Source of the DNA: Isosphaera pallida ATCC 43644
GTDB lineage: Bacteria > Planctomycetota > Planctomycetia > Isosphaerales > Isosphaeraceae
Direction: 5' to 3'
Length of the DNA stretch: 64,000 nt
Assembly: GCF_000186345.1 (NCBI RefSeq)
Contig: NC_014962.1
Location: forward strand, 1,054,001-1,118,000
The stretch's first letter is position 1. Each line of letters begins with the position of its first letter. Made by a program: the position numbers and the translations under genes. The notes below the pieces were generated by a model. The model was not told the DNA's origin. It saw only the letters and a list, made by a program, of their open reading frames with translations, and did not search any database. Shown here piece by piece: positions 1 to 64,000 of the stretch.

Positions 1-1
1 G

Positions 2-847
2 GAGCTCGATGGTCGTCCCACCGAGATTGCCTTCGCCGCCGACGGGCGGACGCTCTATGTGGCGAATTATCTGTTGGACGCGGTGCAGCTGGTGGACGCC
101 GAGTCCGCCCGCCTCGTCTCCACGATCCACCTGGGCGGCCCCGCCCTAGAGCAACGTTCGATGGTCCGCAAGGGGGAGTGGCTGTTCCACGACGCGCGAC
201 GATCGTTCAACCAGTGGTACAGCTGCAACACCTGCCACTCCGACGGCCACACCAACGGTCAGAACTTCGATACTATGAATGATGGTTGGCATGATTACTC
301 ATCGATGCCAAAACTGAGCAAGAAGAAGGTGCCGACCCTGCGGCGGGTTCACTTGACTGGTCCGTGGACCTGGCATGGTTGGCAAACCAGCCTTGACCAG
401 GCGATGGAGGAATCCTTCACCAAAAGTATGCAGGGACCGGAAGCCACCGCTGAAGAGGTCGAGGCGATCGTGGCCTTTCTTTCGACGCTGGACTTTCCGC
501 CCAACCCGCACCGCAACCCCGATGGCTCGCTGACCGAAGCGGCCCGGCGGGGCGAAAAGGTCTTCCGCTCGGCCAAAGCCAACTGCGTCAGTTGCCACTC
601 GGGACCGGAGTTCACCGACGGCAAGATTCACGATGTTGGATTGGGGCATCCCCGCGATGTTTACAAGGGCTACAACCCGCCCTCGCTGATCGGAGTTTAC
701 GACAAGGATCCCTACCTGCACGACGGTCGCGCTCAGACTTTACGCGAGGTGTTGACCGGCGACCATTCCCCCGAAGTGGTCAGCGGCTCCGAACCGTTGA
801 CCGAGCAGGAGTTGGACGATCTGATCGCCTATCTCAAAAGCCTTTGA
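2..847 (+). CDS. Beta-propeller / di-heme cytochrome c (MauG/peroxidase-like), 5' partial
   Basis: The reading frame is open from base 2, so the true start lies upstream of the window. GTG at 59 is only an internal valine in a propeller-blade phrase (GRTLYVAN). The visible N-terminus is the end of a YVTN/YncE-like beta-propeller (AFAADGRTLYVANYLLDAVQ). It is followed by two c-type heme motifs, CNTCH and CVSCH, about 120 residues apart, with a GPWTWHGW segment between them. This arrangement resembles the MauG/di-heme cytochrome c peroxidase superfamily. The protein is probably exported, with hemes attached in the periplasm, and takes part in electron transfer or oxidation of an unknown substrate. 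The C-terminus (LTEQELDDLIAYLKSL) is the usual last helix of a cytochrome c domain. Substrate is unknown; the family call is solid, the specific function is not. Confidence 0.8.
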   Translation, partial: ELDGRPTEIAFAADGRTLYVANYLLDAVQLVDAESARLVSTIHLGGPALEQRSMVRKGEWLFHDARRSFNQWYSCNTCHSDGHTNGQNFDTMNDGWHDYSSMPKLSKKKVPTLRRVHLTGPWTWHGWQTSLDQAMEESFTKSMQGPEATAEEVEAIVAFLSTLDFPPNPHRNPDGSLTEAARRGEKVFRSAKANCVSCHSGPEFTDGKIHDVGLGHPRDVYKGYNPPSLIGVYDKDPYLHDGRAQTLREVLTGDHSPEVVSGSEPLTEQELDDLIAYLKSL

Positions 848-990
848 TTTGACTGAGCATCGCGTCGCTCGCTCCGTTTTTCTTTCGATCGTGTCTTTAC
901 TCTAGAGCGCTTGAGCGTACAGAAGAACAGCCGTCCGCGGGGAGGGAGTCCGTCGTTTTGGCTCTCCTCCCGACGCGGCGTTGTCGGAGG

Positions 991-1007
991 GGACGGCGTG
1001 GCCGTCC
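991..1007. terminator. Stem-loop between convergent genes
   Basis: A perfect inverted repeat, GGACGGC-GTG-GCCGTCC, lies in the 205-bp gap between the end of the cytochrome gene (847, plus) and the end of the DUF2617-like gene (1053, minus). Its position suits a bidirectional terminator. There is no T-tract on either side, so the role is inferred only. Confidence 0.3.
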
Positions 1008-1052
1008 GTTCCGAACCATTCAGGTTGGGCGTCTTGTCCCCGCCACCCATCA

Positions 1053-1619
1053 TCAACGCCCGGTCGGGCTGCCGCTGGGAAGAAACTCGAAGAGTGATTG
1101 CGCGCGGATGATCAGGTTTTGATCGGGTAAGGTATGATACGCCTGGACCGCCAGACCGCTGGGGAGAGTCTCGAACTGGAGCAAGCTCAGGGGGGAGGTC
1201 TCCAGACGGTTGACGGTCCGGTGGTGGGCGGCGATTCCAGCCCGTTTGGCGTCAAGCGTTAATTCAGTTTGAATGTGTTCAAATGTCTCGTCATCGAGGT
1301 GTTCGGCTTCGAGATGGGCGTGATACTGGGCGGGTCGGCGTTGGAATTCGTAGGTGGCCGCGTGACGTGTTGAGCCACAACAAAGCGAGGGCAGTTCCGG
1401 CAAAGGGAGGTCTTCGGGCACGAGCAACTCGGTGAGCATAATTGGTCCGAACCGCCAGCAGACCAGGTGGCCTCCCTCGACGATCCGCAGGTCGGCCCGC
1501 CACGTCGATCCTTCGATCCGGCGATGGGCCTTAACTGTGAACCATTCGGGATGGATCGACGTGGCGATCACGCGAAAACGAAGCGAGGCGGTTTGCCTTT
1601 GGTCCCGGCGTGGTTCCAT
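1053..1619 (-). CDS. DUF2617-like protein
   Basis: Encodes 188 residues with no signal peptide, membrane helix or obvious catalytic motif. From memory of the family, its middle and C-terminal half resemble DUF2617 proteins, known mainly from actinobacteria: a YEF strand (ATYEFQRRP), a long helix rich in Glu and His, and a closing YHTLPDQNLIIRAQS-type strand resembling the WHAYP...LV.T segment of that family. The function of DUF2617 is not known. It stands alone, convergent with the cytochrome gene, with its start ATG at 1619. The family assignment is by eye and could be wrong; an HMM search would settle it. Confidence 0.5.
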   Translation of the reverse strand: MEPRRDQRQTASLRFRVIATSIHPEWFTVKAHRRIEGSTWRADLRIVEGGHLVCWRFGPIMLTELLVPEDLPLPELPSLCCGSTRHAATYEFQRRPAQYHAHLEAEHLDDETFEHIQTELTLDAKRAGIAAHHRTVNRLETSPLSLLQFETLPSGLAVQAYHTLPDQNLIIRAQSLFEFLPSGSPTGR

Positions 1620-2118
1620 GAGCCGTAGCGCTCCCTAAAGTGGGTGGTGGCGGCGATGCGGGATCGACCGACGCGATTGAATTGAACACGCTGGGCGGAT
1701 CAATCGCGAGGCGACCGACCTTGACCCTCTCCGAAACGCCGACGAACCCCGCGTGAGCTTCACACGCATGATCCGATCGTATCGATTCGGTTTGATTCAG
1801 CCCTTTCCGCGTTTGGACTGGTCTGATGAGCCGTTGGCTTCCTTGCCGAGGGCTGCGACGCGAGATGAGCGGTTCGCCGTCTCCAAGTACCTGGGATTGT
1901 GGCGAGTTGGTCGAATCCTGACAAGGCCACCCCGCGAGCCGTTTCGAGATCGCCACCTGATCGTCTAAACTGGCGGGCCTTGCGTCGCCCTTCCTTGCTC
2001 TGGAGGTCGAGTCGTCTTCGATCGAGATTGAGGACAACGACTCCTGGAGCAGCCGTGGCCAACGGCGGGACGCCTTCCTGGCGTGTTTTCATCCCCTCAG
2101 CCGCAAATTGGTTCGCCC
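1620..2118. other. Intergenic region, no gene recognised
   Basis: This is about 500 bp between a minus-strand gene start (1619) and a plus-strand gene start (2119), so it should hold two divergent promoters. The ORFs that can be drawn here are GC-frame shadows, rich in Arg and Ser and without domain character. No convincing promoter boxes or RNA gene were seen. Confidence 0.4.
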
Positions 2119-2712
2119 ATGTTCCGAGCGAAGCCTGCTCCTAAGACACCTCGCGCTCCGCGACGCTCATCCGCTGGTGGTGCCCTTCGCGCCGCTTGGG
2201 TAGGAGCGACTCGGGTGGGACTAGGAGCCACCTTATGCGCCACCCTGGCGGCTTTGATCGAAGTCTTGGTTTGCTGGTGGCTGGAGGTTGAGCGGCTTTA
2301 CGGCCTGGTTGGTCGGCTTTGGCTGATTCAATGCCTCGCCGGGATTGTGGCCGGCGGCCTGGGGGCGATTCAAGCATGGCGCTGCGGGGAGACCGACCAC
2401 GACGATTCCAGCCTGCCGGCACCGGGGCGCTCGGGGCAATGGGGTCTGCTAATGGGCCTTTGGGGCGCTCTGGTGTTTTGGACCACCGACACCCTCCTGG
2501 CTTTCATCCAGTGGGGGTTTGACGAGGCCGAGTTCCTGTTGCTGCTTTTGATTCTGTTGATGGGACTGATCCCCGGCCCCTTTGTGGCGATGAAGCTGGG
2601 CGATGCTCTGGACCGCCTTGGCATGGCGCTACGAGGCGAGGCCGACGACCCCGCCAACGGTTCGCACCACAAGCCCGGATCCAACTCGCGCGACGCGGCG
2701 ACTCAACCCTGA
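2119..2712 (+). CDS. Four-helix integral membrane protein, unknown function
   Basis: Encodes about 197 residues. After a basic, Pro-rich N-terminus come four hydrophobic segments: one around GATLCATLAALIEVLVCWWL, a second around LIQCLAGIVAGGLGAIQAW, a third around LLMGLWGALVFWTTDTLLAF, and a fourth, FLLLLLILLMGLIPGPF. A hydrophilic, Asp/Asn-rich tail follows. This suggests a small inner-membrane protein; no family was recognised. ATG 2119 was chosen. An in-frame GTG at 2083 would add 12 residues, and neither has a clear ribosome binding site. The last 10 bases overlap tail-to-tail with the FHA gene on the other strand. Confidence 0.6.
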   Translation: MFRAKPAPKTPRAPRRSSAGGALRAAWVGATRVGLGATLCATLAALIEVLVCWWLEVERLYGLVGRLWLIQCLAGIVAGGLGAIQAWRCGETDHDDSSLPAPGRSGQWGLLMGLWGALVFWTTDTLLAFIQWGFDEAEFLLLLLILLMGLIPGPFVAMKLGDALDRLGMALRGEADDPANGSHHKPGSNSRDAATQP

Positions 2713-3221
2713 TCCGAAGCGATCTTGAACGATTCGAGTTCATCGCTCCACCGCTCCTCGTCCGAAGCCCCCCCTTCCTCGTTGAGATTGAGGAGATCAA
2801 AGTCGAACTGCTCCAACAACGAAACACGCGTCGCTTGGGGTTTGGGAGCCGTCGTGGCGGGTGGGCTCGACTGGTCGGTGTCCGGTCCCAGAAACACCTC
2901 GAAACTGGCGAGGCCGATTCTTAACCGATCGCCGGGCAGCAGCGCTCCCGAACGCACTTTAATCCCATTGACCATCGTTCCGTTGGTGCTGACCAAGTCG
3001 CGCAACCAAACGAGCCCATCAGTTTTGACGAGAATGCAATGTTTCCGGGAAATCCCAGGCGCGTCCACCACCACGTCGCATTGGCGGTCCCGACCCAGCA
3101 ACGTCACGTCCCGATCCAGAACGATCGTCGCGTGCCAGCCGCGTCGGGGACGTAATTCGGCGCGCATCTCCATCCCCCCCGGCAAAGCGATTCGATCAAG
3201 GCGCACATGGTGCCCCGTCAC
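2703..3221 (-). CDS. FHA domain protein
   Basis: Encodes 172 residues with a single forkhead-associated domain at about residues 20-112. The phosphothreonine-binding signature is complete: LLGRDRQCDVVV, then SRKH, then STNGTMVNG. FHA domains bind phosphothreonine peptides, so the protein probably reads the output of a Ser/Thr kinase; planctomycetes have many. The C-terminal 55 residues are Ser/Pro-rich then acidic (LLNLNEEGGASDEE) and look disordered. The start drawn is GTG 3221; an in-frame ATG at 3173 (MEMRAELRP) would begin just before the domain and is a fair alternative. No kinase is adjacent; the nearest is at 50.5 kb. Confidence 0.88.
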   Translation of the reverse strand: MTGHHVRLDRIALPGGMEMRAELRPRRGWHATIVLDRDVTLLGRDRQCDVVVDAPGISRKHCILVKTDGLVWLRDLVSTNGTMVNGIKVRSGALLPGDRLRIGLASFEVFLGPDTDQSSPPATTAPKPQATRVSLLEQFDFDLLNLNEEGGASDEERWSDELESFKIASDQG

Positions 3222-3577
3222 GTCACTCGGTCCAAGGAAACACGGATTGTGCGAGTGCGATTCACTTGCCGCCGAGCGATCGTTTCAGGAACAGTCTGTC
3301 AGGAACACCTTGTATTGTACTCCCCCGGCTGTTTCGTGGTCCAACGGTTCCGAAACGATCGCCGCGGCAGCTGCTGAGCGGATCGAACCACTCGGTTTTT
3401 TATCGACCAAGCTCCCGACTCGACTTGACCCGGTTTGGGAATTTGGCAAGATTCCGCCGCGTCGGACGGGGAGCGGACGCATTGAACTCCCCGACACCAC
3501 GTCGGTCTACTGGGAACCCCGGTGTGACCCCGTCGCGGGATTGATCCAAGCTGGAATGATCCAAAGGAGTGGATGCG
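3222..3577. other. Divergent intergenic region
   Basis: This 356-bp gap lies between the FHA gene (minus) and the Skp-like gene (plus) and should carry a promoter for each. A T6 run at 3396-3401 follows only a weak, imperfect stem. Nothing else was recognised apart from the ribosome binding site AAAGGAG at 3563-3569 that serves the next gene. Confidence 0.4.
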
Positions 3578-4291
3578 ATGACGAATCTTGGGCGTTTCCG
3601 CGCCGCGGGTTGGATGGCGATGGGAACCGTACTAGGCGTGGTGGCGATCGGCCCAATCCTTCAGGGGGATCCCCTGCGAGCCCAACAAGGCGGCACCGCG
3701 ACCAACGCCAACGCGGCCGCCCAGCGCAAATCCGCGTTGCCGCCGTGTGTGGTCGCCACCATCGACATGGACGCAGTGTTCAAAGGTTATGAACGAGTGA
3801 AAGTCTCAAGCGACGAGTTCAAAGCGGCCGCGATGGCCGAGCAGCAAAAACTCGTGAAGTTAACCGCCGACATCAAAGCCCAGGTTGAAAAGCTCTCCAA
3901 GCTGGCCGTGGGCAGCCCGGATTACAAGAAGCTGGAATCGGAGATCACCGAAGCTCAGGCCCGCCACGAGGCGCTGCGTCAGCAGGCCGAACGGGAATTC
4001 TCGCGCCGCGAGGCCGATTCGTTGGCGGTTCTCTACAAAGAGATTCAGGACATGGCTGCCCGAGTCGCTCAGTACCGGGGCTTTTCCCACGTGGTGCAAA
4101 TTTCCCGCGAGCCGGTTAGCGGCAGCGATCCTCAGCGGGTCTTCGCGGCGATGGGCCGCACGGTGGTGTATTCCGATCCCCGATTCGACATCACCAATGA
4201 CGTGATTCTCAACTTGAATCATGTCTATCAACAGCAATCGGCTCCCAAGCCCGATCCCAACGCGGCTCAGGCCGGCGCGCCAGGCAATTGA
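3578..4291 (+). CDS. OmpH/Skp-family periplasmic chaperone-like protein
   Basis: Encodes about 237 residues. An N-terminal hydrophobic signal sequence (WMAMGTVLGVVAIGPIL) is followed by the OmpH opening (VATIDMDAVFKGYERVK). Next comes a long charged coiled-coil of about 100 residues (residues 85-160), then a closing strand region (VVYSDPRFDITNDVILNLN). This is the architecture of Skp/OmpH, a trimeric periplasmic chaperone that carries outer-membrane proteins to the BAM complex. It is longer than typical Skp because of N- and C-terminal extensions rich in Ala, Asn and Gln. ATG 3578 has AAAGGAG at 3563-3569 about 8 bases upstream and is preferred over the in-frame GTG at 3569. It sits before lpxC-fabZ and lpxA, as skp often does near lpx genes. 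Confidence 0.85.
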   Translation: MTNLGRFRAAGWMAMGTVLGVVAIGPILQGDPLRAQQGGTATNANAAAQRKSALPPCVVATIDMDAVFKGYERVKVSSDEFKAAAMAEQQKLVKLTADIKAQVEKLSKLAVGSPDYKKLESEITEAQARHEALRQQAEREFSRREADSLAVLYKEIQDMAARVAQYRGFSHVVQISREPVSGSDPQRVFAAMGRTVVYSDPRFDITNDVILNLNHVYQQQSAPKPDPNAAQAGAPGN

Positions 4292-4601
4292 GAGCGGGGT
4301 TGATTCGATCTCTCCGCCGTTCTCCCGCGTCCAGTTTGATCATGTCGCCATGCCGTCCGCCGCGACCGAGGCGACGAATGGGGGAGACTCCAAGTTCGGT
4401 TGCAAGGAATCGTCGATGGGGGGACCGCCGCTTGGCGCGGGCGCGGTGGACCCGTTACCTCCCCGAACCTCCGGGAATCGCCCAAAGGAGTCGCGTCCGT
4501 CAAGACGGCGTGACCCGATCTGATCCCGGTGCGGTTCGAGACAACAAGCGACGAGGCCAGAGCTGCGGGATAGTCCCGCGTGGAGGTTCAGAGAGGTTCT
4601 C
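4292..4601 (+). other. Intergenic region ahead of lpxC-fabZ
   Basis: This 310-bp spacer lies between the Skp-like gene and lpxC-fabZ on the same strand. ORFs overlapping it in other frames are Arg/Pro-rich shadows. It is long enough for a separate promoter. The only motif noted is GAGAGG just before the ATG at 4602. Confidence 0.4.
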
Positions 4602-5948
4602 ATGGCCACGATCACCCGGACCCACCGTCGGCAACGCACAATCGTTGGGCCCGTTGAGGTCCGAGGCGTCGGGTTTCTCACCGGCGCGGAGGTAACCTTG
4701 CGGTTCGAACCAGCTCCCGTAGACACCGGAGCGCGGTTCGTTCGGGTCGATCTACCAAACCAGCCCAGTATCGCCGCAACAATTGAACATGTCGTGCCTC
4801 GTCAACGACGTACCGCCATTCAGAGCGGCGACACTGTGGTAGAGTTGGTCGAACACGTCATGTCGGCGTTGTCCGGGTTACGGATCGACAATGTACGGAT
4901 TCTGCTCGACGCGGTTGAAACCCCGGGCATGGACGGGTCGAGCCGTTCATTCGTCGAAGCGCTCGAGCGTGCTGGAGTCAAAGAGCAAGAGGCCGATCGT
5001 TTGGCGGTGGTGTTGGATCAGCCCCTGGCGGTTTCGGAAGGGAACGCCTCGGTGGTGGCGTTACCGCCGGTCCATCCCCAAGACAATGCGTTGGCTGTCA
5101 CCTACACCCTCGATTACGGCTTGAACGCGCCGATTCCCCGCCAAACCTACAGCCTACCCCGGCTCGACCCTGACTCCTACCGCCGCGAATTGGCTCCCTG
5201 TCGCACCTTCCTGCTTCAGAGAGAAGCCGAGGAGCTTCGGAAAACCGGGGTCGGCTCCCAAACCAAGATCAGCGATCTGGTCATTTATGGACCAGACGGC
5301 CCGATCGACAACACGTTACGCTTCCCCGATGAATGCGCCCGACACAAAGCGCTCGATCTGGTCGGCGACCTGGCGTTGCTGGGAATGGATTTGGTCGGCC
5401 AGGTGGTAGGGCATCGCTCGGGGCACGCTCTCAACGCCCGTCTGGTGCGTGCGATTCGTCAACGGTTGTTGAGCGACTCCACTGCGCTGGGAATCCGCGA
5501 GATCATGGAGATTTTACCCCATCGTTATCCATTCCTTCTGGTAGATCGGATTGAATGGATCGAGCCAAATCGACGTTTAGAGGCGATCAAAAATGTGACG
5601 ATCAACGAACCATGCTTCATGGGCCATTGGCCGAGCCAGCCGGTCCTTCCTGGCGTGCTGATCGTGGAGGCGTTGGCTCAGGCTGGCGGGGTCTTGCTAT
5701 CGCGTTCGCCCCGGTATGAAGCGCGTCGGGGGATGTTGGCGGCGATCCAACGGGTTCGGTTCCGTCGTCCGATCGTGCCGGGGGACCAACTTCGCTTGTT
5801 GGTCGAGGTGGTTCGCGCCCGCGCCTCGGCGGTCGAGCTCAAGGCGGTGGCCACCTGTCAAGGCGACGTGGCCGCCGAGGCGGTTTTTACCCTGGTCCAT
5901 CAATCCGACGAGGTGTCGCCCGACGCACCGATGCGTCTTCCCGCCTAA
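4602..5948 (+). CDS. lpxC-fabZ: LpxC-FabZ fusion: UDP-3-O-acyl-GlcNAc deacetylase / 3-hydroxyacyl-ACP dehydratase
   Basis: Encodes 448 residues as two enzymes in one chain. Residues ~1-290 are LpxC, the zinc deacetylase that commits to lipid A synthesis. It has the VELVEHVMSAL zinc histidine, the ETPGMDGSS loop, the HKALDLVGD segment with the second His and the Asp ligand, and the catalytic His in HRSGHALN. Residues ~305-445 are FabZ, the (3R)-hydroxyacyl-ACP dehydratase, with the active-site His in LPHRYPFLLVDR and Glu in PGVLIVEALAQ. LpxC and FabZ compete for the same hydroxyacyl-ACP pool, so fusion could balance membrane and lipid A synthesis. Such fusions are known in Bacteroidetes, Chlorobi and planctomycetes. 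It is followed 114 bp later by lpxA. All key residues visible are intact. Confidence 0.96.
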   Translation: MATITRTHRRQRTIVGPVEVRGVGFLTGAEVTLRFEPAPVDTGARFVRVDLPNQPSIAATIEHVVPRQRRTAIQSGDTVVELVEHVMSALSGLRIDNVRILLDAVETPGMDGSSRSFVEALERAGVKEQEADRLAVVLDQPLAVSEGNASVVALPPVHPQDNALAVTYTLDYGLNAPIPRQTYSLPRLDPDSYRRELAPCRTFLLQREAEELRKTGVGSQTKISDLVIYGPDGPIDNTLRFPDECARHKALDLVGDLALLGMDLVGQVVGHRSGHALNARLVRAIRQRLLSDSTALGIREIMEILPHRYPFLLVDRIEWIEPNRRLEAIKNVTINEPCFMGHWPSQPVLPGVLIVEALAQAGGVLLSRSPRYEARRGMLAAIQRVRFRRPIVPGDQLRLLVEVVRARASAVELKAVATCQGDVAAEAVFTLVHQSDEVSPDAPMRLPA

Positions 5949-6062
5949 AGCCCAACCCAATCCGACCCGGTTGATCCAGCTCAACCCGCGGGTCTGGTCA
6001 ACCTCTCGATTCGACCTCGTTGCCTCCGTTCACGTTTTTCCGCTTGGATGAGGATTCTCCGC

Positions 6063-7076
6063 ATGGCCACCTTAATCGCGGACACCGCTAGCGTTGACCC
6101 CCGCGCCGTGTTGGGCGACGGCGTGGAGATTGGTCCCTACTGTGTGATCGGCCCTCAAGTCGAAATTGGGCCGGGAACCCGATTGATTGCCCATGTTTGC
6201 GTGCCAGGACCTGCGGTTCTGGGAGCGCGTAACGTGGTTCACCCCTTCAGCGTGCTAGGAGGCGACCCCCAGGACATCAGCTATCGGGGGGAGCCGACCC
6301 GCCTGGTGATCGGCGACGACAATGTGATCCGAGAGCATGTTACGATCAATCGGGGCACCGCCAAAGATCAGGGCTTGACCGCGATCGGCCACCGCAACCT
6401 CCTCATGGCCGGGGTTCACGTTGCGCACGACTGCCAGTTGGGCGACGACATCGTCTTGGCCAACGGCACCCTGCTGGGCGGCCACGTCCACATTGAGGAT
6501 CAGGTGGGACTTTCTGGTGGAGTGGCGGTTCATCACTACGTCACCATCGGCCGATTGGCGTTCATTGGTGGTCATTCTCGCATCATTCACGACGTTCCTC
6601 CCTACATGCTGGTTGATGGGAATCCCTCTCGGGTTCGCTGCATCAACATCGTGGGGTTGCGTCGCCACGGCTTGGCTGAATCCACCATCGACGCCCTCCA
6701 CGAGGCACATCGTTTGATCTTCCGTGGCAAAATGACGATCGACCAAGCGGCCGCGGTGCTAGAGTCCCAAGTGCAGCCCGATCGTCCGATTCCCGACGAG
6801 GTGACGCGGTTGCTCGAGTTCCTAAGGCGCCAGCAAAGCGGTCGGCATGGTCGGGGCCGTGAGCTTGCCCGTGGAGCTGGGGCTTCGTCCACTTCGGGTC
6901 CATCCCTCGGTGGATCGACGCCTCTTGCTGCGGGCAAGCCGACGACCGTTTCCCCCGCGACCTCCTCTTCCGCCCCCGCGAATGGTAAGGCACAAAGCGA
7001 CGAACCGGATCAAGCCGCCTCCGCTTCGGTGCCAGTGGTTTCCGTGGAAGCCCGCGGCGAGGAACCAACCGCTTGA
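6063..7076 (+). CDS. lpxA: UDP-N-acetylglucosamine O-acyltransferase LpxA
   Basis: Encodes about 337 residues. The first ~180 residues are a left-handed beta-helix of hexapeptide repeats (LGDGVEIGPYCVIG, VEIGPGTRLIAHV). They carry LpxA landmarks: HPFSVLGGDPQD, REHVTINRGT, LLMAGVHVAHDCQLGD with the catalytic-site histidine, and GHSRIIHDVPPYMLVDG. It acylates UDP-GlcNAc in the first step of lipid A synthesis. Normal LpxA is about 260 residues; here ~75 extra C-terminal residues are Ser/Gly/Ala/Pro-rich and look disordered. ATG 6063 (MATLIADTAS) is preferred over the in-frame ATG 6048, because the sequence between them (GATGAGGATTC) holds the AGGA for 6063. It forms a block with lpxC-fabZ and the oxidoreductase downstream. 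Confidence 0.95.
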   Translation: MATLIADTASVDPRAVLGDGVEIGPYCVIGPQVEIGPGTRLIAHVCVPGPAVLGARNVVHPFSVLGGDPQDISYRGEPTRLVIGDDNVIREHVTINRGTAKDQGLTAIGHRNLLMAGVHVAHDCQLGDDIVLANGTLLGGHVHIEDQVGLSGGVAVHHYVTIGRLAFIGGHSRIIHDVPPYMLVDGNPSRVRCINIVGLRRHGLAESTIDALHEAHRLIFRGKMTIDQAAAVLESQVQPDRPIPDEVTRLLEFLRRQQSGRHGRGRELARGAGASSTSGPSLGGSTPLAAGKPTTVSPATSSSAPANGKAQSDEPDQAASASVPVVSVEARGEEPTA

Positions 7077-7194
7077 TCGACGATCTTCGTTGGGGTAGGG
7101 CGTCGCTTTGGCGGCCGTCGCTGCCGTTTCGCTTCGTTCGACGGGTCGAGATGGAGTTCGACCTCAGTTTCCTTAGAGTCAAGGATGCTCGGCG

Positions 7195-8388
7195 ATGACG
7201 TCAAGGAGTCGGGTTCACAACGGGCGGTTGAGGGCCGCGGTGGTGGGAGTCGGACATTTGGGACGGCACCACGCCCGGATTCTGGGCGGGATGCCCGATG
7301 TCGAATTGGTCGCGGTGGTGGATACCCGCATCGAACAAGCCCGCGAGATCGCGCAGGCCCGCGGTCCTCTGGTTCAAGCCTACTCCGAGATTGGCCCGCT
7401 GCTGGAACCCGAGGCGCGACTGGACGCGGTGGTCGTCGCCGTCCCGACCATGCTTCACCACGATGTGGCTATTGAGTTTCTCCGACGCGGAATCTCCTGT
7501 CTGGTCGAAAAACCGCTGGCCGCCGAACTTGGTCACGCCGTCGCCTTGGTCAACGCCGCCCGGGCTGGTGGCGCGGTCCTTCATGTCGGTCACATCGAGC
7601 GCTATAATCCGGTCTTCGAGGCGCTCCAACTGACCGGCTTCCGTCCCCGGGTGCTAATGGCGGAGCGGCGTGGCTCAACCAACTTCCGTTGCTTGGATGT
7701 CGGCGTCGTGTTGGATCTGATGATCCACGACCTCGATCTGATTTTAGCGCTCGTGCCGTCGGAACCCAAGACGGTTCACGCGGTGGGCCTCAACGTTCTG
7801 GGTGGTCACGAGGACGAGGCGATGGCGCACGTCGAATTCGAGGATGGCACGGTGGCCATTCTAACCGCCAGTCGGATCAGCGACACGACCGCCCGCACAA
7901 TGCGCGTCTGGGGGGACGAGGGATGCGTGAGCATCGACTTCGCCGCTCGCAGCGGAGCGACTCTGCGGCCCACCGAATCGACCCGTCGCGGCCTGGACCT
8001 GGATGGTCTGGATCGTTCGCGGCCCGAGACCCTCCGCAACCATCTCTTCGGCAAGGTGTTAAGAATCGACCCGGTTCATCGGGACGATGGTTCCAACGCC
8101 CCAGCGCTCGCCGGCCCCAAACAACCCCGTCTGGGCGTGGCGAACTTCCCATCCACCATGCCAACGCAGCGCGAACCGCTGGCGATCGAGTTGGAGGATT
8201 TCATTTCCGCCGTTGTCCGCGGTACGTCGCCCCGCTGCAGCGGTCTGGACGCCCTAAGAGCCATGCGGTTGGCCGACCAGATTCTTCGCGCGATCCATTC
8301 GCATCGCTGGACCGATCCCAACTCGTCTGAGCCGATTATGGGGACCTTGCGTCCACGACCCGTGGAGCGTGAGGCCGCGTGGCTTTGA
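7195..8388 (+). CDS. Gfo/Idh/MocA-family oxidoreductase next to lpxA
   Basis: Encodes 397 residues. The N-terminal Rossmann fold (AAVVGVGHLGRHHARIL) binds NAD(P), and the family lysine is present in LVEKPLA. It is followed by HVGHIERYNPVF and a C-terminal alpha/beta sugar-binding domain with HDLDLILAL. Gfo/Idh enzymes oxidise or reduce sugars or sugar nucleotides. Placement 118 bp after lpxA suggests a role in lipid A or another envelope sugar. GnnA, which oxidises UDP-GlcNAc at C3 to give 2,3-diamino lipid A, is a Gfo/Idh enzyme encoded near lpxA in Acidithiobacillus and Leptospira. No GnnB-type aminotransferase is next to it here, so that role is only a possibility. An internal Pro/Gly-rich insert lies near residues 265-325. 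Confidence 0.85.
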   Translation: MTSRSRVHNGRLRAAVVGVGHLGRHHARILGGMPDVELVAVVDTRIEQAREIAQARGPLVQAYSEIGPLLEPEARLDAVVVAVPTMLHHDVAIEFLRRGISCLVEKPLAAELGHAVALVNAARAGGAVLHVGHIERYNPVFEALQLTGFRPRVLMAERRGSTNFRCLDVGVVLDLMIHDLDLILALVPSEPKTVHAVGLNVLGGHEDEAMAHVEFEDGTVAILTASRISDTTARTMRVWGDEGCVSIDFAARSGATLRPTESTRRGLDLDGLDRSRPETLRNHLFGKVLRIDPVHRDDGSNAPALAGPKQPRLGVANFPSTMPTQREPLAIELEDFISAVVRGTSPRCSGLDALRAMRLADQILRAIHSHRWTDPNSSEPIMGTLRPRPVEREAAWL

Positions 8389-8605
8389 CTCGCCCTCTTG
8401 ACACAACGTCATTCAACCTTGACATAAGTGAACTTGATCTGACGAAAGAGAATGCGGCGCGTCTTTGAGCGAACCGACAGCTGGTTTGGGGATGACAAAC
8501 GTCGTTGGGGCTATGTGCCCGCTTTAGATCCGATGGACGCGAGCGATCGACCCGCCGTCTTCCCCACCGAGCGACAATTGGACCACCAACGCGGTTGGGG
8601 ATAGG

Positions 8606-10354
8606 ATGGGACAAGGCGAACAGGTTCCCGCCACCCTCAACGGACGCAGTACGGGCGGACCAGTTGTCGCCACCGAAGGGACCGTCTCCGCTTCTCGGAC
8701 CCCACTGGTCATGTCCGACTCCACCGCCGAGTTCATCCCGCCGCCCTTTTCGGATTCGCCGCCGTCTCCCGACGTTTTGTCCGAAGAGGCGCTGGAGCAG
8801 CTGTCGGCCCATCTCGACGGCGAGTTGAGCGACGAGGAGGACCGCCGGGTTCTCGACCTGTTGGCGCGTCATCCCCAGGCTCGCCTGGAACGTCGGCGTT
8901 TTCAGGAGGCGTGGAATCTACTGGATTGGTTGCCCCGTCCCCACGCCGACGCCGAGTTCGCTACGCGGACCCTCAGCCGTATTCACGCCCTGGATTCGTT
9001 GGGCGACTCCGCCACCTCCTCTGCCCATCCTGCTCCGAGCTTGGGTCAAATCGGCTCGCGTTTCGGGACGGTTTTGGAGTCCACGGTTCGCCAGGGCGCG
9101 ACCAACCAAGCCCGCCGACAAGATATGAACAGGAAGCGCGCCTGGTTGCTTTGGCCAGTTGCCCTCCTGGTCTTTTTGAGTGTGGCTTTGATTTCCTCGG
9201 GACGTCTCACCCATCCCGCCGATCGTTTGGTCCGCGAGTTGGAATTCGTCGAGTGGCTGGACGAATATCAAGCCATCCAGACCGTTGAGCAATTCCAGGC
9301 GATGGAGACGCTCGCTCCTTGGGACTCGTTGATCGGTCAGGCCGAACCTATCGGGCGCGCGGTCTTTTCGGACGCGGACGCCTTGTGGGTTTCCGACCAG
9401 TCGGAGACCAACGCGACGGACCAAGGATGGGCGCGTTTGAACGCGATGCCCCGCGCGGTTCGTTTGGAACTCGCTGCGCGTCTGACCGCGTTCGACTCCG
9501 CGGCTCTGGATTCCCAAAGGCGTTGGCGTCGCATGGATCAATGGCGTCGCAACCTTCCCCCCGAGCGTCGCCGCCGTTTGGAGGCCGTGACGCGGTGTTA
9601 CGTTGCCTGGCGGGAGGCTCTGGGAGCCGACGACCGAGCGAGGTTGGATAATCTGGCCCAAACCGACTTGGACGCCTGGCGCGCGGAGATCGTCCAATGG
9701 CATGGTCACGACCTCCAAGAACGGCTGACAAGTGAGCGTCCCCGCCCTTTCACGCCTTTGGATCCGTCTCGTTTGATTCGGGACCATTTCGACGCAGCCT
9801 GGTTTGCCCCGACCCTCCTTTGGATCGCCTTGGAACTCTGGAACGACCTCAGCCCCGACGAACGCGCCCGCATCACCGCCAACGCTGCGGACCCCTCCGT
9901 CGTGCTCAACCGCCTTCTTGAGGACGCAGCCCGACGTGGCATCATCGTCGAGCCGGTCGAGAGCGGCGAGGCCCGCTGGAACGAGGTGATCCGCAACCGC
10001 CTCCTCAACCTCGCCGCCCCCCCGAATCTCGGGCTGGGCGGGTTGCGCAACCGTCCCCGGCTGGCCGCGATCCCGGCACGGATTCTCCTAATCCGCCTCA
10101 ATGACGCCGATCTCGACTGGCGTCGTCCTCCCTTCGAACTGCCCGCCGACCACGCCGCGGCCTTGCTGGAACGTCTTCCCGAATGGGTCCACGCGGAGTT
10201 GGATTTGCGATCGCCTAACCAGGCCCGTCGGATGCTCGCCGCCCTGGCTGAACGGTTGAAAGAGTCCGACACCCTCAAGAACATGGTTGAGTTCGAGGCG
10301 TCCGAACCCTCATCACATCCTTATCAATTCTCAGACGGAAAGGTTTCTATTTGA
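8606..10354 (+). CDS. Putative anti-sigma-like single-pass membrane protein
   Basis: Encodes 582 residues, or 547 if it starts at ATG 8711. The N-terminal cytoplasmic part has a phrase typical of planctomycete anti-sigma factors (LSAHLDGELSDEEDRRVLDLL, about residues 65-85). There is one membrane helix (LLWPVALLVFLSVALISS, near residue 180), then about 380 residues outside, alpha-helical and rich in Arg, Trp and Glu. The zinc-binding HxxxCxxC motif of ZAS anti-sigma factors is absent. No sigma factor gene lies beside it; the gene before it is the Gfo/Idh oxidoreductase. The anti-sigma call rests on the N-terminal motif and topology only. The start is uncertain: 8606 has GGGGA close upstream, while 8711 begins nearer the conserved part. 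ribD starts one base after its stop, suggesting coupling. Confidence 0.55.
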   Translation: MGQGEQVPATLNGRSTGGPVVATEGTVSASRTPLVMSDSTAEFIPPPFSDSPPSPDVLSEEALEQLSAHLDGELSDEEDRRVLDLLARHPQARLERRRFQEAWNLLDWLPRPHADAEFATRTLSRIHALDSLGDSATSSAHPAPSLGQIGSRFGTVLESTVRQGATNQARRQDMNRKRAWLLWPVALLVFLSVALISSGRLTHPADRLVRELEFVEWLDEYQAIQTVEQFQAMETLAPWDSLIGQAEPIGRAVFSDADALWVSDQSETNATDQGWARLNAMPRAVRLELAARLTAFDSAALDSQRRWRRMDQWRRNLPPERRRRLEAVTRCYVAWREALGADDRARLDNLAQTDLDAWRAEIVQWHGHDLQERLTSERPRPFTPLDPSRLIRDHFDAAWFAPTLLWIALELWNDLSPDERARITANAADPSVVLNRLLEDAARRGIIVEPVESGEARWNEVIRNRLLNLAAPPNLGLGGLRNRPRLAAIPARILLIRLNDADLDWRRPPFELPADHAAALLERLPEWVHAELDLRSPNQARRMLAALAERLKESDTLKNMVEFEASEPSSHPYQFSDGKVSI

Positions 10355-10355
10355 G

Positions 10356-11591
10356 ATGCCGTTTGATGATCATTCCTTTCCCGTCAGTTCGCATCCACCA
10401 AAGTTTACAACGTGGGATCAACGTCTGATGCGCTTGGCGTTGGCGTTGGCCGAGCGGGGCCGTGGCCACGTCGAACCCAACCCTATGGTTGGGGCGTTGA
10501 TCGTTCGCGGGGGCGAGGTGGTGGGACGTGGCTGGCATCGTCGTTTCGGCGGTCCGCACGCTGAAGTGGAGGCTCTGCGTTCCCTAAGCGATCCTGCCCT
10601 GGCGCGGGGGGCGACGCTGTTCGTCACGTTGGAGCCATGCTGTCACGTTGGCAAGACTCCGCCTTGCACCCAGGCGATTCTTGAGGCGGGGATAACCCGA
10701 GTCGTGGCCGCGATGGCCGACCCGTTTCCCAAGGTCGCCGGTGGGGGGTTGGCCGCTTTGAGGGCGGCGGGGGTCGAAGTGTGTCATGGTTTAGAGGAGA
10801 CCGCGGCGCGACGGCTTAACGCCGCCTATCTCAAACAGGTTCTCATAGGGCGTCCCTACGTCACTGCCAAGTGGGCGATGACGCTCGACGGCAAAACCGC
10901 CGCGGCCACCGGCGACAGCCGCTGGATCTCCAACGAGCGTTCCCGCGCGCGGGTTCACGAACTCAGGGGCCGGATGGACGCGATCGTGGTGGGGATCGGT
11001 ACCGCATTGGCCGACGACCCGCTGTTGACCGTCCGGCCTCCCGGACCCCGCACGCCAACCCGAATCGTGCTGGACTCCCAGGCGCGTTTGCCGCTCTCCT
11101 CTCGATTAGTCCGCACGATCGACCAAGCTCCGTTGTGGTTGGTTCATCGTCCCGACGCGCCTGCCGACCGCTTGTCTGCTTTGGAACGCGCTGGTGTGAA
11201 GCTGTTCGCGCCTCAGGTCGAGGACATGGAACGACATCGCACCTCGGGCGTGCCGATCGTGCCGTTGCTCGACGAGCTTGGACGTGAGGGAATGACCCAT
11301 CTTTTGGTTGAAGGCGGAGGACGAGTTGCCGGGGCGTTTTTCGACGCCGGCGCGATCGACGCGCTCGAGGTGTTCATCGCGCCTCGGGTGATTGGCGGCA
11401 CTGCGCGGTTCGCGCCGTTGCTGGGTCAGGGACGGCCACTCATGGCCCAGGCCGCCCGTTTCATCGAGTCGCGCTTGGAAATCCTAGATGGCGACCTGCG
11501 GCTGGTCGGACGCTTTGCCCACGCCTGGTTAGATGAAACGGAACCACCCGCATTCTCCGCGGACGGTCGGGAGGCGGACGGTTCGGATTGA
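10356..11591 (+). CDS. ribD: Riboflavin biosynthesis protein RibD (deaminase/reductase)
   Basis: Encodes about 411 residues and two enzymes of riboflavin synthesis. Residues ~25-150 are the cytidine-deaminase-like pyrimidine deaminase, with zinc ligands in GGPHAEVEAL and LEPCCHVGKTPPC and the substrate motif VEPNPMVGA. Residues ~165-390 are the NADPH-dependent 5-amino-6-ribosylaminouracil reductase (YVTAKWAMTLDGKTAAATGDSRWISN, then LLVEGGGRVAGAFF). ATG 10356 lies one base after the stop of the preceding gene; the in-frame start at 10287 would overlap that gene by 68 bases and add unrelated sequence. No other rib gene is in the window. Both active sites look intact. Confidence 0.95.
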   Translation: MPFDDHSFPVSSHPPKFTTWDQRLMRLALALAERGRGHVEPNPMVGALIVRGGEVVGRGWHRRFGGPHAEVEALRSLSDPALARGATLFVTLEPCCHVGKTPPCTQAILEAGITRVVAAMADPFPKVAGGGLAALRAAGVEVCHGLEETAARRLNAAYLKQVLIGRPYVTAKWAMTLDGKTAAATGDSRWISNERSRARVHELRGRMDAIVVGIGTALADDPLLTVRPPGPRTPTRIVLDSQARLPLSSRLVRTIDQAPLWLVHRPDAPADRLSALERAGVKLFAPQVEDMERHRTSGVPIVPLLDELGREGMTHLLVEGGGRVAGAFFDAGAIDALEVFIAPRVIGGTARFAPLLGQGRPLMAQAARFIESRLEILDGDLRLVGRFAHAWLDETEPPAFSADGREADGSD

Positions 11592-11645
11592 ATCCGATCC
11601 GGGAGGCGTCTTGGCTTGAATTGCGAACTGTTCATTCACCTCAAT

Positions 11646-14708
<3,063 letters not shown>

Positions 14709-14910
14709 CGATTCGCTCGTCTCGAAAGAGGTTCGAAGAGAGGGGCGGAGCGTGATGATCGACAGGACGCGGTCCCGTCCCGTCCCAAAAGAATGGTTGG
14801 AGGCGACGGGGATAACCCCAGCAAGTTCTACACTGGTTCCACGGCGTCGAAGGAGATTGGATGTGGGGGGAAGGACGGATCGTTCAGGATACGGACCCGA
14901 TCCATTTGAT

Positions 14911-15639
14911 TCACGATCCGGTGTTGGAGTCGCCCGGTTCATTCAAGAGGATCGGCTCCAGACCCATGCGGCGGCGGGCTTCGTCGAGAATTGTCCGGGT
15001 TTGGCTGGCCCCGACCCGCGTGACACCCAGGCTACGCACGAAGAGCAGGCGGTCCAGGTCGCGTACTCCGCCGGCGGCCTTGATCTGAACATGAGCCGGG
15101 GAATGCGTACGCATCAGGATCAGATCGGCGTCGGTGGCCCCGCCGGTGCCGTAGCCGGTGGAGGTCTTGACCCAGTCGGCCCGCGCCTCGCCGCAAATCT
15201 CGCAAAGACGGATCTTCTGATCGTCGTTCAAGTAACAGTTCTCGAAAATCACTTTGACCTTTTGGCCGTGGTCGTGGGTGAGGGCAACAATCTCGCGGAT
15301 TTCCAGGGCCACCGCCTCCCAGTCGCCCGAGAGGACGCGGGAGATGTTGACCACCATGTCGAGCTCCTCGCCGCCGTCGGCCAGGGCCTGACGGGTCTCG
15401 GCCAGTTTGATGGCCGTAGTGTGACCTCCGTGCGGGAAACCGATCGTGGTGCTGGCTTTGACCCTCGACCCCGCCAGAATCTCGGCGCACCGCTTCAAGT
15501 AGTACGGCATGATGCAGACGCTGCCGGTTTCGTAAGCCTTGGCCAGACGGCAGCCTTCCTCTAGCGCCTCGATGGTCAAGGTGGGATTGAGCAGCGAGTG
15601 GTCGATCATGCCGGCGATTTGTGAATAGGTGGGTTCCAT
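14911..15639 (-). CDS. deoC: Deoxyribose-phosphate aldolase
   Basis: Encodes 242 residues, normal for DeoC. This class I aldolase splits 2-deoxyribose-5-phosphate to acetaldehyde and glyceraldehyde-3-phosphate. Visible family features are IDHSLLNPTLT at the start, KVIFENCYL, the Schiff-base lysine in WVKTSTGYGTGGAT, and the phosphate-binding IKAAGGVRDLD. ATG 15639 (MEPTYSQIAG) fits the family N-terminus; the longer open frame upstream (to 15987) overlaps the DUF1080 gene antiphase and is Arg/Pro-rich. It lies 86 bp after the DUF1080 gene and 202 bp before the PVC dehydrogenase gene, all on the minus strand, so co-transcription is possible. Confidence 0.94.
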   Translation of the reverse strand: MEPTYSQIAGMIDHSLLNPTLTIEALEEGCRLAKAYETGSVCIMPYYLKRCAEILAGSRVKASTTIGFPHGGHTTAIKLAETRQALADGGEELDMVVNISRVLSGDWEAVALEIREIVALTHDHGQKVKVIFENCYLNDDQKIRLCEICGEARADWVKTSTGYGTGGATDADLILMRTHSPAHVQIKAAGGVRDLDRLLFVRSLGVTRVGASQTRTILDEARRRMGLEPILLNEPGDSNTGS

Positions 15640-15725
15640 CAAACACTCATATTCGATGAAGTGGACGATATCGATCTCAACAACGTGGATTGCAACGACG
15701 CAACGGTGAGGGGTGTTTGGAGCGG

Positions 15726-16640
15726 TCACCGTGAGGTTTCGATTGGCGGCAGAGGGCGAGCTCGGATGTTGCGGAAAGCGACCGGGCCGTGGTCGGCCTG
15801 GAGCAGGATTGGTCCTTCGGCCACTTCCTTGCGGGCGACGTGGGCGTGGCCGGTGGGCAGCTCCATCTGGACGTTCTCCTGAACGACGACACCATTCAGA
15901 GTGACCCGCTCGAAGACCGCGCACTTGGTTTTGGTTCCCTTGGCGTCGAATCGGGGCGCGCGAAACCGGATGGTGAGGGTTTGCCATTGGCCGGGGGCGC
16001 GGGAGGCATTGACCTTGGGACGATAACCCTCGTCGATGTGATGGTAGCGGGGCGTCATTAAAGCGCGGGGATAAATGCCGCCGTTGTCGAACCCTTTGAG
16101 CTGGTCGTCGGGTTTCTCGAAGCTGTCGTAAATTTGAATCTCGTAGAGTCCCATCAATTTGACGCCGGAGTTAGAGCGTTCGGAGACCATGAATTCCAGG
16201 TCTACCTCGACGTCCTGAAAGTTGCGGCGGCTGACGAGGTTGTGAGTACGTCCGATGGGTCCATTGATGAGGACAGGTTTGGCGTTGGACTGTCCCGGCG
16301 AGGCGGGCGATTCTAAGCCGACCAGCAGCCGACGATTGTCCGGGTTGAGGCCGGCGTCGGCCGCGGTGAACCAGGTGCCGGTGGGGGGCTTCCAGGCGGA
16401 GAGGTCGGAGAGGTCGATCCAGTCGCCGTCCTCGCCGTCATGGTCGGCAGGGACCGGGTTGCTTTCCTGGAGTGAGGCCGCGGAGGGAGGGGCGTCGGCC
16501 CAAGCCATGACCGCAGCCCACGTTAGACCGAGAACGAGGATGAGGACCGACAAGGCGGCTCTGCTCCAACCGTTGACCGCCGGCTGGGACGAGGAAGCCT
16601 CCGAGAGGAATGGGAATGGGTGACGGCAACAACCAGACAT
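15726..16640 (-). CDS. Secreted DUF1080 (3-keto-disaccharide hydrolase-like) protein
   Basis: Encodes 304 residues with an N-terminal signal/anchor helix (AALSVLILVLGLTWAAVMAWA) after a basic, His-containing stretch. The rest is a DUF1080/LamG-like jelly roll: WIDLSDLSAWKPPTGTW opening, then FQDVEVDLEFMVSERSNSGVKLMG and YEIQIYDSF, then GQWQTLTIRFRAPRF, and a closing GPILLQADHGPVAFRNIRARPL. The family is expanded in planctomycetes and some members hydrolyse 3-keto-glycosides. Probably extracytoplasmic sugar degradation, alongside the downstream PVC dehydrogenase. Specific substrate unknown. Confidence 0.88.
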   Translation of the reverse strand: MSGCCRHPFPFLSEASSSQPAVNGWSRAALSVLILVLGLTWAAVMAWADAPPSAASLQESNPVPADHDGEDGDWIDLSDLSAWKPPTGTWFTAADAGLNPDNRRLLVGLESPASPGQSNAKPVLINGPIGRTHNLVSRRNFQDVEVDLEFMVSERSNSGVKLMGLYEIQIYDSFEKPDDQLKGFDNGGIYPRALMTPRYHHIDEGYRPKVNASRAPGQWQTLTIRFRAPRFDAKGTKTKCAVFERVTLNGVVVQENVQMELPTGHAHVARKEVAEGPILLQADHGPVAFRNIRARPLPPIETSR

Positions 16641-17033
16641 GGCGTGAGTCTCTCAGCTCAGAGGGGTTGGTGGGAGCCTCAAGTCGGATGCGGGCAAGCA
16701 AGATCGGCAAGCGGCAGGAAGGTCCATCCTAACGTTCTCCTCCGCGTTCGCAACAGTTCCGCCTCGTTTGTTGCGATCCGGGGCCGAGCGGCCGCTTGCT
16801 TCGGTTCAAAGAGACCGCTAGGCTGCAGATGCAATGTAAGCGCGATGTTCAACAACCGCTGCACCACGTTCTTTTCTTCAGAGCCCTTGCTTGAGGACGG
16901 TCGAAGACGGAGTGAGCCGATCCGACGATGACGACGTGGAGCGGGCGATCGCGGCGTGCCGACTCGCCTCTCGCAACCGCCTAAGGGAGTCGTCGCCCAG
17001 TTTGGTTTGTGTCTATCAGGAGATTGACCGAGA
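16641..17033. other. Divergent intergenic region
   Basis: This 393-bp gap lies between the DUF1080 gene (minus) and the DUF3500 gene (plus), so it should hold both promoters. The ORFs crossing it lack domain character. AGGAG at 17018-17022 sits 11 bases before the ATG at 17034. No RNA gene or repeat was seen. Confidence 0.4.
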
Positions 17034-18089
17034 ATGATCACATCAGCCTTCGTTTCCCCACGTCGGGTCGTCCCGGCCCTGGTCTTGACCCTGATGTTGC
17101 CGGCTTGGGTGGACGCAACGCCCACGCAGTTCGATCAGGGGAACTCCGCCGCGGCGATCACCCAGGCCGCCCGGACCTTTTTGGAGAGCCTCGAACCAGA
17201 ACAACGCGCCGTCGCCCAACTGCCGTTTGACACCCCGCAACGGTTCGACTGGCACTTCATCCCCAAACCACGCAAGGGGTTGACCCTCTCGGCCATGAAC
17301 GAGGACCAACGCGACGCGGCGTTGGAACTGCTCAAGGCCAGCCTGAGCCCCTCGGCCTACGCCAAGGCGAAATATATCCTCATCATGGAAGAGGTGATTC
17401 GGATTCAAGAAAACGACAAGACTGGACGACGCGACCGTCTCAAGTTCCACTGGACGGTGTTCGGCCAACCCGGTCCAAACGCCGATTGGGGCTACTCGAT
17501 CGAGGGACACCACCTGTCGGTCAACGTCACGTTCAAAGAGGGCCGACTGATCTCGACCACGCCACTGTTCCTGGGGCTCAATCCCCGCCGGCTCAACGGC
17601 GAGTTCGACTTTGTGCCGATGCCCAAAGGGTACGAACCCCTTGCCGAGGAAGAGAACGCCGCGCTTGCCTTGATGGCTTCGCTCAGCGAGTCGCAACGGG
17701 TCAAAGCAGTCTTGCCTCCAGAACAGTTCGCCGTCATCAAAACCGGACCGATCCATCGGCTCTACTCGGGCGATCCGGTGGGGGTGGCTGCCTCGGAGTT
17801 CACTCCGGATCAAATGACGCTGCTTAAGAAGCTGGTGCAAGCGTATCTTGATCGAATGATTCCCGAGGAGGCCGCGCGGAGCCTCGATGAGATCGAACAG
17901 GCCGGTTGGGAGGCCATTCACTTCGCCTGGGCTGGGCCGGTCGAAAAGGATCAACCCTGGACCTTCCGCGTTCAAGGTCCCACCTTCATCATCGACTTCG
18001 ACAATTCCCAAGCCGATCCGCTGGGCACTCCGGCCAATCATCTCCACTCCCTGTGGCGCAATCGCCTCCGCGACTTCGGCGGCAAGTGA
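17034..18089 (+). CDS. DUF3500 secreted protein
   Basis: Encodes 351 residues with a signal peptide (VVPALVLTLMLPAWVDA, cleavage near residue 29). The body matches DUF3500: FLESLEPEQRAVAQLPFD, then RFDWHFIPKPRKGLTL, a QRDAALELLKASLSPSAYAKA helix, and FHWTVFGQPGPNADWGYSIEGHHLSVNVTF. It ends in a FRVQGPTFIIDFDN strand and WRNRLRDFG. DUF3500 is found mainly in planctomycetes and Bacteroidetes; its function is not established. Conserved His/Trp residues suggest ligand binding or an enzyme, but that is a guess. It stands as a single gene, convergent with the DUF1501 gene. Confidence 0.9.
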   Translation: MITSAFVSPRRVVPALVLTLMLPAWVDATPTQFDQGNSAAAITQAARTFLESLEPEQRAVAQLPFDTPQRFDWHFIPKPRKGLTLSAMNEDQRDAALELLKASLSPSAYAKAKYILIMEEVIRIQENDKTGRRDRLKFHWTVFGQPGPNADWGYSIEGHHLSVNVTFKEGRLISTTPLFLGLNPRRLNGEFDFVPMPKGYEPLAEEENAALALMASLSESQRVKAVLPPEQFAVIKTGPIHRLYSGDPVGVAASEFTPDQMTLLKKLVQAYLDRMIPEEAARSLDEIEQAGWEAIHFAWAGPVEKDQPWTFRVQGPTFIIDFDNSQADPLGTPANHLHSLWRNRLRDFGGK

Positions 18090-18133
18090 ACGCAAAACGT
18101 TGGGACGTGGAGGGAACTGAAGTGGGATAACAA

Positions 18134-18197
18134 CGCGAGCGGGAGGAGGTTGAAAACTTCCAACTCGACCAATTCAATTCGATCGGAACCGCTCGCG
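18134..18197. repeat. Inverted repeat between convergent genes
   Basis: Arms CGCGAGCGG (18134-18142) and CCGCTCGCG (18189-18197) are perfectly complementary across a 46-base loop. They sit in the 249-bp gap between two gene ends facing each other. It could act as a bidirectional terminator or processing structure; there is no T-tract. Confidence 0.3.
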
Positions 18198-18338
18198 CGA
18201 TCCCGCCGTCCCGCCGCGCTGCATTGCTCCACTCGCCGATCTCGTTGCAGTGCTTCCGCATCGCGGCGATTCTTGACTCCGTCAGTGGTTGAGGGGGCAG
18301 GAATCGAGCGAACCAAGACCGAGGGGCGGCGTTCCAAC

Positions 18339-19757
18339 TTAGGCCTCGAATCCCCGATAGAGCGCCTCGATGGGTTTACCGGTGATGAGGTGAAGAGGAC
18401 GGTTGAGGCGGTCGCGCACTTCGATGTGGGGAGGAATCGCCAGGGCGTCGTACACCGTGGCGGCCACGTCGGCGGGGGCGTAGGGTCGAGAGCCGGGATA
18501 GGCTCCAATGGGGTCGGACTTGCCGACGACCTGACCGCCCTGCACACCGCCGCCGGCGAAGACCGCCGAGAAGACGCCGGGCCAGTGGTCACGTCCGGGG
18601 ATGGTTGCCCCGGCGGAGAGACCCAGCCGCGGCGTCCGGCCAAACTCGCCGACCATCACCACCAGCGTCTCGTCAAGCAATCCGCGGGCGTCCAGGTCGT
18701 CCAACAGCGCCGAGAGACCCTGATCGGTGGGTGGGAGCAAATCATTCTTGAGGCGTCGGAAAATGTCGCCATGAGAATCCCAGGTCTGGACCTCGCCCAA
18801 ATTGACCTGGACGATCGGTACACCGGCTTCAATCAGGCGGCGCGCCAGCAGCAGCGACTGGCCGAACATGTGGCGTCCGTAGCGATCGCGGACCTCAGCG
18901 CGTTCGCGGTCGAGTTGGAAGGCGTTGGCGAGGCGGTCGGAGGTGAGGGTGGAATAGGCTAGAGCGCGGGCCGGGTCCAGAGGGTCGGCATCGCGTTCGA
19001 TCTGATCGCGCAGCGTATGAAGCTGCTCAAAGAGCGCGCGCCGCGCTCGGAGACGTTCGACCGAGAATCCGTCGGGGAGAGTCAGTCCTTTGACCTGAAA
19101 CTCGTTACGGTTGGGGTCGTCCTTAATGATCCAAGGGTCATATTTAGGGCCGAGAAATCCAGCATGCTGGCCCGGCCAGATAAGCGGTCCCTGCATGAGA
19201 AAGGTCGGCAGCAGCACTCCCGAAGGCAGGCCGTCGGCGGGTGGACGCACCCGCGCCACCAGGGCTGCTGGGTGGGGATAGTCGTCGCGTGAGGCGATCT
19301 TGTCGAAAAATGCGCCGGGTTGCGGATGCCCCGTGAGAATCCAGTGGGTCGCGTTGAGGTGGTTGGAGTGACCATGACTCAATGACCGCACGATCGCCAG
19401 CTTGTCGGCGTGAGATGCAAGCCGCGGCAGATGTTCGCTGATGAAAAGACCAGGAACTTTGGTAGCGATGGGGTTGAAGTCGCCTCGGATGCCGTCGGGC
19501 GCGTCGGGTTTGGGGTCGAAGGTGTCGTGGTGCGAAACGCCGCCGGTGAAGAAGACGATCACGACCGAGCGTGCGCGGCTGAGGCGGGACGGCGCGGTGG
19601 TCCCGCCCGTCGCCGCGGCCGCGTGGGCCAGGGACCATGAACCCATTCCCACGCCTAGCAAGCCCGAAAAACCGATTTGCAGGAACTCCCGCCGCGCGAC
19701 CCCGATCGGATGACGATGGGAACCACGAGTCGGAGTCCAATTCGATGGGGGTTGCAT
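18339..19757 (-). CDS. DUF1501 (sulfatase-like) Tat-exported protein
   Basis: Encodes 472 residues. A twin-arginine signal (VARREFLQIGFSGLLGVG, residues ~22-40) is followed by the DUF1501 core: SVVIVFFTGGVSHHDTFDPKPDAPDGIRG near residue 70, then LARRLIEAGVPIVQVNLG, WDSHGDIFRRLKNDLLP, and VVMVGEFGRTPRL. The family has an alkaline phosphatase/sulfatase-like fold and is very abundant in planctomycetes, usually paired with DUF1549/DUF1553 cytochromes. No such partner is adjacent here. Exact activity is unknown. It starts at ATG 19757, 110 bp past the last gas vesicle gene and on the same strand, but is most likely a separate unit. Confidence 0.92.
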   Translation of the reverse strand: MQPPSNWTPTRGSHRHPIGVARREFLQIGFSGLLGVGMGSWSLAHAAAATGGTTAPSRLSRARSVVIVFFTGGVSHHDTFDPKPDAPDGIRGDFNPIATKVPGLFISEHLPRLASHADKLAIVRSLSHGHSNHLNATHWILTGHPQPGAFFDKIASRDDYPHPAALVARVRPPADGLPSGVLLPTFLMQGPLIWPGQHAGFLGPKYDPWIIKDDPNRNEFQVKGLTLPDGFSVERLRARRALFEQLHTLRDQIERDADPLDPARALAYSTLTSDRLANAFQLDRERAEVRDRYGRHMFGQSLLLARRLIEAGVPIVQVNLGEVQTWDSHGDIFRRLKNDLLPPTDQGLSALLDDLDARGLLDETLVVMVGEFGRTPRLGLSAGATIPGRDHWPGVFSAVFAGGGVQGGQVVGKSDPIGAYPGSRPYAPADVAATVYDALAIPPHIEVRDRLNRPLHLITGKPIEALYRGFEA

Positions 19758-19867
19758 TGCCGCGCCCTTTCATCAGGCCGTGTCAGAATGTTGAACTTCG
19801 GTTAATCATGAGTTGTAACGCACTCGGCTCGGCGATGCAAGCAGGATCGGCGGGGCTGGGGTGTGGG

Positions 19868-20383
19868 TCAACGGGGGGAGTCGAGCAGCTCGGTCAGTCG
19901 GGTCAGTTGAGCACGGAGGGCGGCGAGCTCTTCACGATGAGCGCGTTGACGGGCTTCGTCACGGAGTTGCATCAGTTCGATGTGGCGGCGCAGTTCCGCC
20001 ACTTCGTCGATGTTGGAGGCGGACGGATCGGAGGGGTGGGATTGGTCAGGGGTGGTCTGTGCGGATTCGGTCGGTGCCTGGATTCGAGTGGCGGGAGGGG
20101 TGGCCTCCTGTTTGGGAGGGGTCAGGGCGGGGCAAGTCGTCGCGGCCAGCGAGGAGAGTTCCGGCGAGCGGGTCCACCAATCCAGACCCATCTCGCGGGC
20201 TTTGTCCACCGAGGCGACGACCAGGCGGATCTGGATGGTGAGCAACTCCACGTCCACCAGTTTGATCTTGATGTCGCCCGCGATGACGAGCCCCTTGTCG
20301 AGAACCCGTTCCAGAACGTCAGCGAGGGTCGCTCCCGAGGTAGAGTGGGTCACGTCGGGCCGCGACGATCGGGTGATGGCCAT
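19868..20383 (-). CDS. gvpJ: Gas vesicle protein GvpJ-like with coiled-coil tail
   Basis: Encodes 171 residues. Residues ~15-70 are a GvpA-fold domain (ADVLERVLDKGLVIAGDIKI, then VELLTIQIRLVVASVDKAREMG) with the GLDWW end typical of GvpJ rather than GvpA. GvpJ is a minor shell-related protein needed for assembly. After residue ~75 comes a Pro/Thr/Ser-rich linker of about 45 residues, then a predicted coiled coil (VAELRRHIELMQLRDEARQR onward) to the C-terminus. Typical GvpJ is about 100-130 residues, so the tail is extra. ATG 20383 follows the stop of the zinc-finger gene by one base (TAAGATG), implying translational coupling. It is the last gene of the gvp cluster. Confidence 0.88.
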   Translation of the reverse strand: MAITRSSRPDVTHSTSGATLADVLERVLDKGLVIAGDIKIKLVDVELLTIQIRLVVASVDKAREMGLDWWTRSPELSSLAATTCPALTPPKQEATPPATRIQAPTESAQTTPDQSHPSDPSASNIDEVAELRRHIELMQLRDEARQRAHREELAALRAQLTRLTELLDSPR

Positions 20384-20384
20384 C

Positions 20385-20825
20385 TTAACGAGTCTCCGAT
20401 CCCGTTGCCGGAACGAGGTGGACCGCTTTGCGGAACCGCCCGTTGCGGCCGGAGGTGACGACACCGATGCCTTTGCAGGTGCGACAAGGCATCCCGCTTT
20501 CAGCTTCGTAGCCTCGTCCGCGACAGTCGGGACAAGTTAACAAGGTTCCCGGCGGTCGAGTGACCACGCCGGCTCCTTTGCAAACCGGACAGGCATAGGT
20601 TTTGTGTCGCCCGGTTCCCCGGCAGTAAGCGCAACGCAGGTGGGGGGGCCGCACGTAGACGATCCCATGACCCATACACCGCGAGCAGGTGGAGAGTTCC
20701 GACATGATGCCGAAGGGATCGATTCCAGTTCCGCCGCAAAACGCGCAGGTGACCCAACCCCGTTCCGGGTCGGGAGTGGCGGGACGACGGGATGTCAAGA
20801 TCGGTTCGGCCGGGACATGGGACAT
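20385..20825 (-). CDS. DnaJ-type CxxCxGxG zinc-finger protein in the gvp cluster
   Basis: Encodes 146 residues with six DnaJ-type motifs: CAFCGGTG, CSRCMGHG, CAYCRGTG, CPVCKGAG, CPDCRGRG and CRTCKGIG. DnaJ has four such motifs, binding two zinc ions; six could bind three. There is no J domain or C-terminal substrate domain, so it is not DnaJ itself. Possible roles are a redox or chaperone-like assembly factor, or a nucleic-acid-binding regulator; the sequence does not decide. ATG 20825 has a strong GGGGGGAGG ribosome site upstream and is preferred over 20912. It lies between gvpK and gvpJ and is coupled to gvpJ, so its job is probably in gas vesicle formation (inference). I know of no standard Gvp family with this make-up. 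Confidence 0.85.
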   Translation of the reverse strand: MSHVPAEPILTSRRPATPDPERGWVTCAFCGGTGIDPFGIMSELSTCSRCMGHGIVYVRPPHLRCAYCRGTGRHKTYACPVCKGAGVVTRPPGTLLTCPDCRGRGYEAESGMPCRTCKGIGVVTSGRNGRFRKAVHLVPATGSETR

Positions 20826-20949
20826 TGAACCTCCCCCCTGATTTGATAAAGCCTGACAAATGATAGCGATCGCCAGTGGCGCATCATCGAAGTTGAACGT
20901 ATTTGTCATCAAATGGAACGCTCTGTTTTCGCGCGACGCTCAGACCCGA

Positions 20950-21390
20950 TCAGAGGAGTTTGCCCAGCGGTCCCAGGTCGAGGTTGAGATCCTCGCCTTG
21001 CAGACCGAAATGGGTTTTGAGTTCCTCCATCCGTTGGGCCAGCCGCATCAGGGTCAAGCCGAGACGCTCGGTCTGCTCGTGGTCGAGCGATCCGGCGTCG
21101 AGTCGGCGAATCGCCTGACGTTCCAGCAGTTGGCGAATCAATTCGAGCAGGGTCAAGACGAGTTTTGCCAAACCATCGCCGACCTGTTCGGGGTCCAGGT
21201 CGATCCGGCCTGTCGTGGCATGCGACCTCGCCGAGTTTTCGGCGTTGGGCGGAGCAGTTGCTTGGCGCAGTTGCGCGGTGAGGGTGTCCCAATCCTTGAG
21301 GACGGCGGTCCACTCGTCGGCGACGCCGGGATTGACCGGTGAGGGGGGGGCTGCGGACGGGGATCGAACTTCAAACAGTGAATCGCTCAT
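20950..21390 (-). CDS. gvpK: Gas vesicle protein GvpK
   Basis: Encodes 146 residues. The GvpK signature fills the second half: RIDLDPEQVGDGLAKLVLTL, then LLERQAIRRLDAGSLD and LGLTLMRLAQRMEELKTHFG, ending in DLGPLGKLL. GvpK is an essential assembly protein in most gvp clusters, not a main shell part. The first ~55 residues are variable and Pro/Ala-rich. Its ATG overlaps the stop of the preceding GvpA-family gene (ATGA at 21387-21390), so the two are translationally coupled. Confidence 0.93.
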   Translation of the reverse strand: MSDSLFEVRSPSAAPPSPVNPGVADEWTAVLKDWDTLTAQLRQATAPPNAENSARSHATTGRIDLDPEQVGDGLAKLVLTLLELIRQLLERQAIRRLDAGSLDHEQTERLGLTLMRLAQRMEELKTHFGLQGEDLNLDLGPLGKLL

Positions 21391-21638
21391 TCGATCATCC
21401 CACGGAATTTCCAGCTTTGGGCGGTCTCGACCGAGGTGAGCAGCAGGTTGAGTCCCAAATACACCAGATCAACCCCAGCGACGGAGATGGTGATCTCTCC
21501 ATGAATGACCACGCCTTTGTTCAGAACGCGATCCAACACCTCGCATAACGCAATCCGCTCGGCCGGATCCAGTGGTAAGGTTTCCAGATCGGGCGAGTCG
21601 TAGCACCAAGGAGCGTGGTGAGGAGGGGGAAGGTTCAT
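21387..21638 (-). CDS. Gas vesicle GvpA-family paralogue (GvpS/GvpM-like)
   Basis: Encodes 83 residues with a GvpA-fold core: LCEVLDRVLNKGVVIHGEIT, then ISVAGVDLVYLGLNLLLTSVE. The VDLVYLGLNLLLTSVE form is typical of the minor paralogues GvpS/GvpM rather than shell GvpA, so it probably helps seed or cap the vesicle. An N-terminal extension (MNLPPPHHAPWCYDSPD) is unusual. ATG 21638 was chosen; the open frame upstream to 22091 crosses two other genes antiphase. It sits 16 bp after the TPR-like gene and overlaps gvpK by four bases. Confidence 0.87.
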   Translation of the reverse strand: MNLPPPHHAPWCYDSPDLETLPLDPAERIALCEVLDRVLNKGVVIHGEITISVAGVDLVYLGLNLLLTSVETAQSWKFRGMIE

Positions 21639-21654
21639 GGGCGGACCGATTCGT

Positions 21655-21969
21655 TCAGGAGTTGAGCTTGAGCAGACGATCATAAATCGCTCGGGCGGCG
21701 CGGGGTTCGCCGGCGAGTTCCCGCAAACGGGCCAGGGCCATGAGTCTCTCCTCGGCGAGACCGGCCTCCACGCTGTCGCCGTGGTTCGTAATGAGGTCGA
21801 AATAGATCTCCTGTGCCTGGTTGATCGCGCCGTCGTGGTAGTAGGAGTCGGCCATCGCCAGCAATCGTTGCAGTACCCGCGAGGTTCGCCGTTGGGGTTC
21901 GCTGGAGGCTTCGGAGGAGGTCGTGGCTGCGGAGGGCGGTGGCGAGGGGTGGGATGGAGGGCGGTCCAT
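21655..21969 (-). CDS. Small TPR-like protein in the gvp cluster
   Basis: Encodes 104 residues. After a Ser/Pro-rich N-terminus of ~30 residues come two helix pairs like tetratricopeptide repeats (LAMADSYYHDGAINQAQEIY, then ARLRELAGEPRAARAIYDRL). TPR units bind other proteins. Lying between gvpG and a GvpA-family gene in a tight string (72 bp and 16 bp gaps), it is probably an assembly scaffold or adaptor; this is inference from position. Not a standard Gvp family that I know. ATG 21969 has AAGGA about 10 bases upstream. Confidence 0.75.
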   Translation of the reverse strand: MDRPPSHPSPPPSAATTSSEASSEPQRRTSRVLQRLLAMADSYYHDGAINQAQEIYFDLITNHGDSVEAGLAEERLMALARLRELAGEPRAARAIYDRLLKLNS

Positions 21970-22041
21970 GTTGCATGGTCCTTGACGATGTTTTTGTTTT
22001 GAGAGTCGATTGGCGCGGGCGAACTGGAACCGGCGCTTAGC

Positions 22042-22353
22042 TCACCAGACAGCTTCGGCGGGGTCGTCGTCCTCGACGTCCCAGTCCTCATCCTCCGGGT
22101 CGTCGTCCTCGTCGGAGTTAAACCGTGCGAGTTCCTCCAGGGCGTCGAGTCGATCCAGCAGGTCGGTTTCGAGGGAGGCGAATTCCTCGTCGGTCAATGC
22201 GCCGGTCTCAAGCGCGCGGTAGCACTCGGCCAGTTCCTCGCGGACCTTTTGGGCGTCCCGACGGAGTTCCTCCAACGCCGCTTGGTGAATCTCGCGGAGG
22301 AGGAACATCAGCGAATGGGCTGGGGCAAGCAGGATATCATCGACAAGGAACAT
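22042..22353 (-). CDS. gvpG: Gas vesicle protein GvpG
   Basis: Encodes about 103 residues. The family opening MFLVDDILLAPAHSLMFLLR is clear, followed by a helical coil (EIHQAALEELRRDAQKVREE) and the GALTDEEFASLETDLLDRLD segment typical of GvpG. GvpG is an assembly factor that works with GvpF/L. The tail is strongly acidic (DEDDDPEDEDWDVEDDDP). ATG 22353 begins exactly at the family N-terminus; the ORF upstream to 22401 would add 16 unrelated residues. Confidence 0.92.
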   Translation of the reverse strand: MFLVDDILLAPAHSLMFLLREIHQAALEELRRDAQKVREELAECYRALETGALTDEEFASLETDLLDRLDALEELARFNSDEDDDPEDEDWDVEDDDPAEAVW

Positions 22354-22446
22354 GAGGCGACTCCATCCAAGGGGCGTCGGAGAGGAAACCGACCGGTTCA
22401 AGCGGACGGCGAGACACGGCGGGCCGGCTGGGACACGCTGGAGGCG

Positions 22447-23286
22447 TCACTCCTCCTCGTCGTCGTCGTGGTCGTCGTCGAGGTCGAGATCGACGAAGTG
22501 GTGGGGAGGCCAGGGACCGGTGAGTTCCAACACCAGGTCGTCTTCAAGTTCTTCGGCGAGGCGGTCGAGGGCGGCCTCGAATCCGGCGCGGCGTTGGTTC
22601 TCGATCAGACAGGCCCAGTGGACCAGGTCGCGTTCGTCGCGGAGGTCCTCTTCGACCAGTTCGCTGAGAAGCGGAGACAACGCGGCGCGTAAGTAGGCGG
22701 CGTAGTGGTCGCGTTGGCGTTCCAAAGCGTGATGGAACCGCCGCCCCAGGTCGAGCGATTGATCGCGGGTTGGGGTTTGGCCGTTGCTGTAGAGTTGGTC
22801 ACGAAGTTGACGTAGTTCGGGGTCGCGGCCCAGAACGGCTTGGGCGACGTTGTCCGGGGCCCAGCGGAGTTTGACGGTCATTTCGACCTTGCCCTGAACC
22901 CGGACTAGACCCTCAGCGATGGCCGCGCTGTGGTGTCGCAGCAGAGCGCGCAGATCCTCCTCGGAATCGGCCACCATGCCGAAGCTGGCGGGGAGAATAG
23001 CCTTGCCGAGCGTGTCTTGAAGATGCTTGAGCACATGATGATGACCGGCAACCCGTTGCCGTTCGGGCCGGACCTTGCCCAGGGGGCAGGGGCTGACGAC
23101 TGCGGCGACACGGCCGTCGGCCACGACCACTACCCGCGCGCCAGGAAGACCTTCGAGGTCGGCGAGGGGACCTTCGGGCAGGTCGTGAGTGAAAGCGTAG
23201 AGGTAACGGGCCGGACCGTCGATGACCGGCTTGCCGGGCGAGGCGGGTGTAACGGAACCGGGTCGGGTTGGGGGAGCGTTCCTCAT
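22447..23286 (-). CDS. gvpF: Gas vesicle protein GvpF/GvpL
   Basis: Encodes 279 residues. Residues ~25-265 are the two-domain GvpF/L fold: RYLYAFTHDLPEGPLADLEG at the start, RVAAVVSPCPLG, HHHVLKHLQDTLGKAILPASFG, then VEMTVKLRWAPD, and a helical region ending with LVHWACLIENQRRAGFEAAL. GvpF/L proteins bind GvpA and are essential for assembly. Only one member is in this cluster, whereas many clusters have separate GvpF and GvpL; F versus L cannot be decided by eye. The last ~12 residues are all acidic (DLDLDDDHDDDEEE), matching the acidic tail of GvpG next door. Start ATG 23286. Confidence 0.92.
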   Translation of the reverse strand: MRNAPPTRPGSVTPASPGKPVIDGPARYLYAFTHDLPEGPLADLEGLPGARVVVVADGRVAAVVSPCPLGKVRPERQRVAGHHHVLKHLQDTLGKAILPASFGMVADSEEDLRALLRHHSAAIAEGLVRVQGKVEMTVKLRWAPDNVAQAVLGRDPELRQLRDQLYSNGQTPTRDQSLDLGRRFHHALERQRDHYAAYLRAALSPLLSELVEEDLRDERDLVHWACLIENQRRAGFEAALDRLAEELEDDLVLELTGPWPPHHFVDLDLDDDHDDDEEE

Positions 23287-23506
23287 GGGGGCGGTGGCCT
23301 ACTTGGGGAGGACTCGGGGCGAGGAACCGGATTGAAGACTGGGCCCTTCCCTCCTTGGGTTGCCTCGGATCGGGGCGTATCACGAGCGTGTGGTCAGGTG
23401 CGGAGGGACCGGTCAAGAAGCCAAGTTTGGGGATATCCCGCGAGTCGACCAACGGTGTTTCAAGTTTGGGGCATGATCCCGCCGGAGGTCAAGCGTGCTG
23501 GGCGGA

Positions 23507-23938
23507 TCAATACGAGAGTTCGACCACTCGGACCGAGCCGCCGGCGGGAACGGTGGGGGGCGACGAAACGAAGGCGACTGCCGGGCGGCGCGACTCCGGT
23601 TCGGACGATTCGGAGACGCCGCCGCGCGATTTTGGGTCGGAGGCTTCTAGGGTCTTGACTGGCTCGCCGGGCGTCGGTAGGCCGGCCGACGCTTCGACCA
23701 GCCGCATCAGCTCCCGTTCCTTGCGGTCCAGTTCGGCCAGGCGAGCTTGAATCTCGACATGACGCCTTCGCATCCGTGCCAATTCCTGGCCCAGCAGGTG
23801 ACGCTCGTTGGCCATCACCGAGAGTTCCATCAACGCGCCGGAGCGGTTGCGGACGCGGCGGGCGTCGGAGAGTCGCCCCATCGTTTTGATGACGCGCATT
23901 CCGCGGCGGACGGGTTCACCGGAGGTGGGCATGGCCAT
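23507..23938 (-). CDS. Coiled-coil protein overlapping gvpN
   Basis: Encodes about 143 residues. The centre (about residues 25-85) is a charged helix likely to form a coiled coil (MANERHLLGQELARMRRRHV, then QARLAELDRKERELMRLVEA). The C-terminal third is Ser/Pro/Glu-rich and looks disordered. No Gvp family was recognised with confidence. Its start (ATG 23938, or ATG 23932 two codons later) overlaps the end of gvpN (23916), so it is coupled to gvpN and belongs to the cluster. It could be an assembly or shell-binding helper; that is inference. Confidence 0.65.
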   Translation of the reverse strand: MAMPTSGEPVRRGMRVIKTMGRLSDARRVRNRSGALMELSVMANERHLLGQELARMRRRHVEIQARLAELDRKERELMRLVEASAGLPTPGEPVKTLEASDPKSRGGVSESSEPESRRPAVAFVSSPPTVPAGGSVRVVELSY

Positions 23939-24953
23939 TGGCTCCCGGAGGGGGTGAGGCACTGGCAGCAAGGGGTCGGCGAGGGATTGGGACAACGCGG
24001 TTGGCCGCGAAGCCGGTCGTTGGAACGCGCGGGGGCGCGACCGCCGGGGTGGGAGCGAAGACGCGACGAATCAGCTCGGCAAAGGTGGCTTCGGGGTCGT
24101 CCACCGGCAGCGCGTCGATTCGCAGCACGTCGCGGCAGATCGCCAAAAAGAGCGCGTCGTTGGGGTCGATCGGCACCTTGCGAAGCGCAGCGACCTTGGC
24201 AATCATCAGACAGGAGCGGATCGTCGGGGGATGACGCAGCGGCTTCAATGCCCGCACGGCACGGGCGAGTTCGACAATACGGGCGGCCTCGTCGCGGGAG
24301 AGTCCCGACTTGGCGGCGGTGATCTCGGTTTCGGTCGCCTCGTCGTGACCGCCCATCGAAATTGTGATCATGCGATCGAGTAAAGCGTCCTGAGTCTTGT
24401 GGACCCCGGCATATTCTTCGGGGTTGCTGGTGAAGATAGCTCGGAATTCGGGATGGACCCGCAGCGGGCCCGAGCCGTCGCGTCCGCCGGCGATGGGAGG
24501 CAGCTCCAGCAGACGTTCCTCCAAGATGGTCAGCAGAATGTTGTTGGCTTCAGGCCGGGAGCGGTTGAATTCGTCGTAGATCAGGGTGAAACCGTGGCGG
24601 CAGGCGGTGGTGAGGCGATGGTCCACCCAAGTCTTGGAAACCGATTGTTCGGTTTTGACCACGGAATGAATGAAGTTGTCCACCACTTTGGTGGAGCGGA
24701 ATCCCAGGTGGTCGCCCACCAGGTCGGAGGAACCGAATTCGTCGTCGCCATGAAGCAACACCACGGGGCGGTTGACCAACGCCGCCAGGTGCATCGCTAG
24801 GGTGGTCTTGCCGGTGCCGGCCGGCCCAGAGAAGTGGACGGGGTAGCCTGCGGTCAGGTATCCCAGGGCCCGGTCGGCCAGCTCGCGCACCCAGGGGGTG
24901 GCGACGAAGTCGGGACGGGGTTTGAGTTGCAGGGCAGTTGATTCGTAGTCCAC
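23916..24953 (-). CDS. gvpN: Gas vesicle AAA+ ATPase GvpN
   Basis: Encodes 345 residues. This MoxR-like AAA+ ATPase has Walker A HFSGPAGTGKTTLAMHL near residue 45, Walker B FTLIYDEFNRSRPEANN near 125, sensor 1 FRAIFTSNPEEYAGVH near 170, and an arginine-finger region DALLDRMITISMGG. GvpN is conserved in nearly all gvp clusters and drives vesicle enlargement together with GvpC in cyanobacteria. The last ~50 residues are Pro/Ala/Arg-rich and variable. It starts at GTG 24953 (MDYESTALQL), 299 bp after the GvpC-like gene. No function was seen in that spacer. Confidence 0.95.
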   Translation of the reverse strand: MDYESTALQLKPRPDFVATPWVRELADRALGYLTAGYPVHFSGPAGTGKTTLAMHLAALVNRPVVLLHGDDEFGSSDLVGDHLGFRSTKVVDNFIHSVVKTEQSVSKTWVDHRLTTACRHGFTLIYDEFNRSRPEANNILLTILEERLLELPPIAGGRDGSGPLRVHPEFRAIFTSNPEEYAGVHKTQDALLDRMITISMGGHDEATETEITAAKSGLSRDEAARIVELARAVRALKPLRHPPTIRSCLMIAKVAALRKVPIDPNDALFLAICRDVLRIDALPVDDPEATFAELIRRVFAPTPAVAPPRVPTTGFAANRVVPIPRRPLAASASPPPGANGHAHLR

Positions 24954-25252
24954 GGTGGTGAGTCAACCTGGAAGGGACGAGGGGGGAACCTTGGCAACGC
25001 GCGGAGGCGAATGGTCGCAATGACGCGACACGTGACTCTAGGACGTGCGCGGCGCGATGCCAAGCCATGCGGTTGCGATTTCCGGTTGGAGCGGGATTGA
25101 CCCACGCGGCGGAGCTTGGCGAACCAGTTGGTGACCTTTGCGACGCCGCATGGGTCGAGGGAACAGCACAGCGCTGTCGGGAGGGTTGACGAGGAACGGA
25201 GCCGAACCAGGTTGAACTTGGTTCAGCCGATGGGGAGTCGTTGAGGTTGAGT

Positions 25253-25897
25253 TCAACGTCCCCGGCGGCCAGCGAATTCACGCCAAATCGCGGCGGCTTG
25301 GTTCAGATCAGCGGCGACGACGGCCCGTTCGGCTTGAAAGCGCTCACGGAGGGCGGCCACGTTGTCGCGGATACTCTGGGTTGCTTCCGCGAGGTCAGCG
25401 CGAAGGTTGTCCGCCATGCGTTGATGATCCTCACGGATCTGCTGACGGAGTTCGGCGACCTCGTCGGCCAGTTCGGCACGACCTTCGGCAAGGGCGGCGT
25501 GCAGATGTGCTGCCATCGCGTCGTGATCAGCCCGCATCGCCTCGACGTTGGCGCGGGCGGTTTCCAGGATCTGCTCAGTGGCCTGGAACACGCCGGTGAG
25601 GAAGCTTTTGCGTTCGGCGTCCGACCCACGAATGGAATCTACTAGGTTGCGGATGCCTTCGGAAAAAGGTCCGACCACATGAGCCGAGGCCGACGCAAGG
25701 GACGGAGCCGTCGGGGTGGCCGAGACACCGGGACGGGGCGACGGAGCCGCCGCGGTTTGGGGTGGGGGTGTGGAAGCGACGGGACGGTTTGGCATTGCGG
25801 CGGAACGCGCCGCCATGCCGCCGGGATTGACGCCCGAAGCGCCCACTACCCGGGGACCGACCGGGCGGGGAGGGGGGGGAGGAGGCACTTTGGCCAT
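25253..25897 (-). CDS. GvpC-like protein with ~33-residue helical repeats
   Basis: Encodes 214 residues. Residues 1-75 are Pro/Ala-rich and low-complexity (AKVPPPPPPRP). Residues 88-214 fall into units of 33: 88-120 (degenerate), 121-153, 154-186, and 187-214 (short). Units 121-153 and 154-186 share 15 of 33 positions, with pattern R-x-D-H-x-x-M-A-x-x-L-x-A-x-L-A-E, then V-A-x-L-R. Cyanobacterial GvpC, which clamps the outside of the gas vesicle shell and strengthens it, is built from 33-residue repeats and is encoded right after gvpA, as here. Sequence identity to known GvpC was not judged, so the name is based on repeat length, helical content and position. ATG 25897 was chosen over the ORF start at 25975. 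Confidence 0.72.
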   Translation of the reverse strand: MAKVPPPPPPRPVGPRVVGASGVNPGGMAARSAAMPNRPVASTPPPQTAAAPSPRPGVSATPTAPSLASASAHVVGPFSEGIRNLVDSIRGSDAERKSFLTGVFQATEQILETARANVEAMRADHDAMAAHLHAALAEGRAELADEVAELRQQIREDHQRMADNLRADLAEATQSIRDNVAALRERFQAERAVVAADLNQAAAIWREFAGRRGR

Positions 25898-26095
25898 AAG
25901 CGAGTCTCCGATGGGACCGGAACCATTCATCCTTCCAAGAACACCAACCAAGCTGTTGAACACGCGGACCCTCATGGTTGCTCAGTCGGCCGCGGCTCAT
26001 CTTGAGAGAAGGCGGCCGATCGGAGGCATACGCGCTTCCACTGACGAAGATTCACTCGAACCACCGTTTGTTGGATTGGGGCTTGGGAAACGGAA

Positions 26096-26109
26096 GACCG
26101 GCTCCGGTC
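26096..26109 (-). terminator. Small hairpin just past gvpA
   Basis: The palindrome GACCGGCTCCGGTC starts 17 bases past the gvpA stop on the minus strand. It could stabilise the gvpA mRNA or partly stop transcription so that shell protein is made in excess over the GvpC-like protein. The stem is short and no T-tract follows, so support is weak. Confidence 0.25.
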
Positions 26110-26125
26110 GGACCGACGGGACGGG

Positions 26126-26344
26126 TCAGGCCGGCGTCGCCGCCGAGGCAGTCAACCCGATCGCTTCGGCATACTTCAGGTAGGTTTCGACCGAGGCGAT
26201 CACCACCCGCGCTTCGACCGACAGCAGTTCGATGCCGACCAGCGACACTTTGGCGAAGGCGTCGATGACAATGCCCTTGTCCAGAATCCGGTCCACCACT
26301 TCGGCCAGGCTGGAGCTATCGGTGGACTTGGTGACTTTGGCCAT
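26126..26344 (-). CDS. gvpA: Gas vesicle shell protein GvpA
   Basis: Encodes 72 residues, the normal GvpA length. It is the main shell protein, forming the ribs of the gas-filled cylinder. The family core is very clear: [20 protein letters not shown], then [20 protein letters not shown] and [20 protein letters not shown] 26344 has GGAG 8 bases upstream and gives the standard N-terminus; the ORF start at 26371 adds 9 odd residues. It is the first gene of the minus-strand gvp cluster, separated from the GvpC-like gene by 228 bp that hold a small hairpin. Confidence 0.96.
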
Positions 26345-26714
26345 GATTGCGACTCCGTGGAGCGTGAGCAAGGGGAGGAACCCACCGTCCGGCCAATCGA
26401 CCGACCGGCGCGGAAACGTCCGACAGTCGCCTCGTCGCGTCGGGTCGAGCGGCTCGCAACCGCCGCGACATGCGGATCAACTCGTCGGTTTCATCCCCTG
26501 GAGCAACTGGTGTGCCAACCCACTTATTCACTTCGTTGAGATCGATTTGGTCGGAATTTCGCGTGACGACGCTTGAAGTCGATCCAACCGGAACGAGCAG
26601 AACCCGGCGCGGGTTCCCCGATCTTGGGGAACGGATTCCCGTCTCGTCGCGGAGTCGGATCCGGGCAGAGGAATGAACGTGGCGTGACGATGCGGGGACG
26701 CGGGCTGTCCAGCG
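26345..26714 (-). promoter_or_regulatory. Leader/promoter region of the gvp cluster
   Basis: This 370-bp gap lies between the SDR gene end and gvpA. It should contain the gvp promoter and 5' leader, and part is somewhat AT-richer (26516-26575). I could not pick -35/-10 boxes with confidence. The ribosome site GGAG lies 8 bases before gvpA. Stem-loops at 26601-26640 are listed separately. Confidence 0.45.
26601..26640. other. Tandem and mutually exclusive stem-loops upstream of gvpA
   Basis: First hairpin: AACCCG-GCG-CGGGTT at 26601-26615. Second: GTTCCCC-GATCTT-GGGGAAC at 26613-26632. Third, using the same GGGAA: GGGAA-CGGA-TTCCC at 26627-26640. The second overlaps both others, so they cannot all form at once. 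They begin about 75 bp past the SDR stop, so they may terminate that transcript or control read-through into gvpA. No T-tract is present. Confidence 0.4.
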
Positions 26715-27668
26715 CTATGAGTCGGCCAGGGGATAGCGGAATCCGATCAAGGCTTCGGAGACCTCCCAGAGGCGTCGCCGGGTGGCCTCGTCGCGCCCAC
26801 GGCGGTTGAGGCGGAGCGGGATTTGGGCGGGACTCCCCTTCATCTGGAGGAAGCCTCGGGGGCCATAGAAGCCGCCGGGTTCGGCCTGGGGATCGGTCGC
26901 GGCGTAGAGTTGGGGCAGCGCACCTTGGTCGGCGGTTTGGGCGATCGACAGGAACCCTTTGAGCGAGGCGATCTGGAACTTCGACGCCTCCGCGGCCATT
27001 GAGGCGCGTTGCAGGTTGGTCGCGGCGATGCCCGGATGCGCGGCCAGACTTATCGTGGAGTAACCCGATAAGCTGAGGCGGCGTTGCAACTCAACGGCAA
27101 AGAGCAAGTTGGCCAGCTTGCTTTGGCTGTAGGCGCTCCAACGTCGGTAGCGTTTCTCACCCATGAGGTCGTCGAAGTCGATGACACCGAATTCCGCCGC
27201 GGCGCTGGTGACAGTGACGACCCGCGAGGCGGGAGTCTGGAGCAACAACGGCAACAGCAGGCCGGTGAGGGCGAAGTGGCCGAGATGGTTGGTGCCGAAC
27301 TGAATCTCGAAGCCGTCGGCGGTCAGTCCCCGAGGGATCGCCATAATGCCGGCGTTGTTCATGAGAATGTCAAGACGATCGAATCGTTCGAGGATGGTCC
27401 GCGCGCAGGTTCGCACTGAGTCCAGCGAGGTCAGGTCGAGCGACACGATTTCAAGGCGTTCGGCGGCCTCGGGAACCTGGGCCAGCGCGGCGTCGCGTCC
27501 TCGGGCGGCGCGGTCGGGGTGGCGGCAGGCCATGAGCACTCGGGCCCCTTTGCGGGCAAGGGCCACAACGCTGGCGAGACCCAGACCGCTATTGGCTCCG
27601 GTGACGAGGGCGAGTCGCCCGCTCAGGTCGGGGATGTCTTGGACGTTCCACCGGGGTTTGACGCTCAT
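26715..27668 (-). CDS. Short-chain dehydrogenase/reductase
   Basis: Encodes 317 residues with a full classical SDR fold. The NAD(P) site is LALVTGANSGLGLASVVALA near residue 20, NNAG is in DILMNNAGIMAIPRG near 105, NHLGHFAL follows, catalytic Ser is in VVTVTSAAAEFG, and YSQSK (Tyr and Lys) is near 185. It resembles the retinol dehydrogenase/WW-domain oxidoreductase-like group that acts on lipophilic carbonyls; the substrate cannot be read from sequence. It lies 18 bp after the PLP decarboxylase on the same strand, so they form a two-gene operon. It is upstream of gvpA but separated by 370 bp and hairpins. Confidence 0.92.
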   Translation of the reverse strand: MSVKPRWNVQDIPDLSGRLALVTGANSGLGLASVVALARKGARVLMACRHPDRAARGRDAALAQVPEAAERLEIVSLDLTSLDSVRTCARTILERFDRLDILMNNAGIMAIPRGLTADGFEIQFGTNHLGHFALTGLLLPLLLQTPASRVVTVTSAAAEFGVIDFDDLMGEKRYRRWSAYSQSKLANLLFAVELQRRLSLSGYSTISLAAHPGIAATNLQRASMAAEASKFQIASLKGFLSIAQTADQGALPQLYAATDPQAEPGGFYGPRGFLQMKGSPAQIPLRLNRRGRDEATRRRLWEVSEALIGFRYPLADS

Positions 27669-27686
27669 AGGGCGGTTCGCCTGGGC

Positions 27687-29291
27687 TTAGACCAGTTCCT
27701 CGATGCTGTCGATGAGACGATCAATCACCGTCTCATCGGTACGGGGGTTAAAGAACACCGCCTTCCAAGCCGGCAGGCTCAGCCCGTGCGGCTTGTAGCC
27801 AATGTTGGTGGTGAAACTCAGACGGGCGTCGTTGCGGGGATCCATCGTCTTTTCGCGTTTCTCGAACAGCCTACGGACTTCGGAGGCGAACCGGGCATAG
27901 CGTTCGGGGGTCATGGTTCCCTCTTCGACCTCGCGGTGGATCGCCTTGGCGTCGCGTCCCTTGGCGTACACTTGGAAGACGACGCTGGGTCCGGTGGTGT
28001 CGCGGTTGAGGACTTTGCAGTAGTCCAGGCGTTCAAGGCGGTCCTTGAGTTTGTCGGCCAATTCCAAGGAACGGGCCACGAGAAGTTGCCAGCCGGTGAG
28101 TCCGAGGCCGTTGAGCGAGGCCATGACGGTGTAGGGACCAAGGCCCGGCCGTGAACACTCTAGCGAGAACAACGCCGGATCGCGCCTAGGGTCGGCCCCA
28201 GCGAAATAGGGCGTCTCGGCCACCGAGCGGCTGAGATACTTGAGGTCGGACTTTTGGTTGACGATGAACGCGCTGGCGGGATAATGTCCCCAACCCATCT
28301 TGTGGAAATCGAGTGTAACGCTGTCGGCGTAACGAAGTCCTCGGGCGTGCTTGACGGCCCGTTTGAGCAAGGCGAGCAAATCGGGAGAAAAATGAAGGGG
28401 GTTGTCGTTGAAGTCGTAAGCGCTGAAGAAGGCGAGAACCCAACCCACCGCGGCATCCACATGCAGATGGGGGCGGGGTTGGCCGTGACGGTCGGCGGTT
28501 TCGTCCAGAATCGCCCGGATGCCCTCCACGTCGTCCACACCGAAGGCGTCGGTGGTGCCGAAGGTGGGGATGACGAAGGCCACCTTGTCGCCCCGTTGGT
28601 AGCACCGGTCCAGAGTTTCGGCAAATCGGTCCAGGCGCATCGCCAACGACGGATCGGTAGGGATCGCCAAGAGGTTGTCGGTCCCCATGCCGGTCCAACC
28701 GGCGATGGTCTGGTTGCAGTAATGACTGGCTTCTGACACGATTCCCACCACCCGGCCCCATTCACGCAGACCCTGACGCATCGCGCCAGGGACCACCTTC
28801 TCGATGCCGATGCGAGCTCCGTACATATTCGAGATCGTGCCGCCGATCGTGAAAATGCCCCAGGGGTCGCGGGTGTGGTAGAAAAGCAAGTTGGCCAGGG
28901 CGGTGACTGATTTGACTTCCAGCTCGTTGGAGCGTTGGGCGTAGGTGTCCGTGCAGAGGTTGGGGTTTTTGAGCAGGCAAGCGACCGCGCCGACGAACGA
29001 GGCGTAGTTGGCCGGTCCCCGGACATTCTCGAGATGTAGCGGGCTGGACCAGCCGTCGGTTCCCCAAAAATAGGGGAAGATCGCGTCGCGGGCGTCTTTG
29101 AGGTTGCCGGGCAGGATGTGGATTTCCGGGTTGGCCTGGGCGGTCTCGTAGTTCTGCGACATGGCGTGGACGGGCGGCAAAGTCTCCTCGGCCGAGAGGG
29201 CCGCCAGCAGTTCTTGAAGGATTTCGGTCAAAGCCGCTGGGTCGCAGGTGAAGAAATTCTTGACAACGTGATCGTACTTGGCGCGGTCCAT
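27687..29291 (-). CDS. PLP-dependent group II decarboxylase-like protein
   Basis: Encodes 534 residues of the pyridoxal-phosphate decarboxylase family (glutamate, tyrosine, diaminobutyrate and related). Key marks: GGTISNMYGARIG, HYCNQTIAGWTGMG, PHLHVDAAVGW (Asp contacting the PLP ring nitrogen), and SVTLDFHKMGWGHYPASAF with the PLP lysine near residue 330. The C-terminal domain ends with SFTTNIGYKPHGLSLPAWKAVFFNPRT (first and last parts visible). Amine product unknown. It starts at ATG 29291 and is followed 18 bp later by the SDR gene, so the product may be made by decarboxylation then reduction or oxidation (inference). Confidence 0.9.
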   Translation of the reverse strand: MDRAKYDHVVKNFFTCDPAALTEILQELLAALSAEETLPPVHAMSQNYETAQANPEIHILPGNLKDARDAIFPYFWGTDGWSSPLHLENVRGPANYASFVGAVACLLKNPNLCTDTYAQRSNELEVKSVTALANLLFYHTRDPWGIFTIGGTISNMYGARIGIEKVVPGAMRQGLREWGRVVGIVSEASHYCNQTIAGWTGMGTDNLLAIPTDPSLAMRLDRFAETLDRCYQRGDKVAFVIPTFGTTDAFGVDDVEGIRAILDETADRHGQPRPHLHVDAAVGWVLAFFSAYDFNDNPLHFSPDLLALLKRAVKHARGLRYADSVTLDFHKMGWGHYPASAFIVNQKSDLKYLSRSVAETPYFAGADPRRDPALFSLECSRPGLGPYTVMASLNGLGLTGWQLLVARSLELADKLKDRLERLDYCKVLNRDTTGPSVVFQVYAKGRDAKAIHREVEEGTMTPERYARFASEVRRLFEKREKTMDPRNDARLSFTTNIGYKPHGLSLPAWKAVFFNPRTDETVIDRLIDSIEELV

Positions 29292-29619
29292 CAGGTCGAA
29301 ACCTTCCGAATCGGGGCCGCGACGCGGACTCGCCCCTCGTCCGCGACCGACCTCGACCAGAGAGAAGCCGGGGCCAACGGCGAAGGGTACGAACCGCGCC
29401 CGCCGCCGTCATTCTATCCGATCGGTCGATTCGGGCGAATCTTCTTGAAGACCGCTCTGGCCCAGTCCGGGCAATCGGGTGGGCCGGCGCGCTACGAGAG
29501 CCTGTCTCTGGAACGCGCCGGCCAGTTTTTTCTCGTCACGTCCCATGGGATCACCCCGCCCAAAGCCGAGCGATGGTTAATCGCAGGGAGAAAGGGACGC
29601 CTCGTTGTCCACTTGGCAT
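29292..29619. other. Gap holding a plus-strand terminator, no protein gene seen
   Basis: This 328-bp gap lies between two minus-strand genes. It should contain the decarboxylase promoter. A strong plus-strand terminator at 29482-29531 has no plus-strand gene before it in the window. No convincing protein ORF was found. Confidence 0.45.
29482..29531 (+). terminator. Rho-independent terminator, plus strand, orphan
   Basis: Perfect 10-bp arms GGCCGGCGCG (29482-29491) and CGCGCCGGCC (29514-29523) enclose an inner GAGA/TCTC stem and are followed by AG and T6 (29526-29531). This is a textbook intrinsic terminator read on the plus strand. On the minus strand the same stem has no T-tract after it. 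Both flanking genes are on the minus strand, so the transcript it ends is unknown. Confidence 0.75.
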
Positions 29620-30321
29620 TTACGCCGCGTTGTGGTCAAGGCGGTTGCGGTTTCGCAAGCGGACCGCCACGCCCAGGCCGATCACGCCCGCCAGGACAAG
29701 GGTGGACGGTTCGGGAATGGCGTCGCTGCCGTTTTGGGGTACGCGATCACCATTGAGGGTGAACAGCGGGTTGGCCGGTTGGCCCAGGCGATAGGTGCCG
29801 GCCGTGCTGGTAGCCCCAAAGCCGTAGAGCCGGAACTCCACCGTACCGGTCACGCCGGTGAGGCTCGACAAGTTCACCGAGATCGGACCAGAAGTCGAGG
29901 CGAACGAGGCAACCACCGCGGTGTCCACAAAACCACCAATGCTGGTCAGCAAGTTGATGGTCGACGGACCGGTGCCGGAGACTTGTTGGTTGTAGTCTAA
30001 TGTGGTCAGATTGAAGACAGTCGAACCAAAGTTGATCGTAAACGAATAATAATCATCATTTGTAATTGCGTTGGCAATTGTGCCGCCTAAGGTCCAGCCG
30101 TTGGAGTTGATCGAGGTGGCGCCCGCGTTGGGTCCCAGCCCAGGGCCCCGAATGATGTCACCGGCGGTCACGCCCGGGGCCGTGGTTGCCACCGCCTGGC
30201 TGGCTTGATTGCCGGGTTGGCCCGTGAAATTGTACTGAGCGATGACCTCGGCCTGGACCGGCGCAGCGGCCAGAGCGGCCACGATTAGGGCGGTCAGGCC
30301 GCGTTGGATCAAAAAAGCCAT
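29620..30321 (-). CDS. PEP-CTERM sorting-domain protein
   Basis: Encodes 233 residues. Signal peptide: MAFLIQRGLTALIVAALAAA then PVQA, starting at ATG 30321 (the frame is open further up to 30507 without sense). The middle is Gly/Thr/Asn/Ser-rich beta structure (FTINFGSTVFNLTTLDYNQQ, then VEFRLYGFGATSTAGTY). The C-terminus is a full PEP-CTERM signal: IPEPSTLVLAGVIGLGVAVR then LRNRNR. Such proteins are exported, processed by an exosortase and placed on the cell surface or in matrix. No exosortase is in the window. Likely a surface or matrix protein; function otherwise unknown. Confidence 0.92.
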   Translation of the reverse strand: MAFLIQRGLTALIVAALAAAPVQAEVIAQYNFTGQPGNQASQAVATTAPGVTAGDIIRGPGLGPNAGATSINSNGWTLGGTIANAITNDDYYSFTINFGSTVFNLTTLDYNQQVSGTGPSTINLLTSIGGFVDTAVVASFASTSGPISVNLSSLTGVTGTVEFRLYGFGATSTAGTYRLGQPANPLFTLNGDRVPQNGSDAIPEPSTLVLAGVIGLGVAVRLRNRNRLDHNAA

Positions 30322-30615
30322 AAGCGTGTCTCGCTTTCTCGAAAAGACTTCGGAATCGAAACGGGATCCGGAGCGGAGCAAACTTCGGTCAGGCTCTCGC
30401 TCGGAGAACTCCCGTGACGAAGTTCGCGCGACGCTCCCAAAGTGGGTGACCGGGCGCTCAACCCAATCACCCACCTCAGTTTGCGCTTTGATTTTGCCTA
30501 ATTTCACGAACGGGCGATTGAAGTTTTGATGAAATTAACCAGGAGCCAAAAATAAAGAATTTATTCCCAGTTTTCGGTTTGATTGATGCGTTTGCTGGTC
30601 GAATTCAGGTCGAAT
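30322..30615 (-). promoter_or_regulatory. Upstream region of the PEP-CTERM gene
   Basis: This is 294 bp between two minus-strand genes. The part at 30531-30600 is clearly AT-richer than its surroundings (AAAAATAAAGAATTTATT) and could hold promoter elements. The direct repeat TCGAATTCAGG/TCGAATTCA occurs at about 30599-30618. No RNA gene or clear terminator was seen. Confidence 0.4.
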
Positions 30616-33264
30616 TCAATCGTCGTCACTGATGCCGACCTGGTTGGGTCGAATGATTTCGGCTTCCTCTTCCGGGTCGTCGAATTGACTGGGGGCGTCT
30701 CCGGGTCGGTCGGGGTAGGGGATTTTGCCTTTGTGGATGGAGTACCAATTGATGCGGTTGAGCCAGTAGGGGTCAGCGCGATCCATCTTGGACCAGTCGA
30801 GGGAGAGGGTTTTTTCGAGCCAGTAGCGGTCGGCCTCGGTCATGTCGGCTCCCGAGGGGTTGCGTTCGTCGAGTGGGATGTTGGCGGGGACGGCCTGATA
30901 GGGGGTGAGGTTGGGGGTGTCGGTGAAGCAGAGGTTGAGCGGGTCGGCCAGGGCGTCGAATCGATTCATGGGGTCGAGACCGAGCATCAGTTCGATGGTG
31001 CGTAGCATCGAGACGGTGGTGTAGAACGACGAATCGACGAATTGGCGTTTGACGTAAGGGGAGATCGCCATGAACACGGTGCGGTGGCCGTCCACGTGGT
31101 CGGGGCCGGATTGGGCATCGTCCTCGATGACGAGGATGCAAGTCTTAGCCCATTGGGGGGACTTGGAGACTGCTTCGACGATCCGGCCTAGCGCCAGGTC
31201 GTTGTCGGCCATCATGGCGCGGGGGGTCGGATAGCGGGGGTTGGTGCCTTCGGCGTGGTCGCAGGGCAGGGACAGGATCATGAGGTTGGGCACACGGTTT
31301 TCGGCGGAGAGGCGTTGATAGTCTTCGATAAACAGATCGGCTCGGTGTTGGTCGGACTGCCAGAGGGGCCAGTACATGTAGTTGGGATGGATGTGGGGTT
31401 GGAGCGAGGGGATGTTGGTGACTGCCTCGAACCGGAACTTGCCGGTCTGTTGTTGACGGTCCTCCCAGACCTCGAACCAGTCTTTGGGTTCGGGCACGAC
31501 TCGGTTTTTCTCGTCGTCGCAAAACTCGCCGTAGACCCGCAGCGTTTTGTTCTTGCGGAGCGCAGCATCCCAGATTGCCCCTGCGCCGGAGAAGACCATC
31601 GGATCGGCTCCGTCGTCGGAATAGCTGCGGGAGTAGCCGACGTAGAACCGTTCTAGGTAGTCGTTGGCCAGTCCCTGAGTAGACCACTGGTGGCCGTCGG
31701 CGGAGTTGGTGCCGGAGACGTATCCATTGTCGAACAGGGTGAACTCGCGAGCGAGTTTGCGATGGTTGGGCATCACCGTTTCACCCAGCGAGCAGAGTTT
31801 GGGGTCGCCGTTGCCTTGGGGCAGGTCGCCGAAGACCTCGTCGTAGGTGCGGTTTTCCTTGATGATGTAGATGACGTGCTCGATTGCCCCCTGGTACACT
31901 TTGAGGGGGGGCACACTTAGAGGGGTTTTCCAGCGGTTGTGAGCGACCACCTTCTTGGTTTCGGTGGCGAGGTCTTCGCTCAGGTCCAACACGCTGACGG
32001 TTCCTTGGAAATCGTGGGCGTTGCCGGCTTGACCCATTAGGGTGCGGGCTACCGAGCCGTTCCCCTTGGTGTTGAGGACGTAGGCGAACCGCCCGTCGGC
32101 GGTCAGTTCGATGGCGGTGGGGAAGTAGCCCACCGGACGAAACCCGCGAATCGCGCTGGTCGTCAGGTCAAGTTCGGCCACCGCGTTGTCGCCACCGTTG
32201 CAGATATAAAGCGTGTCACCCCGGATCGCCAGGGCGTTGGGCATCGAGCCGGCCACCTTGAGGTTGGCGTAGGTGATCGGCAGACGACGGACGACCTCCC
32301 CCTTGGTTAGATCGACTTCTACCACGGTGTCGCTCAGCGCGCAGGCGACGAAGGCCCGATCCCCCTTGACGGCGATCGAGGAGGGGTGCAAATCGACCTC
32401 GATGTGACGGGTGGGACCACCCGAGCGATCGACCAAGCTGATGGTACCCGAGGCGGCCGCGCCCCGCTCGTCGATCAGAATCGGAATCTGGTCGGACAGT
32501 TGGACCCGCTCCCCCTCGCGGGCGAACCGGCCGCCCCAGTTAGAGACAACCAACGTTTGTTCATCTTCGGAGAGTCGAACCTCGAATGGCAGATTTTGGA
32601 CTGGATGCTCACGGGCCACTACACGTTGAGCGACATCCAGTTCCACGACAGCGTTGCGGTTGACCGCCGCGACGAACAAAGTTTGGCCATCCTTGGTGAA
32701 TGCCATACCGCCGGGCACTGGGTTTTTCTCGCCGTCGGCTACGAGCCTGATTACCCCGTCCTCCTTGAGCGTTTTGGTGTCGCGGTCGCGGCGGAAGAGT
32801 TTGAGAAACCCCTGATCGGTTGAGGCAACCAGGAGTGATCCGTCGGGACTCCAGGCGATGCCTCGGAACGCAGCGCTGGCGTTGAGTGGACGGTTCGAGT
32901 CGGCTATCACCTCGCGGGTGGTCGCGTTGATCAAAAAGACCTCGCGCTTATGCAACACCGCCACCACGTCGCCCGCCGGACTGATCGCAAGATCAATCGG
33001 TCGTCCCGAGAAGGCGATCGTCCCCGGCTCGATCCTCTGACCAGACGAGACGATAAACGACCCGTCCGGCTGCTTGCCGAGATAGACCGTGCCCAGCTTG
33101 ACCGCGCCGACACCCAGACCTGCGGCAACGACCGCCAGCGTCACCGCCAGCCCCGCAGCGCGGAACCAATCCCGCATTCCCCGGGGTGGGGTTGGCGATG
33201 GTTGGTCCGAAGACGTTTGGTGTTGGATGCTAGAGCCGTGAGATTCTGTTTGAGAGGTCATCAT
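30616..33264 (-). CDS. YncE-type beta-propeller fused to phosphoesterase (alkaline phosphatase-like)
   Basis: Encodes 882 residues. One membrane anchor lies near residues 30-55 (AAGLAVTLAVVAAGLGVGAV). Residues ~60-450 are YVTN/YncE propeller blades (LVVSNWGGRFA, VAELDLTTSAIRGF, FAYVLNTKGNGSVA). Residues ~460-800 are a PF04185-type phosphoesterase, alkaline phosphatase superfamily: IEHVIYIIKENRTYDEVFGD, NSADGHQWSTQGLANDY, then LVIEDDAQSGPDHVDGHRT. The latter holds metal-binding Asp and His. It probably acts in the periplasm on a phosphoester such as a phospholipid; substrate unknown. The tail is acidic. The domain order matches known planctomycete bifunctional proteins. Start ATG 33264. Confidence 0.92.
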   Translation of the reverse strand: MMTSQTESHGSSIQHQTSSDQPSPTPPRGMRDWFRAAGLAVTLAVVAAGLGVGAVKLGTVYLGKQPDGSFIVSSGQRIEPGTIAFSGRPIDLAISPAGDVVAVLHKREVFLINATTREVIADSNRPLNASAAFRGIAWSPDGSLLVASTDQGFLKLFRRDRDTKTLKEDGVIRLVADGEKNPVPGGMAFTKDGQTLFVAAVNRNAVVELDVAQRVVAREHPVQNLPFEVRLSEDEQTLVVSNWGGRFAREGERVQLSDQIPILIDERGAAASGTISLVDRSGGPTRHIEVDLHPSSIAVKGDRAFVACALSDTVVEVDLTKGEVVRRLPITYANLKVAGSMPNALAIRGDTLYICNGGDNAVAELDLTTSAIRGFRPVGYFPTAIELTADGRFAYVLNTKGNGSVARTLMGQAGNAHDFQGTVSVLDLSEDLATETKKVVAHNRWKTPLSVPPLKVYQGAIEHVIYIIKENRTYDEVFGDLPQGNGDPKLCSLGETVMPNHRKLAREFTLFDNGYVSGTNSADGHQWSTQGLANDYLERFYVGYSRSYSDDGADPMVFSGAGAIWDAALRKNKTLRVYGEFCDDEKNRVVPEPKDWFEVWEDRQQQTGKFRFEAVTNIPSLQPHIHPNYMYWPLWQSDQHRADLFIEDYQRLSAENRVPNLMILSLPCDHAEGTNPRYPTPRAMMADNDLALGRIVEAVSKSPQWAKTCILVIEDDAQSGPDHVDGHRTVFMAISPYVKRQFVDSSFYTTVSMLRTIELMLGLDPMNRFDALADPLNLCFTDTPNLTPYQAVPANIPLDERNPSGADMTEADRYWLEKTLSLDWSKMDRADPYWLNRINWYSIHKGKIPYPDRPGDAPSQFDDPEEEAEIIRPNQVGISDDD

Positions 33265-33413
33265 GTCGTTTTACCTTGATCGATGGGGACCTCGACTCGA
33301 CCCGTTGGACCTCAACCGCGAGATCCAACCATCGCCCCACCTTATCGCCGACCCCGACGCGGCAAACAACCTTCAAGCCTCCAGTTTGCGGCGGATTCGT
33401 GGAAATTTCATGT

Positions 33414-34038
33414 TCATGGTGACTGAGCAAGTGGAGAAGGTTTGGATGGTTGCGGAGTCTTTTTCATCAAGGTCCATTTCCCAGAGGAAAAAACCACCTC
33501 AAATTGGTTCAGCCTCGGTTCTTGGGATAATTGCGGCGGGAGTTGCGAGCAAAGCAAGAAATCCACCTCGTCGAGCAACTCTGGATATTGGCCGTGCTTG
33601 AAAAAGAGAGTCGCCTTCTCCATTCGGACGTTGAATTGGGGTGTATTATATGCATGTCCATAGAATGTTCGTAATTTTGTATACACAGGAATCAAGTATC
33701 CTTGTTTCGCCGTCTCAGTGAGAACGAGCCCGTCATGGTTTCCCAAATCAAGCCAACGCAAAACTTCAACAAGATCGTCTAGTTCGTTTTTGTTTTTAAA
33801 CTTTATACTCAAATATGCGATTGTTGGCAGAAAGGTGAAAATTATGAGGAAAATTAAATACCAAAAAAAATCTCGAATTCACATCGCCGGGTTCCGGCCA
33901 GGACTTACCGATTCGCAACCAAGAGATGAAGACCATGAGGCAGCCAAGAAACAAACCGACCGCTGTGCTAATCACACTCCATTTCCAAAGGGAGTTCAAA
34001 TCGGTTTGGATATCATATCCCGGTTGAGTATTGTTCAT
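33414..34038 (-). CDS. Two-helix membrane protein split by an apparent frameshift
   Basis: ATG 34038, with AGGAG 8 bases upstream, opens a frame with one membrane helix (WSVISTAVGLFLGCLMVFISW). This frame stops at 33796. A second open frame (one base shifted) runs on to 33414. If one T is dropped from the T8 tract (33863-33870), the two join into a ~207-residue protein with a second, very hydrophobic helix (FFWYLIFLIIFTFLPTIAYL) and a soluble tail (VLRWLDLGNHDGLVLTETAK). Without the shift that helix is lost and the downstream frame has no good start: the only candidate is TTG 33812, inside the helix. It may be a pseudogene, transcriptional slippage, or a base error. Base composition is AT-rich against its neighbours. 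No family recognised. Confidence 0.6.
33863..33870 (-). other. T8 homopolymer at the frameshift site
   Basis: Eight A on the plus strand (T8 in the coding strand) sit exactly where the reading frame must shift by one base to join the two halves of the 33414-34038 gene. Such tracts cause polymerase slippage and also sequencing errors. Confidence 0.6.
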
Positions 34039-34062
34039 GGATAGTGCTCCTAAGGAACAAGC

Positions 34063-34944
34063 TCACAACCAAATCTTGAGCCGTCCTCTAAGCGAGTTGG
34101 GCAGCTTGCGTTCCACAGCGCGATGGATTTGGTTGGCCGGTTGGCGGGTGCTGAAGTGCGAGGCGATGATGATTTGATTCTCGAAGGCGTCGGCTCGGGC
34201 GAGGATGTCGTCCAGATGGGTGTGACCGAACTTGTGGATCAGAGCGGGACGCTCCTGAGCGGTCACAAACGTCATTTCCAAAATCAGGATCTCGGCCTTG
34301 AGGATGTCGGGGTGACAGTCGATCCCCTCGGGCGTGGTGTCGCCCAGGTAGCAGACTTTAGGAATGCGGATCTCGGCCGAAACCTCGACTCCGGAGAGCC
34401 GCAGGTCACGAATCTGGTCGCCGGTCAAATCGTGGTATTCAGGTTTGAGTTTCTTCCGACGTTCGTAAACGAGAAAGCCGAGTGAAGGGATGGTATGCTG
34501 GGTCGGCAGGGTGCGGACCACCAACTCACGCGAGAGTTCGATGTCCTGATGAGGTTCAACGCCGATGATCGCGGCGGGCAATGCGCCGCGATCGAGCCGT
34601 CGCATCGCCCGCAGGAGCGCTTGGACCGGCTCGACCCCCTCGCTAGGCAGATAGATCGTGGGTGGTTCCATCTTCATCAGACGGCGCCGCGAGACGTAGA
34701 CCGGCAAAGCGGCGATGTGGTCGAGGTGGGTGTGCGACACGAAATAGGTAGGGGTCGTCATGAACGACCACGGTTGCACCCCTAGATCAAAGCCGACCTT
34801 GAGTTCGGGCACCCGCCAGTAGGTCTGCACGGCGGCCCGTGAGTAACCCTCGATGGTCAGGCCGTTGTGCGTCAGACTCAAGACCGGGGCGTTGTCCACG
34901 GTCACATCGGCCGAGTCGGGCAGGGCGTCATACCCTTCCTCCAT
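34063..34944 (-). CDS. Metallo-beta-lactamase-fold hydrolase (RNase Z-like)
   Basis: Encodes 293 residues. MBL metal motif: FVSHTHLDHIAALPVYVSRR near residue 70, with later metal ligands in VVRTLPTQHTIPSLG, CYLGDTTPEG, FGHTHLDD and IIIASHFSTR. This order resembles the RNase Z/ElaC branch, which includes tRNA 3'-end nucleases, but the usual RNase Z N-terminus differs, so it may act on another phosphodiester. Start ATG 34944. The frameshifted gene follows 24 bp later on the same strand. Confidence 0.82.
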   Translation of the reverse strand: MEEGYDALPDSADVTVDNAPVLSLTHNGLTIEGYSRAAVQTYWRVPELKVGFDLGVQPWSFMTTPTYFVSHTHLDHIAALPVYVSRRRLMKMEPPTIYLPSEGVEPVQALLRAMRRLDRGALPAAIIGVEPHQDIELSRELVVRTLPTQHTIPSLGFLVYERRKKLKPEYHDLTGDQIRDLRLSGVEVSAEIRIPKVCYLGDTTPEGIDCHPDILKAEILILEMTFVTAQERPALIHKFGHTHLDDILARADAFENQIIIASHFSTRQPANQIHRAVERKLPNSLRGRLKIWL

Positions 34945-35040
34945 CGTCGCGCCCTCCTCTAAGCCGGCTAGTCCCCCGCGTCCATGAAGTGGACATTCGA
35001 CAAGGCAATAGGGACGTAAGTGAGATGGAACCGCATTTGG

Positions 35041-35697
35041 TTACTTGACCAGTTCCACCGGAGTGGTTTGGTCACGCGACATGAGATAGGCTACCAACGC
35101 CTTGGCGTCGTCGGTGGGGACGATCTCGTATCCTTTGGCGGGTTTGAGCTGGGCGGGGAGTCCCTTGAAGTCCCAGGGGATCAAGTTGCCCTGAGGGTCG
35201 CGGGTTTTGAGCACGTCCTGGCTAGGTTGACCCACGATCTTGCGGTATTCGTAAAGGTGACGGAATGAGGGCATGATCGAGTTGGGGGATTCGGAGCGGG
35301 GATAGAAAAGGTGACGGTGATGCCAATTGGGGTCGGGCCGTCGAAGGGCGACATTGGTGAGGTCAGGTCCGTTGCGGTTGCCGCCCAGCAGGGGGGGGGA
35401 TTCGAACATGAGGTCGCCTGGGAGGGTGGGTCGGAGTCCCCAGCCGCGGGCGATGTCGCCGCCGATTGAGTCAGGTCGGACGAATTGGGTGTGACAGGCG
35501 GCACAACCGTTGGCGATGTACACTTGGCGGCCTTTTTCGGCGAGTCCGACCAGGGGAGCAGGGTAGGCGTTGGCTCCTTGCATCGGTTTGACGGGGACGA
35601 GGTTGGAGGTCTCCACGGTGGGGACGTAGGACAAGCCAAGCCATGTGGTCAGGCAGGTCAGGGACAAGCCCACGATCAGATAGGGACCGGAATTCAT
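35041..35697 (-). CDS. CcoO/FixO-like membrane-anchored monoheme cytochrome c
   Basis: Encodes 218 residues. An N-terminal membrane anchor (YLIVGLSLTCLTTWLGLSYV) is followed by heme motif NGCAACHTQFVRP near residue 70, ARGWGLRPTLPGDLMFESPP, LLGGNRNGPDLTNVALRRPD, and PNSIMPSFRHLYEY with the candidate axial Met. These match subunit II (CcoO/FixO) of cbb3-type cytochrome oxidases. No subunit I (CcoN) is next to it. It lies downstream of the actABCDEF operon on the same strand, so it could carry electrons from alternative complex III to an oxidase encoded elsewhere (inference). Start ATG 35697. Confidence 0.85.
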   Translation of the reverse strand: MNSGPYLIVGLSLTCLTTWLGLSYVPTVETSNLVPVKPMQGANAYPAPLVGLAEKGRQVYIANGCAACHTQFVRPDSIGGDIARGWGLRPTLPGDLMFESPPLLGGNRNGPDLTNVALRRPDPNWHHRHLFYPRSESPNSIMPSFRHLYEYRKIVGQPSQDVLKTRDPQGNLIPWDFKGLPAQLKPAKGYEIVPTDDAKALVAYLMSRDQTTPVELVK

Positions 35698-35911
35698 GGA
35701 TCAACCATCCTCGAAAATCGTCGGTACTTGGTTGTCCTTGTCAACAACGATTGCGCGAGAGGACGACGCGAGACAAGGCAACCGAAAAGGAACCGCAAAA
35801 TCGGCAAATGGGAGCAAACTGGAAATGAGTGCGTAAGTCGCGGGTTGAATGCGCCTCTGACTGGTTGAGGTCACGAGAACAAGGGGTGGTTGGAAACCAA
35901 GCGGCGTTGGT

Positions 35912-36268
35912 TCATGGGAGATGCTTGGGTTCGGGCGAATCGTCGGGACGAATCGGAGTGTTTGGGTCGAGTACGTTCAGGTTAGGACCGATTTGGGGGT
36001 GCAAGGTAGGATCCCGAGCCAGACGCTTCATGGCGTCGTCGATCTCCGACGTGGCGGGCTGGTCGGCGCGTTTGAGACGCTGAAGCTTCTCGATTCGTTC
36101 GTTTTCGTCGGGCGTGTTGACGACCGTGCGAGGATAACGCGCCACGGCCACCGCGATCAATCCCACCGCCACCACTCCTAGGATGACCATCCAGGAGGGG
36201 CCTCGGGATGTGGTGTCAAGGTCAGCCGGATCGACGGCGCGATCGGGAGAGGGAGCGGGACGGTCCAT
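35912..36268 (-). CDS. Small single-pass membrane protein after actF
   Basis: Encodes about 118 residues. There is one membrane helix ([20 protein letters not shown]) near residue 38, then a charged helix (NERIEKLQRLKRADQPATSE) and a Pro/Asn-rich end. It starts at ATG 36268 (MDRPAPSPDR), with GAGG upstream; TTG 36301 is a longer option. No family recognised. It lies 207 bp after actF and 214 bp before the CcoO-like gene on the same strand, so it may be an accessory respiratory subunit (inference). Confidence 0.6.
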   Translation of the reverse strand: MDRPAPSPDRAVDPADLDTTSRGPSWMVILGVVAVGLIAVAVARYPRTVVNTPDENERIEKLQRLKRADQPATSEIDDAMKRLARDPTLHPQIGPNLNVLDPNTPIRPDDSPEPKHLP

Positions 36269-36475
36269 GCGCGGCCTCGCCGACGGAGTGGGAGAGTTCA
36301 AGGAAAAAGGTTGGCAGACCTTTGAGAAACAATTTGAAGGGAGACGACGCGACGCTTCAAGGAAGCAAAAGGGAAAAAACGCCGCGCCGTCGGCCTCTTG
36401 AGATTGGGAGGTGACGGCGCGAGTGCGAAGTGTTGGGGGGAAGTCGCTCGTCGTTAGTTGGTAACGAGGGGGTGG

Positions 36476-37921
36476 TTACCAGTGGTTGACGTGGTGGATC
36501 GACTCGTTGAGTTTGGAGTCGCCGGTGGGGATCAACGGGCGTGCGGGCCACTGGCGGGCGACCACGAACAACGCGGCCAGCGAGACAGCCATGATCCAGG
36601 TGGTCGCGTCCATCCAGTGGAGGTGGACGCCGTCAACCCCGCTGGGATGGTCGTGGCTGTTCTGGTAGTTGGGCATGATCTGCCAGTAGAGGTCCACATA
36701 GTGCATGAACATGATCCAGACCGCGGCGATCGCCAGCCGGGTCGGGTTCCTCTTGGCCGATCGGGGGAGCAGCCAGAAGAACGGAATCACGAACCGCCCC
36801 AGGAAGAGGAACCAGCTCACCGAGTTCCAGTTACCGTCAAACGCGCCACCAATCCGCCGATGTTGATACCAAAGGGTTTCCTCGGGAATGTTGGCGTACC
36901 AGTAGAGGAAGAACTGCGAGAAGCCAATGTAGGTCCAGAACACGGTGAAGCCGAACATGATCTTGCCCATGTCGTGCAAGTGTTCGATCGTGATCGTGTT
37001 CTTGAGGATGCCGAACGACTTGAGCGTGAGCACGGTGAGCACCATCGAGGCCATCGCGCAGTTGATCGACCCGGCCCAGAAGTAAACGCCGTAGATCGTC
37101 GAGAACCAGTGGTAGTCTAGCGACATCATCATGTCGAAGACGAAGAAGCTGGTGGTCAACGCCAGCAGCACCATGCCCCACGAGCTCATGTTGGACATGG
37201 GGATGTTGTGCGACGAGTCGCCGGTGGTGTCCTGCGCCTGGGAGCGGTCGGCAAGCCGGGTGGACAGATAAATCCAAATTGCGAAGTAACCCAGCAGCCG
37301 GGCGATGAAGAAGCTTGGGCTAAGCCACGGTTGTTTCTCCAGCCAAAGTGGGTCTTGAGCCACTTGAATGGTGCCGTGAACCCCGTGTTGGTAGGCGTTG
37401 GGATCGGCCCATTTGTAGAGGGTGGGAATCAGCGTGATCACGGGCGCGGACAGAAGCAGCAGGATCGGCAAGGCACGGGTGTTGTTTTCCCAGAGGCGCC
37501 TCAACACCACCGACCACCCCGCAGCAGTCAGGTGGTGAATCATGACCCAGAACAACGAGCCTAACAGCAAGCTGCTCAGATACATGAAGGCGACGAGGTA
37601 AGAGTAGCCGAATTGCTTGACCCCGACCTGGACTCCGCCGGGGAAAAGAAGCACGCCGGCCAGCGTGGCGGCTGTCGAGCCGACGAACAGGGTCGCCAAG
37701 AGCCGCGAGACTGGGCGAAGTCGTTCCTCGGTGAGGGTGACCACCGGGTCGGGCAGGACCGGAGTGGGTGGCAGAGGCGCTCCGCCGGAGATGGGCGCGG
37801 GTGAAGCCGAAGGCGGGGAGGAGGACGACTCCGCGGTGGGCCGCGTCGGCGTGACCGGGGCGGCGTCCGGTTGGGGGGCAGCGTCCGGTTGGGACGAAGC
37901 AACGGGATCGGGCGCGCTCAT
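36476..37921 (-). CDS. actF: Alternative complex III subunit ActF
   Basis: Encodes 481 residues. The first ~70 are Pro/Ala/Ser-rich and low-complexity. The rest carries about ten membrane helices (SYLVAFMYLSSLLLGSLFWV, then FWTYIGFSQFFLYWYANIPE, and FLFLGRFVIPFFWLLP), as in ActF, a quinone-related membrane subunit homologous to ActC. It has no heme or Fe-S motif. Its start overlaps the end of actE by ATGA (37918-37921). It is the last of the six act genes, all overlapping or nearly so, so one transcript is likely. Confidence 0.9.
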   Translation of the reverse strand: MSAPDPVASSQPDAAPQPDAAPVTPTRPTAESSSSPPSASPAPISGGAPLPPTPVLPDPVVTLTEERLRPVSRLLATLFVGSTAATLAGVLLFPGGVQVGVKQFGYSYLVAFMYLSSLLLGSLFWVMIHHLTAAGWSVVLRRLWENNTRALPILLLLSAPVITLIPTLYKWADPNAYQHGVHGTIQVAQDPLWLEKQPWLSPSFFIARLLGYFAIWIYLSTRLADRSQAQDTTGDSSHNIPMSNMSSWGMVLLALTTSFFVFDMMMSLDYHWFSTIYGVYFWAGSINCAMASMVLTVLTLKSFGILKNTITIEHLHDMGKIMFGFTVFWTYIGFSQFFLYWYANIPEETLWYQHRRIGGAFDGNWNSVSWFLFLGRFVIPFFWLLPRSAKRNPTRLAIAAVWIMFMHYVDLYWQIMPNYQNSHDHPSGVDGVHLHWMDATTWIMAVSLAALFVVARQWPARPLIPTGDSKLNESIHHVNHW

Positions 37922-38742
37922 GACTTGCGGAACTCCTCCGAAGTGGTCGCCGTCGTCATCGAGGTCGGGGAGGCTTCGGGCGACAAAAGCGAGGTCGATT
38001 CACCCTTGAGCGTCGCCCCGTCGGCGGGGACGTCGCCACTGGGAGCGGCGGATTCGGCGTCGGGCGGAGCAGTGGTGCCAGTGCTGGGACCGGCCAGTTG
38101 CACGCCGCGCGATAGTTGAAGCGCTCGGATGTAGGCCACGATTGCCCAGCGGTCGCGGGGGCGAATCGCGTGGCCGTAAGGCATCATGGTTCCCTTGCCG
38201 TGGGTGATCGTGTTGTAGATCTGGCCATCGGGTTGGTTGCGGACGTAGTCGGTGTGGTAATTCGCCACGCCTTGCATGCCGTACTCGGTGGTGATCCCCT
38301 TGCCGTTGCCGGTCGAGCCGTGGCAAACCGCACAGAAGATCTCGTAGCGTTGCCGTCCGCGTTGCAGCAGGGCCAGCCGTTCCGCTTCCGATTCGGCACG
38401 AGCGAACAAGGGATTGACCGCCACATACTGTCCGTCGGCCGTTTTGCCCTCGAAAAGTTCGGGGTCGGCTTGGAGGAAGTCGGCGTTGCGGACGATCGCT
38501 CCGGCGTCGGCGGCGTAATCGCCTCCGCCTCCGCCGTAGGGAATCGTGCCTTCGGGGGGAACGCGCATCGTTCGGCCGTCGGCGAAAAACTCGCTTTTGG
38601 CTTGGGTGGTGTACTTGGGTTGATAATCCATGTCCGGCAGCAGCATCAGGGGCCGGTTGGGACTAATTTGGCCTCGGAAGCCGAGAATCGCCACCAGGGC
38701 GAGGTTGATCACCAACCAACCGCCCACCACGTACTTAATCAT
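37918..38742 (-). CDS. actE: Alternative complex III monoheme cytochrome ActE
   Basis: Encodes 274 residues. An N-terminal membrane segment (VVGGWLVINLALVAILGF) may be an anchor. One heme motif FCAVCHGSTGNGKGI lies near residue 138, then GKGTMMPYGHAI with the likely axial Met, and IVAYIRALQLS as the last helix. This fits ActE, the monoheme subunit that carries electrons out of the complex. The last ~60 residues are Ser/Thr/Pro/Ala-rich. ATG 38742 has GGAGGAG upstream. It begins 6 bp after actD. Confidence 0.91.
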   Translation of the reverse strand: MIKYVVGGWLVINLALVAILGFRGQISPNRPLMLLPDMDYQPKYTTQAKSEFFADGRTMRVPPEGTIPYGGGGGDYAADAGAIVRNADFLQADPELFEGKTADGQYVAVNPLFARAESEAERLALLQRGRQRYEIFCAVCHGSTGNGKGITTEYGMQGVANYHTDYVRNQPDGQIYNTITHGKGTMMPYGHAIRPRDRWAIVAYIRALQLSRGVQLAGPSTGTTAPPDAESAAPSGDVPADGATLKGESTSLLSPEASPTSMTTATTSEEFRKS

Positions 38743-38748
38743 ATGTGT

Positions 38749-39296
38749 TTACTCCTCCACCAAGTCGAGGTCGCGTCCGCCCAGCTCGGCCAGAAAATCG
38801 AGGGTCGCGGTGGGGTCGAACAGGGGGTCGGACGCCTCCACGACCAGGAAGTAGCCGTCGTCGGCGGCTCGGGTGTGGAAGGTTGGGTTGTTGAAGACTG
38901 GGTGATAAAACTGCGGCAGGCGGTTGAGGATCAACATCCCGAACAACGCGGTGAAGGCGGCGAACAGGATCGTCAATTCGAACATGATCGGCACGAACGC
39001 TTCGATCGAGAAGTACGGCTTGCCCGCCACGATGATCGGGTAATCGACCGCGCTGGTTAGACCACAAAGGAGAACGGCAGTGGCCGTGCCAGTCATGCCG
39101 CCCACGAGGACGAAGCCTGGCAGGATCGACCGCTTGTCGCCTTTGGCGTGATCGAGGCCGTGGATGGGAAACGGCGCGTAAGCGTCATAGCGGGTGTAGC
39201 CGGCCGCTCGAACCTTTTCCACCGCCGAGATTAACTCGGCGGTGGTCTCGAAGCGGGCAATGGCCCCGAAAGTGGTTTTGAGCTGTTGGGCACTCA

Positions 39297-39297
<1 letters not shown>
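38749..39297 (-). CDS. actD: Alternative complex III subunit ActD (DUF3341)
   Basis: Encodes 182 residues with the DUF3341 pattern. It has an N-terminal ferredoxin-like part (ETTAELISAVEKVRAAGYTR, then YDAYAPFPIHGLD), two membrane helices (GFVLVGGMTGTATAVLLCGL and FELTILFAAFTALFGMLILN), then a C-terminal strand region. It is a membrane subunit without cofactor. Its ATG overlaps the actC stop by one base (TGATG at 39295-39299). Confidence 0.92.
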
Positions 39298-40780
<1,483 letters not shown>

Positions 40781-40784
<4 letters not shown>

Positions 40785-43700
40785 CGTTGAATTACCTCCG
40801 CGGCGTCGGCCGTCCTCACCGTCGCGCCCGACTCCAGACCGGTCACCGAGCCGGCGGGAGCCGCGTCCACCGGCCCGCCTTCACCCGACCGCGACGGTGA
40901 GGACCCGCCGGGACGGCCCGCGTTGGACCAGTTGGGGTTGGGATTGGTCAACTTCGCCTGATAGCTCACTCGGGGACGGGTGTTGATGTCGCCCACCAGC
41001 AGATAGTCCCGGCTCAAGCTCTTGAGCTTGGAGACTTTGCTGTTGGGGTCCTTGATGTCGCCGAAGACGATCGCCTCGGTCGGGCAGGTTTGTTGGCAGG
41101 CCGTCACGATCCCGCCGTCGGGGACCCGTAGATCGGCTCCCGGCGTTTGGCCTGCCGCCCCCCGCACGCCGATCTTGGCCCGCTCAATCCGCTGGATGCA
41201 GAACGAGCATTTCTCCATCACTCCCCGGATCCGCACCGTCACGTCCGGGTTCTTCTGCATCTTGAGCGTTTCCTCCATCGCTCGAGGCGTGAGAGGACCA
41301 TATGGCTTGGGCCAACGCAAGTTGGTGTAGCCCAGTTGACGCTCGTTGTAGTTGAACCAGTTGAACCGCCGCACTTTGTATGGGCAGTTGTTGGCGCAAT
41401 ATCGCGTGCCAATGCAACGGTTATAGGCTTGTAAATTCAAGCCTTCGTCGCTGTGAACGGTGGCATTGACCGGGCAGACCGCTTCGCATGGCGCGTTTTC
41501 GCAGTGCTGGCAGGGCAAAGGCTGGAACACCATGCCCGGATCGTCAGCGTCGGTACCGGTGAAGTAGCGGTCGTTGCGAATCCAGTGCATCTCGCGCCCG
41601 CGGATCACCTCGTCCTTGCCCACGATTGGGATATTGTTTTCGGCCTGGCAAGCCACGACGCAGGCGTTGCAGCCCACGCAGCTATTCAGGTCGATCGCCA
41701 TACCCCACTGCTGTTCGCCGCTCCAGAGGTCGGGGTTCTGGGTCTGGATATCGTCGAAGAATTTGGGATGCTCAGGCGAGTTGCCGTAGCGGAACGGCAA
41801 TCCCGCGTCGAAGTTGAGCGTGCCGATGCCCGCCTGGCCGTGGCCGTGGTCGCCTGACGTGGCTTGATCCGCGCCGTGGCCTCCCTTGATCTGGTCGTGG
41901 CCGTCCTCTTGGCCGTGAGCCGTGTCGTGGTGGGCTTTCTCCTTGGCCTGGGCGGTTCGGTAGTCCTCGATTTGGACGAGGGTTCCGATCCGTTGGGCGA
42001 TCCCGGGGTCCTCGATCGGGTGGTGGTCCTGAGTCAGCGCCAATGGATAAGAGCGTCCTAGGCGTTCGACCCTGACCCCGCCCGCGATGATGTCCAGCGC
42101 CTCGGTGGTCCGCAGCAGAAAGGCGTTGAAGCCGGTGTCTTGACCAACCCGGCCCACTTCGGTGCGTCCATACCCCAAGGTGAGGGTGATCGAGCCGTCG
42201 GCGTGGCCGGGCACCGCGATCATGGGGACCGTCAGCGAACGGCCTCCCACGCTCAGGGTGACCAGTTCGGCTTCTTGGCGGGTCGAGGTTGGGGTGCGGA
42301 TGCCCAACTCGCGGGCAGTCGCTGGGCTGACATACGCGCAGTTGTCCCAGCAAACTTTAGTGACCGGGTCGGAAACTTCCTGAAGCCAGCCATTGTTGGC
42401 CCAGCGACCGTCATCCATCGAGGCGTCGCGCTGGAAGGCCAACTCGAGGTTCAGCCGCGACAACTCTGGTCCCCGGCTCCAGCCTTTCAGCGCGTCGGCG
42501 ACGTTGGACGGATCGACCGTCGCGGCTGGCGCGGGTTTGGGCGGGGCGATTCCGGTTTTGACGCCCAGGTGGAGGAATTCCCGCCAGGCGGACTCGAACT
42601 CTTTGGAGTCCACCGATAGTCCCAGCGCCTTGGCGAACCCGGCGCGGGCCAACTCATGAGCGTGGGAGGATTCCAGACCGACGAGCTTGGCCACCAGCTC
42701 GGTGCCGACGCGGGCGTTGAACAGCGGCTCGATCAATGGTTGGATCGGCAGCAGCACGCCTTCGGGAGTGCGGGAGACGCCCCAGGACTCCAGATAGTGA
42801 GCCATAGGCAGGTGCCAAAGCGCCTTCTTGCCGGTCTCGTCGAGTTCCTCGCCAATGTGGATCACCGTGGCGATCTGGCCGATCTTCTTAGCGAACTCGA
42901 GGTCCGCTGGCGCGGAGTAGACCGGGTTGGAATCCAGAATCACCAGGGTTTCGATCTCGTTGCGATCGATCGCCGCGACCAGGTCGGTCAGGTCGGGCGC
43001 GTCCATCGGCGGCGCAACCACCGAAACCGGGCCGGTCTCAGGGGCGAGGTTGCCGAGCTTGGCGTTGAGCAGCGCGACCAAGGCGTGCACCGCGGCGGGT
43101 TGGCGGCGTCCCGCTACCACGATCGAGCGACCCTTGTGCGCTTCGTCCAGCAGGTCGTCGGCGACCTTCTCGGCCCAATCCGCGTCGAACTCAGGAGTCG
43201 GGGTGAAGTTGGCCAGAAACGCCCGAACCCCGGCGTCGGCCTCGCCGTCGCTCAGACGTTCGAGCAGCCGGCGCGCTAGCACCGCCAGATAGTCGGGCAC
43301 CTGGGAGGCGGGCAGACGCAACCGGTGGTCGGCCATGCCGCCGGTCAAGGTGAAGTGGTTTTCCACCACGTACAGCCGATTCATCGTCCCGCCTAGCGAG
43401 ACGCCCCGGCGCGCTTGGGCGAAGGCGTTGAGGTCACGCGGACCCTCGGCCTCGACCCCGAGGAAGTCGCAATCCAGCGCCACGACGACCTTGGCCCGGT
43501 CATAGTGGAACCGAGGCAGCGCCGGGGCGGCCAGGGCTTTGCTCCAACCGGCGACAATGTTGGCGTTGTCGATGGGTTCGTGGCGATACCAGACCGCCTT
43601 GGGCAGGGTTTGACTCAGATGGTCGCGGATGAGGTCGAAAACCGGCGAGTTGACAGTCCCTGACAGGATCGCCAGACCCTGGCCGCCCTTGGACCGGGCG

Positions 43701-44359
43701 CGCTCGGCCACCTTGGCGGCGAACTCGTCGAACTGGGCCCAGGTGGCGGTGGTTTGGCTGAGGCGTCCTTCGGCGCGACGCACCGGATACCGCGAACGGT
43801 CGGGGTCGTAGAGGCTCAACACCGACGCTTGCGCATACAGGTCGGCTTTGCCTTTGTTGAAGGGATCCTCGGGGTTGCCTTCGATTTTAGTGGGGCGGCC
43901 GTCGTGGCTTTCGGCCAACAGCCCAATCGCTGAACCCTTGAGCGGCATCGAGGTGGCGTAGAAGGTCGGCATCCCCGGTGTGACCGTCTCGGGCTTCTTG
44001 GCGTAGGGCAAAATCTTGATCGAGGGCCGCCGACAGCCTGCCAGACCGGCCAGGCTCAGCGACGCGGCCATGAGTTGCAGAAAGCGGCGGCGATCCACCC
44101 CGGCGGCTTCGCTTCGCACTAGCTGCTCAGCCGCTTCGGGCGCGGTCTTGGCGACGTACTCGCGGAACTCAGGGGTGTCGGCCCACTCTTCGAGACTGCG
44201 CCAAAACGCCTTGCCCCTTCCCGGCGGGCGCTTCAAATCGGCGGTCGCCACGGCGATGGCGGGGGCGGGGGCGGGGGGATTCGACTGCGTGACACTCTCC
44301 ACGCCGGACTCGGCCAGAACCAAGCCAGAGGAGGGACCGCCGGCGGATTCCAAACTCAT
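40781..44359 (-). CDS. actB: Alternative complex III subunit ActB (molybdopterin-oxidoreductase-like plus Fe-S)
   Basis: Encodes about 1192 residues. A twin-arginine-type signal ([20 protein letters not shown]) lies near residue 90. Residues ~110-790 are a molybdopterin-oxidoreductase-like fold that, as in other ActB proteins, shows no N-terminal cysteine cluster. Residues ~890-1140 are a DmsB/NrfC-type ferredoxin: [51 protein letters not shown] and [13 protein letters not shown], for four clusters. These pass electrons from quinol to the hemes. A His/Asp/Gly-rich stretch (about residues 805-835) precedes the ferredoxin part. ATG 44359 overlaps the actA stop (ATGA), preferred over 44377. Confidence 0.93.
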
Positions 44360-45009
44360 CGGTGACACCCTCCGCAATGCTGGGGCGCGTTGATCCGGGC
44401 CAATTCGGCCAATTCCTTACCGATGTTCTGTTGGGTCTCGCCCGTAGGAGGAACCCAATCGAGGTTGTACACCTCGCCCACCGGACGCAGGTGGTTCTCC
44501 GGGTTGCGGTGGCATTCCAAGCACCAGCCCATGCTTAGGGGTTGGTCGTGATACACCACGGTCATCTCGTTGATCTTGCCGTGGCAGCTCACGCAGGAAA
44601 CGCCACGCTTCACGTGAATCGAATGATTGAAGTAGACGTATTCGGGAACCTTATGAATCCGCTCCCACTCGATCGCCTCGCCGGTGGCCCAACTTTGGCG
44701 TACCTCGGCCAGCAGGGGGCTATTGGCCTTGATCTGGGTGTGGCAGCTTTGGCAGACCTGGGAGGTGGGCACGTTGGAGTGGGGCGATTCTTCGACGTGG
44801 GTGTGACAGTAACGGCAGTCCATGCCGAGTTGCCCCGCATGGATTTTGTGCGAAAAGGCCACTGGTTGGGTGGGGGCGTAGCCGACCCGGGTGTAGGAGG
44901 GCATCGCGTAGTAATACGTGAAGCCGACCACGCTGAGGGCCGTCAGGATCAGGCCAACCAGCGCGGCGGCCATGACCTGATCGGCGCGTCGGGTGAACAC
45001 GGGAGTCAA
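44356..45009 (-). CDS. actA: Alternative complex III pentaheme cytochrome ActA
   Basis: Encodes about 217 residues. One membrane helix near the start (VMAAALVGLILTALSVVGFT) is followed by five heme motifs: CRYCH, CQSCH, CVSCH, CLECH and CGGCH, the number known for ActA. KIHAGQLGMDCRYCH and YFNHSIHVKRGVSC give extra axial His. Start is uncertain: TTG 45009 has AGGAG seven bases upstream and is used here; GTG 45039 is the next option upstream. The open frame to 45213 encodes no recognisable sequence. First gene of the act operon, so its promoter should lie in 45010-45548. Confidence 0.92.
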   Translation of the reverse strand: MTPVFTRRADQVMAAALVGLILTALSVVGFTYYYAMPSYTRVGYAPTQPVAFSHKIHAGQLGMDCRYCHTHVEESPHSNVPTSQVCQSCHTQIKANSPLLAEVRQSWATGEAIEWERIHKVPEYVYFNHSIHVKRGVSCVSCHGKINEMTVVYHDQPLSMGWCLECHRNPENHLRPVGEVYNLDWVPPTGETQQNIGKELAELARINAPQHCGGCHR

Positions 45010-45548
45010 GGATGGGCTCCTGACGTTCGCGGAAGTCACGAAGGAATGCGGAAGGCACAATCGGCCAAGAGGGTGAGCAGGCCTGCCTCGGAGGGTCTCG
45101 GTGGGAGGAAATCCTCCAAGCGGCGAGTGATGAATTGGCGCGCTCTCCCCGGCCAGCGTGATGAGAACCCTGGACGCAAATCCGTTGCCGATCGCATCCC
45201 GACCGAGTTCCAATTAACCGGGTTGGTCGCTCTAACCTGAGCAATTTGTTGGGGTTGCGCTGAGTTATCCTCCTTCGGATCGAGGGGTTGCTCGGATGAT
45301 CGACGAGCGGCATTCCCACCTGCGATCATGTCCTTTCCCATCGCTGGGAATGGTGGAACGATCCGGAGGGATTCCTTTGGCCATGACCCCTGCCTCGATG
45401 AACGAGATCACGGGGCACCTCAGAAGAAAAAAGTTGCCAAAGGGGTGACTTGTCGTCTAAAATCTGGACGGCGAGTGGTGGTCCGTCGTGAACCGTGCCT
45501 CCACGGCGGGTGTACCTCCACTTCGGGACAGAGAGGCAGGCACCCGAA
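45010..45548. promoter_or_regulatory. Divergent control region: act operon and a small peptide gene
   Basis: This 539-bp gap lies between actA (minus) and a small plus-strand ORF at 45549. It must contain the act promoter. Inverted repeats: TTCCCA-TCGC-TGGGAA at 45335-45350, and CATTCCCA at 45311-45318, which can also pair with TGGGAATG at 45345-45352. They could be an operator or RNA hairpins. No RNA gene seen. Confidence 0.4.
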
Positions 45549-45785
45549 ATGTTCACTTGGTTTTGGAAGGCTCGATCATCCGATCCATCTCGGCCAGCCG
45601 AGTCTGATCCGGGACCGAGTAACATCCACCACGAAGCCCCTTCCACGGAGATCTCCGTGGAAGAACTTCAGGAAATCGTTGGGGGCCGGACGTTGGTTTC
45701 CAACTTCGTGCCCCCGACGGTTTCCGACACGGCGATTCGGCGGGCCAGCGCGATGACCACCCCGCCCCACGGAACCCCTTCGTGA
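45549..45785 (+). CDS. Small ORF with double-glycine-like leader motif
   Basis: Encodes 78 residues. Near residue 34-45 is ISVEELQEIVGG, which fits the general L/I-S-x-E-E-L-x-x-I-x-G-G form of double-glycine leaders of bacteriocins and other RiPP precursors. After it come 32 residues (RTLVSNFVPPTVSDTAIRRA, then SAMTTPPHGTPS) with several Ser and Thr but no Cys. GAGAGG lies about 11 bases before ATG 45549. No modifying enzyme or peptidase-containing ABC transporter is adjacent. It could be a non-RiPP small protein. It ends 26 bp before the converging end of the Gfo/Idh gene. Confidence 0.45.
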   Translation: MFTWFWKARSSDPSRPAESDPGPSNIHHEAPSTEISVEELQEIVGGRTLVSNFVPPTVSDTAIRRASAMTTPPHGTPS

Positions 45786-45811
45786 CCGTGGAGATTGTGG
45801 TCCCCGGTTGG

Positions 45812-46927
45812 TCATTCGGGGGGATCGGTGGGTTTGAGAATGGATTCGTCGGCGGCCGAGAGGGGAAGCTCGATGACCCGCCCTGAGCGGGCCGAAGCGT
45901 AAATCGCCCGGATGATTTCGACAGCCTTGCGGCCTTCTCGTCCATCGATCAGGGGAGGACGTCCCTGCTCGATTGCGGCCAAAAAGTCGGCGAGTTGGTC
46001 GCGATGGCCCAGGTGCGAGATCCCTTTGGGATCGGAGGCACCCGCGGCGAATCCGCTGGCGCGGGCGATTGCTTCCTGGATCGCCTGGTCTTCAGGACAG
46101 GGCTCGGCGAAGTTCCATAAGGTCACGTCGTCCTGCTCGACTCGGGCCGAGCCGGAGGAGCCGTGGATCTCGACACGCTTGAGGAGACCCGGCCAAGCGC
46201 TAGTGGCGGCCTGAATCACGCCAAGCGCGCCGTTGCGGAACCTCAGCGCGGCCACAGCGGTGTCCTCGACCTCGATGCGGTCGTGGGCTAGGGTGGCGAC
46301 CTGGGCCGAGAGACTTTCGATGTCGCCCATAAGCCACTGGAGCAGATCGACGTTGTGGATCGCCTGGTTCATCAGCGCTCCGCCGCCATCCAGTGCCCAC
46401 GTGCCGCGCCAGCCTCCCGAGTCGTAGTAGGCTTGGGTTCGCCACCATTTCACGGCGGTGTCGCCCAGAGTCAGGGTGCCGAACCGTCCCTGGTCGATCG
46501 CCCGCTTGAGGTCGCGGTTGGCTTGGGAAAACCGCGAGGGGAAAATGGTCGCCAACTGGACGCCGTGGGACTCGCAGGCGTTGATGATCGCGTCGCAGCG
46601 GGCAGTGGTGATTTCGAGCGGTTTTTCGACCACCACGTGCTTGCCGGCCTGGGCGGCGGCCAGCGCTGGTTGGAGATGGGCTCCGCTGGGAGTGCAGATG
46701 CAAACCACCTCCACTGTGGGACGAGCCAGCATGGTCGGCAGGTCGTCGAAGACCTCGGGTGTACCCTTTCCTGTCTCGACGAGGGCGGCGATGCGGGCGG
46801 CGTTGTCGGGATTGCGGCTGTAAAGCGCAGTCACCCGCGCGTTGGGCAACTCGTTGATCGCCCGAACATGATATTCGGCGATCATGCCGCATCCCACGAT
46901 CCCGAAGCCGAAGATTCGGTCGGCCAT
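45812..46927 (-). CDS. Gfo/Idh/MocA-family oxidoreductase
   Basis: Encodes 371 residues. NAD(P) site FGIVGCGMIAEYHVRAI at the N-terminus; VVVEKPLEI with the family lysine near residue 98; then WALDGGGALMNQAIHNVDLLQWLMGD, which carries the catalytic His motif of the sugar-dehydrogenase group. Genes of this family are abundant in planctomycetes and act on sugars, inositols or their derivatives; the substrate cannot be told here. Stand-alone gene, start ATG 46927. The 160-bp gap to tyrS upstream on the same strand shows nothing beyond AT-rich bases near 47060-47095. Confidence 0.92.
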   Translation of the reverse strand: MADRIFGFGIVGCGMIAEYHVRAINELPNARVTALYSRNPDNAARIAALVETGKGTPEVFDDLPTMLARPTVEVVCICTPSGAHLQPALAAAQAGKHVVVEKPLEITTARCDAIINACESHGVQLATIFPSRFSQANRDLKRAIDQGRFGTLTLGDTAVKWWRTQAYYDSGGWRGTWALDGGGALMNQAIHNVDLLQWLMGDIESLSAQVATLAHDRIEVEDTAVAALRFRNGALGVIQAATSAWPGLLKRVEIHGSSGSARVEQDDVTLWNFAEPCPEDQAIQEAIARASGFAAGASDPKGISHLGHRDQLADFLAAIEQGRPPLIDGREGRKAVEIIRAIYASARSGRVIELPLSAADESILKPTDPPE

Positions 46928-47087
46928 CGGTGGTTCCTTTCTCGTCAGAGGGGCGGTGAGAAGCTGGGGTGGGGGTGGGGAGTCGGGTCAAGGGAAAACA
47001 ACCCAACGCGTTGACCAAGCGGGGCGGTGGGACGGGCGTCGGCTCAGAGTTGAGATGATGCCAAAACAACTATGTATCATATTGATT

Positions 47088-48362
47088 CTAAATTAAGTTG
47101 ACCTGAGCGATTTTGCGTTTACCGACCCGAACGATGAGGCCGGGAGTCACTTGGATCAAGCCAGTCGGCTCGGTGAGGACTTGGCGGTGGGGTCCGATAG
47201 TGACGCCACCTTGTTCGATCAGGCGACGTGCTGCGGAGTTGCTGCTTTCCAGCTTCAGCGCTACCACGAGTTTGGCGGCCATCATCCGACCTTCGGCGTC
47301 AAGGGCCGCGCGTTCCAGGTTGACTTGGGGGATCTCGTCAGGGTCGATTCGTTCGGCGCGTTTGCGGAACTCGGTCGCAGCGCGTTCGGCGGCTTCCGCG
47401 CCGTGGTACTGGGTGACGATGGCGCGGGCGAGCACCTCTTTAGCGTCGCGGGGGTTGACGTCGGGACCGAGCAGACGATCCACTTCGTCAGCGGGCAGGT
47501 CAGTTAGCAGGGTGAAGTATTGCCGCATCGGTTCGTCGGGGATGCTCATGAGCTTGCCGAACTGATTCTCGGGTGATTCGCTCACGCCAATGTCGTTGCC
47601 CAGGCTCTTGCCCATGCGGCGGGTTCCGTCAGTGCCGACCAGGATCGGCATGGTGAGGGCGACTTGGGGTTCCAGACCCTGTTCTTTCTGAAGGTCGCGG
47701 GCCAGCATCAGGCTGAAGAGTTGCTCCGATCCGCCGAGTTCGACGTCGGCCTTGACCTCAACCGAGTCCCAGCCTTGCATCAAGGGGTAGAGGCATTCGT
47801 GAAGAAAAACCGCCTTGCCGGCTTTGAGACGCTTGGCGAAGTCGTCCCGCTCGATGAGTTGGGAGACAGTGACCCGGCGGGCCAAATCCAGCACGTCAAG
47901 AAACGTCCAGGTGTTGAACCAATCGCCGTTGTGGTGGACCTCGGCGCGGCTGAGGTCGATGATTCGTCCGACCTGGGCAAGATAGTCGCGGGCGTTGGCC
48001 TCGACCTGGTCACGGGTCAGCCTGGCGCGGGTTTCGTCGCGACCGGAGGGGTCGCCGACGAGCGCCGTGGAGTTGCCGATGATGATCACGGCAGTGTGGC
48101 CCAGGTCTTGGAACTGGCGGAGCTTGCGTAGGGGAACGGTATGGCCGAGGTGGACATTGATGCCCGTGGGGTCGATGCCGTACTTGACCCGGAGGGGACG
48201 GCGTTCTGCGACCGAGCGTTCCAGTTTGCGGCGCAGTTCCTCTTCGGGGACGACCGCTTCGACTCCGCGGCGGAGGATGGCCCATTGTTCCGCGGCCGAG
48301 AGGAAAACGCCGGATGGGATCGAGGGCGGACCGGCATGAGGGGCTGGGGAGGGGTCGGACAC
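47088..48362 (-). CDS. tyrS: Tyrosyl-tRNA synthetase
   Basis: Encodes about 424 residues, the normal size. Class I synthetase marks: KYGIDPTGINVHLGHTVPLR (HIGH motif as HLGH), IIIGNSTALVGDPSGR, LMQGWDSVEVKADVELGGSE, and the KMSKS-type RRMGKSLGN. An S4-like RNA-binding domain closes the protein (SNSAARRLIEQGGVTIGPHR, then VRVGKRKIAQVNLI). It belongs to the TyrZ-like group by its KYGIDPTG opening. GTG 48362 is the likely start, with CGGAG nine bases upstream; the frame is open to 48722 but that part includes a tandem repeat and no domain. Confidence 0.95.
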   Translation of the reverse strand: MSDPSPAPHAGPPSIPSGVFLSAAEQWAILRRGVEAVVPEEELRRKLERSVAERRPLRVKYGIDPTGINVHLGHTVPLRKLRQFQDLGHTAVIIIGNSTALVGDPSGRDETRARLTRDQVEANARDYLAQVGRIIDLSRAEVHHNGDWFNTWTFLDVLDLARRVTVSQLIERDDFAKRLKAGKAVFLHECLYPLMQGWDSVEVKADVELGGSEQLFSLMLARDLQKEQGLEPQVALTMPILVGTDGTRRMGKSLGNDIGVSESPENQFGKLMSIPDEPMRQYFTLLTDLPADEVDRLLGPDVNPRDAKEVLARAIVTQYHGAEAAERAATEFRKRAERIDPDEIPQVNLERAALDAEGRMMAAKLVVALKLESSNSAARRLIEQGGVTIGPHRQVLTEPTGLIQVTPGLIVRVGKRKIAQVNLI

Positions 48363-48389
48363 CGAACAACACTCCGGAATCGGATCCAA

Positions 48390-48437
48390 GAAGACTTGGC
48401 GACACGCTGGAACGAAGACTTGGCGACACGCTAGAAC
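48390..48437. repeat. Tandem direct repeat, 2 x 24 bp
   Basis: Two head-to-tail copies (48390-48413 and 48414-48437) of a 24-bp unit starting GAAGACTTGGCGACACGCT differ at a single base. They lie 28 bp upstream of the tyrS start, inside the 379-bp divergent gap 48363-48741, which also should hold promoters for tyrS and the CPBP gene. Could be control sites or part of a dispersed repeat. Confidence 0.7.
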
Positions 48438-48741
48438 TCTGAGAGCGAGTGCCGTCGTGGGAGGCGAAGCTCGCGTGGTGGGTTGGGTGGGGTTGGAAGG
48501 GAAGGACGCCGTCGTTTTCCCTGAATCCTCGTCAGGATACCGAATTCTCCCTTTGTTCGGAAGGGTGGGCGGACATCCCGAGTCGGTGCAGCGCCAAGGG
48601 TGTTGTAGCGTCCTGCTTTGAGTCAGGAGATTTGGGTTTCGCGGGTGATTAATAGGGCGGCTGCTTCTTGAAAGCCGAAGTGGCGGTTCGGCTTGGATCG
48701 TCGAGACATTGAAGCGGAACAAGCGAGAAAAGGGGAGAGTC

Positions 48742-49839
48742 GTGGTGCTGTATCTTTTGGGACTGGTGACATTCGTGTTGATCGCGTGGGGATGGGCGAT
48801 CCACCGCTTGAGAACTCGGGGCCGTCTGGTCGATCCGGTGGGGTTGCCTCGTCCGAGTTGGCCAAGTTGGATGGTTCCAGTGTTTCTGATCGGCTACGTC
48901 TCGGCGTTGATCGTGGGGACCAGCGCGTGGTTGGCATGGGTGTTGGATCAACCGCCGGATGCCGAGGACTTGCCGCCCCAGCTGACAATACAGGCGTCGA
49001 TCGCCGGCAATTTGGCGGTGATGTTGGTTTTGGGGGGACTGACTCTGGCGATCCGGTTTGGAAGGCCCGCGTCGCGTGAGTTGGGGCTCGATTTGGACCG
49101 GCGCGGCTTTCAGCGCGCGGTGGGCGTTGGCGTGGGGGGCGTGTTGCTGGTGTTGCCCTGGGTGTACGCAGTGGGCTGGATGGCCACATGGGTTTGGCCC
49201 GAGACGACACATCCCTTGGAGGAGATGTTGCGCGAGAGGCAGGACTGGACCACCTTGGGGTTGGCGATTCTGGCCGGATGCGTGCTGGCCCCGTTGACGG
49301 AGGAGTGGTTGTTTCGGGGCATTCTGCTGCCGATGTTCACCCGGTGGGGTTGCCGTGTGTTCACCCAAGCCCAAGCCGTCGCTGATGAACGGGGCGTTCA
49401 AGACAATCAGAATCTGGGAAGTCGTGAAAGTGAAAGTGGAGGTTTAGGGGGACCGAACGATTCGGTCACCTCATCGTGGGTGGGAGCGGTGGTGACCCGG
49501 GAACCCGCCACGACCGGGTTGGACAGGGAACGCTTGGAGGCAGGGCGAGGTGGGCCAGCCTTTTGGATCGCCAACGTGTTGGTGGCGTTGCTGTTCGCAG
49601 CGCTCCATGCAACCGAATGGCCTGCGCCAGTGCCGATTTTTGTGTTGGCCCTGGGGTTGGGGGAAATGGCCCGGCAGGCTGGTTCGGTGTTGGCACCCAT
49701 CGTAGCGCATGTTCTTTTCAACGCTAACTCGGTGGTTCTGGTGATCGTGACAGGGGCTGCTTCACCGGACCAAGTGAGCGGGTCGCCCAACGCCGATCCG
49801 CCGGCGGTCGTGACGTCGGTTGAAACGTTGAGTGGATGA
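48742..49839 (+). CDS. CPBP-family intramembrane metalloprotease
   Basis: Encodes about 365 residues with several membrane helices (VVLYLLGLVTFVLIAWGWAI, VPVFLIGYVSALIVGTSAWL). The three CPBP/Abi motifs are present: TEEWLFRGIL (EExxxR), FAALHATEWP, and HVLFNANS. These proteins are relatives of Rce1, cut substrates inside the membrane, and in some bacteria give immunity to peptide bacteriocins. About 65 residues between motifs 1 and 2 are hydrophilic and unusual. Start GTG 48742 or 48745 follows GGGGAG; a TTG at 48709 is possible. A small peptide gene follows 294 bp later. Confidence 0.88.
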   Translation: MVLYLLGLVTFVLIAWGWAIHRLRTRGRLVDPVGLPRPSWPSWMVPVFLIGYVSALIVGTSAWLAWVLDQPPDAEDLPPQLTIQASIAGNLAVMLVLGGLTLAIRFGRPASRELGLDLDRRGFQRAVGVGVGGVLLVLPWVYAVGWMATWVWPETTHPLEEMLRERQDWTTLGLAILAGCVLAPLTEEWLFRGILLPMFTRWGCRVFTQAQAVADERGVQDNQNLGSRESESGGLGGPNDSVTSSWVGAVVTREPATTGLDRERLEAGRGGPAFWIANVLVALLFAALHATEWPAPVPIFVLALGLGEMARQAGSVLAPIVAHVLFNANSVVLVIVTGAASPDQVSGSPNADPPAVVTSVETLSG

Positions 49840-50133
49840 GTGACTCTCAAGTGATTCGGAGGACCCGTTGTCAAAAAAAGACATCCTCTTGCTGGCCCAT
49901 GGATCGGATGGAACCTAGACTGCCAAAAGGGATGACCTGACGCGGCATCGGGCGTATCCCTGTTCGATCCGGGCTCGTGGCTCCGGCGACCTGGTCGGAG
50001 TCAAACTTCCCAAGACGCGATGTCAGCGATGGATTTCCCGCCCACGCGGCGTGGGTCTTCATCGTCCTTCCCAATCCTCCGGCACCCGGTTCGTTGAGTG
50101 AGCCGGGTTTCAACTCTCCCAGGAGCTTCGATT

Positions 50134-50310
50134 ATGGCTGAGGAGCGATTCGACCACGACCTGGATGAGCCGGTCGGCACAGATCTGACGGATCAGGATC
50201 TCGACAAAGTCGCGGGTGCTGATGGTACCAACAACAGCGGCAACGGACCCGACGGCGATGCAACTCCGCCGCCTCCTCCACCTCCCCCCAACTGGCGTAA
50301 CGAACCCTAA
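50134..50310 (+). CDS. Small peptide with RiPP-like leader motif and poly-Pro tail
   Basis: Encodes 58 residues. An acidic leader with TDLTDQDLDKVAGADG resembles Nif11/double-glycine leaders (L-T-x-x-x-L-x-x-V-A-G-G/A) of RiPP precursors. The remaining ~28 residues are Asn/Gly/Asp-rich, then eight Pro in a row, ending NWRNEP; there is no Cys. ATG 50134 has AGGAG eight bases upstream, so translation is well supported. No modifying enzyme is adjacent, but a CPBP protease is the previous gene. The 294-bp spacer 49840-50133 between them shows nothing else. Could also be a structural small protein. Confidence 0.6.
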   Translation: MAEERFDHDLDEPVGTDLTDQDLDKVAGADGTNNSGNGPDGDATPPPPPPPPNWRNEP

Positions 50311-50493
50311 CTACGTTGGTCCGCCAAGGTTGGATCTCGGCTCAACGATTCATCCATTCGGTTTTGAACTCCACCCGCCATGATTTCAAGGCGGTTGCGG
50401 CGGAACGGGTGAATCGCCCGATCCGCCGCAGCGATTTCAGATTCGCGTTGGGGCTAGCTGGTGACGGGCCGGTGATTTGGCAGGGTTCCCACG

Positions 50494-53400
50494 TCACCAA
50501 CGTCCTTCGGGTAATCCCCGCGCCACTCGGAAGCCGATGGCCTCGCTGAGGCGTCCAAACCCTTCCTGAAAGACCAAGCCGGAGCGAAGTTCTGACCGAT
50601 TGGATCGGAACGAGGTGGCCATTACCTCGACGAGGGTTTCATCGGTGAAGGGGTGGTCGGGTCGAATCGAGCGTCCGTCCCAAAGCGGATCCCGCCCCAG
50701 GCTGCGGTTGAGATCGACATCGTCACGGGGAGTGAAGGTCCATTCCGACATATTGCCCAAGGTGTCAAATAACCCCCAGGCGTTGGGACGACTAAGGCCG
50801 ACGGGTTTGGGCCGCAACTCAGTGTTGTCGGCGAACCAGACGTAGCGATCGGCCAAACTCAGGTCGTCGCCGAAAAAGGTGAGGCCGGTGCTGCCAGCGC
50901 GAGTGGCGTATTCCGCCTCGCCTCGGGTCCACGGGCGATAGCCGCCCAAGACACGCCAGTGGTCGTCGAGAATCAGTTCGTCGAGAACTGGCTCGTTGAA
51001 ATTGGTATCTCTTGGGGTTGGGTTATCTCTTTGGTAGGGCGGCAGCGCGTTGGGCTGGTCGGCCAACTCGCAATGATTCAACCACTGGCAAAACCGCAGC
51101 GCGTCGGTCAAAGAGAGGCTTTGGGCGGGGATGTCCCCTGACCGTTTTGAGTCGTTGACCGACTCTTGGCCAAGAGAACGTCTGTATTCGCGGAGACGGA
51201 CCTCGTGGGCCGACACAGCGAAGTCAATGGGGAGAACCAAGCGATGGCGGCGGGTCAGGTATCGCAAACGTTCTTCCCGAGGCCGCTCCAGAATCAATTC
51301 GGGGGGGGCCAGACCCACTTCGATCGGTTCCCGAGGCACGCGAACCCGAATCATGGTCATGCCGGCAGAGTTGACCATCCAATCGAAGTGTTCGTCCGGC
51401 TTCCGCCCCGCGCGGCTTTGGAGGAACGCATCGAGGTAGGATTGTTGTCCCCAGCGGTTGAGCAGCCATTCGGCAGCGGAGTGAACCCCGGCGTGAGGAT
51501 GGTCGCGGTGAATCCGTTTCAGAAGCTCGATCGCGTCGGGGGGAGGCGACGATGCGTCGTCGCGCTGGGGATGGGGGGTCAGTGCCTCCAGCGCCAAAAT
51601 CAAACCTTGGACAATTCCAGGATCAACCGATTCAAAGTCATTGGGGTTGGCGAGGCGACTCAGCAAGGGCAGGAGATGGTCCCGCGCGCAGAGTTCAGGC
51701 ATGACGGTTTCCAAGCGCTCGATGAGTCGATGTCGCAAGGTGGGATCCGCGTCGAGGCGAAGCGATCGTAGCGCCAACTCGTCGTGGTCTAGCAGCAGGA
51801 GCGCCAGGGCGGTTTGAGCCAGCTGAAGATTGGGTTCGCGGCAGGTCTCTGGCGGAGGAAGAATCTGCTGCCAGACCGAAGCGAACCGGATGCGTCCCTG
51901 GTGGTTGAGAACGGCCGCGGTGGTGGGAATCGCCTGGTCGGGGGGAGCAACCAGGGTCTTAGGCGAAGTGGCGAGTTGGGCGGAAGCGTGGTCAGGTCGG
52001 GGCAGGTCAAACAGCAGGATGTAGCCGCGACGGTCCGGCGCGTTGTCGAGGACCAGGCGGTGGGTCTGATCGGCCTGGAGACGGGCCAGCATTGTTTGGA
52101 ATTCCTTGTCATGCTGGAAAGCCCACGGCAAGGTTTGACCCATGAGTTTGGGCAGGTTGCCGAAGCCATTGCGTTCGGCTTGGACCAAGGCGCGTGCGGC
52201 ACCCTCCAGCAAGGTCTTGGCCACCTTGGGTCGAACCGATTCCACGATCTTGGCGACGCGGCCCCAGGCCACACCTTGAGCGGCTTCGGGATGAGCCGCC
52301 TTGGGTTGGTGATCTAGGCGGCCTTGAAGCCTCCAGAGACCCTCGACTTCCCGATCGGCGGCCGCGTCGATCATGGCGTCGTTGATCCATTTGCGATGGA
52401 GGGACATTTCGTCGGAACGCGCTATCAGCACGTCTCGCCCGGCCCGAGTCCAGAGACCCCACATCGCCAGACCCCAAGCCCGATAGGTGAGCGGAGCGAC
52501 ACGATTTTGGCGCTTCTCGCGTTTAGGAGTCTCGCCGTCGTTGATTCGAGCGTTCGACTTCAACACGCCGCCAGCCGCTTCGATGCCGAGAAGGGGATTG
52601 AGTCGTTCGATCAACTCGGTCTGATGCGGTGGTGCCGGTGGAACCGGTTCGATCGTCAGGTCGATCGGGGCTTCCCCTTCGAGCTCCAAAGCGCGAATCA
52701 TTCCCAGATCCGCATCGGAGACGATCCGACTGGATCGACCTTCCTCCTCGAGGACCAGAAAGAGTTCGTGTTGATCAGAAGTGGTGAGGTGATCAAGTCG
52801 AATGAGTTGGGTGAGATCTTCGCTAATTCTGGGAAGCAACGTCAACGTGGTTGTCGGTGCAGGGGGGTCGCTTGGGTCGTCTCGATGCCAGAGGAGACAC
52901 AACCGAACCGCGTCAAGGGTTGGTAGCTGATTTGGAACGTCGTGCGACGGGGTGAAGGAGGCGTCGATCAGTCGCCAGCCCTCAGCGCGTCGTTTGGCTA
53001 GATGTGTCTTGAGGACTGGCGACTCGATCGATGCAACCTGTTGGTTGGAAGGGTGCAGATTGAGTTGGGGGTCGAGCTCGGGTTCGAGTTCCCAGGAAGG
53101 TGAGCGGGGCTTGTCGCGGTGGGGGCGATCCCAAACGCCAGCGAATCGCAGACCCAGAGAACTTCGCCAGGGCCGGCAACGGATTAGGCGATAGCCGCGA
53201 CGGCTGAGAGCCTGATCGAGCCGTTCCAATTCGCGGCGGTTGAGGTCGGCGGCGACCCAACCCCGTTTGGACCAGACCATGCCAGGTCGTTTGATCAAGT
53301 CGTCAAGATCGGCGGGGAAGCGAATCTCGACCCCGTCGGATGCCTGGGGCGACTGTAGGCGAATCGTAGTCTCCAATGACATGCTGCTGGCAGCCGCTCT

Positions 53401-56400
53401 CAAACGTTGGATGATCGCTTCGCGTTGGAACGCCGAGAGCGAGCCCGGTTCACTCATCCGACGCCTCAAGGCGTTGAAGAGTTTGACAAAGTCCTCCGAC
53501 GCGACGAACGGCAAGGGATCCACCAGGGCGGAAAGGTCGTTTTCGCAAAACGCGAGATAATATTCGATGAGGATGAAGCGTTGTTGGCTCGTTTTGGTCT
53601 GACGATAATCGCTCAGCAATCGTGGTCGGATCCGTTCGGCCTGATTGAGAAACAACCGGGTCCAGGATTGGATTTCGCCGATCGGTTGTTCAACAAGGTC
53701 GGCGACGATCCAGGCGACTTGGTGTTCGTTGAGCTCATACTCGAATGCTGGACTGGTTGGATCCGGGACAATTGCCGCTTTTCCGGTCGAGTCGAGGGAG
53801 GTGGGTAGTGGTGCGCAGAGGAGGGCGGCGGCTTGGAGGCGTCCGGGGTTATTGGTTTGCTCCTGGGCGAGCCACTGCTCCAATTGCCGGCGGATCGCGT
53901 CACGCCGCAGGGGAGGGGATTGTTGGAAAAGTTCAACCAGGGTGGGGATTTGTTGAGGTGAGAGGGCGTCGAGATGCGTAAGGAACTCGCGGTTGTAGTC
54001 AAGGCCGTCTGGGGGCGGGGCAGTGGCGAAGAGAGCCAACCAGACGGCGGCTCGGACGCGCCGTGATCGATCCTTCTCAAATTGCGGGGTGCGGAGTTGT
54101 TCGATGAGAAGGGGTTCAATCTGCGAGATGGGAATCGACTTGGAACCGTTGGGACTTAAGCGCGTTCGAGTCAATTCCTGGAACTGTTGATCACTTTCGG
54201 TGGAGACCCAGAGCCGCACATCAGCGCGGTCCTTTTCCGCTGTGCGGATCGTGCCTAGCGCCAGGCCGAATACGATCAGAGCGGCGATCAGCACCGCGAT
54301 GGCGGCGACGGCGGCTTGGTAGGAGGATTGGTGCTTGCGATAGTGCCGGAACAACCGTTGGTACCAAGGTTCGCGGTAGGCGGAAACCGGTTCGTCGGCG
54401 ATCCAAAGGCTCAAATCGTTCTTGAGATCGCGGACGCTGGCGTAACGGTCCTGTGGCGCAGTCGCCATCGCCTTGAGACAAATCGCCTCCAGAGGACGCG
54501 GCACATGGGGGTTGACGGCGCGGGGAGGCGGGAAAATCCCTTGGATCACCTTTTGCAGCACCGACTCCAGAGGTTCGGTTCCTCGTTCACCGAACGCCTT
54601 GCGACCGACTAGCACCTGATAAAGCGTGACGCCCAGACTGTAAATATCGCTGTAATGATCGATTTCGCGATTGAGTCCTAGTGCCTGCTCGGGACTCATA
54701 AACTCAGGGGTGCCTTTGATGAAATCTCCCTCGTCCTCATCCTCCTGGGTGAGCAGCGGATTGTTGATAACCAGTTTGCCATCCTCCCAACGCGCTGCGG
54801 CGGTCATTCCCGGGTCGAGCCTGACCGATCCACTCATTGAGGGAATCTCAGCGCTCAGGGGGGAATGAGCGAACTCAATGGTCTCTTCAAGTGAATCAGA
54901 AGGGGGGTTGGGATGGGATTGGGTTTGATGGGACGACGCCGAATGGGACGGGGAATCGGCGGCGGGTGTGGATTCTAGGTTGGTGGAGGAAATGGTTTGG
55001 TCCAAGGTTCGCTCATCGGCATGGTGGCCAATCGGCCCGCCCGCGTCCCGATGGTCAGTGACCGATTGCTTGGGCGGGGAGATGGGGGTAGGTGTAGTTT
55101 GAGACGAGTGGGCCGCCGAAACGTTTCGGGTTGAGCGGTAGGCCGCTTCCTCTAAGCTGTCCGATGGCGAGACGGCTGACACCGAGGCGAGAACCGCGCT
55201 GCGATCGCCGAACAACTCGCGGACTCGTCTTACCCGTCGCGCCAGACCCCAATCCAGCACGATCGTTTCTCCATATCGGCCAATCATGATATTGGCTGGC
55301 TTGATGTCGCGGTGGACAATCCCTCTGGAGTGGGCGTAAGCGATCGTGTCACATACATCCATGAATCGAATCAGGAGTTCCGAATAGCGGACCCGACGTT
55401 CCCTCTCGCCGAGACAATGGTTGAGCAGTTGATGAAAGGGCTTGAGGTGATCCTCCAGGCTTTCGCCGTCGATGAGCCGCATGGTGTAAAACGGCAGACC
55501 CGATTCGGTGTTGTCTAGGTCATAGACCGGGACGACCCCGGGGTGTTCCAGAGAGCCGGTGATTTTAGCTTCGCGGATGAATTCGCGACACGCTTTGGGA
55601 ATCGCCTTGCTGGGCTTGATGAACTTGGCGACCACCGGGCGATCGAGCTTCCGATCGGTGGCGTGGAACAGGTCACCTAACCCGCCGCTTTTGAAAAAAT
55701 GGCCGATTTGGAACCGTTGGGGCGTAGATAAAGCCCAACGGGCGCGGTTTCCGGTGAGGCTCTCCCGCGTCTGCTGGTTCTCTCTCGCTTCGCTGGTCAA
55801 GGGGAAATGCGCGGGGATTGTCGAGGTCTCGAATGGAGGCTCGGGGGAGCAGCCTTTGGGAGTGTCGGAAGCCGGGGTGTTGCGGTTGGGTGGGGAGGAA
55901 TGAATGGGGACTTGAGGCGTCTGAGGAGAATCGCCGGCGCTTTCTGAGTCGTGAAAGAAGCGGTCCGGCGTAGAGGGTGGCGGCGTGAGATCCCCGGCGT
56001 TGCCGGTCGAACCGCCTAAGAGTGCGGAGAGTGGCGACCGTCCCTCGTTGGGTGGGGGAGCGGCGTGGGTGGAGGCGTCCCTTGTCGGCAAAGTGGCATT
56101 CACCGTGGGATTACCGCCATCGTCATCTGGGCGTGGGTTGTGGGAGGGGAGCGGGAAATTGGAACTGCCCGAAGCCGACGGGCGCGAGACCTGGACGGTC
56201 TCAGCCGTCGAGAATCGTGCTAGATCGAGTTGCGACGACGATGGCGAGATTTCAGAGGATGGTCGCGCCGATTCGTGCGGAGTTGTCTTGAGGGAAGGAG
56301 GCGACTCGCTGGATCGATCAACCGTGTCGGCCTGTTGGAGTTGATGGGTGTCGAGGGTCTCCGAGCCGGAGACCCCCTCCGAAACGGGCGGGCCGTCGGG

Positions 56401-56703
56401 ACGACCAAACCGACTCTGGAGCAAACTCAACAGGGCGCTTTGGCCAAGTTCCTCAGCGCAGGCGTGAAGGTCGCCTTGATGCCGTTTTAGAACATCGGCG
56501 GCCATCGTGAAAAGACGCACCAATTGGCTGGTGTCCAGGCGGTTGTATGCCGACAGCATCGCCTCGAACCGATCTGAACCGGTTTGGACCCAGGCCGAGT
56601 AGGTGTTGATAAGCTGCGATTCGTCGAGCCAACCTTCGTGAAGAGCCAGCAAACCTAGCAGCAGGTTCCGCGTTTCTTCGTCCGCCTCGCGCCAATCCGT
56701 CAT
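50494..56703 (-). CDS. Giant Ser/Thr protein kinase with FGE-sulfatase domain
   Basis: Encodes about 2069 residues. Residues ~1-105 are helical; ~105-330 are Ser/Pro-rich and disordered. The kinase spans ~330-770: glycine loop FFKSGGLGDLFHA, VAK lysine (PVVAKFIKPS), EFIREAKITGS, catalytic loop IVHRDIKPANIM, and DWG in place of DFG. Then comes an insert that places GTPEFMSPEQA about 175 residues later. One membrane helix lies near 800 (AAIAVLIAALIVFGLALG). About 950 residues of helical sequence follow. A C-terminal FGE-sulfatase/SUMF1-like domain runs from ~1770 to the end (NSAGMTMIRVRVP, PWTRGEAEYATRAGSTGLTF, GLFDTLGNMSEWTF). It probably senses outside and signals inside. ATG 56703 was chosen over GTG 56721. 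Confidence 0.9.
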   Translation of the reverse strand: MTDWREADEETRNLLLGLLALHEGWLDESQLINTYSAWVQTGSDRFEAMLSAYNRLDTSQLVRLFTMAADVLKRHQGDLHACAEELGQSALLSLLQSRFGRPDGPPVSEGVSGSETLDTHQLQQADTVDRSSESPPSLKTTPHESARPSSEISPSSSQLDLARFSTAETVQVSRPSASGSSNFPLPSHNPRPDDDGGNPTVNATLPTRDASTHAAPPPNEGRSPLSALLGGSTGNAGDLTPPPSTPDRFFHDSESAGDSPQTPQVPIHSSPPNRNTPASDTPKGCSPEPPFETSTIPAHFPLTSEARENQQTRESLTGNRARWALSTPQRFQIGHFFKSGGLGDLFHATDRKLDRPVVAKFIKPSKAIPKACREFIREAKITGSLEHPGVVPVYDLDNTESGLPFYTMRLIDGESLEDHLKPFHQLLNHCLGERERRVRYSELLIRFMDVCDTIAYAHSRGIVHRDIKPANIMIGRYGETIVLDWGLARRVRRVRELFGDRSAVLASVSAVSPSDSLEEAAYRSTRNVSAAHSSQTTPTPISPPKQSVTDHRDAGGPIGHHADERTLDQTISSTNLESTPAADSPSHSASSHQTQSHPNPPSDSLEETIEFAHSPLSAEIPSMSGSVRLDPGMTAAARWEDGKLVINNPLLTQEDEDEGDFIKGTPEFMSPEQALGLNREIDHYSDIYSLGVTLYQVLVGRKAFGERGTEPLESVLQKVIQGIFPPPRAVNPHVPRPLEAICLKAMATAPQDRYASVRDLKNDLSLWIADEPVSAYREPWYQRLFRHYRKHQSSYQAAVAAIAVLIAALIVFGLALGTIRTAEKDRADVRLWVSTESDQQFQELTRTRLSPNGSKSIPISQIEPLLIEQLRTPQFEKDRSRRVRAAVWLALFATAPPPDGLDYNREFLTHLDALSPQQIPTLVELFQQSPPLRRDAIRRQLEQWLAQEQTNNPGRLQAAALLCAPLPTSLDSTGKAAIVPDPTSPAFEYELNEHQVAWIVADLVEQPIGEIQSWTRLFLNQAERIRPRLLSDYRQTKTSQQRFILIEYYLAFCENDLSALVDPLPFVASEDFVKLFNALRRRMSEPGSLSAFQREAIIQRLRAAASSMSLETTIRLQSPQASDGVEIRFPADLDDLIKRPGMVWSKRGWVAADLNRRELERLDQALSRRGYRLIRCRPWRSSLGLRFAGVWDRPHRDKPRSPSWELEPELDPQLNLHPSNQQVASIESPVLKTHLAKRRAEGWRLIDASFTPSHDVPNQLPTLDAVRLCLLWHRDDPSDPPAPTTTLTLLPRISEDLTQLIRLDHLTTSDQHELFLVLEEEGRSSRIVSDADLGMIRALELEGEAPIDLTIEPVPPAPPHQTELIERLNPLLGIEAAGGVLKSNARINDGETPKREKRQNRVAPLTYRAWGLAMWGLWTRAGRDVLIARSDEMSLHRKWINDAMIDAAADREVEGLWRLQGRLDHQPKAAHPEAAQGVAWGRVAKIVESVRPKVAKTLLEGAARALVQAERNGFGNLPKLMGQTLPWAFQHDKEFQTMLARLQADQTHRLVLDNAPDRRGYILLFDLPRPDHASAQLATSPKTLVAPPDQAIPTTAAVLNHQGRIRFASVWQQILPPPETCREPNLQLAQTALALLLLDHDELALRSLRLDADPTLRHRLIERLETVMPELCARDHLLPLLSRLANPNDFESVDPGIVQGLILALEALTPHPQRDDASSPPPDAIELLKRIHRDHPHAGVHSAAEWLLNRWGQQSYLDAFLQSRAGRKPDEHFDWMVNSAGMTMIRVRVPREPIEVGLAPPELILERPREERLRYLTRRHRLVLPIDFAVSAHEVRLREYRRSLGQESVNDSKRSGDIPAQSLSLTDALRFCQWLNHCELADQPNALPPYQRDNPTPRDTNFNEPVLDELILDDHWRVLGGYRPWTRGEAEYATRAGSTGLTFFGDDLSLADRYVWFADNTELRPKPVGLSRPNAWGLFDTLGNMSEWTFTPRDDVDLNRSLGRDPLWDGRSIRPDHPFTDETLVEVMATSFRSNRSELRSGLVFQEGFGRLSEAIGFRVARGLPEGRW

Positions 56704-56710
56704 CGCCGAA

Positions 56711-57784
56711 TCAACTCCCACCCGCTAGGTTTTGAAGCACGGAGATGTAGGGAACAACCACGGCCAGCACGATGAAAAGGACCAGGAGGCCTAAAGCGAT
56801 GGTGATCAGGGGCTTGACCAAAGTCGAGAGGTTCTTGACCCGCTGCTCCAGGTCGTGTTCGTCCACCTTGGCTTGACGCGCCAGCGCTTCGGGGAGTTGC
56901 CCGGTCTCTTCGCCGTTTTCCACCACGTCGGCCAGTTCCGGTCCCCACCAGTCTTCGGCTCGGATTCTCAGAACCGGGCTCATCTCCTCGCCATCGAGAA
57001 CCGCTTGGCGGAGATCCTCCACGATCCGCTGCGAGCCGGTGAGATTGAGGGTGCCCGCAGTGAGTTCCAGCGCCTGGTCGGGAGGGAGGCCGCCGTCGAG
57101 CAGAACCGAGAGCGAACGGGCAAACCGCACCTTGTCGATCAACCGCGCCAGTCCGCCGAAGACTGGCAGACGCGCCGCCAGGGCGTCGAGACTGGCTTTG
57201 CCCGGCGGCGTGGCGTACCAGAGTCGCCCTAGCAAAACCAACCCGATCACGCCAGCTGGGATCAGCCACCAGCCGAAAACGGTCATGAAGTCACTGAGGG
57301 CGATCAAAGCGCGAGAGACCCAGGGTAAGCCGTTGGGGTCGCCCAGATCGGTCAGGAGCGAGGCGAACGCGGGCAACGCCAGGGAAGCGACCAGAATTGT
57401 TACCAGGAAGGCCAGTGCCAGCACGATCGCCGGCTGGATCAGCGCGCCGCGGGCAGTTCGGATTAGGCGATGGCGTTGTTCGTAATGGTCAGCCAACTCA
57501 CGTAACGTCTCGGCGTAACCGCCGCGGGCTTCGGCTACCCTCATGAGGCTCACGAAGAAGGAGTCGAACGCTCCACTGTCTTCGAGCGCCTCGACCAGGG
57601 TCGCGCCGCCTTGGAGCGAACGACGCACAGCGCCAAGTGCCGATCCTAGGCCGGATTGGCCGAAGCGTTGCTCAAGCGTCGCTAGGGTGCGGTTCAAGTC
57701 CACGCCGCCGGAGAGCGACTGGGACCAGAGTCGGCAAAACCGCGCCAGGGTGTTGGAGTCGATTCGTCCCGCCCAGCGACCCAT
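56711..57784 (-). CDS. gspF: Type II secretion system F-like inner-membrane protein
   Basis: Encodes 357 residues with two T2SSF domains. The first: LARFCRLWSQSLSGGVDLNR, then GGYAETLRELADHYEQRHRL. The second: VRFARSLSVLLDGGLPPDQA, then VENGEETGQLPEALARQAKV. Three membrane helices lie near 115-145, 165-190 and 325-350 (LITIALGLLVLFIVLAVVVP). GspF/PilC is the platform of type II secretion or type IV pilus machines. No other secretion or pilus gene is nearby. The kinase gene follows directly on the same strand (its ATG is 7 bases after this gene's stop), so the two are probably co-transcribed. Start ATG 57784. Confidence 0.9.
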   Translation of the reverse strand: MGRWAGRIDSNTLARFCRLWSQSLSGGVDLNRTLATLEQRFGQSGLGSALGAVRRSLQGGATLVEALEDSGAFDSFFVSLMRVAEARGGYAETLRELADHYEQRHRLIRTARGALIQPAIVLALAFLVTILVASLALPAFASLLTDLGDPNGLPWVSRALIALSDFMTVFGWWLIPAGVIGLVLLGRLWYATPPGKASLDALAARLPVFGGLARLIDKVRFARSLSVLLDGGLPPDQALELTAGTLNLTGSQRIVEDLRQAVLDGEEMSPVLRIRAEDWWGPELADVVENGEETGQLPEALARQAKVDEHDLEQRVKNLSTLVKPLITIALGLLVLFIVLAVVVPYISVLQNLAGGS

Positions 57785-58415
57785 CGCGTTCTCCTTGGGT
57801 GAGGGGATGTTCGATCACAAGTCACGCGATGGGCAGAACTTGGGGCGGAACCTCGCAACCCGGCGAGTGAGCGTGGGATGGAGCTTGGGGAAACACTGCG
57901 CCTTTCACCCACCGCGTCTGGTAGACCCTTCGACCACCCGACCGGGGTGTTGGTGTTTTGGTGATCGGGCTGTTCGTCATAAGCAATTATCGAACCAACT
58001 TCGTTCGGGTTCAAGAGGGAGGGCATTGGGCATGGTCGAGACCGATTGGCATGGAGACGCCACTTGGCAGAATCATGTCGTCTCGTCCCATTAAAGTTGA
58101 CCAACGTGTTGAAAAAGATGACGCAAGAGGTGAGTTGGGTGGATTTTTTCCAACAGATCAAATCAAGGGAAAAGAAGGTGATTTAGGTTTGCCGAGGAGG
58201 CCCGATGGAAACGCACGATCCCCTTTGCCAGGGGTTCCTCGGGTTTGACGAGATGCCGCGTCCCGGTCCCAAGACGAAATGCTCGAGGATGATGGTCTGA
58301 TCCGGTCGGTCGGTCGGGCGGGCGGATGTGGAAACGAAACCAACGAGGCCGCCGGGACGAAGTGTCCGGTGGCAATCCGGCGATTCGCGGCGAAGATGAT
58401 TCGAGACGTGATACA
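57785..58415. other. Large divergent intergenic region
   Basis: This 631-bp region lies between the gspF-like gene (minus) and the unknown gene (plus). It should hold both promoters. It has AT-richer parts at 57955-58010 and 58080-58195, and GGTC/GGGC micro-repeats at 58302-58325. ORFs across it lack domain character. The downstream gene may instead start at ATG 58326. Confidence 0.4.
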
Positions 58416-60641
58416 ATGACCCAACCTTTATCGTTAGCAGCCTGGGTGAACGCGGATCTGTCGATTCCACTTGGGGATCCTGCCCAAGTGCCGCGCAGTT
58501 ATGCAGTCCGGGTCGATCGAGACGGACCGAGCATAGATTCCCGGTCATTGGAATCGCGGTTGGTTTCAGGATCCAATCTGGAACCGCGCTTCGTCCACGC
58601 GGCAGTTCGTGGTGTACTGAGAGCTGGCGGGCCGCGGCCGGCCTGGTGGTTCGAGGCCGAGACCAGCGGATTTGCCAATCCCAACCGCCAGGCGCTCCAA
58701 CTGGACTGGGATTCGACAAGTCGAAACCTGCTCATCCTCGGTGATCTCGAAAACGAATCCTGGCAATCCTACAACGTCTACGGCGAGCGTTCCGGTATAT
58801 TGATTGTGCCGGCTCCCAGTGTCAACGAAGTGGTCGGCGAGCCTCTCGACTCGGTCAGCCGTCGAGGACAGCTTATGACGCGGTCCCAGACCGAGACTTG
58901 GCTCGACGAACTTCCGTTCAATCCTGACGCGGCTGATCTGGGCGATCAGACCGTGTTGGTGGTGGTCTCGGACTGGCTGGACCTCTCGGCGCTTCGGGAA
59001 TCGGCCAGTGTTTGGGGTGGTCGTGCCGAGTGGGCTGACACTCGGGGCGGGACCGACCGCGACGCCTACGACACGGAGGCTTGGGAGCGTCTCATGCGTC
59101 GGTTGATCCGGTTGCGCGACGATCTGCAAAAGCGTCGGGTGGTGGTGCTTTTGACCGAAGGCATGGCTAAGGGACCGGTCCCACGTCGTGTGGTCCAAAC
59201 GGTTCGAGAGGAGTGGGAACGGGAAAACCCTAAAGCCCTTAGCGCTGCGGTCGAGACCGCCGATCGTGACTTGGAGGCGTCCTGGACCGTTTGGCCCTTG
59301 CCCGACCCTGGCGATCTTCCCACGCGGGATCAGCTACGGGTCTGGCGGTCTCTCGCCGATCGGGGTGGGTGGGGACCTGAAGCCCGCGCTGCCCGCGCCG
59401 ACCGCCGGGCCATGCTTGATTGGGGTGGCGGAACCAGCCGATGCGACCACTCCGCGTTGTGGACCGATTCGGCCCTGACCCGCGGCGAACCAGCGATCCA
59501 CGGTTTGCTCGGGTTGGCTGAACGAATGGCTGAGGCGATCCGCGCGATCGAACCCGAGCCAGCTTGGAAAATCATCGCCTTGGCAATTGGTTGGGACGAC
59601 CCGCCTCGGGAGTCCGGCCCGATTCCCACTACCCCCGCCGGCTTCTTCCGCGCTTGGCCCGATCGTCTAGACCACCTAGCCACGGCCGAGTCAATCGACC
59701 CCACCGAAGTCGCTCAGGCCGCTGTTGATTGGAATCACTGGATGCGTCCTCTAGGAACCGAACCCTGGCCCAGCGACGATCAATCTCGTCTCTTGCTGGA
59801 CCGCTCGTGGGCCGCTTCCTGGGCCCAGCGTTTACGCGACCATTTGGGTTGGGTCGCCCGAGTCTGGGAACCGTTGGTGCGTGAACTGGTTCGTTGGGGC
59901 TTTCGCGCCGATCGTTACGACTGGTTAGGCGAAGAAGAACTCATCTTTCAAGAAGGACAACTGGCCGCCGCCCCGACGCTGGAACGCCTGATCCGTCTGC
60001 GTCGCCAGGTGGAACTGCGGTTGCTCGACGACTTGCGGGAACGCGCCGCTGATCTGACCCACGACACGCTGAGTCGCCGCATCGAACCCTATCGCCGGTT
60101 GCTCGCCTTACTGCCATCCTCTCCCCTGGTCGAACGACTTGACGCGGCCCTCGAACGAATCGACCCCCAGGCGTTCGAGGAGGCCTTGGAGCTTCTCGAA
60201 CGGGTCCGCGACCGCGCTGCGCGGGAACAACGCCGAACCGAAGCGGTCACACTTGAAGCGATGGCCGATCACGGGTTTTCGCGCCATGCCTCGGACCCGG
60301 GAGGCCACCACAACAGAGAGTCCAACGGCTATCATCACGCCTCCTCTGTGACGTTGAACCGGGGATCGATCGCCGGGGTGGAGGCCGACCTGAAGGAGCT
60401 GGATGACCGCATCGCCTGGATCGAAGGGATCGTCAAAGACGCCCGCCCCTTGGCCGCTCCGCGTCGCGGTCCCGTGCTAGTCATGCCCAGCGCCCGCGCC
60501 CTTTCCGAATTCGCTGATTCCCCCCATCATCGCTTCGCCGCCGTGGTGCGCTGGGGATCGGTCACCGATTCCCGCGACTCCGACCTCGATCACTGGCTAG
60601 CCCGCCTGGGCAAGCGGTTCATCCGAGTCCTGCCCAGTTGA
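58416..60641 (+). CDS. Large protein of unknown function (741 aa)
   Basis: No family recognised. No signal peptide or membrane helix. The N-terminal part (1-160) looks beta-rich (SYAVRVDRDGPSIDSRS, SGILIVPAPSVNEVV). The middle has a region like a Rossmann or P-loop edge without a P-loop (QTVLVVVSDWLDLSALRESA, then RRVVVLLTEGMAKGP). Residues ~480-690 are helical and Arg/Leu/Glu-rich, likely coiled coil (RLIRLRRQVELRLLDDLRER). A Gly/His/Asn insert lies near 640, and the end is FAAVVRWGSVTDSRDSDLDHWLARLG (in two parts). ATG 58416 chosen; ATG 58326 adds 30 charged residues. The role cannot be stated. It is convergent with the SH3-like gene (115-bp gap). Confidence 0.7.
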   Translation: MTQPLSLAAWVNADLSIPLGDPAQVPRSYAVRVDRDGPSIDSRSLESRLVSGSNLEPRFVHAAVRGVLRAGGPRPAWWFEAETSGFANPNRQALQLDWDSTSRNLLILGDLENESWQSYNVYGERSGILIVPAPSVNEVVGEPLDSVSRRGQLMTRSQTETWLDELPFNPDAADLGDQTVLVVVSDWLDLSALRESASVWGGRAEWADTRGGTDRDAYDTEAWERLMRRLIRLRDDLQKRRVVVLLTEGMAKGPVPRRVVQTVREEWERENPKALSAAVETADRDLEASWTVWPLPDPGDLPTRDQLRVWRSLADRGGWGPEARAARADRRAMLDWGGGTSRCDHSALWTDSALTRGEPAIHGLLGLAERMAEAIRAIEPEPAWKIIALAIGWDDPPRESGPIPTTPAGFFRAWPDRLDHLATAESIDPTEVAQAAVDWNHWMRPLGTEPWPSDDQSRLLLDRSWAASWAQRLRDHLGWVARVWEPLVRELVRWGFRADRYDWLGEEELIFQEGQLAAAPTLERLIRLRRQVELRLLDDLRERAADLTHDTLSRRIEPYRRLLALLPSSPLVERLDAALERIDPQAFEEALELLERVRDRAAREQRRTEAVTLEAMADHGFSRHASDPGGHHNRESNGYHHASSVTLNRGSIAGVEADLKELDDRIAWIEGIVKDARPLAAPRRGPVLVMPSARALSEFADSPHHRFAAVVRWGSVTDSRDSDLDHWLARLGKRFIRVLPS

Positions 60642-60756
60642 CCGCAAGTCAACGTTCGAGATTGATTGAAAAGAGGCGTTCGTGGTTCTTCAAACGAGAT
60701 GGTTCCTTGCACGCTGGTCGGTCGTTGGGCGGGTGCGGGTGCGGTCCCGAGTCGCA

Positions 60757-61974
60757 TCAACGTTCGTCGAGTGGTTCAAGATCGGTAACGTCGATGACAC
60801 GGGCGTTGAGGTCGGAGTCGAACGAAATGGCTCCCTCGACCCCTACGGTTCGACTGATCCAACGATCGGCCCTCATGCCCGGCGGCAGCGCGAGGTAAGC
60901 GGTCACGCCGCCCTTGTTGGGATCGAACAGGGCCAGCAGTCGGGTACCAGCCCGCTGTTTGTCGGAGGGATATAATTCGCCCACCGCTGCAAAGCGTTCC
61001 GACTGGACCTGACGGAACGCTTCGCGGGTCGCTGCGCGCAGTTCCTCCTGTCGTCGTTGGCTGGATTCCAGCGCGTCCTGGAACATCCTGGCCGACTCGG
61101 CGAGCGTCTTTTGTCGGGCGATCGTGGCCAAACGGCGTTCGATCGCCAGGCGGCGGGCCGGATCATCGGTGGCGTCCAGGGCCGATTTGTAACGAGCCTC
61201 CACATCTTCAAACGACCAGGCGTACATGGGACGTGCCAGAATGGCCCGGTAGCGGGCATCCAACGTCGCTAAACCAGTGTCGATGTCGATCAAAGCGTTG
61301 TCGTCCAAGCGATCATTTGGCGGAGTCCCGGAGTCCGAAGCGACCCGGAAGCCGATTCTGGGAGTTCGCGCGGCGAGTGGGCGATCGTCGCCTTGAGGGC
61401 CGAGGCTCTGATTTCGGAGTTCGGCGGGTTGGGTTGGGGTGTTGGTCGCACGCTGAAGTTTGACGTAGCGGCGATCGGAGGTAGGAGGGAGAATCGCCGT
61501 CCAGGAGGGATCGCCCAAGGTGGCGGAGGGAACTCGCCGCACGAGGGTTCCCCGATCAAGTCGCAGTTTGATCGGGCCAGGGAGAATCGCGCCAGGACGC
61601 CCAGTACGGATGGCGGCTCGATCGTTGCGGACACGGGCGCGGTCGTCGTCGAGCGTCTCCAGATCGTCGGCTCGAATCCAATCCACCACGCCAGGAGGCG
61701 GATCAACCTCGACCCAACCACCTTCCAGACGCGCGCGCACCCGAAGCCGAGACCCTACTCCTAGACGCATTGTCGAGTGAGCGAGGTCGTCGGGCGCATC
61801 GGCGAGATCGGCGGGCGCGGCCAGGATCAAAATCGCCGAGGTCTCGGCGTCCCTGGGCGTGACTTGAGCCGGGCACCACGGGGCGATTGTCATGCCGACC
61901 GCGGCACCCGCGACCTTCAGGATCATGGCGAGGGTCGGGGCGCGGCGGATTATCCCTGACCGGCATCCTCTCAC
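60757..61974 (-). CDS. Secreted SH3-like domain protein, unknown function
   Basis: Encodes 405 residues. Basic N-terminus and hydrophobic stretch (LAMILKVAGAAVGMTIAPW) suggest export. Residues ~65-105 resemble a bacterial SH3 domain (LRVRARLEGGWVEVDPPPGV, then WIRADDLETLD), followed by a second similar strand region up to ~170. Residues ~235-340 are a charged helix, likely coiled coil (ARYKSALDATDDPARRLAIE, then RRQEELRAATREAFRQVQSE). The end has strands (GVTAYLALPPGMRADRWISR). It could bind cell-wall or other envelope polymers (inference from SH3 only). GTG 61974 used; ATG 61926 is an alternative. Confidence 0.65.
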   Translation of the reverse strand: MRGCRSGIIRRAPTLAMILKVAGAAVGMTIAPWCPAQVTPRDAETSAILILAAPADLADAPDDLAHSTMRLGVGSRLRVRARLEGGWVEVDPPPGVVDWIRADDLETLDDDRARVRNDRAAIRTGRPGAILPGPIKLRLDRGTLVRRVPSATLGDPSWTAILPPTSDRRYVKLQRATNTPTQPAELRNQSLGPQGDDRPLAARTPRIGFRVASDSGTPPNDRLDDNALIDIDTGLATLDARYRAILARPMYAWSFEDVEARYKSALDATDDPARRLAIERRLATIARQKTLAESARMFQDALESSQRRQEELRAATREAFRQVQSERFAAVGELYPSDKQRAGTRLLALFDPNKGGVTAYLALPPGMRADRWISRTVGVEGAISFDSDLNARVIDVTDLEPLDER

Positions 61975-62257
61975 GCTCTGTCCTCCCTCCCGCCTCGTTG
62001 GGTTAATCCAGACTCAACATCACCCATCATAATGATCATAAAAGGATAGCTGGTTGGCTTGGGTTGCTCGCCACCCCTGGCCGGATTGGGCTTGGTCGTC
62101 CTCTTTGCTCGGCCGACGGACGGGGGGATGCCTCCATCACACGCGGGGAGAATTGCGTGACCCGCCCGAATTGTCAAGGCGGGCGGTTTTCAACCGCGTG
62201 GCGACTAGCCAAAATGAATCAACGATGGAGTTCGTTCCCTCTCTGGAGGTTGACCCG

Positions 62258-63256
62258 ATGCCCGCCAACCTGACCCCCCAATACCACAAGGCCGAGGAGG
62301 AATACAAGCGCGCGACCCAGCCCCGTGAAAAACTGGAGAAGCTGCGTGAGATGTTCCGTTTATTGCCCAAGCACAAGGGGACGGAAAAGATTCAGGCGGA
62401 GCTCAAACGAAAGATCAGTCAGTTGATGGATGATCTCGAGTCGGGGGGTGGCAAGCCGGGGACGGGCAAAGGCAAGGCGGTACACAAAATCCCCCACGAG
62501 GGGGCGGGGCGGGTCGTGTTGGTGGGGGCACCCAACGCGGGCAAAAGCGCCTTGCTGGCGGCGCTGACGGCAGCCAAGCCCGAGATCGCTCCCTATCCCT
62601 TCACCACGCGGATTCCGATTCCAGGCATGATGGCCACGCGCGGGGTCAAAATTCAGCTCATCGATACGCCGGCCATTTCCCGCGACGTGATGGAGCCGTG
62701 GTTGCCCGGCCTCGTGCGTCAGGCCGATGTCGTGTTGCTGGTGGCTAGTCTGGCCGATGACGACCTGATCGACGGGGTGGAGGTCACTTTGGAGCGGCTC
62801 GCCGCCTCCAAGGTTCATCTGGTCGCCCAACCTCCGGTGGACGACGAGGACGAAACCACTCACTATCTACCCACCCTTCTGGCGGCCACCCAGTGCGACG
62901 CGCCCGACGCTGAGGACCGCCTGGCCCTTTTGAAGGAATGGTTGAGCGAACGCCTGCCGATCTTGGTCGTTTCGGCCACCAGGGGCGATGGTCTTGAATT
63001 GCTCAAAGAAACCATTTACAACGCTTTGGGGATCATCCGGGTTTACACCAAAACGCCCGGTAAACCGGTTGACATGACCGACCCCTTCACACTGCCCATC
63101 GGCGGGACAGTCCACGACCTGGCGGAACGCATTCACCGCGACCTTGCTAACTCCCTCAAGTACGCCAAGGTCTGGGGAACCGGCGTCTTCGACGGGCAAA
63201 CCGTCAAACGCGACCACCAACTGCACGATTGCGACATCGTCGAACTTCATACATGA
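62258..63256 (+). CDS. DRG/Obg-type GTPase with TGS domain
   Basis: Encodes 332 residues. A helical N-terminus (TPQYHKAEEEYKRATQPREK) is followed by the G domain: G1 VLVGAPNAGKSALLAALT near residue 90, G2 region with PYPFTTRIP, and G3 IQLIDTPAIS. C-terminal TGS domain ~260-332 (IIRVYTKTPGKPVDMTDPFT, then GQTVKRDHQLHDCDIVELH). This matches the DRG/Obg family of translation-linked GTPases; the G4 motif (usually NKxD) is not clear, which is notable. ATG 62258 has GGAGG eight bases upstream; the ORF to 62054 upstream is not conserved in character. Confidence 0.9.
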   Translation: MPANLTPQYHKAEEEYKRATQPREKLEKLREMFRLLPKHKGTEKIQAELKRKISQLMDDLESGGGKPGTGKGKAVHKIPHEGAGRVVLVGAPNAGKSALLAALTAAKPEIAPYPFTTRIPIPGMMATRGVKIQLIDTPAISRDVMEPWLPGLVRQADVVLLVASLADDDLIDGVEVTLERLAASKVHLVAQPPVDDEDETTHYLPTLLAATQCDAPDAEDRLALLKEWLSERLPILVVSATRGDGLELLKETIYNALGIIRVYTKTPGKPVDMTDPFTLPIGGTVHDLAERIHRDLANSLKYAKVWGTGVFDGQTVKRDHQLHDCDIVELHT

Positions 63257-63337
63257 CGAACCTCTCCGACACGACAGATCGCTTGTCCAGATCCACAAAT
63301 CCTTCATCCTTCTTACGTCTTCCGGGAATATGGTTTG

Positions 63338-64000
63338 ATGAGTGGAATCCCACCCTCTCCGAGTCGATCCCCCCACTCGACTCTCTCGGAAGCGACGAAT
63401 GTGGAGTCGAATCGGTGGCACGACCGCGTCGGAATCATCGGACTGATCTACGACGACGATAACGAAACCGCCCGGCTGGACAACGTGTTGGTCCGGCGAG
63501 GCTTGGTGGTGAGGATCGACCAGGACGACTTGGAACGCGAGGCGGTTATTAGGGGGGGGGCCTCCACCGGCGAACCCCCGAGCTTCGACCCAGACAGCCC
63601 GCCTCGGATTCTGCGGTTGGATCCCCAACCATTCGCGGGGTCCCGCTCCAAGCTCGGAGATTTGTTCGAGTGGCGCGTCGATCCCCGATTCCTCGCCATT
63701 CCTCTCGTTCGGATTGTCCGACGCGATCAGGTTCTCAACCCACCCTGGCCCACCGCCGAGCCGATTCCACCGGTTCGAATCCGATCCGACGTGGACGCCT
63801 TGTTGTCCCAGGACGCTTGCCTCGCGCGGCCCGATCTCCTGATGGAGGTTCTCCGCGAAACGCTGCGACGATTGGAACAACGACGACGCGATGGCCTGAT
63901 CGCCCGGGTCTCCCTGGAGTTTCAAAGCGACCTCAATGTGCTGCGCTGGGTGGCAGAGGGAGTTTTAAGGCTTCAAAGCGGCGTTCCACTCTCCTCGACC
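63338..64000 (+). CDS. Unknown protein, 3' partial
   Basis: An open frame from ATG 63338 runs to the window end without a stop, at least 221 residues. It reads VGIIGLIYDDDNETARLDNV, then LFEWRVDPRFLAIPLVRIVR, and ends in a helix (EVLRETLRRLEQRRRDGLIA). No signal peptide, helix bundle or known motif was seen. Codon use (GC at third positions) matches neighbours, so it is a plausible gene. It begins 81 bp after the DRG-type GTPase on the same strand. Function unknown; the rest lies outside. Confidence 0.6.
   Translation, partial: MSGIPPSPSRSPHSTLSEATNVESNRWHDRVGIIGLIYDDDNETARLDNVLVRRGLVVRIDQDDLEREAVIRGGASTGEPPSFDPDSPPRILRLDPQPFAGSRSKLGDLFEWRVDPRFLAIPLVRIVRRDQVLNPPWPTAEPIPPVRIRSDVDALLSQDACLARPDLLMEVLRETLRRLEQRRRDGLIARVSLEFQSDLNVLRWVAEGVLRLQSGVPLSST

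Follow-up and report, generated by a model that had tools for sequence, protein, structure and literature searches.

A gas vesicle operon with three non-standard genes in Isosphaera pallida

Eleven minus-strand genes of the hot-spring planctomycete Isosphaera pallida ATCC 43644, a species from which gas vesicles have been reported, form a gas vesicle operon arranged as the left operon of Serratia 39006. They lie within a 64,000-nucleotide stretch of contig NC_014962.1 (hereafter, the window) in the order gvpA1-C-N-[coiled coil]-F-G-[TPR]-A2-K-[zinc finger]-A3. The original prediction regarded the three bracketed genes, which matched no recognised Gvp family, as good candidates for undescribed gas vesicle parts. 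That they are gas vesicle genes, found widely in such operons, is strongly supported; the coiled-coil protein reaches no curated cut-off of Pfam or NCBIfam, and the zinc-finger protein no Gvp model of either. However, their novelty appears to be unequal: the coiled-coil protein is probably the known GvpV and the TPR protein fits the GvpW slot, whereas the zinc-finger protein, the only one whose undescribed status holds within the literature searched, appears to be an unnamed part common to many phyla.

Gene content, order and promoter

The cluster combines gvpA with gvpN, gvpF/L, gvpG, gvpK and a gvpJ-type gene, the combination by which we recognised gas vesicle clusters. Its features are as follows.

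26502..26517, minus strand: sigma-54 promoter consensus TGGCACACCAGTTGCT, a perfect match upstream of gvpA1, beginning 173 bp before it
26126..26344, minus strand: gvpA1, shell protein, 72 aa (Pfam Gas_vesicle, 58 bits)
25253..25975, minus strand: GvpC-like gene, 240 aa, helical part with a 33-residue period, in the gvpA-C-N position; start codon uncertain
23916..24953, minus strand: gvpN, AAA+ ATPase, 345 aa (TIGR02640, 355.5 bits; NCBIfam cut-off 266.8)
23507..23938, minus strand: coiled-coil protein, 143 aa, probable GvpV by its slot after gvpN; start codon uncertain
22447..23286, minus strand: gvpF/L, 279 aa (Pfam GvpL_GvpF, 212 bits)
22042..22353, minus strand: gvpG, 103 aa (Pfam GvpG, 47 bits)
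21655..21969, minus strand: small TPR protein, 104 aa, GvpW slot (TPR_14, 24.4 bits, just above the cut-off of 23.5)
21387..21638, minus strand: gvpA2, GvpS/M-like by slot, 83 aa (Pfam Gas_vesicle, 66 bits)
20950..21390, minus strand: gvpK, 146 aa (Pfam GvpK, 118 bits)
20385..20825, minus strand: DnaJ-type zinc-finger protein, 146 aa, six CxxC motifs, without a J domain
19868..20383, minus strand: gvpA3/gvpJ, 171 aa (NCBIfam GvpA/GvpJ models, about 50 bits, under their cut-offs)

The predicted gene positions and strand were all confirmed, as were the recognisable gvp genes, with Pfam identifying GvpA, GvpL/F, GvpG, the GvpA paralogue and GvpK, and NCBIfam identifying GvpN. The last gene, predicted as gvpJ, proved GvpA/GvpJ-like: it has a GvpA-like N-terminal part followed by a C-terminal extension, and it holds one of the three Gas_vesicle domains above the Pfam cut-off in the genome. 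Two further GvpF/L genes were found elsewhere in the genome by profile search. The gene predicted as GvpC-like showed no match to Pfam Gas_vesicle_C (PF01304) at E<=1, a model that gave 160 bits with the Nostoc GvpC control, and only weak short matches to PHROGs. However, the best repeat period of its helical part was 33 residues (z 5.7 versus shuffles), followed by periods of 7 and 11 residues, and 33 residues is the known repeat period of GvpC.

The tight spacing predicted for the non-standard genes was found at three junctions, namely a 23 bp overlap of gvpN with the coiled-coil gene, a 16 bp gap between the TPR gene and gvpA2, and a 1 bp gap between the zinc-finger gene and gvpA3; gvpK and the zinc-finger gene, however, are 124 bp apart. 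In addition, gvpA2 and gvpK overlap by 4 bp.

The Serratia operon is listed as A1-C-N-V-F1-G-W-A2-K-X-A3-Y (PMC9501494, Table 1). Compared by position, the order is identical over 11 slots, including three GvpA-type genes and one gene placed between gvpN and gvpF. The two systems differ in that, by eye, neither gvpY nor the second Serratia operon (gvrA, gvpH, Z, F2, F3, gvrB, gvrC) has a counterpart among the neighbouring frames in the window.

The operon is probably driven by the sigma-54 promoter, which lies beyond the range of the original prediction and whose perfect consensus occurs once in the 64 kb (0.03 expected, shuffle mean). A looser sigma-54 pattern was located 20-450 bp ahead of a gvpA-type gene in 9 of 100 other loci scanned, a raw count with no chance level set; these nine represent eight distinct contigs since survey locus L121 repeats L044. 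Sigma-70 and terminator scans gave results no better than shuffles.

Association of the three genes with gas vesicle clusters

Relatives of the three genes were surveyed in 392 Planctomycetota genomes and at 96 gvpN loci, and the zinc finger also in 45 Isosphaeraceae genomes. The phylum survey returned 27 genome matches (11 for the zinc finger, 13 for the coiled coil and 3 for the TPR gene), of which 26 adjoin gvp genes and one lies at a contig end. All 11 genomes with the zinc finger (E<=1e-10) carry gvp genes on the same contig, the three TPR matches (E<=1e-8) are all in gvp clusters, and the match at the contig end is one of the 13 for the coiled coil, the other 12 adjoining gvp genes. In Isosphaeraceae, seven genomes carry the zinc finger, exactly those that carry GvpK, and the remaining 38 have neither (Fisher p 2e-8). 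Thus neither homologues mainly outside gvp clusters nor absence from the clusters of close relatives, the two findings named beforehand as counting against the prediction, was seen.

The three genes might instead be unrelated passengers captured in the operon, and a GvpN tree covering 67 clusters does show 14 or more changes in zinc-finger presence. Since relatives adjoin gvp genes almost without exception, we rejected this reading on the genome-wide counts across Planctomycetota and consider it highly improbable.

None of the three is a planctomycete peculiarity. Record titles place the zinc finger in Planctomycetota, Deltaproteobacteria, Rokubacteria, Nitrospirae, Acidobacteria, Verrucomicrobia and Chloroflexi, among other groups. 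It was found in 42 of the 96 loci; the remaining 54, some of which are short contigs, show none, and it was absent from six plasmid gvp clusters, implying that it is not universally needed. Among the 14 genomes above the GvpN cut-off, it is missing from seven and the coiled coil from three. In viral contigs, eight stretches fitted a GvpN pattern, but none was confirmed.

The coiled-coil and TPR proteins

The coiled-coil gene lies between gvpN and gvpF, the GvpV position of the Serratia-type operon, and its protein resembles GvpV of Serratia and of the cyanobacterial G-V-W slot in being small and helical (long helix predicted at residues 32-85). It is therefore probably GvpV, an equivalence drawn from position. 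In Serratia, deletions of gvpV and of gvpN are both reported to halt at bicones, GvpV being required there for their growth into cylinders, and GvpV was reported in 2016 from just five proteobacterial species (PMC4982088), whereas the family described here spans many phyla. It was present in 84 of the 96 loci, in 82 of them as the next annotated gvp gene after gvpN. As a GvpV-like gene follows gvpN in most surveyed clusters, what was supposed to be a proteobacterial accessory is likely to partner GvpN in bacteria generally. A review passage terms GvpV to GvpZ not essential (PMC9501494), which conflicts with the gvpV finding of the 2016 paper.

We consider it improbable that the coiled coil is an unrelated GvpN partner occupying the same slot, as haloarchaeal GvpO would be, rather than GvpV by descent. 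Coiled coils are readily over-matched, and a direct profile match with the Nostoc candidate fails, a narrower GvpV alignment against the Nostoc protein alone giving an hhalign probability of 6. The broad profile reached this gene, which occupies the cyanobacterial GvpV slot, at 28.8 bits (noise 14.9 in another ORF set). The single haloarchaeal GvpO compared showed no similarity, which fits such a partner but led us to reject GvpO itself as the identity of the coiled coil. However, family and noise are separated by a clear score gap, with members at 48 bits or more save one cut by a contig end and the next-best outside ORF at 14.9. The N-terminal RGxxxIRT stretch of the family is moderately conserved, and the slot equals that of Serratia gvpV. 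A profile built without Isosphaeraceae recovers the window protein at 64.6 bits, and a plasmid search with the Rhodoferax member (L054) returned nothing at E<=0.01.

The TPR gene lies between gvpG and gvpA2, the position of Serratia GvpW, to which its protein may be equivalent by position. Relatives occur in 25 of the 96 loci, 19 of them between gvpG and a gvpA-type gene; those of L136 and L138 follow gvpN, outside the W slot. Cyanobacterial GvpW has been described as a GvpF/L relative. Deletions of gvpW and gvpX are reported to leave vesicles in Serratia itself, and gvpW loss to lower or abolish the signal in E. coli (PMC10344784). The magnetosome scaffold MamA is another small TPR protein encoded in an organelle gene cluster, and its NCBIfam model weakly matches 4 of 22 TPR relatives, but other TPR models match more of them (YbgF 19/22, BamD 10/22), and there is no clear homology. 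Searches with the coiled-coil and TPR proteins gave no useful match among solved structures and none in PHROGs.

The zinc-finger protein and a proposed assembly role

The likeliest start of the zinc-finger gene is the ATG at 20825, after GGGGGGAGG, giving 146 aa. No description of the protein was found in the searchable literature. Its position between gvpK and gvpA3 is the Serratia GvpX slot, a likeness of position, and the slot varies between clusters (before gvpN, after the coiled coil, or before gvpA3). Each of the 12 cysteines is invariant among sequences with letters there, except one kept in 47 of 48, and residues D36, P37 and F38, outside the stretch aligning with E. coli DnaJ, are kept at >=90%.

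The protein matches Pfam DnaJ_CXXCXGXG at 43 bits and the E. coli DnaJ fingers with an hhalign probability of 96.6. However, only the zinc-finger model of the full DnaJ architecture matches, with neither J domain nor C-terminal domain, and DnaJ_bact reaches 45 bits against a cut-off of 377. When the window protein was searched in ten genomes, seven gave matches at E of about 2e-14 or better; among the other matches listed, G438 had one additional short copy (5e-14) and the rest were frames as long as DnaJ (about 360-410 aa), none of them stronger than 6e-7. The three genomes without a gvp zinc finger had best matches of 2e-4 or weaker. A plasmid search returned five records at E 2e-4 or weaker, the three annotated ones all DnaJ-type, and PHROGs gave weak short matches.

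Among solved structures, DnaJ fingers and anti-TRAP were matched. Fold matches, with BSD2 and anti-TRAP among the top ones, were weak (Foldseek E 0.066 or worse; nothing in the PDB at E<=0.001), and the VIA search gave one row, a chain of the Rubisco-BSD2 complex (Z 2.4). BSD2, a zinc-finger-only Rubisco assembly chaperone with four motifs, is a precedent for an assembly role and, like other DnaJ-type zinc-finger-only chaperones, shares CxxCxGxG fingers without a J domain. The window protein differs in being bacterial and in its six motifs and its extra DPFGIMS stretch. BSD2 was also matched in Pfam, at 24.4 bits, under the cut-off of 27.

We propose, by inference, that this protein serves GvpA-like subunits as a holding chaperone of the DnaJ type. 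The fuller proposal, an assembly factor of many phyla in the form of a J-domain-free DnaJ cassette holding GvpA-type subunits, which in Isosphaeraceae replaces the ArsA-type ATPase together with the TPR protein, is tentative and somewhat short of even odds in our estimate. It is unlikely that the protein instead tunes gvp expression as an anti-TRAP-like finger binding a regulatory protein or RNA. The anti-TRAP model RtpA matches all 29 family members examined (best E 1.1e-16; the window protein at 37.3 bits, below the NCBIfam cut-off of 65), but what they have in common is a short CxxCxGxG stretch, the chains of anti-TRAP have about 53 residues against a six-motif protein of 146, and the gene shifts from slot to slot next to structural and assembly genes. 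That inconstant slot also argues against a minor vesicle component, such as an element bound with GvpC that cross-links the ribs or forms part of the tip, which we judge less likely still, even though the gene is the next annotated one between the GvpC-like gene and gvpN in 20 of 49 placements. Haloarchaeal GvpC is stated to have a zinc-finger motif of its own (PMC9501494). However, the single GvpC examined (L155) has one CxxC and two histidines without CxxCxGxG, a pattern giving no visible common ancestry, and on this example we rejected an origin as a split-off GvpC finger.

Taken with the DnaJ-type chaperone reading, the operon suggests, with somewhat better than even confidence, a Serratia-like, sigma-54-driven unit in which the three non-standard genes supply dedicated assembly factors. 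The zinc fingers would hold the aggregation-prone GvpA-like subunits A1, A2 and J/A3, the last encoded 1 bp downstream, while the TPR protein in the GvpW slot may serve as a scaffold. GvpF/L and GvpN would then build the held subunits in, and GvpV may act beside the ATPase GvpN in extending the first bicones into cylinders. Gas vesicle biology has yet to explain how hydrophobic GvpA subunits stay soluble and are inserted. Of 15 operons cloned, only five clusters are reported to have given vesicles that could be detected in E. coli, and missing genes are among the explanations suggested (PMC10344784). A concrete candidate for such a missing part is a chaperone-like protein that clusters of many phyla share and no curated gvp model covers.

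The ArsA-type ATPase, common in other clusters, is absent from that of I. pallida. It occurs in 1 of 10 clusters with both zinc finger and TPR protein versus 38 of 57 others (p 0.001), an inverse association that is suggestive only because at least seven of the ten share one family and the ArsA-bearing L047 is also near kin. In eight loci with the TPR gene alone, the cluster also contains an ArsA-type gene.

Gene order of the gas vesicle cluster

The gas vesicle (gvp) cluster of Isosphaera pallida is a known kind of organelle operon, with the gene order A1-C-N-coiled coil-F-G-TPR-A2-K-zinc finger-A3.

19868-26344, minus strand: gvp cluster, from gvpA1 (26344) to gvpA3/J (19868)
26502-26517, minus strand: perfect sigma-54 promoter consensus, starting 173 bp upstream of gvpA1, the sole match within the window
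23507-23938, minus strand: coiled-coil protein
21655-21969, minus strand: TPR protein
20385-20825, minus strand: DnaJ-type zinc-finger protein

GvpA, GvpN, GvpF/L, GvpG, the GvpA paralogue, and GvpK were all confirmed by curated models, and the last gene, gvpA3/J, resembles GvpA/J with scores under the NCBIfam cut-offs. The gene between gvpA1 and gvpN showed no Pfam GvpC match; its position and a 33-residue period in its helical part fit a GvpC-like protein. Sites resembling the sigma-54 consensus were present in some other gvp clusters, and annotated sigma-54-dependent regulators lie close to the clusters L150 and L153.

Gas vesicles have been reported for the hot-spring planctomycete I. pallida IS1B, and a search for gvp in the main text of a paper on this strain gave no match (PMC3072084). 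The genome comprises 5,529,304 bases in two contigs. It contains two more GvpF/L genes distant from the cluster (L187 1474-2355, 115.6 bits; L188 1468-2490, 54.7 bits), which are possible F2/F3 counterparts; within 8 kb around each, the survey profiles found no other gvp family.

For Serratia, the order A1-C-N-V-F1-G-W-A2-K-X-A3-Y has been published (PMC9501494 Table 1); its slots V, W, and X correspond, by position, to the coiled coil, TPR, and zinc-finger genes. These three genes were surveyed in the best 80 of 461 confirmed GvpN relatives in a species-level genome collection and in 20 stretches from Planctomycetota genomes, all annotated with iterated profiles. Among the 96 loci with at least part of gvpN (five duplicates dropped, window counted in), the coiled coil was found in 84, the zinc finger in 42, and the TPR gene in 25. 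Many of the loci are short contigs, which makes the numbers of absences upper bounds, and with a sample biased to kin of Isosphaera GvpN the fractions cannot be read as frequencies across gas vesicles in general. A single haloarchaeal cluster and a single cyanobacterial one were checked separately, and the known Bacillus and Streptomyces clusters lay outside the survey.

A GvpV-like coiled coil

The original prediction took all three genes for good candidates for undescribed parts; the coiled coil is likely a known component, now extended to many phyla. It directly follows gvpN among annotated gvp genes in 82 of 84 loci, including L106, where it lies 511 bp away yet is the next annotated gvp gene. 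The exceptions are L047, a rearranged cluster, and L045, an ordering artefact on the same contig as L126, which reads N-coiled coil-F. Profile scores were separated from noise by a clean gap, and the window protein scored 64.6 bits with a profile built without Isosphaeraceae. The gene after gvpN also matched in plasmids of Methylosinus (58 bits), Methylocella (76 bits), and Spartinivicinus (43 bits), all three annotated as hypothetical, and a frame after gvpN in Octadecabacter matched more weakly (18 bits). The gene that occupies the cyanobacterial GvpV slot in Nostoc scored 29 bits and was not matched by a narrower profile; on the Nostoc sphaeroides plasmid (L151 8612-8926, minus strand) it is annotated on the strand opposite to the rest of the cluster. 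The predicted structure comprises a short helix and a single long helix (residues 32-85), with low-confidence ends.

Serratia gvpV and gvpN mutants form small bicones only, and neither complements the other; according to the same paper, GvpV homologues were then known from five proteobacteria only (PMC4982088). A later review counts GvpV as non-essential (PMC9501494).

The zinc-finger protein and its possible role

The zinc finger appears to be a widespread component, unnamed so far; no description was found in the literature searched, which was seen in part and covers subscription journals thinly. Of its 12 cysteines, all but one are retained in every aligned sequence with residues there, the remaining one in 47 of 48, and a DPFGIMS stretch follows the first cysteine pair. 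It was found in 11 of 392 Planctomycetota genomes (E<=1e-10), and in all 11 the contig that carries it also carries gvp genes; within Isosphaeraceae the zinc finger and GvpK occur in exactly the same 7 of 45 genomes. In 49 placements, it was the next annotated gene before gvpN in 27, after the coiled coil in 10, and between gvpK and gvpA3 in six, namely the window and five close relatives; in L122, another family member, it precedes gvpN. On a quickly built tree of GvpN from 67 clusters, which used untrimmed frames and placed the window row on a long branch, its presence changes at least 14 times, versus three for TPR and four for the coiled coil: it is often gained or lost.

L069, L070, L075, L079, and L082 have an additional, diverged zinc-finger gene after the GvpV-like gene, and in L077 and L097 the sole copy found sits there. 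Another genome of the phylum carries four tandem copies adjoining a gvpA-type gene (L167 958-2510).

No J-domain match was found in the protein. The predicted structure has a confident core (mean pLDDT 84), and its best seven fold matches, all with weak E-values, were fingers of DnaJ and anti-TRAP together with chains from Rubisco assembly complexes, of which two are titled BSD2 and one has a truncated title. We propose that the protein would likely serve as an assembly chaperone, because DnaJ-type fingers assist binding of unfolded chains, a finger-only assembly chaperone has a precedent in BSD2, and the gene ends 1 bp before gvpA3/J in the window. A regulator and a structural part are both live alternatives to this chaperone role. 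GvpA2 and GvpJ of B. megaterium form SDS-insoluble species, for which the authors suggest other Gvps as possible chaperones (PMC11445434). Vesicles persist in Serratia itself after deletion of gvpX; in E. coli the deletion raised one ultrasound signal and lowered opacity (PMC10344784). If gvpX belongs to the zinc-finger family, the role of this family would be mild.

The TPR protein and ArsA-type genes

The TPR protein is placed by its slot, between gvpG and a gvpA-type gene in 19 of 25 placements, whose hosts are Isosphaeraceae, beta- and gammaproteobacteria, and one acidobacterium; in L136 and L138 it comes after gvpN instead. Three of 392 Planctomycetota genomes contained it (E<=1e-8), all three with gvp. 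The cyanobacterial protein called GvpW has been described as related to GvpF/L, so the comparison is restricted to the Serratia W slot. A TPR relative (106 bits) lies near the end of the gvp cluster on a Methylocella tundrae plasmid (L153 16494-16784).

An ArsA-type gene was also present in eight of the clusters having TPR without the zinc finger, and it sits between gvpG and the TPR gene in all three inspected (L048, L054, L062). The ArsA search of Isosphaera gave only two partial matches (25-26 bits). ArsA genes in gvp clusters have already been reported (PMC2963123), and the ~2-kb gene after gvpG encodes a two-domain ArsA-type ATPase in four clusters (L054:12736-14760, L090:9051-11099, L129:5671-7959, L094:12527-14695).
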